Source of the DNA: a virus
Length of the DNA: 38,068 bases
Direction: 5' to 3' (one strand)
Virus record (IMG/VR): IMGVR_UViG_3300032313_001255
Location: 1-38,068 of that record
Shown here piece after piece: positions 1 through 38,068 of this stretch. The first letter of the stretch is position 1. Each line of letters begins with the position of its first letter. The notes beneath the pieces were generated by a model. The model was not told the DNA's origin. It made no database searches and was given only the letters and a program-made list of their open reading frames with translations. A program made the position numbers and the translations under genes.

Positions 1-514
1 AACCTACTTTTTCAGCTCCCCAATTACCTAAACGGAAAGCAGCATCATCCGCATCGCGGAATTCAGCTCTACAATCCGGATAGATCGAAAAATCACCAGC
101 ATGAATGCCCATTGCAATATCACATTGTTCACCTGTCTTATCAGCAATTGAAAGTGCAACTGCTTGAGTGATTGAAGCAAAGATTTTGTTACGATTAGGA
201 ACAACTGTTGCTTTCATATTTTCTTCAGCATAGTGTCCTTCAGGTACTTCAGCCCCACCTTGTACAAGTGCTGAGTTAAGCAGGTCAGCTAATCCATTTA
301 ATTGGATTTGTTGGTAACTTAATTTACTGGAATCCTCAGTAGCATTAACCCATAAATAAGCTATTAATGATTCAGCTCGTTCAAGCTCTACTCTATGTTT
401 TTGACCATAATCAAATGAAAGTGCTGTTACTGTATCGTACTCTTTCAAGCAACGAAGCAACAATGTTGAGGAATCCATTCCTCCTGATAATGAAACTACT
501 ACGTGTTTTGCCAT
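1..514 (-). CDS. queC: 7-cyano-7-deazaguanine (preQ0) synthase QueC, C-terminus cut by window edge
   Basis: QueC converts 7-carboxy-7-deazaguanine to preQ0 using ATP and ammonia. In phages it supplies the modified base for DNA or tRNA. Reading from the ATG at 514, the protein starts MAKHVVVSLSGGMDSSTLLL, whose SGGMDSS is the PP-loop ATP-binding motif of this family. About 60 residues before the window edge it has VVPNRNKIF, and further on GIHAGDFSIYPDCRAEF, which matches the conserved C-terminal half of QueC (usually a GxNxxDYxGYPDCRPEF-like block). About 171 codons are visible, and the zinc-binding cysteines expected after this point lie outside the window. The gene is directly downstream of a DpdA-like transglycosylase on the same strand, which argues for a DNA 7-deazaguanine pathway rather than a stray metabolic gene. 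The family assignment is firm. The role in DNA modification is inferred from context. Confidence 0.93.
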   Translation of the reverse strand, partial: MAKHVVVSLSGGMDSSTLLLRCLKEYDTVTALSFDYGQKHRVELERAESLIAYLWVNATEDSSKLSYQQIQLNGLADLLNSALVQGGAEVPEGHYAEENMKATVVPNRNKIFASITQAVALSIADKTGEQCDIAMGIHAGDFSIYPDCRAEFRDADDAAFRLGNWGAEKVG

Positions 515-515
515 G

Positions 516-530
516 TTTATTATAAATATT
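516..530 (-). promoter_or_regulatory. Recurrent AATATTTATAATAAA motif before queC (putative late promoter)
   Basis: On the coding strand the 15-mer AATATTTATAATAAA ends one base before the queC ATG. The same sequence, exact or nearly so, lies just upstream of at least eight other genes here (4945, 6360, 6648, 21065, 24936, 25544, 27312, 33456). It differs from the T4 late promoter core TATAAATA on the coding strand. A phage-specific promoter is the simplest reading. At this site it is unusually close to the start codon, so another role is possible. Confidence 0.5.
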
Positions 531-568
531 TAATGTGCCAGGTGTTGTGAGCGTATAGGCAAACGCTT

Positions 569-1357
569 TTACAAATCATTAATTTCACGAAACTTTAGAA
601 TGTTATGAGATAAAAGTTCATAGTCAACTTGATCAGATAACATAAAGAAATAGTCGTTCATGTTTGCTTTAGGTTTTTCAGTTAAACCTGAATTTGAATA
701 ACGCATACCCTCTAAAGCAGCCATTACTGGGTTTGAAGTATCAATTGATTCAATAAAATTAAAGCCACGATACCACCCAAATTCCTGTGGTACTTGACAT
801 CCTAATAGGTGTACTCGATCATTTAAATCAATAGTTCCAGTTTTATGTAGAGCTGAAATTACGGACAGGCGACCAAGTGCTTTACCTAAGTTTTTATTAG
901 GGTGAGGTACTACATCATTGTAGTAAGAAGCACCGTATGAGAATGCAATTTTCTTGTAACCTAGATCTTTATAGGTTTGGTAACAAGTAGCAGCTTCATG
1001 AATTGTAGTTGCTTGAACTACTGCTACTTTTTCTACTCCTTTAGGTAATTCATACTGGGACCATTGACGAGCATTAACCACTGATTTGTCTCGGTTTTCC
1101 CAGACATCAGGAACAATAAACTCATTAGGACGTAACTGATCGATCCAGTATAATAGACGATTGCTATCGTATGCTTCACCTAATTCATGAAGCGAATTAT
1201 CCATTATAATATAGCGTCCTTGTGCCTTAGAGGTTGTAAAATAGTCTTGATATCCTTGTTCTTGATCGAGCAAATGAGGGAGACAATAATCGTAGTCGTT
1301 AAATAAACGACTATCCCCTAGTAAACATAGAGGGGTTTCGTGAGATATTTTAATCAT
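569..1357 (-). CDS. dpdA: DpdA-like TGT-fold DNA-guanine transglycosylase
   Basis: The 262-residue protein looks like the phage branch of the tRNA-guanine transglycosylase (TGT) superfamily. DpdA members of this branch exchange guanine in DNA for a 7-deazaguanine such as preQ0. Visible family features are an early Asp motif (IIMDNSLHELG, about residues 50-60), a second block with VPDVW, a VHLLGCQVPQEFG stretch and FIESIDTSNPVMA, where the Asp fits the TGT nucleophile position. It is much shorter than bacterial TGT (about 375 residues), as is usual for phage DpdA proteins, and the classical C-x-C-x2-C zinc site of TGT is not evident. QueC, which makes the preQ0 substrate, follows directly downstream. 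A tRNA-modifying role is less likely but cannot be excluded from sequence alone. A host-type promoter ends five bases before the ATG. Confidence 0.75.
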   Translation of the reverse strand: MIKISHETPLCLLGDSRLFNDYDYCLPHLLDQEQGYQDYFTTSKAQGRYIIMDNSLHELGEAYDSNRLLYWIDQLRPNEFIVPDVWENRDKSVVNARQWSQYELPKGVEKVAVVQATTIHEAATCYQTYKDLGYKKIAFSYGASYYNDVVPHPNKNLGKALGRLSVISALHKTGTIDLNDRVHLLGCQVPQEFGWYRGFNFIESIDTSNPVMAALEGMRYSNSGLTEKPKANMNDYFFMLSDQVDYELLSHNILKFREINDL

Positions 1358-1361
1358 AACT

Positions 1362-1393
1362 TAAATATAAATATTTTACTTTGCTAAAGCAAG
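1362..1393 (-). promoter_or_regulatory. Bacteroidota-type promoter for the dpdA-like gene
   Basis: On the minus strand CTTG at 1393-1390 is followed by exactly 20 bases and then TATATTTA at 1369-1362. This fits the Bacteroidota consensus (TTTG near -33, about 20 bases, TAnnTTTG near -7) except for the last base. The same box pair with identical spacing occurs at 2184, 13728 and 15458. Transcription would begin at about the ATG at 1357, so the mRNA could be leaderless. The -33 box lies in the end of the preceding gene. Confidence 0.6.
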
Positions 1394-1909
1394 TTTTTTT
1401 GGTCGACCTCTTTTACGAATTTCTACAGCAGTAGGTGTTCCAAATTCCTCAAGCGATTCATAAAACGATAACAAATCAAAAGGCCAGTTGCACAATCTAT
1501 CAAGCAATTCTTCACGATCAATTTTGAATGAAATAGTAAAAGCATCGACAATAGCCTCGATACGAGCACTTTCTTCTTTTTCAAAATCAATTTGCAAACG
1601 ACGGTAACGAGCAACATCAACAGTAACTTTTTCGTACTGCATTTGGTAATCATCTTTGTCTAAATTGAGTTTTTTACGCGCATTAATCGCAGTAGATTGT
1701 GCTTGCCAATAGTAGCATGAAAAATCAAAGTCACCGTTTACAATGCGGGATTTTAACGGAGCACGTTTACCTAGTGGGGCACCTGGTTGGGCATGGGTGC
1801 GCCACCACATAAACTTATTGTAGTTGAGTGGTTTGAGTTTAGATAGCTCTTTGTTGACAACCTCTTCTGGTTGGGTAATAAATGTATCTAAAAAACAGTT
1901 AAAAGGCAT
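1376..1909 (-). CDS. Hypothetical protein with C-terminal AT-hook
   Basis: I do not recognise the family of this 177-residue protein. It has an aromatic, basic N-terminal half (for example FMWWRTHAQPGAP), a charged helical middle (YRRLQIDFEKEESARIEAI) and a C-terminal tail RKRGRPKKLALAK. That tail is a textbook AT-hook: an R-G-R-P core flanked by Lys and Arg, which binds the minor groove of AT-rich DNA. A DNA-binding or DNA-compacting role is therefore plausible. The ATG lies inside the end of the 30-codon ORF upstream (ATGCCTTTTAA), suggesting translational coupling. It sits between the small upstream genes and the DNA-modification pair dpdA-queC, so it may take part in DNA modification or protection, but nothing in the sequence proves this. 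Confidence 0.7.
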   Translation of the reverse strand: MPFNCFLDTFITQPEEVVNKELSKLKPLNYNKFMWWRTHAQPGAPLGKRAPLKSRIVNGDFDFSCYYWQAQSTAINARKKLNLDKDDYQMQYEKVTVDVARYRRLQIDFEKEESARIEAIVDAFTISFKIDREELLDRLCNWPFDLLSFYESLEEFGTPTAVEIRKRGRPKKLALAK

Positions 1910-1991
1910 CTTCGATTGTTCCAGGGTTATTTTTTAATATTTCGCGTAAGGTACGAAGAGAGGAGTGGTTAACCAACTCCTCAGCTTGCAT
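1899..1991 (-). CDS. Small hypothetical ORF, 30 residues
   Basis: ATG at 1991 opens a 30-codon frame beginning MQAEELVNHSS and ending GTIEDAF. It starts four bases after the stop of the preceding small gene, and its TAA overlaps the start of the 177-residue AT-hook gene. The tight packing and the amphipathic, protein-like composition argue that it is translated, possibly to couple its neighbours. It also holds a 7-bp inverted repeat (1960-1982). No family was recognised, and it could be chance. Confidence 0.4.
   Translation of the reverse strand: MQAEELVNHSSLRTLREILKNNPGTIEDAF
1960..1982. other. Inverted repeat GAGGAGT / ACTCCTC
   Basis: The arms GAGGAGT (1960-1966) and ACTCCTC (1976-1982) flank a 9-base centre containing the palindrome GGTTAACC. 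It could form an RNA hairpin inside the 30-codon ORF. No T-run follows, so it does not look like a terminator. It may tune translation of the downstream AT-hook gene, or it may be a protein-binding site. Confidence 0.35.
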
Positions 1992-1995
1992 CTTA

Positions 1996-2163
1996 CTAAC
2001 CCAGTTTTGCTTCGATTTCGGCTTTGCGTTCTGCCAACGCCTTGAATTCTGATACCACATCTACTTGTTTGGAGTTTTCGGGATGGTAGCGGTAAAGCTC
2101 ATCCATGATTTGACTAATTGACATTAGTTCGTCTAGCAATTGCATTTGTTCCTTTTGGTCCAT
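1996..2163 (-). CDS. Small coiled-coil hypothetical protein, 55 residues
   Basis: From ATG 2163 the frame reads MDQKEQMQLLDELMSISQ, then a central RYHPENSKQ, and ends in a charged helix (EFKALAERKAEIEAKLG). Two helices joined by a short loop are likely, giving a small coiled-coil hairpin. I do not recognise a family. It is the first gene after a host-type promoter (2184-2215) and starts the small operon leading to the AT-hook gene. The promoter position, with a leader of about 15-20 bases, supports this start. Cytoplasmic location is inferred from the lack of hydrophobic segments. Confidence 0.65.
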   Translation of the reverse strand: MDQKEQMQLLDELMSISQIMDELYRYHPENSKQVDVVSEFKALAERKAEIEAKLG

Positions 2164-2183
2164 AACTTTATTTTTTATTTAGA

Positions 2184-2215
2184 TAAATGTACGAAGCCCC
2201 TTTCGGGGCTCCAAA
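2184..2215 (-). promoter_or_regulatory. Bacteroidota-type promoter TTTG-N20-TACATTTA
   Basis: Coding-strand TTTG (2215-2212) is followed by exactly 20 bases and TACATTTA (2191-2184). Seven of eight positions match the -7 consensus TAnnTTTG and all four match the -33 consensus TTTG. It should drive the 55-residue gene starting at 2163. The 20-base spacer is almost entirely the hairpin at 2193-2212, so terminator and promoter occupy the same DNA. Confidence 0.65.
2193..2212 (-). terminator. GAAA-tetraloop hairpin, probable terminator of the membrane and lysis genes
   Basis: On the minus strand AGCCCC-GAAA-GGGGCT forms a 6-bp GC-rich stem closed by a GNRA-type tetraloop, extendable by one G-U and one G-C pair. 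It begins five bases after the stop codon at 2218. The following sequence (CGTACATTT) is only weakly T-rich, so it may stop transcription inefficiently or protect the 3' end. Confidence 0.6.
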
Positions 2216-2217
2216 TT

Positions 2218-3384
2218 TTACCAGTAACTTTTAGTTTTACCATCTAAATAATCTCTAATTTTTTTCTTACGCCAAGCCGAAATACCAGGGCTGTTTAGTA
2301 GTTTTTCTTCAGGATGACTTTCAGTTTCTTGGATTCCGTCTAAAGAGGGTTCACCACTCATTTTAACTTCAATTTGGGGTTCTTCATCTATAATTTGCCA
2401 ATCATTTTTTTCATCATCTAAACCATCCATTAAAGTTACATCCCAATCCTTTAATTCTTCTAATTCTTTTTCAGTATAGATATCACTTCCTTCATGGTTT
2501 TCTATCTCATCCTTCAAATCATCATATGAGTCAACTACTTTTCTCATGTCTTCTACTTTTTCTTCTAAAGGATATTCTTTGTACATGTCATATCCTTCTT
2601 TAGAGCGTAGTTGATTAAAGGCAAAGTTAGCAGCAATTACAAGTGCTATTGCTAAAGGATCAAATACAAAGATGATTACTAGAAGTAACCAGTTAATGAT
2701 TCGATTCATTTCAACCCCAGTCAATTCTGAGAGATATTTAAGTGGGCCTAATTCACTTGATGCTTCACTATTTACTTTAGCCTCTAAAATTTGAGTTTCA
2801 AGAGCAAATATAGAATCATTAGCTACATCTAATTTAGCAGCTAGTCTTTCATTTTCTTTAGCTGTTGATTCAATGTTTCGAATAGCTGAGTTATTAGTTC
2901 TAACTACTAGATTACCATTTTTGTCTGTATATTGAGTAGTTGAACCCCTAGATAGTGTACCCCTAAGTTCATTATTTGATTTTCTATCTGCTAAAAGATT
3001 ATCTCTTGTTTCCTCGTATAATGCTTTTTTAGTTTCTAAAGCACTAATTTGTTGAGTTGTGATACCTTCTTTATTTGCTGTTTCTTGATAAGCTGCAGAT
3101 AAGAAACCATAAATACCAGCTGAAGTGATTAAGATAAGTACACCTGCTGCTATTGTTAAATAGGCTCTAAGACCTTTATTAATAGTGTCCCAATACTGAT
3201 AAAGTAAGGAAGCTATGACTAATTTAGCTATCTCAAGTGAAGAGGCCATAATAATGACCTCTAGACTAGCACCAGCAAAAAGTTTGCTAAGGCCGCTTAC
3301 TGAGTAGAAAGCGGCCGAAGCAGATACTGATAGCGCTGAAAACGCTATTAAAAACGGAAATATTTTATTCTTTAGATTCTTCAT
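2218..3384 (-). CDS. Membrane protein with central coiled coil and acidic tail
   Basis: This 388-residue protein is not from a family I recognise. It has hydrophobic segments at about residues 8-28, 35-62 and 75-98, a long charged coiled coil (about 105-215, ending near EASSELGPLKYLS) and another strong hydrophobic segment near 228-256 (IINWLLLVIIFVFDPLAIA). A long acidic region follows, with a basic C-terminal end (WRKKKIRDYLDGKTKSYW). The coiled coil would lie on one side of the membrane as a loop between two hydrophobic regions. It overlaps the holin-like gene upstream by 20 bases and is the last gene of the lysis-region run, before the hairpin at 2193. It might be a lysis regulator, a superinfection-exclusion protein or an envelope protein. 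None of these can be chosen from sequence. Confidence 0.7.
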   Translation of the reverse strand: MKNLKNKIFPFLIAFSALSVSASAAFYSVSGLSKLFAGASLEVIIMASSLEIAKLVIASLLYQYWDTINKGLRAYLTIAAGVLILITSAGIYGFLSAAYQETANKEGITTQQISALETKKALYEETRDNLLADRKSNNELRGTLSRGSTTQYTDKNGNLVVRTNNSAIRNIESTAKENERLAAKLDVANDSIFALETQILEAKVNSEASSELGPLKYLSELTGVEMNRIINWLLLVIIFVFDPLAIALVIAANFAFNQLRSKEGYDMYKEYPLEEKVEDMRKVVDSYDDLKDEIENHEGSDIYTEKELEELKDWDVTLMDGLDDEKNDWQIIDEEPQIEVKMSGEPSLDGIQETESHPEEKLLNSPGISAWRKKKIRDYLDGKTKSYW

Positions 3385-3805
3385 TTCTAATACCTTTATG
3401 TTTATCTATTCTATCAAGGATTTCGTTTAATAAACCCACCTTGATAAATCCAGCCATAGATGCATTTTTAAGTGCACTTATAATCTGGAACACCATAAAA
3501 GGTACGATAATTACTTCACTAAGCCAAGCTGTACCAGCAAAGCCTTGTTCAACCATCAATATAACCGTTAGAGTTATTAACCAAGCAAATGTGTTTCTTA
3601 ATACACTTAGTGCTTTACGTGTTTGAAATCCTTCTCTTTTAGTGCCAGCAATTATACCAAAGATACCATCTAGAAACATTACCCCCACTATAGCTAAATA
3701 TTGGTCAGAATTTGCCATAGTTAGTTCCATAAAATAGGAACACATAAAGGTTATACCAGCAGAAAATGAAGTGATAGCCAATAGTGGGAGGTTAAGTTTC
3801 ATCAT
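3365..3805 (-). CDS. Putative holin (phage holin 4-like)
   Basis: This 146-residue membrane protein has about four hydrophobic segments (roughly residues 6-28, 34-54, 70-90 and 95-112) and a short charged C-terminus. The stretch LDGIFGIIAGTKREGFQT followed by KALSVLRNT resembles the Asp-Gly turn and following basic loop of the Phage_holin_4 family, which forms inner-membrane lesions that release the endolysin. The gene overlaps the lysin gene by four bases (ATGA) and the next membrane gene by 20 bases, so the three are translated as a unit. The adjacent lysin supports a holin role. Another small membrane gene just upstream (4632-4898) could share or take that role. Confidence 0.6.
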   Translation of the reverse strand: MMKLNLPLLAITSFSAGITFMCSYFMELTMANSDQYLAIVGVMFLDGIFGIIAGTKREGFQTRKALSVLRNTFAWLITLTVILMVEQGFAGTAWLSEVIIVPFMVFQIISALKNASMAGFIKVGLLNEILDRIDKHKGIRNEESKE

Positions 3806-4629
3806 ACTATATCTTTTGATTCAATAAGAGTGTAAGTAAATGATTTAAAACCAGCTGCTTTAGCTTTTCTAGCTATAGTCATAAATTCTTCAAAATCAGC
3901 TGCTCTTTTAAATACTTGACATCCCTCAGACCAGTTCTCAACATAAGTTGAATCAGCTCCAGCTTTATGGATATTGATGCCGAAGATGCCTTCAGCAATT
4001 TTAGTCTCATCGTAAGTCATATCTCTGTTAGCATCTCTGTAGACTTTAACAGCTTTTTGCTGCTTTAGAGCTTCATACTTACCTTGGTGAAGACCCAAAG
4101 CATGAGAATCAATATATTGACCTTCTACTAATCTAGCAACTCCAGCCGCGTTATGGTATTCCTTAACACCTTTAGTTCCTGGGTCGGTAGTATTCATCCA
4201 TTCTTTATAGACCCATTTACCATTTTCCTGGTATGATAATGTGAGTCTATCATCAAATGCATTAGTTACTTTTTGGCCGGTATCTGAGTTGCGAACACCA
4301 ACAATATTTAAATGGTAATCTTTACCTTCAAACCATTTATATCCTTTAGCTTTAACTGCGGTTTCAACTTTTTCTTTTGAGTATTTAGTGGATGCTGATG
4401 GTTTAGCAGGGGTAGACACTGGTTTAGCAGGGGATTTTTCTTCTACTATAATACCCATTTTAGCTAATGTAGCAGGACCAACAATACCATCAGCTGGTAG
4501 ACCATTTTTCTTTTGCCAAGCTTTAACTGCTTCTTCGGTTTTTGGGCCAAAATTACCTACAGGATCAACACCTAAAACAATTTGAACCTTTTTTACTACC
4601 TCGTTATTATCACCTCTTTTTAGTACCAT
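3802..4629 (-). CDS. Peptidoglycan-binding plus L,D-transpeptidase-fold lysin
   Basis: Residues 1-60 form a PG_binding_1 domain (repeats around VKKVQIVLGVDPVGNFGPKT and GLPADGIVGPATLA). A Pro/Ala/Ser/Lys linker runs to about residue 82. The C-terminal domain carries a YkuD-like signature: H221 in GINIHKAG, then S234-E-G-C237 in WSEGCQVF. This corresponds to the H...S-x-G-C active site of L,D-transpeptidases, in which the Cys forms an acyl-enzyme with the peptide stem. In a phage lysis cassette the domain most likely cuts the cell wall as endolysin, although a hydrolase role for this fold is inferred. No signal peptide is seen, so export would depend on the neighbouring holin, whose gene overlaps by four bases. 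The gene starts two bases after the stop of the 88-residue membrane gene. Confidence 0.75.
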   Translation of the reverse strand: MVLKRGDNNEVVKKVQIVLGVDPVGNFGPKTEEAVKAWQKKNGLPADGIVGPATLAKMGIIVEEKSPAKPVSTPAKPSASTKYSKEKVETAVKAKGYKWFEGKDYHLNIVGVRNSDTGQKVTNAFDDRLTLSYQENGKWVYKEWMNTTDPGTKGVKEYHNAAGVARLVEGQYIDSHALGLHQGKYEALKQQKAVKVYRDANRDMTYDETKIAEGIFGINIHKAGADSTYVENWSEGCQVFKRAADFEEFMTIARKAKAAGFKSFTYTLIESKDIV

Positions 4630-4631
4630 GA

Positions 4632-4898
4632 TTAACCTAATTCTTCTTCTTCGTTAGACTTATTTTTTTTACCCCAAACACTATTAACTGCTTTACCTGT
4701 TTCAGCAATACCAAATGCTCCTAATGTTATAATTACGAATGAGTTAAATATCGTGTCACTGATTATAAGTTCTTGACCCATAATACCTGTTACAACGTCA
4801 GCAAGAGCTGCAATACTCATTACTGAGAATGACATAAAACCTACAATTGTTTTTTCATTGTAATCGTTTTTGTCTTTAAAGATGTCTTTAAATGCCAT
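4632..4898 (-). CDS. Small two-helix membrane protein, holin-like
   Basis: The 88 residues contain a charged N-terminus (KDIFKDKNDYNEK), two hydrophobic helices (about 17-40 and 46-66, the second including FVIITLGAFGIAETG) and a charged acidic C-terminus. This hairpin layout and its position just before the lysin are typical of class II holins, so it may be the holin or an antiholin partner of the 146-residue membrane protein. No family was recognised. The recurrent AATATTTATAATAAA motif lies 46 bases upstream. Confidence 0.55.
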   Translation of the reverse strand: MAFKDIFKDKNDYNEKTIVGFMSFSVMSIAALADVVTGIMGQELIISDTIFNSFVIITLGAFGIAETGKAVNSVWGKKNKSNEEEELG

Positions 4899-4944
4899 AA
4901 TTTTTATTAATTAAGTTAAAATGGCACAACTATTAATTAAAACA

Positions 4945-4959
4945 TTTATTATAAATATT
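4945..4959 (-). promoter_or_regulatory. AATATTTATAATAAA motif before the lysin operon
   Basis: An exact copy of the recurrent 15-mer on the coding strand. It overlaps the stop codon of the outer-membrane barrel gene and lies 46 bases upstream of the ATG at 4898. It would start transcription of the small membrane gene, lysin, holin-like and coiled-coil membrane genes. Confidence 0.55.
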
Positions 4960-5845
4960 ACTTACTAAATCTAAATGCTAGACCTAAGTAAGTATATTGT
5001 ATTATATCATTATCATTTTCTAATCCATATCCAGCTAAGGCATCTAAATCATCAGTTGAATAGATATTTACTTTAGATCCAGCTATAAGTTTAACTGATT
5101 TGGTTAGATTAATATTAACCTCGGCTCCTAAAGTAGTAAAAATTGTCCATACTCCACCTGCGGCATTTACTTCCATTAAAGGATATTGTGGATTACTATA
5201 TGAAGTTAAATAACGGTGAGAGTGGGCAAAGCCATTGCCACCAATGATAGATATACCTTCCCCATTTACAGATACAATATTATAAACTAAATTTAATTCA
5301 GCTGAGTATAAAGTGGCTTTAAAACTTTGGGTGCCTATAACAGGCAAATATCTAGATCCTTTAATATTACCTTGAGTTAAAGTACCTCTAACACTCCAAC
5401 GATCATCAGGTGTATAACTTATAAATTGGGAACTACCTTCTATACTTTCAATAGATATATTAGATAAATCACTATATGAATTTAAAGAGCCTCCAGAAAA
5501 ACCCATTCCCCATCTTGATAAACCTTTAGCTGTTGGTTGTATAAGTAAAGGAACTTCTTTAGTTAATACTACAGTATCAACTTTAACAATTGGTTGTTGG
5601 TTCTTTATAATTGAATCTAAAACAGTATATTCTGCTTTAGTAGAATCATACTCAGTTTTAATTTCATTAAGTTTAATTTTTTGCTTAGCAATAGTTTGGT
5701 TAAGATAAACAGCCTGTGACTTAAGCATAGTCACAGTTGTATCTTTACCTTTAATTAACTCGTAAGGATATTTAGTTTGAGCCGTCAGACTCGAGCTCAA
5801 AAGGAGTAGCGGTAGGAGTAGTTTCCAGGACAGCTTGTACTTCAT
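4958..5845 (-). CDS. Secreted outer-membrane beta-barrel protein with periplasmic coiled coil
   Basis: This 295-residue protein starts with a clear signal peptide (basic MKYKLSWK, a Leu-rich core, cleavage near LTAQ-TK, a Bacteroidota-style site). Residues about 35-85 are predicted helical coiled coil, and about 110-295 alternate polar and hydrophobic residues with many Gly and aromatic positions. It ends YLGLAFRFSK, like the last strand of an outer-membrane barrel. Such a protein would span the outer membrane with a periplasmic helical arm. Its first 74 bases overlap the end of the 109-residue inner-membrane coiled-coil gene in another frame, an arrangement like the overlapping spanin genes Rz and Rz1. 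It could therefore be an outer-membrane lysis protein, or alternatively a receptor-masking protein. The family is not recognised. Confidence 0.7.
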   Translation of the reverse strand: MKYKLSWKLLLPLLLLSSSLTAQTKYPYELIKGKDTTVTMLKSQAVYLNQTIAKQKIKLNEIKTEYDSTKAEYTVLDSIIKNQQPIVKVDTVVLTKEVPLLIQPTAKGLSRWGMGFSGGSLNSYSDLSNISIESIEGSSQFISYTPDDRWSVRGTLTQGNIKGSRYLPVIGTQSFKATLYSAELNLVYNIVSVNGEGISIIGGNGFAHSHRYLTSYSNPQYPLMEVNAAGGVWTIFTTLGAEVNINLTKSVKLIAGSKVNIYSTDDLDALAGYGLENDNDIIQYTYLGLAFRFSK

Positions 5846-6101
5846 ACAGTTGGGTTGTTAGTTGTATTTTTTCTTCTTGCAACGTTTCGATGTTTTCTTT
5901 CATCGTAACAACCTGATCTGTAGTAGCAGCGTCAACTGCTTTAGCTATTAATGTAACTTTTTTTAATTGATCTTCTGATTTTTTAAGCAGCATTTCAAGT
6001 TCTGCTTCTTTAGGATCTATAGGTTTTTGTTCTTGAGCTAGAACAACTGTAAGACCTACAATGCCTATTAAACCTAATAAAAATTTATTTTTATTTTCCA
6101 T
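5772..6101 (-). CDS. Inner-membrane-anchored coiled-coil protein, spanin-like
   Basis: The 109 residues begin MENKNKFLLGLIGIVGLTVV, a single N-terminal hydrophobic helix (about 7-22). A long charged coiled coil follows (about 30-90: AELEMLLKKSEDQLKKV, then MKENIETLQEEKIQL), ending in a short Thr/Pro/acidic tail. This topology (N-in, one membrane helix, periplasmic coiled coil) is that of i-spanins such as Rz, which connect the inner to the outer membrane in the last step of lysis. The helix could also be a signal peptide ending VLAQ. The gene overlaps the outer-membrane barrel gene by 74 bases and the upstream 86-residue gene by 11. No specific family was recognised. Confidence 0.6.
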   Translation of the reverse strand: MENKNKFLLGLIGIVGLTVVLAQEQKPIDPKEAELEMLLKKSEDQLKKVTLIAKAVDAATTDQVVTMKENIETLQEEKIQLTTQLYEVQAVLETTPTATPFELESDGSN

Positions 6102-6351
6102 TTTGCATTATCTGAAGCATTTCAACTTTACTGATCATATAACCTAGAGTTGAATCACTCTTACGTACATGGCCTGTTAATTTGTCCACTTTTTCATTTA
6201 ATACAACCACATTTTCATCACATTTTCCTACTTGTCCAGAGTAGTTCATTTTAATGTCAATATAAAGATAACCTATTGCTACTATAACAATAAACAAAAG
6301 GCCTTTAACTGGATCTTTAGAGAATTGAGCGAATGTAATAGGGGGTTTCAT
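6091..6351 (-). CDS. Small single-helix membrane protein, spanin-like
   Basis: The 86 residues have one hydrophobic helix (about 14-31, KGLLFIVIVAIGYLYIDI) and then a charged segment with heptad character (VVVLNEKVDKLTGHVRKSD), ending in MISKVEMLQIMQNGK. One Cys occurs just after the helix (VGKCDEN). The topology is N-in with a C-terminal periplasmic domain. It may pair with the 109-residue coiled-coil protein, whose start overlaps its end by 11 bases. The recurrent motif lies nine bases upstream of the ATG, so it begins the barrel/spanin transcript. Confidence 0.55.
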   Translation of the reverse strand: MKPPITFAQFSKDPVKGLLFIVIVAIGYLYIDIKMNYSGQVGKCDENVVVLNEKVDKLTGHVRKSDSTLGYMISKVEMLQIMQNGK

Positions 6352-6359
6352 AATTTGTT

Positions 6360-6372
6360 TTTATTATAAATA
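6360..6372 (-). promoter_or_regulatory. TATTTATAATAAA motif before the spanin-like genes
   Basis: A 13-base match to the recurrent motif, eight bases upstream of the ATG at 6351 and immediately after the terminator hairpin at 6376-6400. A terminator followed at once by this motif fits a promoter starting a new transcription unit. Confidence 0.5.
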
Positions 6373-6375
6373 CAA

Positions 6376-6400
6376 AAAGGGAGCAGTAAATGCCCCCTTT
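6376..6400 (-). terminator. Rho-independent terminator after the 68-residue gene
   Basis: Minus-strand AAAGGGGGCA pairs with TGCTCCCTTT across a five-base loop (TTTAC), giving a 10-bp stem with one G-U pair. Two further T residues follow the T's of the stem. It lies 24 bases after the stop codon at 6424. Confidence 0.75.
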
Positions 6401-6423
6401 CCTAAAAGTTTTTAACTAAAAAA

Positions 6424-6630
6424 TTATTGTTTTTTAGCTTTAGGCTTATAGTATCTTTTTTTCTTAGGTTTTACTACAGCTACTACATCTTTAGCTTCTT
6501 CAACTACTTTTCCAGCAGCCTCTTTAACTTCATTTACTTCTTTTTTAATCTCAGTTACTTTAGCTGCGATTTTTTCATCAACTGTAGTTTCACTAAGTAA
6601 AAAATTCCATAGTCTTTTCCAAAAGCTCAT
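6424..6630 (-). CDS. Small lysine-rich amphipathic protein, 68 residues
   Basis: It starts with an aromatic amphipathic helix (MSFWKRLWNFLLSE), continues as a Lys/Glu/Val helix (TEIKKEVNEVKEAAGK) and ends with a very basic tail (KPKKKRYYKPKAKKQ). The N-terminus could lie flat on a membrane and the tail could bind nucleic acid or anionic lipid. No family was recognised. It is a single-gene unit: a recurrent promoter-like motif lies 17 bases upstream and a strong terminator follows. Confidence 0.6.
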   Translation of the reverse strand: MSFWKRLWNFLLSETTVDEKIAAKVTEIKKEVNEVKEAAGKVVEEAKDVVAVVKPKKKRYYKPKAKKQ

Positions 6631-6647
6631 TTTAATTTGTTTTAATG

Positions 6648-6662
6648 TTTATTATAAATATT
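6648..6662 (-). promoter_or_regulatory. AATATTTATAATAAA motif before the 68-residue gene
   Basis: An exact copy of the recurrent 15-mer, one base past the nrdA stop and 17 bases upstream of the ATG at 6630. It separates the replication block from the lysis-region genes. Confidence 0.55.
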
Positions 6663-6663
6663 A

Positions 6664-8373
6664 CTATCCATCACAAGAAACGCAATCTACAGTACGAGAT
6701 CCAAGATCTCCTTTAATTACTGAGTCAGTGCGTAGATAGTATAGTGTTTTGATTCCAAGCTTCCACGCCTCCATGTGAACCTGATTAATCCATTTTGGTG
6801 AATCTGTTGGGTCAAATGATACGTTTAGTGATTGGGTTTGGTCAATATAGCGTTGACGAGCAGCTGCTTGTTGAACTAGACCTAACTGATTGATTTCTGG
6901 GAAAGTCAAGAATACTTCTTTTTCTTCTTCACTTAAGATATCGTTAGATAGGTTTTGAACTGAACCATTGTCAGCCATAATTTGATCCCAAACTTTACTT
7001 AAGTTATATCCTTTTGCTTCTAGTACTTTTTCTAGTTCAGGATTTTTAACGATAAATGTTCCTTTAGCTCCGTTAAATACGTAAACGTTTGCTGGTTGGG
7101 GTTCAATACCTGCTGAACAGTTGCTAATACGTGAATTGGATACAGTTGGAGCGATTGCTAACAAGTGAGTGTTTCGCATTCCAGTACCTTTACACCAAAG
7201 TGGCTCACCATATTCCATTGCCATTTTACGGGAAGCTGCTTCGGCCTGCATTTTGATTTGGCTAAAGATAGTGTGTGTCCAGGCTGTTGAAGCGATTGAG
7301 TTGAATGGTAGATTCTTTTGTTGCAAGAATGTGTGCCAACCCATTACACCTAAACCAAGTGCACGACCCTTTTTAGCATGACGGTGTGAGCGAATCATAG
7401 ATTCTTTACCGTTTGTTTTCTGGATAAATTCTTCCATTACACCATCTAGAAAATAGATTGAGGTTTCAACCACATCTGTGTCTTTCCACTCATCGTACTT
7501 GGCTAGGTTTAAAGAAGACAAACAGCAAATAAATGAATGTTCTTCATCTGTGTGCAATGTAATTTCAGTACAGATGTTAGTCATGGAGACATCCAGGTTG
7601 TTCATTCGGTATGCTAAAGGATTATCTTTATTGATATTGTCCTTAAACATAATGTATGGTTCTCCGGTTTCTACGCGTGATTTAAGTATTTCCAACCACA
7701 ATGACATAGCCTCGCTGTCGCGATCATTTAAGCGCTTCATAAACGCATCATCTACAACTACACATTGGTGTAGGTTAAGACATTGACGATTTGGATCACC
7801 TTTTGGACGACGAATTTGCAAGAATTCTTTGATGTCTTTGTGGTTGATATCCAAGTTTACTGATGCTGCTCCTCTACGTACTGAACCTTGGTTAGTTGCG
7901 ATAATAGTTGAGTCATAAATCTTAGCCCAAGGTACTACTCCTTCAGATCTTCCATTTCCTGTGATGTTTTCTCCTCGTCCTCGGATTCGGCTAAGGGAAA
8001 TTCCCACACCACCACCGTACGAAGTAAGACGCATAAGTTCTGCGTTAGTAAGGCCAATACCTCTAACACTGTCTGGAGTATCAATTCCAAAACAGCTAAT
8101 AGGCAAACCACGATCAGTGCCGGTATTGCTGAGAACAGGGCTTGCCAATCCAATCCAACCATTCCAAATATATTTGAAGAATTTGTTTTCTAAATCGGGG
8201 CGATTTAAACGCGTTGCTACAGCATGTGCAACTCGTCTGTAAGCTTTTTTAGGTGTTTCACCTGGTAGTAAGTATCCTTTTGATATTGTTGAGAGTGATA
8301 CTTCATCAAAATATTCGGGATAGTCTTTACCACGTTCCCAAGTTGTAAAATCTGCTACTAAATTGTTATCCAT
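6664..8373 (-). CDS. nrdA: Ribonucleotide reductase large subunit, class I
   Basis: NrdA reduces ribonucleoside diphosphates to deoxynucleotides for phage DNA synthesis, working with NrdB. Active-site features are visible: C94 in PISCFGIDTP, N266-x-C268-x-E270 in TNICTEITL (the radical Cys triad), a partner Cys in FICCLSSLNL at 283-284, a Tyr pair in KTLYYLRT, and the C-terminal redox pair C564/C567 in VDCVSCDG. At 569 residues it is shorter than E. coli NrdA (761). No N-terminal ATP-cone is seen, so overall-activity inhibition by dATP is probably lost, as in other phage enzymes that work during large dNTP demand. It follows nrdB with a 12-base gap. Confidence 0.96.
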   Translation of the reverse strand: MDNNLVADFTTWERGKDYPEYFDEVSLSTISKGYLLPGETPKKAYRRVAHAVATRLNRPDLENKFFKYIWNGWIGLASPVLSNTGTDRGLPISCFGIDTPDSVRGIGLTNAELMRLTSYGGGVGISLSRIRGRGENITGNGRSEGVVPWAKIYDSTIIATNQGSVRRGAASVNLDINHKDIKEFLQIRRPKGDPNRQCLNLHQCVVVDDAFMKRLNDRDSEAMSLWLEILKSRVETGEPYIMFKDNINKDNPLAYRMNNLDVSMTNICTEITLHTDEEHSFICCLSSLNLAKYDEWKDTDVVETSIYFLDGVMEEFIQKTNGKESMIRSHRHAKKGRALGLGVMGWHTFLQQKNLPFNSIASTAWTHTIFSQIKMQAEAASRKMAMEYGEPLWCKGTGMRNTHLLAIAPTVSNSRISNCSAGIEPQPANVYVFNGAKGTFIVKNPELEKVLEAKGYNLSKVWDQIMADNGSVQNLSNDILSEEEKEVFLTFPEINQLGLVQQAAARQRYIDQTQSLNVSFDPTDSPKWINQVHMEAWKLGIKTLYYLRTDSVIKGDLGSRTVDCVSCDG

Positions 8374-8385
8374 TATTATTTTATC

Positions 8386-9372
8386 TTAAAAAATTGATTC
8401 GTCCCACTGCATGTGTCCTTTAGAATAGTTAGTAACTCGACTAGCAAAGAAATCAGTGTGTTGCTTACCCGCAGATAAAGCATCAAACCATTTCATACGC
8501 TCAACAGCAGTCATATCAATGTCAGTAACAATTGAATTGTAACCTAAATCGCCTAATTTGGTATTAACTCGGTTTTTAATAAAGTTTTGCATGTCGTATT
8601 TTGAACATCCTTCTAGATCACCAAGTTCGTAAACTTTGTCAATAAAGTCAAGTTCAAGTTTAAGAGACAACAAAGCTGCTTCGTTAATTGCTGCTTCTAG
8701 TTCTTTAGTTTTGAGGTGAGGATTTTCTTGAAGTAGTGTTCTGAATAACCAGCAACCTGCTTCTGAGTGCATTGACTCATCTCGAATGGACCATTCTACA
8801 ATTTGTCCAACTCCTTTAAGTTTGTTACGTAATTTAAATGACAATAAAACAGCAAACGAAGAGAACAAATTAACACCTTCTGTGAAAGCTGAGAAGATGG
8901 CAAGACTTTTAGCAATCTCATGGAGGTCTTTCTCACCGTTGAAGCTATTTCTAACCACCATAAGATTTTCAATCTTAGCCATAGTTGCTTCATCTTCAAG
9001 GAACTCTGAGAAATTATCAAGGCCAAGTGTTTCATTGAGTAAGGAATAGGCTTCAGCGTGGATTGTTTCGAAAGCACCAAATGTGGTCGCCATCATAATT
9101 ATTTCAGGCTTACGGAACCATTTTGTTACTAATCCTGACCAATAATCGTTTACAATAGTTTCTGTTTGGGCAAATCCCTTTAAGATAGAACCAATAATAT
9201 TTTTTTCAGTTGCGTTTAGGTTAGCATTCCAGTCATTTAAATCAGACATCATTGGAACTTCTGTGTGCAACCAGTGTGCTTGTTGTTGGTTAAGCCAATA
9301 TTCATATGCCTGAGGGTATTCGAAAGGTTTGTAGACAATTCTCTCATGCAAAAGATTTGATTTCTTTGCCAT
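8386..9372 (-). CDS. nrdB: Ribonucleotide reductase small subunit, class I
   Basis: The 328-residue radical-generating subunit houses a dimetal centre and a tyrosyl radical that activates NrdA. Predicted metal ligands are E71 (FAQTETIV), E102 and H105 (FETIHAEAY), E165 (FTEGVNLF), and E199 and H202 (IRDESMHSE). The radical Tyr is Y109, seven residues after E102, as in E. coli (E115/Y122). The first ligand is Glu where E. coli has Asp84, a variation known in other class I lineages. Its position next to nrdA and in the replication block fits supply of dNTPs. The start lies 11 bases after the helicase stop. Confidence 0.96.
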   Translation of the reverse strand: MAKKSNLLHERIVYKPFEYPQAYEYWLNQQQAHWLHTEVPMMSDLNDWNANLNATEKNIIGSILKGFAQTETIVNDYWSGLVTKWFRKPEIIMMATTFGAFETIHAEAYSLLNETLGLDNFSEFLEDEATMAKIENLMVVRNSFNGEKDLHEIAKSLAIFSAFTEGVNLFSSFAVLLSFKLRNKLKGVGQIVEWSIRDESMHSEAGCWLFRTLLQENPHLKTKELEAAINEAALLSLKLELDFIDKVYELGDLEGCSKYDMQNFIKNRVNTKLGDLGYNSIVTDIDMTAVERMKWFDALSAGKQHTDFFASRVTNYSKGHMQWDESIF

Positions 9373-9383
9373 TATAAAGTTTA

Positions 9384-10742
9384 TTAATTATTTAGGAAAA
9401 AGTTGTGGTGCTGTCGTAATTGTTCTTTTTCAGAATCAGATACTTGGCCATAGCTTTGTTTAGTATCGGCTGGGGTAATTGATTCAAGCTCATCATCGCT
9501 AATCATCTCGAACAATCCTGTAGAGGTGTCGATTTTAGCGCCATAAGTTAAACCATCCATTCCGTATCTATTTTTCATAATATGCCATCTACCTGTGCCG
9601 TTGACTTTGTCTTGGCGTTTACGACTTAAAGAAGCAGCAAAATCGGTAATCATGATTTTATCATAAGAACCTGCGGCTTTATCTCCCTCAATGATATCGT
9701 CCTTGGCACCTGCGCGGTTGACCTGTGAGACGCTCCAAACTGGGATATTCAATCCGCGTGCTAATCCTTTAGTGCCAATATAAATATCATCTATCTCTTC
9801 TTTACGCTCACGATTATTCTTTTTTGAACGAAGAAGGTCTACATAATCTATAATGATCAAGTCAGGTTTAAAATCTAAATCAATACACTTTTGAATGTGA
9901 GATTCAAGCGTAGATATGGATGCTTTACCTGGTGCATATTCTTTAATAATTAGTTGTCCTGGAAGCTTTTCCATAACGCTTTCTACCTTGCTTTTGTTTG
10001 CAGAAATTACGTTTACGGGGATTTGGGTAAAGTAAGCGTCATATCGTCTACCAACATAATCTTCACCTAACTCTAAAGTATAGTGAATTACATTAAATCC
10101 CATTTTAACAGCGTGACCACCTAAAGCAACTAACGCCCAAGATTTACCACCTCCTGGATTACCAAATATAAGACCAAAATCTCCATTTCCGAGACCCCCC
10201 TGAAGTAGGGTGTTAAATTCGTTCCAAGGAGTTGGAATAGAGATTCGGTGTTCTTCACGATAGCGTGTTTCAATATCTTTATTATATTCATGACCTAAAT
10301 TTTTATCTTGACCTGCTTTCATAGCTGATTCAATCATAAATTTGATCGAATCGTAATCTCCAGCTTGTAGCAAATCTACTGATTGCAACAGTGCTTTTTT
10401 AAGCATTTGGTTTTTACAAAATGCAGAAAATTCTTCTTCAACATAAATTAAATCATCTGATTCTTTGTATGCCTCTCGAAGTTGTTCTTTAACAGCGATT
10501 TGTAAAACCTCGTTTTGTAGTTTTTTAATTTCTACTTTAAGTACCTCAAGTGAGGGTGTTGTATGATACTTATCGTAGTACTTTAAAATTTCTTTAATAA
10601 TCCATTTATGTGCTTGTGATTCAAAGTATTCCTCACTAATAATGTCGTGGATATTGATTAGGAATTCTTTATGGTTCAAAAGCGCAGCAAGCACCTTGAC
10701 CTGAAATCCAGGGCCATATTGATTAATATTTGTAAGTGTCAT
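9384..10742 (-). CDS. Replicative DNA helicase, DnaB/gp41 family
   Basis: This 452-residue hexameric 5'-3' helicase would unwind the fork. The N-terminal helical domain (about 1-140, starting near YGPGFQVKVLAALL) is followed by a RecA-like core with Walker A FGNPGGGKS (Lys200) and Walker B PDLIIIDYVDLL (Asp299). A later block, NIPVWSVSQVNRAG, fits the DnaB motif H3/H4 region, and DFAASLSRKRQD follows. The similarity is to the DnaB C-terminal family shared by T4 gp41. There is no primase domain, so priming must come from another protein outside this window. It lies between the exonuclease and nrdB genes with gaps of 5 and 11 bases. Confidence 0.93.
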   Translation of the reverse strand: MTLTNINQYGPGFQVKVLAALLNHKEFLINIHDIISEEYFESQAHKWIIKEILKYYDKYHTTPSLEVLKVEIKKLQNEVLQIAVKEQLREAYKESDDLIYVEEEFSAFCKNQMLKKALLQSVDLLQAGDYDSIKFMIESAMKAGQDKNLGHEYNKDIETRYREEHRISIPTPWNEFNTLLQGGLGNGDFGLIFGNPGGGKSWALVALGGHAVKMGFNVIHYTLELGEDYVGRRYDAYFTQIPVNVISANKSKVESVMEKLPGQLIIKEYAPGKASISTLESHIQKCIDLDFKPDLIIIDYVDLLRSKKNNRERKEEIDDIYIGTKGLARGLNIPVWSVSQVNRAGAKDDIIEGDKAAGSYDKIMITDFAASLSRKRQDKVNGTGRWHIMKNRYGMDGLTYGAKIDTSTGLFEMISDDELESITPADTKQSYGQVSDSEKEQLRQHHNFFLNN

Positions 10743-10747
10743 ATAAC

Positions 10748-11788
10748 TTATTTACTATAACTGATTAAATCTTTAAATGTGTTTTGAATCCAGTAATCAA
10801 TGTTTTTGATTAAGTGCTTCAAACCATCCTCGTGATAATACTTAAGAAATTCTACAATATCAAGTTCGGGTAACTGATGTTCAATAAGAGCATCAAGGAA
10901 TTCTTTTTCAATATCATCTAGCATCGGATTATGTAAATTCATAATCTGATAATTTTTTTCAAGCTGGTCTTGCATGTCCAAAATACGAGCATATATGATG
11001 TTTTCTTTCAATTTTACCTCACTTATGTCTAAAATATCTTGTAGCGTCAATATACGCTGAGAGAGTTCGGGAAACAACTTCATTAGTTTCTTTTCTCCAA
11101 GACCTTTCACACCTGCTACTTTATCTGAATTATCGCCCATTAATACTTTATATAGGATAAAGTTTGCAGCGGGAATACCAAATTTTTCGATTACTGTATC
11201 TGTTGTATAGTAATCTTTTTCGATTGGGCGATACACAATAATATTATCGTTTATTAGCTGGATAAAATCCTTGTCGCTAGAGACGATGAATACTTTTGAG
11301 TTATAGTTGTCTGATAATTTTGTTGCTAAATGCGCTATAATGTCATCAGCCTCTGTTTTATCGAGTGATACGGTTTTGACAGGTAAGCACTGTAAATAAT
11401 GGATTAAACGGACAATTTGGTCAATTTTAGCAGCGTGTTCGTCGTCCAAAGACTCAAATATATCCCAGTTTGTAATACGAGATATGTTACGATTAGATTT
11501 GTATTCGGGGAGAAGGTTCTTACGGTTAACCGTAGAACCAACTCCATCGAATACCATATAAACCGATGTAGGTTGAATACGATTTACTAGAGTACCTAAT
11601 GAGCGAAGAAATCCACCTAATCCACCAACATGCACCCCGTCCTCATTGACGAAGTTAAGCATTGCAAAATTACGGAAAAATAGATTTAGACCATCAATTA
11701 AGAGAACGCGATCATGTTTATTAAGGGATTCGGTTTCATTCTCCTCAACTACATTGTTAAGGAGTGATAGTAAATCTTTTGTATCCAT
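10748..11788 (-). CDS. 5'-3' exonuclease / flap endonuclease (T4 RNase H-like)
   Basis: The PIN/FEN-family nuclease (346 residues) removes RNA primers and flaps. Acidic metal-binding motifs are visible: VLLIDGLNLFFR near residue 30, VYMVFDGVGST, the central TEADDIIAH and FIVSSDKDFIQL. The helix-three-turn-helix block VLMGDNSDKVAGVKGLGEKK binds DNA. I place the start at ATG 11788 (MDTKDLLSLL), which begins one base after the recombinase stop. A TTG at 11836 would extend the protein but would overlap the recombinase gene by 47 bases and adds only an unstructured basic tail. T4 has a counterpart of similar size (rnh, 305 residues). Confidence 0.9.
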   Translation of the reverse strand: MDTKDLLSLLNNVVEENETESLNKHDRVLLIDGLNLFFRNFAMLNFVNEDGVHVGGLGGFLRSLGTLVNRIQPTSVYMVFDGVGSTVNRKNLLPEYKSNRNISRITNWDIFESLDDEHAAKIDQIVRLIHYLQCLPVKTVSLDKTEADDIIAHLATKLSDNYNSKVFIVSSDKDFIQLINDNIIVYRPIEKDYYTTDTVIEKFGIPAANFILYKVLMGDNSDKVAGVKGLGEKKLMKLFPELSQRILTLQDILDISEVKLKENIIYARILDMQDQLEKNYQIMNLHNPMLDDIEKEFLDALIEHQLPELDIVEFLKYYHEDGLKHLIKNIDYWIQNTFKDLISYSK

Positions 11789-11789
11789 T

Positions 11790-12869
11790 TTATTCCGGTT
11801 CTTGGGTGTATACTTCTGCTGGCTCGAAGGTATCAACTTCCTCTACGATAGAAAAATCTCCTCCACCAAGAATGCGACTCCATTCTTTAGCGTGTGAATC
11901 TTTATAATCTTTAAGAGCCTTATCAGTATCATCAATAAAACCGTGTGGTGTCATGATAATCTTACCTTTTGTGGTAATACCATTGATGTGGTTTTTATCA
12001 ATCTGGATATTGGTACGTTTAGCGAATTCAACTTGCTTACCATCCTTAATTGCTTTGATCTTGTTGGTACCAGCATTTGCAATATTACCAAAGGTGATTA
12101 CAAAAGTAGCATCAAACCACATCGCAAAACCACCCTTGTTCATCAACTTTGGTTGACCCATAGGCATTTCTGGTTTTGCTGTCCACACTTTATTAATACA
12201 AACTAAAGTATTAGTATATTTTGAAGATTCTTTACGTGACAATGTGATTTTCTGGTTTACACCATTGCCAAACTGAGTTGACATCGCACCTGCATTCCAC
12301 TCGTTGTTGTTCTTTTTAGATGTGATAGATAGTTCACAAGGTATAGAACCAATAGAATCCCACAAGAACATCAAATCATAAGGTAGATTACCTTTTTTCT
12401 GTTCATCAAGTAAATCCAAAACGAATGCTGCTACATCCTCGATAGTATGAATAGTCTCGCGGTCAGCATATAGAAAGAATCCATTATAATCTAGAATTTC
12501 TCCAGTTTCCTTATCTACTACCTCATTGATTTGCAAGCCCATTTGAGTGGCGTGTTCCCAGTTCCATTTCATCTCGGTAATGATGAATACTGGTAGAATG
12601 CCTGATTTTTGAGCGTTTACAGCCGCCTCGATGAGTGCGGTTGTTTTACCTGTATCACTGTGCCCTCGAAGAAGAACAATGTGGCCTGTTGGAATACCAG
12701 GCACACTTGTTACTTCTTGAAACGCAGGTGAAAGTGGCACCCATTGTTGTGGTTTAAATTTAACCGAACCGGATAAACCTTTTTTGTCTTTGAATTTCTC
12801 AAGGCTAAACCCAGCCTTGATCTCAGCAGACACTGCTGCTGAGAGTGATTCACTACGTTTCTTAGCCAT
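11790..12869 (-). CDS. uvsX: RecA-like recombinase, UvsX-type
   Basis: The 359-residue strand-exchange ATPase supports recombination-dependent replication and repair. Walker A is GHSDTGKTT (Lys75), the polar start of the strand containing Walker B appears as YDLMFLWDSIGSI, and a later NTLVCINKVW block matches the RecA core. The C-terminal end is acidic (SIVEEVDTFEPAEVY), as in UvsX and RecA, where the tail controls DNA binding. It follows the gp32-like gene by two bases. In T4, UvsX works with gp32 and the helicase in the same pathway, and here the genes are adjacent. Confidence 0.92.
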   Translation of the reverse strand: MAKKRSESLSAAVSAEIKAGFSLEKFKDKKGLSGSVKFKPQQWVPLSPAFQEVTSVPGIPTGHIVLLRGHSDTGKTTALIEAAVNAQKSGILPVFIITEMKWNWEHATQMGLQINEVVDKETGEILDYNGFFLYADRETIHTIEDVAAFVLDLLDEQKKGNLPYDLMFLWDSIGSIPCELSITSKKNNNEWNAGAMSTQFGNGVNQKITLSRKESSKYTNTLVCINKVWTAKPEMPMGQPKLMNKGGFAMWFDATFVITFGNIANAGTNKIKAIKDGKQVEFAKRTNIQIDKNHINGITTKGKIIMTPHGFIDDTDKALKDYKDSHAKEWSRILGGGDFSIVEEVDTFEPAEVYTQEPE

Positions 12870-12871
12870 GA

Positions 12872-13702
12872 TTAGAAGGGCAAATCGTCAGATTTGGAGT
12901 CAGAGTCTTCATCAAACAAACTGTCAAACTTGTCCAATTTGCTTTGCTTTACAGCTGCATTTGAGGTATTAATTGAGTAGTTTGTTTTGGGTGCTTCTTC
13001 TACCTCTTTCTCATCATCGATGATCTCGCCTTCAGTAGCCTCTGGGCTTAACCAGTTTTGCAGAGCGATTTTCATCTCATCAAAGCTGAATGGCTTGAAC
13101 AATTCTTTTGGGTTTGGTTGGTTGTCTTTCCACAAGCGAACCTGCTCAGCTTCACCCAATGGGCTATTCTTCATTGAAGGAGCAACTGTGGTTTTGTTGT
13201 ATGGGGTGCCAGTTGATTCTGGACCTACAGTGGTCAACTTGATGTCGCGACCTTCCATTACATCTGTGTAGTCACCAACTTCCTCATCAACAGCCATTTG
13301 CAGGAACGCCTCGTAAATTTCTTTACCAAACTGCCACAAACGAACACCTTTGTCTTCTTCGCCGCGTACGATTACTGGGGCAAAGTAACGAGCTTTTGGT
13401 TCGATTTTTTTAGACAACTTCCAGTTTTCCTTATCGTTGGTCTTTTTCAATTGAGCTGCGAACTCAACGATTGGGTCTTTGTCGCCCCAGTTAATAGGAG
13501 ATACCATAACGGGCTTATCGATTCCGTAGTGGAAGAAAATCTCGCTAAAGGGCATTGATGAGTTGTACTTTGAAGGTACAACACGAATTGTCTGTTTGCC
13601 TACGGTAGGCTTCCAGAAGAGAGAGGCACGTTCGCCTCCACCTTTACCATTTGAGGTTTTTTGCATTGCGTTCAAACGCGACTTGATTGCATCTAAATCC
13701 AT
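12872..13702 (-). CDS. Single-stranded DNA-binding protein, gp32-like
   Basis: The 276 residues show a T4 gp32 layout. There is a short basic N-terminus (LDAIKSRLNAMQK) for cooperative self-contact, a core with aromatic and basic residues (SLFWKPTVGKQTIRVVPSKY, IFFHYGIDKP) typical of the gp32 OB-fold, and a long acidic C-terminus ending SDSKSDDLPF that would bind partner proteins. No cysteine is present, so the Cys/His zinc site of T4 gp32 is absent. The gene is first in a tight replication operon (SSB, recombinase, exonuclease, helicase, nrdB, nrdA) and has its own host-type promoter 26 bases upstream. Confidence 0.88.
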   Translation of the reverse strand: MDLDAIKSRLNAMQKTSNGKGGGERASLFWKPTVGKQTIRVVPSKYNSSMPFSEIFFHYGIDKPVMVSPINWGDKDPIVEFAAQLKKTNDKENWKLSKKIEPKARYFAPVIVRGEEDKGVRLWQFGKEIYEAFLQMAVDEEVGDYTDVMEGRDIKLTTVGPESTGTPYNKTTVAPSMKNSPLGEAEQVRLWKDNQPNPKELFKPFSFDEMKIALQNWLSPEATEGEIIDDEKEVEEAPKTNYSINTSNAAVKQSKLDKFDSLFDEDSDSKSDDLPF

Positions 13703-13727
13703 TTTTATAACTTATTTGATTAATAAC

Positions 13728-13759
13728 TAAATGTACGAAACTGATTTTGGGTAGCCAAG
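13728..13759 (-). promoter_or_regulatory. Bacteroidota-type promoter for the replication operon
   Basis: Coding-strand CTTG (13759-13756), exactly 20 bases, then TACATTTA (13735-13728). The -7 box is identical to that at 2184-2191. It would drive the gp32-like gene and the genes after it, with a leader of about 20-25 bases. Confidence 0.65.
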
Positions 13760-14218
13760 TTAAAGTTCAATAATCTCGTGAATCTTTGTTTTAAGTTGGC
13801 GTAACTCATTTTGCTGGGTTAGCAAGATTGTGTTTTTATAGTGTTGCCAGTCAATCTGGAAACGTGTATCTACAACACCACCATTCAATTTCTTAATCAG
13901 CTCATTTAGAGCATTGATTGTATAAAGAGTGTTTGATTCTTTTTTACGATGAACCAAAATTGTGTTTTCTGGGATCTGAGCTAAATTAGACATCTCAATA
14001 TTGTATGTCAAAACGTACTCATTATTATCTTTAACCTCCAATACAAATATCTTATTGTACATGATAGTGTACCTTCTTTGTAGCGAGTGTACTAGTTCTT
14101 CTACATCATCCAATGTAGTAAATGTACAAAATAACTTATTATTCAAATCTGCGAAGTTTATGGGGTTGTCTACCCCATAAATATCATACGGTAGGTCTAA
14201 AGTCATAACTGGTTCCAT
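13760..14218 (-). CDS. Hypothetical protein following the polymerase-like gene
   Basis: Taken from the ATG at 14218 (MEPVMTLDLPYD), this gives 152 residues. A TTG two codons earlier is possible but less likely. The sequence mixes beta-like segments (NKIFVLEVKDNNEYVLTYNI) with a helical C-terminus (NELRQLKTKIHEIIEL). No motif or family was recognised. It overlaps the end of the polymerase-like gene by 35 bases, so the two are probably translated together and may work together. It ends one base before the -33 box of the gp32 promoter. Confidence 0.65.
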   Translation of the reverse strand: MEPVMTLDLPYDIYGVDNPINFADLNNKLFCTFTTLDDVEELVHSLQRRYTIMYNKIFVLEVKDNNEYVLTYNIEMSNLAQIPENTILVHRKKESNTLYTINALNELIKKLNGGVVDTRFQIDWQHYKNTILLTQQNELRQLKTKIHEIIEL

Positions 14219-15452
14219 GCGCAACTTTTATATTTAATTTATGTTTTTTGAATATCTTTTGAATGTCTGTTAAAACTTCGCGCTCATCATCGCTCCAATC
14301 TAACAAAAACGAATCATAAGTATATAGTACAAGTTTAGTTTTTTTATTTTTTAATATCTTAAACACTTCCCACAATATATTAACGTTATATGCTGTCTCC
14401 AAGTTTTGAATCAAATAATTCAAAAGTTTTTGTGGATTCATGTTTTCCAGCTTATCTCGAAAGTACTTATGTCCTGAAATAGGACATTCAATAGAACCAT
14501 CGTATTGAAAAGCATCCCATAAAGCCTCTACATATACTTTAACCTTCTTAAAGAATTCAAGATTCTCGTATTGTGGTAAAATCCCCCCATATAGCTGTTG
14601 TAAAGTTAAGATTTTTGCATCTTTACGATCCATCCCGTAAACTTCTGCAAAGTGACTATAAATATCCTCATCACCAAAATCATAACCAACCAACTTAGCC
14701 AATAAAGTAGGATGGTAAGCCGCAATATCAAACTCAACAAGCGAAGAATTACGCGCGATAAAAGACTTCCTACACCCGTTTTCTTTATTAAGTGCGGCAT
14801 AGTTTATTCCATTAAATGTGTTTGATGGGCGTGTTGTGAGCGTTTTAAAGTTGTATTGAGTATAGACAACGCCTTCCGTGTCTTGCTCAAAATACTGCAT
14901 ATACAACGGTATATCAACGGTTAATCCCGCTTGCTCAATGGCGTAGAACATCCAACTTGCTTTGTGGTTGTAAAACTCGTTAACCGGTTGATCTACTAAG
15001 TGTTCTAGCTCCTCAAAGATGGATTCGCAATACTCATAGTGTTTAACAATCGGAACAAGTATGTTTACGTCTTTTCTACTAGAGTATGTCTTGTAGATAA
15101 ACTCGTGTGCTTGGGTTGGTTGTATATACGTAGGGGAGGTGAGGGTAATGTCAACAAGCTGCTTGAAAGGAAAGTAATGTAAAAACTCCTTTTTATCTCG
15201 ACAGTAAATTTTATCTAACCCTTTAAGTAAACGGTAAACTTGATCCTCAAATAGATTTTCTTCTACCTCTGTGTGGAAAATAGGTAAAATGTACCCTTTT
15301 ACATCTCGTACAGGACGAACGTAAATAGCACAGATCGAGTTTTGAGAGGGGTGAATGAAGGGAGAATATGGGATTATCTCCACAAATGCTTCTTTAAAAC
15401 CCTTGTAGCAAAACTCGTCTAATTGACTCTTATTTTCTATTAACCAAAACAT
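14184..15452 (-). CDS. Short, divergent family-A DNA polymerase-like protein
   Basis: The C-terminal half of this 422-residue protein aligns by eye with polymerase I motifs. VYTQYNFKTLTTRPSNTFNG matches the TGR/Q region before motif A. FDIAAYHPTLLAKLVG is motif A with D242. RKDAKILTLQQLYGG is the O-helix (R276, K280, Y288, G289). LNYLIQNLETAY fits the helix with E. coli Gln849. LVLYTYDSFLLD is motif C with D380. Both metal-binding Asp residues remain, but E. coli Phe762 aligns with Leu and the HDE of motif C becomes YDS. The N-terminal 190 residues are short and have no certain exonuclease motif. It could replicate DNA, repair or prime, and the phage may carry another polymerase elsewhere. 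A host-type promoter stands directly before the ATG. Confidence 0.75.
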   Translation of the reverse strand: MFWLIENKSQLDEFCYKGFKEAFVEIIPYSPFIHPSQNSICAIYVRPVRDVKGYILPIFHTEVEENLFEDQVYRLLKGLDKIYCRDKKEFLHYFPFKQLVDITLTSPTYIQPTQAHEFIYKTYSSRKDVNILVPIVKHYEYCESIFEELEHLVDQPVNEFYNHKASWMFYAIEQAGLTVDIPLYMQYFEQDTEGVVYTQYNFKTLTTRPSNTFNGINYAALNKENGCRKSFIARNSSLVEFDIAAYHPTLLAKLVGYDFGDEDIYSHFAEVYGMDRKDAKILTLQQLYGGILPQYENLEFFKKVKVYVEALWDAFQYDGSIECPISGHKYFRDKLENMNPQKLLNYLIQNLETAYNVNILWEVFKILKNKKTKLVLYTYDSFLLDWSDDEREVLTDIQKIFKKHKLNIKVAHGTSYDFRPTV

Positions 15453-15457
15453 TTAGG

Positions 15458-15489
15458 TAAATATAATACCTAAATTTTGGTTTATCAAG
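15458..15489 (-). promoter_or_regulatory. Bacteroidota-type promoter for the polymerase-like gene
   Basis: Coding-strand CTTG (15489-15486), 20 bases, then TATATTTA (15465-15458). The -7 box ends five bases before the ATG at 15452, so a leaderless mRNA is predicted. The -33 box overlaps the stop codon of the preceding structural gene. Confidence 0.6.
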
Positions 15490-16099
15490 TTTTATAGTAT
15501 TGAGAGTAATCTTTAAAGTATTGAGTTAATCCTCTTAATTCTAATTGTCTTTCAGTTGTTGATGTAACACTTTGGTTTATACCTGCTACTTCTTCTCTAC
15601 TTGAACCTGAAAGGGTCCATGTGATGGTAAATGGGGTGTAATTTTTATAATCTATTTGGGGGTCTGAATCTGTTAGTTTTCTAAAGGTATCTTGAGTTAT
15701 CTCTAAATAGATGTATTGAGTGTTTTGTTTACAAAAATATCTTATAAATGCTCCATTTGTATAGTCGGCTTGAGTAGGAATAGTTAAAGCATAAACTGGA
15801 GTTAATAGTACAGGAGGATTATTTATATTAATTCCCTTTAAATTTAAATAACTATTCACTAATCCTTCTTGGGGGACTATTCTAACTGTAGGTTGAATAC
15901 TAGAAGTAACCTCTGGTAGAGGTAAGGTTGCTAAAATAAGTTCAAATGTAGGGATATCATTTGGGTTTTTACCTGTATAATATTTCCCATCTGATGTTCT
16001 CCAATAAGAACCTGAGTAAGGTTGATTGTCTGAAAGGTATACAAATTCCTTACCATTGGTGATTAAGTTGGTTTTTATTTGAGACTTAGGATAATACAT
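15485..16099 (-). CDS. Hypothetical tail/baseplate-module protein
   Basis: This 204-residue protein of no recognised family has a Tyr-rich N-terminus (YYPKSQIKTNLI, YLSDNQPYSGSYWRTSDGKY) reading like a small beta-rich structural domain, and a C-terminal half with YIYLEITQDTFRKL. Its ATG overlaps the stop of the 853-residue baseplate protein by one base (TAATG), and it is the last gene of the tail module. A baseplate or fibre-attachment role is inferred from position only. Confidence 0.6.
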   Translation of the reverse strand: MYYPKSQIKTNLITNGKEFVYLSDNQPYSGSYWRTSDGKYYTGKNPNDIPTFELILATLPLPEVTSSIQPTVRIVPQEGLVNSYLNLKGININNPPVLLTPVYALTIPTQADYTNGAFIRYFCKQNTQYIYLEITQDTFRKLTDSDPQIDYKNYTPFTITWTLSGSSREEVAGINQSVTSTTERQLELRGLTQYFKDYSQYYKT

Positions 16100-18660
16100 T
16101 ATCTTGCTAAAGTTAAACTTTCAATGTTGGTAGTCCACCCTTCACCACTAATATTATGATTTAGCCCTTTAATTACAAAATTTAAAACAGCAGGGTATCC
16201 AGGAGGAAGTATTTCTGAATTGATAGTAAATTTTTCATAAATTTTAGCCCCAGAAAATCCATCCATTTGTAAACTTAAATTAAATGGAATAAAGCTTTGT
16301 GTTGGAATATCTTCGTCAATTGAGTATTTACTAGTTAAAGATCTAAAAATAATAGCAGCGTTAGTTTGTTGAGAGTCAATCATTTCGGAAGTTGGTGTAA
16401 TTCCTTGTAAATATAAGTCATTTATAATACCTCCTTTAGCTTTAAGTTTAGTATAAAACTTAGCCATATTTTTTTCAGGATTATCTTTTACTTGTTGTTG
16501 AGCTGCTACTACACTTACTTTAGTAGGAATAATAGAGTCTTTTAGTCCTTCATTAAATTTCATAAAGCCTGTAGCATTAGTAATATCAGAAGGTGTTTGA
16601 GCTTGGGCACCTATAGAAATCATACTAGCTAATTGACTACTAATAGTAGTTGTTAAATTAACATTTTGAATAAATGATCCTTCAAGTATATTTCCCGCCC
16701 TAGAATATCCTAAAATATTAAAAGTAGCTACTGAATCAGGAGTGTCTTTAATAGGTGGGACTAATTTAGCTAAGAAATTTTTATCTAATGGAATATCGTC
16801 ATAGATTTTAATTCTATTAGTATCATGCTCATATGATACTGTGAATTTATTTAAACTACCTAAAGAAGATTGAATACCATTCATTAGGGTTTCTAAAAAT
16901 CTAAGTAATGGTAGTGAATTATTTGTACTACAAGATTTTAAAAGACTCGCTATGTAATGAATGTTTACATGAATATCATATAAATTACCTACATATTTAC
17001 TGTTTTCATTTTTAAATGACGTACCTAAAATATTTTCCCAATATCTAGCTTCAATTATATCTTCTTTAATTTCAGTATCATTACTTTCAGCTACACTAAA
17101 AGGTATAACACATACATTAGGATTTAAAGAATATTGTAAGGGGAATGTAAAACAATAGTTGTCATTGGTGGATAAATCAAATCTAATTAAAGGTTCAGGT
17201 GTAGAAGAATTATCTGTTACAATTAGAAGTTTTTCTTCAATGTATTTTAAAAGAGAACCTAGTTTAATATAAAGAAAAGGGAAGTTTTTACTTGCTCTGG
17301 TTTGATTTCCTACTTGTTCTCCACTAAAATTAGTTACATTTAAACTTACTTTAGTATTTATTCCTACAATATCTTTTCCATCATCTCTATAAGAGAAATT
17401 ATCTAAAGCACTAGCAAAAGTTTTAATTTTATTTTTAGTAGGGGAGTTTGATGATGTAAGTACTTCTTGACCATTTTTATTTATATTATTAACTATATAG
17501 TTATAAACACTTTCATATAAGAATTTATTAAAGTCTGATCTGTCTTTATCATCTAGTAAAGCAGTAATAATTTTTTCTTCAGGTGCTACTCTGTTTGGGG
17601 GAGGAGTTAAAGTTTTAGGACTACCTTTAGCTGCCTTGCTTGCCTCAGTTATTGCTTCTGTTTCTATTTTACCTTGCTGTATCCAATATTCTTTATATTT
17701 TTTAGCTTCAGCCTCACTAAATTCTCTAGAAAATGTTTGACCATTAGGAGCAATACCTGAAAGAATGTAAGTAGAACGAGGAGAAGAAGATTGAGTATTA
17801 GATGAATTTTTTGTTAGGGGTGATTTTTCTTCAATTAATACCCTATTAATATTTAATGATTCAATAACATCACCTATTGAAATTGCTGAGATAGTAATAT
17901 CATAAGATCCATCTATATTATATGTCCAACTAAAGTTAGTTATACTTCCATAAAAACCATCATAGTTTCCTTCAGTTTCCTGCCTATCATATCTAATATC
18001 AGATAATAAGGTATCTTGAGTGGTTCCTTTTTTGCTAAAAAAGTTACTAAATGCTTTAGTATTAAAATTTGGGGTTCTAGGTTGAGGATTTTCTGTTGTA
18101 CCTGTATAATATATAGTATTACCCCATTCTATTAGGATAGTATACCCAGGTTTCATATATAAAGAATCTATAATACCAAATTGGTATTTATTGTGGACTT
18201 TAAGTTTAAGTTCTGCTTTTCTTAAAGCACCTCTACTATAAGTAGTTATATTCAAAGATTCAATACCAGGCATTGGAACAATACCTTGAGGTTGATTTCC
18301 CCCAAAACCGTAGGCAAAATCATTAATAATTGTATTATTATTAGTTACACCTGCTTTTTGTATAGGATTAAATCCTAATCCAGGTTGTCCTGGGGTAATT
18401 TCTCTTAATCCTACAGTACCATTAAACAAGACAAATTCTTTAGCTAATTGCCTGTCAGCATATTTAAATTCTTCTCCTGTTAATTCTTTACTTTTGTCTG
18501 GGGAGATTGAAACTGGTGAACTAGCTCTAATCCAAGCTGTTCTATTGTTTATCCAAGATAATACTTTAGAGTCTCTAGGATTAGCTCCTAACAGGCGTTG
18601 TCTCAGTTTAATCTGGTTTATGGCCCATGTGTCCATATTTGAACCTATTATATTACCCAT
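16099..18660 (-). CDS. Large baseplate (hub-like) structural protein
   Basis: The 853-residue protein contains a block near residues 140-185 (SRGALRKAELKLKVHNKYQF followed by YMKPGYTILIEWGNTIYY) that resembles the first domain of gp27/VgrG-type baseplate hubs, where a strand pair shapes the ring. Long beta-rich stretches follow, with a charged helical insert near 320-350 and a C-terminal region (YPAVLNFVIKGLNHNISG). No lysozyme domain is seen. Order and size suggest a central hub or inner-baseplate protein. It lies between the LysM/gp53-like gene (3-base gap) and the 204-residue gene (1-base overlap). The hub assignment is an inference from one block and context. Confidence 0.6.
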   Translation of the reverse strand: MGNIIGSNMDTWAINQIKLRQRLLGANPRDSKVLSWINNRTAWIRASSPVSISPDKSKELTGEEFKYADRQLAKEFVLFNGTVGLREITPGQPGLGFNPIQKAGVTNNNTIINDFAYGFGGNQPQGIVPMPGIESLNITTYSRGALRKAELKLKVHNKYQFGIIDSLYMKPGYTILIEWGNTIYYTGTTENPQPRTPNFNTKAFSNFFSKKGTTQDTLLSDIRYDRQETEGNYDGFYGSITNFSWTYNIDGSYDITISAISIGDVIESLNINRVLIEEKSPLTKNSSNTQSSSPRSTYILSGIAPNGQTFSREFSEAEAKKYKEYWIQQGKIETEAITEASKAAKGSPKTLTPPPNRVAPEEKIITALLDDKDRSDFNKFLYESVYNYIVNNINKNGQEVLTSSNSPTKNKIKTFASALDNFSYRDDGKDIVGINTKVSLNVTNFSGEQVGNQTRASKNFPFLYIKLGSLLKYIEEKLLIVTDNSSTPEPLIRFDLSTNDNYCFTFPLQYSLNPNVCVIPFSVAESNDTEIKEDIIEARYWENILGTSFKNENSKYVGNLYDIHVNIHYIASLLKSCSTNNSLPLLRFLETLMNGIQSSLGSLNKFTVSYEHDTNRIKIYDDIPLDKNFLAKLVPPIKDTPDSVATFNILGYSRAGNILEGSFIQNVNLTTTISSQLASMISIGAQAQTPSDITNATGFMKFNEGLKDSIIPTKVSVVAAQQQVKDNPEKNMAKFYTKLKAKGGIINDLYLQGITPTSEMIDSQQTNAAIIFRSLTSKYSIDEDIPTQSFIPFNLSLQMDGFSGAKIYEKFTINSEILPPGYPAVLNFVIKGLNHNISGEGWTTNIESLTLAR

Positions 18661-18663
18661 AAC

Positions 18664-18966
18664 TTAAAAACTATTTAAAGCATTGTATTCTGCTAATATT
18701 GCGGAAACATTTGCTGGGATCCTAATTTGAGTACCAACTGGGATGTAAATTGAATTTTGTTTTAATTCAATATTAGCAATTGAGATAACCCAATATAAAG
18801 TAGGGTCACCGTAGTATTGTTGAGCTAAAATATCAAAACGATCACCGTCACCTGTTATAACGTAAATATCGTTTACAGACAAAGGGATTTGTGGATACAA
18901 GGTAGTCTTATAATAAGGCTTGCCTGTATCTGTGTTCAATATTGTTATGTTTTGATATCTATTCAT
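18664..18966 (-). CDS. LysM-containing baseplate wedge protein, gp53-like
   Basis: These 100 residues carry a LysM-like stretch: DIYVITGDGDRFDILAQQYYGDPTLYW, then IANIELKQNSIYIPVGTQIRIP. T4 gp53, a baseplate wedge protein that joins wedges around the hub, has such a LysM-like fold, as do baseplate proteins of other contractile tails. Here the domain is almost the whole protein, so a wedge-joining role fits better than cell-wall binding. The ATG overlaps the stop of the 598-residue gene by one base. Confidence 0.75.
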   Translation of the reverse strand: MNRYQNITILNTDTGKPYYKTTLYPQIPLSVNDIYVITGDGDRFDILAQQYYGDPTLYWVISIANIELKQNSIYIPVGTQIRIPANVSAILAEYNALNSF

Positions 18967-20762
18967 TAAAATAATCTAGGGAGATTAGCTAAAGCATTTC
19001 TTAATTCTGGAGATATTTCGGGTTGAGCAAAATAATTTTTCTGTGAGTTTAGAACTGGGGCTCCTATAAATGGAGCGTTCTTTCTTGGTACGAAATTGTG
19101 AATAGGGGCAAAATCAAATCCACTTACTTCAACTACAAAAGGTAATTGAGCAATATCACTTTGTCTTGCTCCTACTCTATCTCTAGCAATTTCCCATGGA
19201 GATTCATTTGGAATACCTAAACTTATACCTTTTAACACACCAGGAACATCTACCAGCCAATCCCCCACAGTTAAATATACTAAATTACCTCGCATAAACC
19301 CATTTTCACTATAATCAGGGGCTGTTAAGGATGCAAGGTAATTAAGTTTCTGGTAGAGTGGAAATTGTTCTTGTCTTGTTTGAACTGCTGCTTTAAAAGC
19401 TAAACTTATACTTCTACCAAAACCACCATATCTGTAGAAGCTTTCACCTCTACCAACATATTTGTATTCATTCCAACTAGCATTAAATGAATCACCAAAT
19501 GAATCTATAAATGCTCTAAAAGTAATCCAAGTACGTTGTGATGGGTCATCATTATCTACTACTGAGATGGTAAATTTGATTAAATCAGATTGTTCATCTT
19601 CGTTGTTAACACTATTACTTGTATATAGGGGTTGAAGGGAAATTAGATCAGAAGTTTGATCTTTAACATTAGTTAATATGTCTTGATAAGGATTACTTCT
19701 ATCAGCATCTTTAATACCAGGATTACCGGTTTTATATGTTTTTTCTCTATTAAATGCTCTATAATCTGTAGAAGCTAATTCGGTTGCAAATGGGCTTGTA
19801 CTAGATTGAGTTTTTATGGTTTGTCTAAAATCCTGGTAAGTGACTATAGAATTAGGACCATAGATAAATGTAATAGTTTCAGAATTATCTGTAGTTAAAT
19901 TACCTAACACATCTTGGTCAAATGTAATTACATTTTGACCTGTACCTCCATTAAGTAATCTGGCTAAACGTGTAGCACCTTGACCACCAAAACTTTTAGC
20001 TTTATTAGTTGAGAATGTAGTACGTGGAATTATAGAAACTTGACCTCCGTATGTGTCAGTACCTCCGTAATATGCTTGTAAGAGTAAATCACTACCCGGA
20101 ATACTTGTATTACCTGGGGATACACCTAATAAAACACTAGTGGCAGCTCCTGCTATTGCTGCTCCTGTACCACCAAATACAGATATTTTAGAACGGTATA
20201 GATTTGTTAGTCTGTTTATTCCAGCTTGATCAGCTACTTTATAAGCGTTTCCGTAGTTTAATGGATTTAAATATCCTAAAGATGGTAGGGACAAACCACC
20301 TTGTTTGTAGATATGAAGCCAGGGACCACTACTAGCAGTTCCTAGACTAACAGTTCCTTGATCAGTTCTTAGAATTTGACGATTAGGGCCAAATGTTCCT
20401 GCTTTTAATTCAACTTGATCTAGTGTTTGATTTTGGTTATATATTTGGGATACAGGAACACTTAATGGAAAACGCCAGGTTGATTGAAGTGAAAGTTGCT
20501 TTTGTTTATTACGCCAATTCTCACCTATTTGGCTATTAGTATCCGTTAAAAGTTGTAAGATACGACTAGTATCTTTTTGAGCGGTTTCAACATAAAGACT
20601 ACCGTTCCTCAATAGGTAATCAATACCTTGAGGATTTCCTACTTGATCTGGGTTTTCCGGGATTTGGGTTTGTATGTAGGGTTGCCCACTACTACCCCCA
20701 AAAGGTTGGTCATTCCCATATCTTAAGGACTTAAGATTAGTCTTTAAGTCTACTAAAGGCAT
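18966..20762 (-). CDS. Tail/baseplate structural protein, 598 residues
   Basis: No family was recognised with confidence. The N-terminus is Gly/Gln/Pro-rich. The middle has a Gly/Ala segment (GAAIAGAATSVLLGVSPG). The C-terminal third (RTWITFRAFIDSFGDSFNAS, then YVGRGESFYRYGGFGRSISL and WLVDVPGVLKGISLGIPNES) has the strand-turn-strand pattern and Gly-Arg turn seen in tube-like and tube-initiating proteins of contractile tails. A role like T4 gp48 or gp54 at the tube-baseplate junction is therefore plausible. It lies between the tape-measure region and the gp53-like gene. Confidence 0.55.
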   Translation of the reverse strand: MPLVDLKTNLKSLRYGNDQPFGGSSGQPYIQTQIPENPDQVGNPQGIDYLLRNGSLYVETAQKDTSRILQLLTDTNSQIGENWRNKQKQLSLQSTWRFPLSVPVSQIYNQNQTLDQVELKAGTFGPNRQILRTDQGTVSLGTASSGPWLHIYKQGGLSLPSLGYLNPLNYGNAYKVADQAGINRLTNLYRSKISVFGGTGAAIAGAATSVLLGVSPGNTSIPGSDLLLQAYYGGTDTYGGQVSIIPRTTFSTNKAKSFGGQGATRLARLLNGGTGQNVITFDQDVLGNLTTDNSETITFIYGPNSIVTYQDFRQTIKTQSSTSPFATELASTDYRAFNREKTYKTGNPGIKDADRSNPYQDILTNVKDQTSDLISLQPLYTSNSVNNEDEQSDLIKFTISVVDNDDPSQRTWITFRAFIDSFGDSFNASWNEYKYVGRGESFYRYGGFGRSISLAFKAAVQTRQEQFPLYQKLNYLASLTAPDYSENGFMRGNLVYLTVGDWLVDVPGVLKGISLGIPNESPWEIARDRVGARQSDIAQLPFVVEVSGFDFAPIHNFVPRKNAPFIGAPVLNSQKNYFAQPEISPELRNALANLPRLF

Positions 20763-20765
20763 ATA

Positions 20766-21047
20766 TTACCTAGGTAAATTGTTTAAATACTTTTGGCTTG
20801 GTGTTATTACACCGTTTCTATCTAATTGAGAAGGCTGAGGTAAAGCGTTATTATAACCATCATTATACTGGACATAAGCATTATTCACGTCAGAAGCAAA
20901 AGTGCCATTTATTGAATAACCAGCTGTATTACCAAAAGCATGTAATTTAGATTGCTTTGTAGCTCCAGGATTTACAGAAGGAGTAGCTCCATCGTATGGT
21001 GATAAGTTAGTACCACCTTGTTTTGTTAATTTATCTAATAGTCCCAT
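20766..21047 (-). CDS. Small tail-module protein, 93 residues
   Basis: A polar, Asn/Tyr/Gly-rich protein starting MGLLDKLTKQGGTNLSPYDG with two similar sites (SKLHAFGNTAGYSINGTFAS and the Tyr/Asn-rich ASDVNNAYVQYNDGYNNA), ending SQKYLNNLPR. It has no hydrophobic segment and no recognised family. Its place between the tape measure and baseplate genes suggests a minor structural or assembly part. It is preceded by the recurrent promoter-like motif. Confidence 0.6.
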   Translation of the reverse strand: MGLLDKLTKQGGTNLSPYDGATPSVNPGATKQSKLHAFGNTAGYSINGTFASDVNNAYVQYNDGYNNALPQPSQLDRNGVITPSQKYLNNLPR

Positions 21048-21064
21048 TTTATTTTTATTTAAGG

Positions 21065-21079
21065 TTTATTATAAATATT
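21065..21079 (-). promoter_or_regulatory. AATATTTATAATAAA motif before the 93-residue tail gene
   Basis: An exact copy of the recurrent 15-mer, 17 bases upstream of the ATG at 21047 and three bases after the tape-measure stop. It would start transcription of the baseplate genes down to 15485. Confidence 0.55.
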
Positions 21080-21082
21080 ATA

Positions 21083-23845
21083 TTATTGTAACCTACGAGC
21101 GTCTGTACTTAATGCTTGACCTACTCTTTGACCGTCTAGCATTATTATACTGCCTTTTTCAGTTGCATTTACTAGTCTTGTAAGTAATTGAATCATTTTT
21201 GGATCTGATCCTGTTAAGTTAGTACCACCTGCTACAATATCGTCTTTGCGGAATTTTTGAATTTTACCACCTTGCATGATAAAGTCTTCGGCTACATCAT
21301 CTCCACCTAATGCTTTTGCTAGTGGTGGTGCCAATGCTTTTTGAATAGCAGGTATGTTACCAATATAATCACCTATTAAACCACCTAAAGCCCCACCTGC
21401 AAAAGTTCCCACTACAGGGACAATAGAACCGGCTATACTCCCTAAAGAACCTCCTAAAATACTAGCCGCGAGAGGAATAATTTGTTCTGCTTTTTGTTGA
21501 GATGTTCCTTCACCAGCCATGATAGCTGCTAAATTACCTACATTAAGTAAAGCACCTATTAAACCACCTTTAACAGCTTTGCCTATAAATTTACCAGCAT
21601 TACTAACAAGTCCTTTTTTTAATGCACTTAATGGATTAATCCCCGATACAGCTTTACCTACACTACTAGCAGTACTTTTAAGTCCACTTCCAATTTTACT
21701 AAAGAAACCTCCACCTCCTCCTGCTGGGGATGTTGGAGTTTTAGTAAATCTACCTGTGGTGGGATCTCTAAATCTTCCTGTTTTAGGATCTCTTATAGGA
21801 CCTGATGATGGTCTACTGGTGCTTCCAGGGGTACTAGATCTACCAGGCATACCTGGTATGTTTGCTAATTGTACAAAAAGAGCTGAACTTGCTGAAGAAC
21901 CATCTCTTTTTAATCCAAACAAGCTCACTAAACCTTTAGCACCTTTAATTAATAAAGACCCACCTACAACTGCTCCTGTAGCTTTAATTAACCAAGGATT
22001 TTCTTTAATAAAGCCTACTATACTTTCAACCGCAGTTTTAATACCTTTAGCAAATCTTTCTGCTTTATCTGGAAGGGTATCCATAAATTCTTTACCAGCG
22101 GGTCCAGAAACCCAATCTACCATGGGTTTAACAACTAAACCAGTAAATAATCCTGTTAATGTTTCTTTTATTTTATTAAAAGTATCTTGTAATTTTTGAA
22201 CTAAAGGTGCTAATGTAGTATAATATTTTATAGAAGCTTCTTGTTTAGATCTTTCAAGGTTAGCATTTTTTTCTGCTTCAGAAACACCTGACATCATGGC
22301 TTTTAATCCATCTTGTTGACCATCTACTAAATCACCTTGAGTACTTAAATTACCTTTTTGAGCATCTAACATGCCTGCTAACTCACCACGAGATAAACCA
22401 ATAGATTTAGCGAATGCCTCTTGTTGGATAACATTCATTCTATTAAATTCTTCTATAGAACCTAATTGTGAAGCTATCTCGCTTTGTAAAGTAGCGGTAT
22501 CTCCAGCTAAAGCTGCTTCTCTTGCTTTTTCTAAGTTAAGTTGTTTACCAGTTAAAAGTTCAGCTTCCATTTCAGCAGCAATTGAATCTTCAAAATTCAA
22601 TAAACTACTTGCAATATCTTCAATTTTGTTCATCTCAATACCTAAAGCTTTAGCTTTAGCTACTGATTCTACTAAAGCTTTTGGTTGGTCCCTAAAACGA
22701 AGTCTAATAACACTAGAAACATTAGCTACATCATTTAATAAACTTTTCTGACTAAACGCGAATTTATTAGTTTTAATAGTTTCTAACGCGGTTTGAGCCA
22801 TATTAGTAACTAATACTCCAGCGTCTTGCCCTGATAATTTAGCAAATTTTTGGAAGCTGGCTAAAGACTCAGCAGACATACCCGCAAAAGTACTTAACTT
22901 AACAAATACTTTTAAGGTATTGTTTGATAACTTTTCAGTTGAACCTAGAGCTGAGTATAATCCGTTTATAGCTTCTTTTGAAGCTGCTATAGTTGGACCT
23001 ATTCCAGCTACAGATCCTGCTAGTTTAGAGGCGGCACCTTGAGCTAAACCTAAACTTCTAGCAATGTTAGTATTTTCATCACTTATTCGTTCAGCTGCTA
23101 TTTTACCTTCTTCGTATCCTTTTTTTACAAAGTTAAAAGCAGATTTTAAACCTTTTATAGCTAACCCACCTAAAACTAAAGGATCTACTAAATTTTTAAG
23201 TATTTCTTTACCTACTACTTTAAAAGCAGCACCCATAGTTTTAACTTTTCCAATAAGACCTAATGATCTAGTTTCAGAAACGCCTAATGCTTTTGCTTTT
23301 TCAATTGCTGCTTCTCTAGCTTCTTCAAAAACGTCTGCAAATCCACTTAAACCTATCTTAGAAGCAATCTTAGAAATGCCCGAAATAGCACTTCCAGTAA
23401 GACCTATACTAGTATTAAGATTTTTAGAGAATTTAAGTTGTTTTTGTAGTTCTTGTTCGTATTCTTGGTTATACTTTAAAACTTGTTCGTATTCTTTATT
23501 AAGTTGTTTAATATTTCCAACTCCACTTCTTTGAGCAATCCCAATTTGTGCTTGAATAGTTGCTAATTTAGCATTTCTTTCTTGAATTTCTTTTGTAACA
23601 TTTTTTTGAGTTAAAAGACCTTTATTAGCTTTCTCAAAATTAATTGCTATATCTCTACTAACTCTAGATAAAGAATTAAAAGATGACTGAACATCTCTAA
23701 CCATAGTTTTAGAAACACCTTCTCCTTTACTGAGAGCTTCTGTAAAATAGTCTCCAATCTTGGAGGATATACTACGGAACGCATCCTCGACTACTTGAGC
23801 CGTTTCTTTTGCTTCCTTTTTTATTCTATCAGATTGTTCAGCCAT
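21083..23845 (-). CDS. Tail tape measure protein
   Basis: This 920-residue protein has a long N-terminal helical, coiled-coil region (SDRIKKEAKETAQVVEDAFR, then the Gln/Tyr/Lys-rich stretch EYEQVLKYNQEYEQELQKQL) and hydrophobic helices in the middle and end (about 225-245, WLIKATGAVVGGSLLIKGAK, GLIGALLNVGNLAAIMAG, and the Gly/Ala/Ile-rich ILGGSLGSIAGSIVPVVG). Size, composition and place after the gp26-like gene fit the tape measure (T4 gp29 role), which sets tail length and crosses the host membrane during DNA entry. If the usual 1.5 angstrom per residue holds, the tail is near 130-140 nm. No lytic domain is evident. A Gly/Ser/Pro/Thr-rich linker lies near residues 670-710. Confidence 0.85.
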   Translation of the reverse strand: MAEQSDRIKKEAKETAQVVEDAFRSISSKIGDYFTEALSKGEGVSKTMVRDVQSSFNSLSRVSRDIAINFEKANKGLLTQKNVTKEIQERNAKLATIQAQIGIAQRSGVGNIKQLNKEYEQVLKYNQEYEQELQKQLKFSKNLNTSIGLTGSAISGISKIASKIGLSGFADVFEEAREAAIEKAKALGVSETRSLGLIGKVKTMGAAFKVVGKEILKNLVDPLVLGGLAIKGLKSAFNFVKKGYEEGKIAAERISDENTNIARSLGLAQGAASKLAGSVAGIGPTIAASKEAINGLYSALGSTEKLSNNTLKVFVKLSTFAGMSAESLASFQKFAKLSGQDAGVLVTNMAQTALETIKTNKFAFSQKSLLNDVANVSSVIRLRFRDQPKALVESVAKAKALGIEMNKIEDIASSLLNFEDSIAAEMEAELLTGKQLNLEKAREAALAGDTATLQSEIASQLGSIEEFNRMNVIQQEAFAKSIGLSRGELAGMLDAQKGNLSTQGDLVDGQQDGLKAMMSGVSEAEKNANLERSKQEASIKYYTTLAPLVQKLQDTFNKIKETLTGLFTGLVVKPMVDWVSGPAGKEFMDTLPDKAERFAKGIKTAVESIVGFIKENPWLIKATGAVVGGSLLIKGAKGLVSLFGLKRDGSSASSALFVQLANIPGMPGRSSTPGSTSRPSSGPIRDPKTGRFRDPTTGRFTKTPTSPAGGGGGFFSKIGSGLKSTASSVGKAVSGINPLSALKKGLVSNAGKFIGKAVKGGLIGALLNVGNLAAIMAGEGTSQQKAEQIIPLAASILGGSLGSIAGSIVPVVGTFAGGALGGLIGDYIGNIPAIQKALAPPLAKALGGDDVAEDFIMQGGKIQKFRKDDIVAGGTNLTGSDPKMIQLLTRLVNATEKGSIIMLDGQRVGQALSTDARRLQ

Positions 23846-23887
23846 GTAAATATAACAATATTATATACTAATAAATATTAAAAGATA

Positions 23888-24181
23888 TTACTTTTTTGAT
23901 ACATTTGTAACATAACTAGGAACCTGTACTTTTTGAGATTGATTACCAGCTGATTTAATATTTTTGATAGATTCAGCCATGTTATTATCTGTACTTGATT
24001 TAGACTCTTCATCATACCATTTCTTAAGTTTATTGTAAGTAAATGTGCGAAGAGCTAAAGGCATGTTATAGATTGTATACCAATCATAACCGCCTTTACC
24101 ATGAAATACTATTTCGTGTATTTGACTAAATAAGTTATTCCTATAATGGAATGCTTCCTCAGATGTCAGGGAAAAAAAAGT
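23888..24181 (-). CDS. Frameshift extension of the gp26-like protein (possible gp51/chaperone counterpart)
   Basis: An open frame of 97 codons starts without any ATG, just after an in-frame TAA at 24184-24182. It overlaps the last codons of the gp26-like gene in the +1 frame. Its protein reads FFSLTSEEAFHYRNN, then HEIVFHGKGGYDWYTIYNMP, LRTFTYNKLKKWYDEE, and a polar tail ending YVTNVSKK. The well-formed Gly/Trp/Tyr block lies before the first ATG (24064), so translation must begin upstream, most simply by a ribosome slipping on the T8 run at 24172-24179. In T4, gene 51 (baseplate hub assembly) directly follows gene 26. In many other phages a frameshifted tail assembly chaperone sits just before the tape measure, which is also the case here. 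A sequencing error in the T-run is the main alternative. Confidence 0.65.
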   Translation of the reverse strand, partial: TFFSLTSEEAFHYRNNLFSQIHEIVFHGKGGYDWYTIYNMPLALRTFTYNKLKKWYDEESKSSTDNNMAESIKNIKSAGNQSQKVQVPSYVTNVSKK

Positions 24182-24908
24182 TTATTCCAATCGGAACTTC
24201 TATTTCAACTGATTCACCATCAACTTCAATGAATGTATTTAAGTCAATATCTGGCTGAATATCTCGAATATATTCCCTTAGTGCTCTAGAGTCTCGAGCT
24301 AATAAATAATTATCTATAAAATCACGAATTGGTTTAGTATCTGAATCTCCTTCAACTGAAGTAATAATATACTTTAAACGAGTAGTTAAATCAGAAGAGA
24401 AATTTTTATTTACTTTCTTTAAACCTTTAATTTCGGCGTCAATTTTATTTTCTAAATGACCATCCATTAATCTAAAGGTAATCTTTGTACCTGAATGGGG
24501 TAAAGTATAATGGAACTCGTTAACACCTTTGCTAAATAGGACCTCATTTAAAGGTTTATTTTCTAAAGTAGATAAATCTACAGTTTGTTCTACACCACTA
24601 TAAGTAAATGAGTAGTCTTTACCATAACCTAAAATACGAGAAGCAATTAAGATTGCGTTTTTATCCCCAATAAGTAAATCATTATAATCAAACTTAGTAA
24701 TTATAAGTGATTGAAGAAGTTTATCCAATACTGTACCGTTAGCAATATAGTTTTGATTAGTTAGAATGTCTTCTTCTCTAGCTGTCATGTACTTCATTTC
24801 GATAGTACCATTAGATAAAGGATGACCTTCGGGGTACAGTATACCTTTAGAGGGTAACTCGATTGTTTCTGTTGGGAATTTGAATGGGGATGGGTCTTGT
24901 TGTTCCAT
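24159..24908 (-). CDS. Baseplate hub protein, gp26-like (T4_baseplate family)
   Basis: The 249 residues include ETIELPSKGILYPEGHPLSN near residue 15, then MKYMTAREEDILTNQNYI, LLQSLIITKFDYNDLLIGDK and AILIASRILGYGKDYSF. This is the pattern of the T4 gp26-type baseplate family (P-S-K-G-x-x-Y-P, then a T-x-R-E-E-D block). It would act in building the central hub or in tail assembly. The reading frame ends INFFFPDI-stop at 24159, just after the run CTTTTTTTTCCC. The next open frame (23888-24181) has no start codon, suggesting that some ribosomes shift +1 (or -2) and make a longer product. The gene follows a strong terminator and a variant of the recurrent promoter motif. Confidence 0.82.
   Translation of the reverse strand: MEQQDPSPFKFPTETIELPSKGILYPEGHPLSNGTIEMKYMTAREEDILTNQNYIANGTVLDKLLQSLIITKFDYNDLLIGDKNAILIASRILGYGKDYSFTYSGVEQTVDLSTLENKPLNEVLFSKGVNEFHYTLPHSGTKITFRLMDGHLENKIDAEIKGLKKVNKNFSSDLTTRLKYIITSVEGDSDTKPIRDFIDNYLLARDSRALREYIRDIQPDIDLNTFIEVDGESVEIEVPIGINFFFPDI
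24172..24179 (-). promoter_or_regulatory. T8 slippery run, candidate programmed frameshift site
   Basis: In the gp26 frame the codons are AAC-TTT-TTT-TTC-CCT-GAC-ATC-TGA. Moving +1 (or -2) in the T8 run gives TTT-TTT-TCC-CTG-ACA and continues for about 95 codons in the extension frame. Homopolymer runs near the end of a short gene just before the tape measure are the usual setting for tail-chaperone frameshifts. -1 would not join these frames. Confidence 0.55.
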
Positions 24909-24935
24909 AAACTGTTTATTAGTAACTAAATGTCG

Positions 24936-24947
24936 TTTATAAATATT
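24936..24947 (-). promoter_or_regulatory. Variant AATATTTATAAA motif before the gp26-like gene
   Basis: Coding-strand AATATTTATAAA, a shortened version of the recurrent motif, 27 bases upstream of the ATG at 24908 and downstream of the terminator at 24985. It probably starts the gp26-like/tape-measure transcript. Confidence 0.4.
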
Positions 24948-24984
24948 ATAAAAGGAGATTTTTTAACGAGTTGATTAACAATAT

Positions 24985-25012
24985 AAAAAAAGAGCTTGGC
25001 ATAGCCAAGCTC
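24985..25012 (-). terminator. Strong rho-independent terminator after the tail tube gene
   Basis: Minus-strand GAGCTTGGC-TAT-GCCAAGCTC is a perfect 9-bp stem with a three-base loop, followed by seven T residues. It lies 25 bases after the tube stop codon at 25038. It would let the very abundant sheath and tube messages end before the less abundant hub and tape-measure genes. Confidence 0.9.
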
Positions 25013-25037
25013 AAATTTAATTTTATGTAAATTTCTA

Positions 25038-25526
25038 TTAGAAGTTTAATACACAGTAATCCATAGCTACTTCAACAGTAAGGTTTTGAGCAGCTGATTC
25101 ATTATCCCAGTTGTATTCACCAAAGTTTGAGTTAACAATGAACGCACCTTTGATTACCCATTCTGAAACAATATCACCTACAGGGCCTAAAATGTCAATA
25201 GTTAAATCCTTCTTGTAGAAATCAGAGTAACCATCCCTACCAGTTACAGATTCGTGGTGTAAACGTACCCACTCCATTACAGCTTGGGCGCCTGAAGGAG
25301 TAATTGGGTCAAATAATGTCATTGTAACATTACCCCATTTTGATTTACCTTTTACTTTTCTGTAAACGTTAATATGGTTAAGAACGATTTCATCTTGCGT
25401 TAAAGTAACAGCTGAGATTGCTTTAATTGTATAAGATGGAATACCATCTACATACATGATAAATCTATTCTGCTGTTTTGGTTCAAACGCTGTGAAAAAA
25501 ATTTCGTTTGGATCTAATACTGCCAT
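25038..25526 (-). CDS. Tail tube protein, gp19-like
   Basis: The 162-residue length matches T4 gp19 (163). The sequence is beta-rich with family-like blocks: PKQQNRFIMYVDGIPSYTIK near the start, a middle VTMTLFDPITPSGAQAVMEW and WVRLHHESVTGRDGYS, and a C-terminal GEYNWDNESAAQNLTVEVAM segment. Such subunits stack as hexameric rings forming the tube through which DNA passes. It follows the sheath gene, as in T4, and is itself followed by a strong terminator. A copy of the recurrent promoter-like motif lies between sheath and tube, so each can be transcribed separately. Confidence 0.92.
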   Translation of the reverse strand: MAVLDPNEIFFTAFEPKQQNRFIMYVDGIPSYTIKAISAVTLTQDEIVLNHINVYRKVKGKSKWGNVTMTLFDPITPSGAQAVMEWVRLHHESVTGRDGYSDFYKKDLTIDILGPVGDIVSEWVIKGAFIVNSNFGEYNWDNESAAQNLTVEVAMDYCVLNF

Positions 25527-25543
25527 TTTGCTATGTTATTTAT

Positions 25544-25558
25544 TTTATTATAAATATT
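25544..25558 (-). promoter_or_regulatory. AATATTTATAATAAA motif before the tail tube gene
   Basis: An exact copy of the recurrent 15-mer, 17 bases upstream of the tube ATG (25526) and 13 bases after the sheath stop. Confidence 0.6.
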
Positions 25559-25571
25559 CGATTTTTAAACT

Positions 25572-27293
25572 TTACGCTGGGAAAGTTGCTCCAGTTGGTA
25601 AGATGTTGAAGTCTAGATAAATGAATTCAGCAGTCTTAGTTGGTTGGATGTAGATCTGACCTACTAACTGGTTTCTATCAATTACATCAGCAGTATTGTT
25701 AGAATCGTCCATAATTACTTTGAACGCGTACAGACCTTGACGTTGCTGTACTGATTCAAGATATGGGTTAACTTGGCTTAAGAATTGGTTTCTTGTAGCA
25801 ATTGTGTTTTGTTCAAACACTAAGTTATTAGCTACTTGAGAAATGTATGACTTAAGGGCAATTAACAATCTTCTTACATTTACTCTATCAAGAGCAGATG
25901 CTTGTTTTTGTAGAGTTTTCTGACCATATACTACAGTACCAGTTCCTGGGAAGGTAGCAATTGGATTTACATTACCTGAATATAAGCTATCACGGCTTGA
26001 TTGAGGAAGTTTTTGTTCGGCTCTAATTACATTGGATAAACCACCTCTGTTAATACCCGCAGGTGCAAACCAAGGCTCACTTACGCTGTCGTTGAAGGCA
26101 TAAACACCACCAATCATTGTAGAAGCAGGTACCCATACTCTCTGACCTGAATCTGGGTCAACTGTTTGAACCCACGGCCAGTAAGTTGCAGCGTAAGAAG
26201 TATTACGAGTTGAAGCAGCTGTTACAGCATTTCCTACAGTTGAGTTGTATGGATTTTGATCTACAACATAGATACTATCACCTCTATTTTGAGTATTTGA
26301 AATGATTGAAGTTACTGTAGAAGCAAAAGCACCAGAATCAATTAGACCAGGAGTTAGGATTACATTAAATCTGTAGTCGTCTTGGTTAGCTAACAAATTA
26401 ACCATGTTAGTGTAGTTAGTTCCAATTAAACCTTGTGTATTAGCAACCCCAGCTATAATCTCATTATAGTATTTGTTACCTGAAGTAAGTTCCATACTAC
26501 CAGTAGCGTTACTAAATGAACCACTAGCTACAACTGGAATTGAACTTGTGAAAGCGTTTTTAGCTACACCATTATTATCAAAGTAGAATGGGGTTGCATT
26601 ATTTACTGATTTAACTCTTACATATCTAGATTGGTTAGTGTATGAACCAGATATTGTTACTTGGTTAAGAGTTGAGTTGTAGTTTTGAACGGAATCACCA
26701 ATTACAGCAGCTACGAAGTTTGCAGCAGTTGGGTCTAATGATAGATTAGTCCAAGTTTCAAGTACAATTGGGTTATCAGTATTATCATTACCTTGTCTAA
26801 TTAATAGATCAAATGTACCTGAAGAAGTATTTGGATTAACAATTTGCCATCTAATATTATCAACTGAGCCGCTGATTAAGGCACCACTTGTATCTAAAGC
26901 ACCTGAGCTGTTCATTAGAGCACCCTTAGAAAGGGTTTCAAGAACAAAAGCAGGTTGAGACGAAGCTAGTGTACTTGAACTAATGGCTGTACTAACAGCA
27001 GAAGTATAAGATCCACTAACAACTCTAGCTACTAATAAACTTTGACCACCATTATTGAAGTAGTTGTAAGCGGCAATAGAAGTAAAGTAAGTGTAAACAC
27101 CACTACCACTTAGAAAAGTTGTTCCAAAAGTGCTTTGATATTGAGAATAAGAAGTAATAATAGTTGGAACTTCAACAGGACCCTTAACTGTAGGTCCTAT
27201 AATAGCTGCACCAACTGTTATTGGTTGAGATGTAACTTGAGATTGATCGTTCTCTCTCGCTAATACTCCTGGTGAAATTAAAGTTTCTGCCAT
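25572..27293 (-). CDS. Contractile tail sheath protein, gp18-like
   Basis: The 573-residue sheath subunit starts MAETLISPGVLARENDQSQV. The SPGV-x-x-x-E block is the usual sheath N-terminus, followed by TVGAAIIGPTVKGPVEVPTI and a Tyr/Phe/Asn segment (FTSIAAYNYFNNGGQSLLVA) characteristic of phage sheath domain I. The C-terminal third (LDRVNVRRLLIALKSYIS, then FNILPTGATFP) is the conserved part that forms the contractile scaffold. It is somewhat shorter than T4 gp18 (659). Contraction drives the tube through the host envelope. It is the first gene of the tail module and has a promoter-like motif directly upstream. Confidence 0.93.
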   Translation of the reverse strand: MAETLISPGVLARENDQSQVTSQPITVGAAIIGPTVKGPVEVPTIITSYSQYQSTFGTTFLSGSGVYTYFTSIAAYNYFNNGGQSLLVARVVSGSYTSAVSTAISSSTLASSQPAFVLETLSKGALMNSSGALDTSGALISGSVDNIRWQIVNPNTSSGTFDLLIRQGNDNTDNPIVLETWTNLSLDPTAANFVAAVIGDSVQNYNSTLNQVTISGSYTNQSRYVRVKSVNNATPFYFDNNGVAKNAFTSSIPVVASGSFSNATGSMELTSGNKYYNEIIAGVANTQGLIGTNYTNMVNLLANQDDYRFNVILTPGLIDSGAFASTVTSIISNTQNRGDSIYVVDQNPYNSTVGNAVTAASTRNTSYAATYWPWVQTVDPDSGQRVWVPASTMIGGVYAFNDSVSEPWFAPAGINRGGLSNVIRAEQKLPQSSRDSLYSGNVNPIATFPGTGTVVYGQKTLQKQASALDRVNVRRLLIALKSYISQVANNLVFEQNTIATRNQFLSQVNPYLESVQQRQGLYAFKVIMDDSNNTADVIDRNQLVGQIYIQPTKTAEFIYLDFNILPTGATFPA

Positions 27294-27311
27294 TTTAATA
27301 CTGGATTATAT

Positions 27312-27325
27312 TTTATTATAAATAT
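27312..27325 (-). promoter_or_regulatory. ATATTTATAATAAA motif before the sheath gene
   Basis: A 14-base copy of the recurrent motif, 18 bases upstream of the sheath ATG, immediately after a hairpin at 27325-27352. As the first copy of the tail module it is a good candidate for a strong late promoter. Confidence 0.6.
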
Positions 27326-27352
27326 CAAGCTCTTGTTCAAAAAACAGCTTGA
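27325..27352 (-). terminator. Hairpin after the glycosyltransferase operon, possible terminator
   Basis: The arms TCAAGCT and AGCTTGA (7 bp) enclose a 14-base loop with a small inner GTT/AAC pairing. The hairpin is 34 bases after the stop of the O-glycosyltransferase gene. The sequence beyond it is the AT-rich promoter motif and not a clean T-run, so termination is uncertain. Confidence 0.4.
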
Positions 27353-27386
27353 TTAATGCAACCTTAAAAAGCAGAACTACTTATAT

Positions 27387-28586
27387 TTAATAAATATTAA
27401 GTACTTTTTGTAGAGATTTTATTACCATCTCAGGTGTGATAGATTTTGTACATTCAAAATGTCTTGGAGTGTTTTTATGTTCTGGACACCATTCCCAATC
27501 TCCTGGGTTGAGCCACTCATGGTTAAAACATCCTGAGCAAAATCCTGACGGAGTATAAATACGTTCACAGTCTTCAAATTCACTGTATGGTTCTGAGAAG
27601 CCTGAGATTAGGATTGTTTTTTGCCCTACAGCCCAAGATACCCAACTTAAGCCACTACCTACACCAATGAATGCATCTGCATGCACTATGTCACTCATCC
27701 TGCCTTCTAGTGGGAGTTTACCTGTTTTATTAACAACATTTTTAAGTGTACCACCTAGTTTAGAGTCATGCCATGCATCCCCTAAAGGTTCACTAGTTAA
27801 CATAAGTGTTTTATAACCATTATCTTTTAACCAGTCTATAACACGTTGCCAACCACCTGGATAGTTCCAATACTTAGCATGAGCTGAAGCATGGGGTGCT
27901 ATTACAACATATTTATCTTTTATAGGTTTTGGTTTTTTATTAAAGAATACTTTAGGTTTAGTTTCAATGTACTCTAGACCTAAAATGTCTGATGAGGTTT
28001 TACCTAAAGGTATATTTTTAAACTCAGTAACATTTTTATTTAGGTTTACTTTATGGTCTTCATCATAAAACCAACCTACATTGTACATAGCATATATGTC
28101 ACTTACTTGAGTACCTGGTTTTACAAATTTAATTTCTGGATATGTTTTAATAAACCAGTTATTATGGAAGGTAGAAGTTATAACTTCACAGTTATGTTTT
28201 TTTCTAAATTCATCTATAAATGGGAACCAAGCTAAAGTATCACCTACTGCTGTTGAATCCATATGAATATAAACTCTTTTTCTAGTAGCATCATATCTAT
28301 GTTCAAAAACTAATTCATTAGTTGTTAAGTCAAAGACTTGTATTAACCATTCTGTAAAATATTGACGGTTAGATTTAGTCCACATATTATTTGATATGAT
28401 AGACTCATGAACTACCTCATTTGTTCTTTGATCTGTAAATACAGTCCTATATTGACGCTCTTCAGGACCTAAAATTTCTAAAAAAGCACCTTCAACAAAA
28501 TGAAAGGTGAATCTATTTTCAGGTTCTCTAAAAGGCAAGTGAAGTGGTTTCACATTATCATATATTTTCTTCAAAACTTCTTTCAT
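27387..28586 (-). CDS. Putative protein O-heptosyltransferase of the TibC/Aah type (GT9-like)
   Basis: These 399 residues resemble bacterial autotransporter heptosyltransferases (TibC/Aah), which add sugars to Ser residues of secreted adhesins. The GT-B core shows VVIAPHASAHAKYWNYPGGW, then TLMLTSEPLGDAW and DAFIGVGSGLSWVSWAVG. The C-terminal block has GFCSGCFNHEW, then WCPEHKNTPRHFECTK. Its four Cys (C-x2-C, then WCP and ECTK) match the iron-binding Cys set described for TibC. The donor sugar is unknown. The gene is last in a four-gene operon beginning downstream of the collagen-like fibre, whose many Ser and Thr residues are obvious targets. It overlaps the GT4 gene by 29 bases. Modification of another phage or host protein remains possible. 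Confidence 0.8.
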   Translation of the reverse strand: MKEVLKKIYDNVKPLHLPFREPENRFTFHFVEGAFLEILGPEERQYRTVFTDQRTNEVVHESIISNNMWTKSNRQYFTEWLIQVFDLTTNELVFEHRYDATRKRVYIHMDSTAVGDTLAWFPFIDEFRKKHNCEVITSTFHNNWFIKTYPEIKFVKPGTQVSDIYAMYNVGWFYDEDHKVNLNKNVTEFKNIPLGKTSSDILGLEYIETKPKVFFNKKPKPIKDKYVVIAPHASAHAKYWNYPGGWQRVIDWLKDNGYKTLMLTSEPLGDAWHDSKLGGTLKNVVNKTGKLPLEGRMSDIVHADAFIGVGSGLSWVSWAVGQKTILISGFSEPYSEFEDCERIYTPSGFCSGCFNHEWLNPGDWEWCPEHKNTPRHFECTKSITPEMVIKSLQKVLNIY

Positions 28587-29517
28587 ATAACTTTATTAAT
28601 TCAGTTGTTCTATTATACCAATCTAATTCTTTAGCTGTTTCTAATGCTTTAGATTTATAAAATTCAAAATTTTTCATTATATCCTGTAGACCAACATTCA
28701 TTTCAAATATGTCACGAGGTGCTCTCCAAGCACCATGGAATACAGTATTATGTTCCCAATCGGCGATTATAGGTAAACCCGCAGCTGCTGCTTCAGCCAT
28801 TGTTAGATTTGGATGACCTGCTTCCAACATTGTAGGATGAATAAAGATATCATGTTGGTGATATAATTTTAGTAACTTACTATTAGGAGTATCATAAACA
28901 ATTTTTAGTTTAGGATAAGTTAATGTCCAAGGATTTTCATTAAAGAAATGTCTATTATTATAAGGGCCAGCTACTGTAATTTCTAAATTATTTAAAGCAG
29001 CTAACCCAACACCAAAACTAAATCCTTTCCTATCAAAACCTGGATCACCTGCTAATCCATTATTAGCTATCATTAATAGTTTAGGTTTTGTAGGGGTTGG
29101 TTTTTCTATAGGATAGAATTCATAATTATTAACTCCATGAGCAAAATATTGTACTTTAGGGTGATCAAAATAATCTACTAAATATCTTGCTGGGACTAAT
29201 GATAGAATAGATCCTTCTATTGCTTTAAGGTTCTGTTTGTAAACATGACTATCTTTTCCGTAATGATAAGCATGGTGGTCATGAAGTTGGAATACATAAG
29301 GTATTTCTCTTTCTTGAAGCATTAAAGCTAGATTACCAACATGACAGTGAACAATATCAAAATCATTAGGGTTAATTTCAGTTGCAAATTTGATTTCCGA
29401 CTCATGACCTTGTTTTAAAAAATTTTGATGAAACTCCCATACGATCTTTTCAATCGCACCCCAATCTTTAGGTGGAACATCTATTCCACATGCAGGATGT
29501 ACTTGACAAATTCTCAT
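28558..29517 (-). CDS. Glycosyltransferase family 4 protein
   Basis: The 319-residue GT-B glycosyltransferase shows an N-terminal MRICQVHPACGIDVPPKDWG with an early Gly-rich acceptor loop. Further on it has DIVHCHVGNLALML, PKLLMIANNGLAGDPGFDRK (start of the donor-binding domain) and DIFIHPTMLEAGHPNLTMAE, where the E-A-G-x-P-x-x-x-x-E pattern is the usual donor-binding E-x7-E block. It transfers a nucleotide-sugar residue, probably extending a glycan. Four bases overlap the methyltransferase gene upstream and 29 bases overlap the O-heptosyltransferase-like gene downstream, so these are made together. The acceptor cannot be read from sequence. Confidence 0.85.
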   Translation of the reverse strand: MRICQVHPACGIDVPPKDWGAIEKIVWEFHQNFLKQGHESEIKFATEINPNDFDIVHCHVGNLALMLQEREIPYVFQLHDHHAYHYGKDSHVYKQNLKAIEGSILSLVPARYLVDYFDHPKVQYFAHGVNNYEFYPIEKPTPTKPKLLMIANNGLAGDPGFDRKGFSFGVGLAALNNLEITVAGPYNNRHFFNENPWTLTYPKLKIVYDTPNSKLLKLYHQHDIFIHPTMLEAGHPNLTMAEAAAAGLPIIADWEHNTVFHGAWRAPRDIFEMNVGLQDIMKNFEFYKSKALETAKELDWYNRTTELIKLYERSFEENI

Positions 29518-30104
29518 AGGTTTTTTTTAGCGTATATCATCCCTAGATTAGTATTTTTATGGATGTGTTCAAAATTTATATTATATCCGTTTTGACTAAA
29601 TTTTTCTAATATTTGAAGTATTTGATACCCATTATTATAGATGTCATGTACCTCTATAGCGTATTGTTTCACTTTGGTTAAGGTATCAATAGGCATGTTC
29701 AATAACAAGGGGTATTCCCAAAACTCAATATCAATTTTAGCAAAGTCTACTTTGTCTAAGTTAAACATATTGAGTATGGTTTGGAAATTAAAATGTTCAA
29801 ATTCAAACCTGTCACTGATATATCCTTTGATTAAGGAAGTATTTGAGTAGTATGCTAAATTTAATTTTAAGAGTTCAAATACAGGTGAGTCACATTCAAA
29901 AGAATAAACATGTTGTGCCCCTTTATCTAAAGCAAATCTACTAAAAACACCTACATTAGCCCCACAGTCTAAAACTATATCACCTTCTTTTATATCAAGA
30001 TCATACCTTGTATATTCTTGATCTTCCCAAATTTCTTTTTTTAGACCAAGTATCCAGTTTGGATCTTGATCTTCAAAGTAATAAAAATCATCAACTAAAA
30101 TCAT
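29514..30104 (-). CDS. FkbM-family SAM-dependent methyltransferase
   Basis: The 196 residues have a SAM-binding motif IVLDCGANVGVFSRFALDKG, the acidic strand-2 end VYSFECDSP, and FAKIDIEFWEYPLLLNMP, which is the K-I-D-I-E motif of the FkbM family. Members O-methylate sugars and antibiotics. Methylating the terminal sugar of a glycan would cap it. Overlaps of four bases with both neighbours (ATGA) show translational coupling with the glycosyltransferases. The protein is shorter than typical FkbM enzymes (about 230-280) but includes the whole core. Confidence 0.85.
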   Translation of the reverse strand: MILVDDFYYFEDQDPNWILGLKKEIWEDQEYTRYDLDIKEGDIVLDCGANVGVFSRFALDKGAQHVYSFECDSPVFELLKLNLAYYSNTSLIKGYISDRFEFEHFNFQTILNMFNLDKVDFAKIDIEFWEYPLLLNMPIDTLTKVKQYAIEVHDIYNNGYQILQILEKFSQNGYNINFEHIHKNTNLGMIYAKKNL

Positions 30105-32743
30105 TCTGTGGCGTATATTAAGGGGCTATTTTCATCTGTTCCTTTAAATTCTTGTTCTACAATAGAGAATCCAGGAAGATGTTTAGTATAAATTTTTTCA
30201 GCTGTTCCTACTCTTAATTTAGCTACATTACAAACCCATAAATCAAAAGCGTCCCAAGGTGTTGAATTTACTAAATCTACTATTCTTTCTATTTTATTCT
30301 GATTAATTAAGTAAGATTGAGCTGGGACAAATGGTGTTACATCAGTATAAATGTCCTCTATTTTAGGTCCATTTAGGTTTCTGTTTTGCCATGGATTACC
30401 AAAACCAATAATATCCATGTCTGTTTCTTTAGCTAATCGGCTAAAGCGCTGAAGTGCACCGTATAATTCCGTGTAATCACTGTCTATAATAACGTCACCC
30501 TCAAATATTAGCACATAGTCGTACTCCTTATTGTCCGCGGTTAAAATGGCGTTTTTATGAGCTAGGTAACATCCGTAATGACCCGGGGCTAGCTTATAGT
30601 AACCTGGTTTATCTTGAACTTCAGTTGGTCTAGCACAGTTTTCTGATGGTGGGGTTTCTTTCCAAATCACATTTACTTGTTGTTCATATGCAATACCTGT
30701 TTTCTCACAGAAATCTTTTATATTCTCTATTGAGCGAATTTCTTTAGGATTATTTTCAGGGTCAGTTACTAGATGCATTAACTTAATTTTGTTAATGTTT
30801 GCTAGTTCTAAATAACCATTTCCTTCTAAATTATTTGTAGGTAATGTTTTTACCTCTATAAGTTTTTGACTAACCAAATCATAAATTTCAAATTTGATTT
30901 TTAAGTCTGGAATGTTAGGGAGAAGTTTATACCAATCTAGTTTACTAGTTACCTCTATAGAGTCTATAAGTTCTGTAGTATTATCTTGAATAGTGTAAAC
31001 TTTAATTATTTTAGTTTCTTTACTATTAGATATTCTAATGTAAGGAGCAATAGTATCAACTTTGTTAGTTGGTAATACTGTGTAATATTCTACTCTAGAA
31101 TAATCAGCGTGGTAGAATGTTTCTTCTATTTTAGAGTTAAAGACGTCTTCATCTTCATAATAGATTTCTTTTACGTTTTTAAAAGCATGGTACCATAAAT
31201 TTTCTAGACCGTTTGATTCACTACCCCATAGTTGTTGTAATTTATCATATTCTAAGGCATTATCTATTTGAGGTATAGTCTCTAAGAATACTTTAGTTCT
31301 AACACCCATAAAGAAAGTATAGATAGTATCTCCTTCAGCTGCTTTATATTTACCTACAAAAGCATTTTTAAGATACATCCAGATAGAAATTTGATCCAAA
31401 TAATCATTATCTTTTAAGATATAATCATAATTAAGTAGGTAAGCCACCTCATAACCTAAATTATCAGCTAAAGCAACTCCATTACGATAGTTTGTATAGA
31501 CTGTAGGGCCATGATAAATGTCATTGTCATTACCTCTTAAATTAACATGTACTTTGTATTCTGGGTATTGAGTCCAAAAGTTGCTATAATAAGTATGTTT
31601 AGTTAAGATGTTGTTTTTATCTACTACAACATAGTCAGCTAAATCAGCTAATTCCTCAGGTATAGGAATATGAGAGGTTAACATTATAGTTTTACCTTCT
31701 TTTTTTAAAGCCTCAACACATTGTTTAGTTGTTTGAGTAATTGAATCATTTATAGGATAAGTAGAAACTATAAAAATTTCCTTAATAGGAGCATCATTAA
31801 GATATGCTTTAATAAGGTTACAGTTTGCTTTAAAATCAGTAAAATCTAAATAATCTATATTATCAAATTGATTCCAATAGTTTAAGTAAACTGGAAGGTT
31901 ATAGATTAGAGTAGGCATTTTCCATGAAGTAGCTTCTCTAATTACTAGGGGCATTGTCTCTTTATCTGTATTTGTTCCTCTAGAGGTAAACAAAAACAAA
32001 TCCATTGCTGAATAGAATTTATCTACATCTGATCTTTCACCCCAAACATTAACATTTGAAGGCTTATTTTCCATTAATGGTTGCCAATAGTGTTGGAAGT
32101 TACCAGCTTGATTACCTACACAATGGAATTCATATTCAGGTAATGCTTTAGCATACTCAAAAAATTCAGCTTGGTTTTTGCGAGGAGTAAATAAACCAAT
32201 ATGTAAGATATGCTTTTTAGAGGGATCTAATCCTAGTTCTTCTAGAGCCTCTTTTCTATCAGGCCTTTCTTTATACTCAATAGGATAATAAACTATATCT
32301 TTAGGGATAAAAGTATCATATTGTTGGTTATGCCATTCTGAGATAAAGGCATAATGGTCTGGGAAGAATTGTTTTTGGTCTGGAGTAAATGAGCTATCAT
32401 GAGAAGTTTCAACTATAGAATAAGTTCTATCTTGACTATATAATTGTCTTGCTATAGAGGAATCCATAAAAAATTCAGGGAATTCTTCTAAATGGATAAC
32501 ATTAGGAGATATATCTTTGATTATGTCAAAAATTTTAGATTTATTTTCTCCTAACTCATAAAATTTATCTCCTAAAAGTTCAATAAGTTGATCTCGTTGT
32601 ACAACAAAAAGACCTCCACTATGATTGGACCATTCAATCAAGTGAATATCATACTCATTTATGAGTAATTGAATCTTTTTAAGAAGATATTGAGGTAAAC
32701 CCCCTGTAGATAGGTGAGGGGTTATGTATAATAACCTTTTCAT
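30101..32743 (-). CDS. Three-part glycosyltransferase: GT4-like, middle domain, GT25-like
   Basis: This 880-residue protein is modular. Residues about 1-320 form a GT-B/GT4-like unit (LLYITPHLSTGGLPQYLLKK, then HILHIGLFTPRKNQAEFFEY and the donor-site PLVIREATSWKMPTLIYN). Residues about 335-640 are a second domain I cannot name, starting IKEIFIVSTYPINDS and containing NLRGNDNDIYHGPTVY. Residues about 655-880 look like GT25 (LPS galactosyltransferase family, which also includes animal collagen galactosyltransferases): the Gly-Cys block APGHYGCYLAHKNAIL and VLIFEGDVIIDSD, with EGD at the D-x-D position. Two or more sugar-transfer steps in one chain are likely. It is first in the operon and closest to the collagen-like fibre. 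The GT25 link to collagen is family knowledge, not proof of the substrate. Confidence 0.78.
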   Translation of the reverse strand: MKRLLYITPHLSTGGLPQYLLKKIQLLINEYDIHLIEWSNHSGGLFVVQRDQLIELLGDKFYELGENKSKIFDIIKDISPNVIHLEEFPEFFMDSSIARQLYSQDRTYSIVETSHDSSFTPDQKQFFPDHYAFISEWHNQQYDTFIPKDIVYYPIEYKERPDRKEALEELGLDPSKKHILHIGLFTPRKNQAEFFEYAKALPEYEFHCVGNQAGNFQHYWQPLMENKPSNVNVWGERSDVDKFYSAMDLFLFTSRGTNTDKETMPLVIREATSWKMPTLIYNLPVYLNYWNQFDNIDYLDFTDFKANCNLIKAYLNDAPIKEIFIVSTYPINDSITQTTKQCVEALKKEGKTIMLTSHIPIPEELADLADYVVVDKNNILTKHTYYSNFWTQYPEYKVHVNLRGNDNDIYHGPTVYTNYRNGVALADNLGYEVAYLLNYDYILKDNDYLDQISIWMYLKNAFVGKYKAAEGDTIYTFFMGVRTKVFLETIPQIDNALEYDKLQQLWGSESNGLENLWYHAFKNVKEIYYEDEDVFNSKIEETFYHADYSRVEYYTVLPTNKVDTIAPYIRISNSKETKIIKVYTIQDNTTELIDSIEVTSKLDWYKLLPNIPDLKIKFEIYDLVSQKLIEVKTLPTNNLEGNGYLELANINKIKLMHLVTDPENNPKEIRSIENIKDFCEKTGIAYEQQVNVIWKETPPSENCARPTEVQDKPGYYKLAPGHYGCYLAHKNAILTADNKEYDYVLIFEGDVIIDSDYTELYGALQRFSRLAKETDMDIIGFGNPWQNRNLNGPKIEDIYTDVTPFVPAQSYLINQNKIERIVDLVNSTPWDAFDLWVCNVAKLRVGTAEKIYTKHLPGFSIVEQEFKGTDENSPLIYATE

Positions 32744-32752
32744 CTAAATAAT

Positions 32753-33010
32753 TTATTGCTGGGTAATAGTAATCTCTCCAGTTTCTAAATTAATTTGACC
32801 TGAGCCGTATTTGTCAGTTAATTCTTTACCAAGTGTTGTTTCTTCAACTAACAATTCACCGTAAAATTCTCTAGCTTTATTTTCTCTTTCTTCAAGATTA
32901 AGTTTAGCTAAATTAACTTGACCTAACTCAGTTACTAAAGCTTCTCGCTTTTGTTGTAGGTCATTAATTTTTTGAATTTCCTCGTCTGTTAATTTTTTTA
33001 CTTCAGTCAT
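32753..33010 (-). CDS. Small coiled-coil protein, 85 residues
   Basis: Nearly the whole protein is charged helix (TDEEIQKINDLQQKREALVT, then LNLEERENKAREFYGELLVE), ending in a short beta-like NLETGEITITQQ. Two antiparallel helices with a C-terminal strand are likely, as in small chaperones or fibre-assembly factors. No family was recognised, though similar short coiled-coil proteins are common near tail-fibre genes of T4-like phages. It sits between the fibre-associated genes and the glycosyltransferase operon, nine bases before the latter. Confidence 0.6.
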   Translation of the reverse strand: MTEVKKLTDEEIQKINDLQQKREALVTELGQVNLAKLNLEERENKAREFYGELLVEETTLGKELTDKYGSGQINLETGEITITQQ

Positions 33011-33039
33011 GTTGTAACTTATTTTTAATAGATTATTTT

Positions 33040-33071
33040 ATAATATAATTACTTTATTTTAACACTCCAAG
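33040..33071 (-). promoter_or_regulatory. Weak host-type promoter before the 85-residue gene
   Basis: Coding-strand CTTG (33071-33068), 20 bases, then TATATTAT (33047-33040). The -33 box and spacing match the four better sites, but the -7 box is imperfect. It could start the transcript carrying the coiled-coil and glycosyltransferase genes. Confidence 0.3.
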
Positions 33072-33072
33072 T

Positions 33073-33447
33073 TTACATTTCTATAGTCCAAGAAGAAGAG
33101 GGTAAACCGTAAAGTGGTGTTAAATTAAGTTTAATATACTCAAGAACTGTCTCAAGTGTGTTATCATAAGAACTAGTTGTTAAAAAAGATGACTTTTGTG
33201 AGTCATAAAAATTATCCCAAGTTATAGAGTCAAGAACAAAGTTTATTCTATCTATATATTGTTGTTCACTTGTTCCATATTCAACCCAAACAATACTACT
33301 TACAGATACAGTGTGTGCTTCTTCTTCTGAAGTTGTTGGTGCATTATCATTAAAAGAAGTAGCTTGAGGGGTGATAGTTAAGATAGAAGATGCTTGTGTT
33401 TGAGCATTGTACACAACAGCTTGATTTGATACAAGTTTATGGGACAT
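33073..33447 (-). CDS. Hypothetical fibre-associated protein, 124 residues
   Basis: The N-terminal part is Ser/Thr-rich and beta-like (HKLVSNQAVVYNAQTQASSI), the middle reads SIVWVEYGTSEQQYIDRINF, and the C-terminus is helical then polar (NTLETVLEYIKLNLTPLYGL). No family was recognised. It lies two bases after the 52-residue gene that overlaps the tail-fibre stop, so it is part of the fibre transcript, and it also has its own recurrent promoter-like motif. A role in fibre assembly or attachment is possible but unproven. Confidence 0.6.
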   Translation of the reverse strand: MSHKLVSNQAVVYNAQTQASSILTITPQATSFNDNAPTTSEEEAHTVSVSSIVWVEYGTSEQQYIDRINFVLDSITWDNFYDSQKSSFLTTSSYDNTLETVLEYIKLNLTPLYGLPSSSWTIEM

Positions 33448-33449
33448 AA

Positions 33450-33608
33450 TTATTTTTTATTATAAATATTAAATTGCTCTTTAACTTGTTTTGAAGTTAA
33501 GACTTCTCCTTCAGACATTATTTTTTGAAATTCTTCTAAAGTAACTTCATGTATAATGCCTCCTTCAGCTAATATCTTTTTTTCTAGTTCTGGGGTTAAA
33601 GGGGTCAT
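33450..33608 (-). CDS. Small hypothetical protein, 52 residues, coupled to the fibre gene
   Basis: ATG at 33608 overlaps the tail-fibre stop codon (ATGA, four bases). The product reads MTPLTPELEKKILAEGGI, then HEVTLEEFQKIMSEGEVLTS and ends KEQFNIYNKK. It is acidic and helical, with no membrane segment and no recognised family. The overlap and sensible codon content support translation, perhaps as a fibre chaperone. The recurrent promoter-like motif for the next gene lies inside its last codons. Confidence 0.6.
   Translation of the reverse strand: MTPLTPELEKKILAEGGIIHEVTLEEFQKIMSEGEVLTSKQVKEQFNIYNKK
33456..33470 (-). promoter_or_regulatory. AATATTTATAATAAA motif before the 124-residue gene
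   Basis: An exact copy of the recurrent 15-mer, eight bases upstream of the ATG at 33447 and inside the last codons of the 52-residue ORF (it encodes NIYNKK). Because it overlaps coding sequence, it may be partly constrained by protein. Confidence 0.45.
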
Positions 33609-36600
33609 ACTTGATACATTGGTATTACATATCTAATATTATTAACTCTAATCGCTAACCATTTTTCAGGATAAGACATATATGATCTTCCTCCATCTCC
33701 ATTACCATAATATCCATCTATATTATTACCATCAAATCTAGTAGGATCACTTCCTGTATGGAATAATTCTAGACCTGTATAGCTAATATTACCTAAAGCT
33801 AGGTAGTTAGAAGAGCTAACATATAAAGCGTTACGGTTAGTACTACCAGTATCATTTAAACGGAATGAAAATGCGGCGTCATTAGGTCCACGTAATGCTA
33901 CTGAACCTGAGAATACTACTAGTTTATGATTTAGTAAAGTAGGGGAAGCACCCAAACCAATACCTATTTGACCTGAACTAGAAACAAAGAATAAATTATT
34001 CGCTGTAGTACTGTCAATTTGGAGCGCTATTTGTTCAGCACTGTTTATATGGAATGAGCCTGTTGGGTCTACTTTAGTAATACCTACTCTAGAACCAGTT
34101 ATAGCTAATGTAGAACCACCAGTACCTGCGTTTGTATTAAATAGGAATCTTTGGGTTGCCGCTTCTACTCTATAAACAAAGTCTCTAGTGTTAGAATCTG
34201 TTGAGAATGCTCCTGGTGATGTTGGGAAAGCAGGTGAATATCCTCTTGCTGTTCCTGATTCTAAGATAGCAAATACAAAGTTATTTGAACCATCTAATGC
34301 TATACCATCTACAGCTCCAGCAGTAGTTACTTGAAGTTTATAGACTGGGTTGTTAGTACCTATACCAAAATTACCACCAGCTGCTATTCTTGCTCTTTCA
34401 GCAGCTGTTGTGTTAAATACTATAGGAGCAGCTTCATTTGTTTCTAAAAGGAAAGTACCAGTACCTCTTGTAGTAATTGTACTAGTAGTGTTAGCACCAC
34501 CATTACCTCTAATTAATCTAAAACCATAGTCTGGGTAAGTAGTATCACCAACTAAATCAATATAAGCGAATCCATTACCAGTTCTACCATTACCTATTTC
34601 TAAAGAATATTCACTATCTGCCCCATGACCTAAATCTAAACTACCTTCAAATCTACCACTACCAACAACATGAAGTGCTTCAACTGGGTTAGTAGTTGCA
34701 ATACCTACTCTACCACTACCAGTTACAAATAGGATATTAGAGTTAGCTGGTGATCCTACTCTAAATAATGGGAAGTTACTAGCACCTGAAACGTGTAATA
34801 ACGCTGTAGGGCCAGCTGAGGCTGTTGTAAATACACCAGGACCTATACCAATTTCAGTATTTGGTATATCATAATAAATTAAGTTAGTACTCTGGATTGT
34901 ATTAGAAGATGAAGCATATACTCCTGTAAATGGATAGAATGCAAATAAGTTACCACTAATACCTGCTGAGGCAGCTAAACCAGATGAGCCTGATGTACCA
35001 CTTGAGGCAGATGAACCACTACGGCCTGAGGTACCTGAGGCACCAGATGAGCCTGAAGAAGCTGATGAACCACTACGGCCTGAGGTACCTGATGAACCTG
35101 ATGAGGCACTAGATGCTGAAGAACCACTTCTGCCTGAAGTTCCACTTACACCAGATGAACCTGAAGAGGCTGAAGTACCTGAAGCTCCTGAGGTTCCACT
35201 TATACCTGAAGAACCAGATGTACCACTTAGTCCTGAAGAACCAGATGTACCTGATAAACCTGATGAACCTGAAGTACCTGAAATTCCTGAAGTGCCACTT
35301 ATCCCTGATGAACCACTTGTTCCTGATAAACCAGATGAACCAGATGTTCCGGAAATACCTGAGGTACCACTTATACCAGAAGAACCATTTGTACCTGAGG
35401 CTCCTGATGAACCAGATGAGCCTGATGTTCCTGATGAACCACTAGTTCCACTTAAACCTGAAGTACCCGAAGCACCTGAAATACCAGATGAGCCCGAAGA
35501 ACCAGATGTACCTGATGAACCACTTGAGGCAGATGAACCACTACGACCTGAGGCGCCTGAGGAACCAGATGAACCAGATGAAGCACTAGAACCACTTCTA
35601 CCTGATAGACCATTTGAGCCTGAACTACCTGAAGAAGCTGCTGAGCCTGATGAACCACTTCGACCAGATAAACCAGATGTACCTGTGGCACCTGATGAAC
35701 CAGATGAGCCACTTGTTCCAGAAAGACCAGAAGTACCACTTAGTCCTGAAGAACCAGATGTGCCTGATAAACCAGATGAACCTGAAGTTCCTGAAATCCC
35801 TGAAGTACCACTTAGCCCTGATGAACCACTTGTTCCTGATAAACCAGATGAGCCACTTGTTCCTGATAAGCCAGATGAACCTGAAGTACCTGAAATTCCT
35901 GAAGTACCACTTACACCAGAAGATCCATTTGTACCTGAAGCACCACTTGAGCCTGAAGATGCAGATCTACCAGCTACACCATCTATACCAGTAGTACCAC
36001 TTGAACCTGAAGTGCCTGAGGTACCTGATAAAGCTGAAGAACCACTAATACCATTTGTACCGCTTACACCTGAGGATCCACTTGTACCAGATGTACCTGA
36101 AGCTCCTGATGAAGCAGAAGTACCTGAAGTGCCTGAGGCACCAGATGAACCTGATGAAGCACTAGATGCTGAAGAACCACTTCTACCTGAAGTACCTGAG
36201 GCACCTGATGAACCAGATGAAGCTCCTGATGTTCCTGAAGTTCCACTAACTCCATTTGTACCTGAGGCACCTGATGAGCCGGATGAACCAGAAGAACTAC
36301 TCCGGCCTGAAGTACCTGAAGTACCTGATGAACCCGATGAGGCGCTTGAAGCACTTGAACCACTTCTACCTGAAGTGCCTGTAGCTCCTGAAGAACCTGA
36401 AGAACCTGATGATCCTGATGAAGCACCTGAAGAACCTGATGAACCACTTCTACCGGATGTTCCACTTGCACCAGATGAGCCAGATGAACCAGATGAAGCT
36501 GAAGTTCCTGAAGCACCTGAAGTACCACTTACACCAGAAGAACCTGATGTAGCTGATGATCCACTAGTTCCGCTTAAACCTGAGGTACCACTAGCACCTG

Positions 36601-38068
36601 TTGAACCTGATGTTCCAGCAGAACCAGATGTGGTACTTAGACCACTTGTACCTGATACTCCTGATGAGCCTGAGGTAGCAGATGATCCACTTGAAGCTGA
36701 TCTACCAGCGACTCCGTCTATACCAGTAGTACCTGATGAACCTGAAGTGCCTGAGGTACCTGATAAAGCTGAAGAACCGCTTATACCATTTGAACCTGAA
36801 GTACCAGTTGAACCACTAGAAGCACTTGAACCGCTCTGACCTGATAAACCATTTGAACCTGAAGTTCCAGATGAGCCAGATGAGGCAGCTGAACCGCTTC
36901 TGCCAGATAAACCATTTGAACCAGATGTGCCTGAACTACCTGATGAAGCTGAAGTAGCGCTTAAACCACTTGTTCCTGAGACACCTGATGATCCTGAAGT
37001 TGCAGATGAACCACTTGTGCTACTTAAACCTGAAGTACCTGAAACACCTGATGAACCTGAAGTACCAGAAGAACTACTTGTTCCTGATAGACCTGAAGTA
37101 CCTGAAACACCGGTTGAACCGTTAGTTCCTGATGAACCTGAGGTTGCACTTAGACCACTAGTACCACTTATACCTGATGAACCACTTGTACCAGATGAAG
37201 CACTTGAAGCTGATGAACCACTTCTTCCAGAAGTTCCACTTGCACCTGTTGAACCTGAAGAACCCGCTGATGATGATGAACCTGAAAATGCTGAAGTACC
37301 AGATGAACCAGATGAGCCTGAAGTGCCTGAAAGACCAGATACACCTGATACACCTGAGGTTCCAGATGAGCCACTTGAACCAGTTGAACCACTTGAAGCT
37401 GAAGATGATGAAGAACCACTTCTACCAGAGGTGCCTGATGAACCAGCACTACCTGAAGAACCAGATGAACCACTAGTACCAGAAGATGCTCCTGAAGAAC
37501 CAGATGAACCACTTATACCTGATGAACCAGATGACCCACTTGACGCTCCTGATCCACTTCGACCTGATAAACCATTTGAACCTGATGTACCTGATGAAGC
37601 ACTAGATGCTGAAGTACCACTTAATCCTGAAGTTCCTGAAACTCCGGATGAGCCTGAAGTACCTGATGAAGCTGATGTACCACTTGAACCTGATGAACCC
37701 GAAGTAGCTGAAGAAGCACTAGTTCCACTTAATCCTGAAGTACCAGATGAACCTGAAGTAGCTGAGGATGCTGATGTTCCTGATGTAGCACTTGATCCTG
37801 ATGATCCACTTGAGGCTGATCTTCCAGAAACTCCATCAATACCAGTTGTACCTGATGAGCCTGAAGTACCAGATGTAGCTGATAAGGCTGAAGAGCCACT
37901 TATACCGTTTGAACCTGAAGTTCCTGTTGAACCTGATGAAGCTGAAGAACCGCTTTGACCTGATAAACCATTAGAGCCTGAAGAACCACTAGAGGCTGAA
38001 GAGGCTGATGAACCACTACGACCTGATGTGCCTGATGAACCTGTAGAACCAGATGAACCGGATGAGGC
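33605..38068 (-). CDS. Giant collagen-like tail fibre protein, N-terminus outside the window
   Basis: Reading minus-strand triplets from 38068 down, one frame stays open for 1,487 codons to TGA at 33607-33605. Its start lies beyond the window. About the first 1,040 visible residues are Gly-X-Y triplets (GTSGSSGLSGTSG and the like). From about 34950 the protein becomes a beta-rich region with repeated blocks such as SGRVGIATTNPVEALHVVG, GGNFGIGTNNPVYKLQV and SSSGQIGIGLGASPTLLNHK, typical of phage fibre shafts. It ends in a probable receptor-binding tip (NNIDGYYGNGDGGRSYMSYP, then RVNNIRYVIPMYQV). This is a long adhesin-like fibre. The collagen-like part is Ser/Thr-rich and contains no proline. 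The following operon encodes glycosyltransferases, which suggests the fibre is glycosylated. That last step is inference. Confidence 0.88.
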   Translation of the reverse strand, partial: ASSGSSGSTGSSGTSGRSGSSASSASSGSSGSNGLSGQSGSSASSGSTGTSGSNGISGSSALSATSGTSGSSGTTGIDGVSGRSASSGSSGSSATSGTSASSATSGSSGTSGLSGTSASSATSGSSGSSGTSASSGTSGSSGVSGTSGLSGTSASSASSGTSGSNGLSGRSGSGASSGSSGSSGISGSSGSSGASSGTSGSSGSSGSAGSSGTSGRSGSSSSSASSGSTGSSGSSGTSGVSGVSGLSGTSGSSGSSGTSAFSGSSSSAGSSGSTGASGTSGRSGSSASSASSGTSGSSGISGTSGLSATSGSSGTNGSTGVSGTSGLSGTSSSSGTSGSSGVSGTSGLSSTSGSSATSGSSGVSGTSGLSATSASSGSSGTSGSNGLSGRSGSAASSGSSGTSGSNGLSGQSGSSASSGSTGTSGSNGISGSSALSGTSGTSGSSGTTGIDGVAGRSASSGSSATSGSSGVSGTSGLSTTSGSAGTSGSTGASGTSGLSGTSGSSATSGSSGVSGTSGASGTSASSGSSGSSGASGTSGRSGSSGSSGASSGSSGSSGSSGATGTSGRSGSSASSASSGSSGTSGTSGRSSSSGSSGSSGASGTNGVSGTSGTSGASSGSSGASGTSGRSGSSASSASSGSSGASGTSGTSASSGASGTSGTSGSSGVSGTNGISGSSALSGTSGTSGSSGTTGIDGVAGRSASSGSSGASGTNGSSGVSGTSGISGTSGSSGLSGTSGSSGLSGTSGSSGLSGTSGISGTSGSSGLSGTSGSSGLSGTSGLSGTSGSSGSSGATGTSGLSGRSGSSGSAASSGSSGSNGLSGRSGSSASSGSSGSSGASGRSGSSASSGSSGTSGSSGSSGISGASGTSGLSGTSGSSGTSGSSGSSGASGTNGSSGISGTSGISGTSGSSGLSGTSGSSGISGTSGISGTSGSSGLSGTSGSSGLSGTSGSSGISGTSGASGTSASSGSSGVSGTSGRSGSSASSASSGSSGTSGRSGSSASSGSSGASGTSGRSGSSASSGTSGSSGLAASAGISGNLFAFYPFTGVYASSSNTIQSTNLIYYDIPNTEIGIGPGVFTTASAGPTALLHVSGASNFPLFRVGSPANSNILFVTGSGRVGIATTNPVEALHVVGSGRFEGSLDLGHGADSEYSLEIGNGRTGNGFAYIDLVGDTTYPDYGFRLIRGNGGANTTSTITTRGTGTFLLETNEAAPIVFNTTAAERARIAAGGNFGIGTNNPVYKLQVTTAGAVDGIALDGSNNFVFAILESGTARGYSPAFPTSPGAFSTDSNTRDFVYRVEAATQRFLFNTNAGTGGSTLAITGSRVGITKVDPTGSFHINSAEQIALQIDSTTANNLFFVSSSGQIGIGLGASPTLLNHKLVVFSGSVALRGPNDAAFSFRLNDTGSTNRNALYVSSSNYLALGNISYTGLELFHTGSDPTRFDGNNIDGYYGNGDGGRSYMSYPEKWLAIRVNNIRYVIPMYQV
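35955..36075 (-). repeat. Fibre super-repeat module, copy A (nearest the C-terminus)
   Basis: In protein order this copy reads GVSGTNGISGSSALSG then TSGTSGSSGTTGIDGVAGRS. It shares with copies B and C the block NGISGSSALS, the unusual acidic GIDG triplet and GRSASSG. Its distinctive base string starts at 35964. Confidence 0.7.
36690..36850 (-). repeat. Fibre super-repeat module, copy B
   Basis: Protein order: GLSGQSGSSASSGSTG, then TSGSNGISGSSALSG, then TTGIDGVAGRSASSG. The GIDGVAGRS point begins at 36699, exactly 735 bases from copy A, so both stay in frame. Confidence 0.75.
37809..37970 (-). repeat. Fibre super-repeat module, copy C
   Basis: Nearly the same module as copy B (GLSGQSGSSASSG, NGISGSSALS, TTGIDGVSGRSASSG, with Val-Ser for Val-Ala). 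The corresponding point is at 37818, 1,119 bases from copy B. The spacing is a multiple of three, as expected for segmental duplication within the repeat. Confidence 0.75.

Follow-up and report, generated by a model that had tools for sequence, protein, structure and literature searches.

A locus in front of the putative tape measure gene of an uncultured phage raises the question of how a single gene could specify two proteins. We analysed a DNA stretch of 38,068 nucleotides (hereafter the window), in which a gp26-like gene is overlapped at its end by an open frame in the +1 register (Table 1). On the minus strand the gene ends with ...GGA ATA AAC TTT TTT TTC CCT GAC ATC TGA, where AAC to TGA spans 24182..24159, and it terminates shortly past a run of eight T residues (24179..24172). 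The window holds two other 8-base T runs (4663 and 29521), both with T on the plus strand. In the +1 frame, a TAA at 24184..24182 lies just 5'; the frame then runs through 97 sense codons (24181..23891) before it stops at 23890..23888. A preliminary description of this DNA had noted that the gp26-like frame ends just after the T run and that a 97-codon +1 frame begins inside it, which proved accurate when the coordinates were re-read. It had also placed the second frame directly before the tape measure gene; the two do adjoin, with a gap of 42 nt between the extension stop and the tape measure ATG at 23845. Its statement that the first 38 extension codons lack an ATG holds as well: the first +1-frame ATG occurs 38 codons into the extension, past a conserved block (read in the relative L013, whose extension protein is identical), and the window extension contains no ATG, GTG or TTG ahead of that block. 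The gene order of tail tube, chaperone locus and tape measure corresponds to the G/GT-type position. Elsewhere in the window, the large subunit of ribonucleotide reductase is encoded at 6664-8373 (phrog_84, E 1.4e-161). Several large genes lie upstream of the sheath gene (27387-32743): one weakly matches a glycosyltransferase (28558-29517), one matches a methyltransferase (29514-30104), and two encode long proteins for which PHROG gave no match.

Table 1. Features of the chaperone locus and its neighbours in the window.
Feature	Coordinates	Strand	Details or basis
gp26-like gene, short tail assembly chaperone	24159..24908	minus	249 aa, ATG to TGA
Slippery site TTT TTT TTC (0 frame)	24171..24179	minus	codon invariance in relatives
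+1-frame extension, ACT at 24181 to stop at 23888	23888..24181	minus	C-terminal domain of the predicted long chaperone
Putative tape measure gene, downstream	21083..23845	minus	position; immuto counterpart annotated tail tape measure protein; weak phrog_1047 match
Tail tube gene, upstream	25038..25526	minus	phrog_4542 tail tube, E=2.6e-23
Tail sheath gene, upstream	25572..27293	minus	phrog_23 tail sheath, E=1.7e-74

What is seen directly is a pair of conserved frames that overlap, a shift site that is conserved as well, one copy of each part and homology to known tail proteins. Judged from sequence, the locus is in all probability the tail assembly chaperone (TAC) of a T4-related contractile phage, which would be made in a short and a long form by means of a +1 slip.

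We compared the window to relatives obtained by scanning viral contigs, which yielded about 180 +1 loci (some contigs were fetched twice) and 122 after clustering. The +1 extension was found by tblastn in the Flavobacterium phage immuto (1e-8), in the 484-kb uncultured phage LR756508 (4e-6) and in the Microcystis phage Mel-JY01 (3e-6), and each match begins within the end of the first gene, in the +1 frame. An extension profile hits the +1 frame in all 81 loci of the window group, in 79 of 80 Mel-JY01-like loci, the remaining one being truncated, and in 16 of the 18 readable loci of the L003 group. Among cultured phages the arrangement is present in immuto and Mel-JY01 and in Bacillus phage SP-15, Listeria phage LIS04, Streptococcus phage GXN1 and Rhodothermus phage RM378; in the last four the +1 frame is likewise open at this junction, and their extension sequences are too diverged for confirmation by the profile. 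These four frames begin inside the gp26-like gene and extend 66-89 codons past its stop, where the annotation lists a short ORF (SP-15, RM378) or nothing. In immuto, annotation covers just part of the extension (L010:2354-2464), and in Mel-JY01 the extension is annotated as a separate overlapping hypothetical protein (L011:2237-2473). Routine annotation, which now lists extension fragments as small hypothetical ORFs in immuto, Mel-JY01 and SP-15, is corrected by this comparison. Six synonymous and no nonsynonymous changes separate the extension of the window from that of L013, the nearest relative (97% identical); the extension is thus coding beyond chance and, by this measure, under purifying selection. 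The -1 frame at the junction is short in nearly all members and the extension lies in +1, which does not agree with a lambda-type -1 shift on X_XXY_YYZ. The 0-frame stop is retained in every relative at varying distances from the site, so the stop codon is not part of the signal. A deeply conserved +1 programmed frameshift is, on these sequences, very likely real, and the comparison of about 180 loci supports the original proposal of a programmed shift that fuses a gp26-like protein to a gp51-type extension.

The shift site nearly always takes the form TTT-TTT-T(GG/AC/TC)-CCT. Across the 122 clustered loci, TTT TTT TGG CCT occurs 79 times, TTT TTT TAC CCT 15 times, TTT TTT TTC CCT, the type found in the window, 10 times and TTT TTT TGG CCA 6 times; TTC TTT TGG, TTT CTT TGG, CTT TTT TGG, TTC TTT TAC, TTT TTT TGG GTT and TTT CTA TTC are rare. 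Where the second codon encodes Phe it is TTT in 118 of 118 clustered relatives, which makes it rank 1 of 115 testable columns for synonymous invariance. The first codon is TTT in 115/120; over the rest of these genes, 77% of Phe codons are TTT. The frame relation is retained at the broken T runs TTC TTT TGG, TTT CTT TGG and TTT CTA TTC. A +1 move of tRNA-Phe (TTT_T or TTT_C) or of a Leu tRNA (CTT_T) would explain every one of these site forms; a Leu slip on CTT_T is known from the RF2 gene. Folding of the RNA upstream and downstream of the site gave no structural signal (mean z -0.4 to -0.7), and no Shine-Dalgarno-like stimulator is evident, such words being present in 35/122 clustered loci. 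The GXN1 site reads UUC_UUU_CGU_C, which resembles the known +1 site of influenza PA-X.

Four other explanations of the two frames have to be weighed against a +1 slip of the ribosome. The extension could be a separate gene, translated by internal initiation or by translational coupling at a non-ATG codon and never fused. We consider this very improbable, even though 95/122 relatives have an ATG, GTG or TTG in the +1 frame upstream of or early in the extension, and the uncultured relatives L268 and L273 carry it as an ORF with its own ATG. The remaining 27 of 122, including the clade of the window, have no such start between the upstream +1 stop and extension codon 20; start positions are unconserved, whereas TTT TTT T is conserved; and in most cases the QIHEIVFHGKGGY block, which is conserved, precedes the first ATG past the site. 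Moreover, T4 gp51 unites the N part and a C-terminal extra domain in a single protein. The preliminary description had held that relatives with a normal ATG for the second gene would speak against a fusion: L268 and L273 are of this kind, and their slippery codons are lost or changed. Still less probable is slippage of RNA polymerase on the T run, by which a message with one U deleted would encode the same protein as the +1 shift. Most members do have runs of T7-T8, but the arrangement is kept in immuto, L052, L233, L258-L267 and L003, where the runs comprise 3 or 4 T.

The direction of the shift had been given as +1 or -2. Ribosomes that move by -2, in the manner of phage Mu, would enter the same frame, and eight T residues permit both. 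A +1 move fits about 180 loci, while -2 misfits the variant sites: at TTC TTT TGG and TTT CTT TGG the P-site tRNA would be expected to pair badly after moving by -2, whereas +1 re-pairing on TTT_T, CTT_T or TTT_C should be good. We thus regard a -2 shift as extremely improbable. Finally, a homopolymer of eight in a metagenomic virus record might be suspected of a sequencing or assembly error that divides one gene into two frames or disturbs two normal genes. Phages that were cultured and sequenced independently show the same frame relation, as do sites lacking a long T run and also L013 and L014, which share the T8 of the window. The comparison of the T run across relatives that had been suggested at the outset therefore speaks against a read error: variants with interrupted runs keep the frame relation, which rules such an error out for practical purposes. 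The +1 ribosomal frameshift remains our strongly preferred reading.

We next consider the two protein parts, which were folded separately. The gp26-like N part matches the baseplate hub family phrog_150 (E=1.1e-7), shares 61.7% identity with its immuto homolog and yields an AlphaFold model with a pLDDT of 91. Its best match among solved structures is the HK97 tail assembly chaperone 2OB9, which is weak in Foldseek (E 0.45); re-alignment gave a Z of 5.0 and an rmsd of 6.8 over 86 residues, with the next PDB chain at Z 2.5. T4 gp26 (6.7e-71) and gp51 (2.6e-84) both belong to phrog_150 and also share PF12322, so T4 gp51 is a longer paralog of gp26, and this paralogy suggests that T4 genes 26 and 51 are themselves a short and a long chaperone. 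The preliminary description was right that T4 keeps two genes, which are, however, paralogs and not two unrelated genes. Its short and longer fused forms find support, though what it called a hub protein is better read as a tail assembly chaperone. The extension is predicted to form a small three-helix domain (model pLDDT 80). A search of BFVD with this model returned nothing below E 0.7, the second match being a 57-aa protein of phage pf16. Profile comparison aligns the extension to cyanophage gp51 with an HHalign probability of 94.6 (at most 3.8 for 40 column shuffles). Cyanophage gp51 in turn is bridged to T4 gp51 at a probability of 62; the T4 profile, with 458 columns, is longer than the protein, but the match covers 207-245 and thus falls within gp51 itself. 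A direct profile match of the extension to T4 gp51 was not obtained. Eight of 55 extension members match phrog_634, 'baseplate hub assembly catalyst' (best E 2.5e-4), which covers the C-terminus of T4 gp51 and the gp51 of cyanophage S-PM2. By these profile matches, the extension is a relative of cyanophage gp51 and, by way of the latter and phrog_634, may be related to the T4 gp51 C-terminus. One copy each of the N part and the extension is present in immuto, Mel-JY01, LR756508 and several contigs of 100-190 kb, and a separate gene for the long form was not found in these complete or long relatives. No route to a long form other than the shift is visible in them.

That ribosomes shift here, at which codon and how efficiently, and what the products do, we infer as follows. 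Most ribosomes would read the gp26-like frame through to the TGA and produce the short form. A minority would slip by +1 with tRNA-Phe on the second TTT of TTT TTT T and re-pair with TTT, most likely moving from the second TTT (24176..24174) to the TTT at 24175..24173, after which TCC (24172..24170) would be read. The resulting long form of about 340 residues (...NFFSLTSEEAF...) would carry the small helical C domain; for immuto the expected junction sequence is ...GVSFFGLTPEYR... Homology and position together point to a long tail assembly chaperone. If the roles are as in lambda G/GT, the N part common to both forms would be expected to coat the tape measure protein, and tail tube subunits would be brought in by the C domain of the less abundant long form. 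A simple UUU_U site without evident stimulator makes the locus a good target for studying +1 shifting in Bacteroidota and other hosts.

Other T4-type phages arrange the same parts differently. In cyanophages the gp26 gene ends with NNT TTT TTC, a textbook -1 heptamer, in every distinct junction, and gp51 lies in the -1 frame behind T_TTT_TTC at the Phe-Phe position, often without a start codon; the annotated gp51 starts are thus probably wrong. This holds for S-PM2 (L096:5130-5364) and L097-L176, in which the T_TTT_TTC that closes gp26 is invariant and gp51 follows in -1. In L268 and L273 the separate ORF has gained an N-terminal stretch and lies just downstream of a gp26-like gene starting at 1501, which indicates that not every lineage requires a fused form; as a derived pair, these two adjoin immuto in a tree with long branches and no outgroup. 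This unrooted tree, which does not fix the direction of change, separates the +1 forms from the -1 and duplicated forms. We lean, by a narrow measure, towards a scenario in which the Phe-Phe junction has been handled in at least three ways, by +1 recoding in a large branch with this phage, by -1 recoding in cyanophages and by duplication in T4, so that recoding would have changed direction with its product unaltered. T4 would then be a derived exception and not a phage that had always lacked frameshifting. If a conserved +1 site in T4-related phages is confirmed, the two-gene arrangement of T4 would look derived, and the +1, -1, duplicated and split forms, the last with its own ATG, provide a natural series for testing how recoding direction changes.

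Frameshifted tail assembly chaperones are already known, and the +1, Phe-codon version is a variant for which our literature search found no description, the content of Vladimirov et al. 2022 being taken from papers that cite it. A 2016 review describes G-T frameshifting as conserved in long-tailed phages 'except T4' (PMC5009743). Vladimirov et al. 2022, as represented in PMC10274946 and PMC12846349, already proposes the reading as a tail assembly chaperone for T4-like phages, and by its title puts forward a mechanism other than frameshifting. According to the same citing papers, some T4-like phages have separate short and long TAC genes (PMC10274946), and poly-T -1 signals are known in their TAC-N genes (PMC12846349), so the cyanophage -1 case may be known.

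The link between the T4 26/51 arrangement and lambda G/GT, drawn in the preliminary description, is borne out by comparison. The N part of T4 gp26 and gp51 is of the same family as ours, and gp51, an N part with a C-terminal domain, makes up a short/long pair with gp26; in T4, however, these are two separate, divergently placed paralogous genes, whereas here one gene is followed by a +1 extension. Cyanophages (Kyanoviridae, S-PM2) share the Phe-Phe junction and a homologous C domain encoded by a short gp51 directly downstream, but in the -1 instead of the +1 frame. Lambda G/GT and other frameshifted TACs likewise obtain two forms, one short and one long, through recoding immediately 5' of the tape measure gene, although lambda uses a -1 shift at a different heptamer (PMC5009743). 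In Vandenendeviridae, TAC-N and TAC-NC arise by frameshifting at a poly-T motif, in this case a -1 shift at GTTTTT (PMC12846349). Recoding by +1 is found in structural or tail genes of haloarchaeal HSTV-2 and of Listeria phage PSA; in the latter the tail shaft and capsid genes use a proline codon, either CCC_UGA or a CCC ahead of a pseudoknot (PMC5009743), whereas the shift in the window would take place on Phe UUU_U, in a chaperone gene and away from the stop codon.
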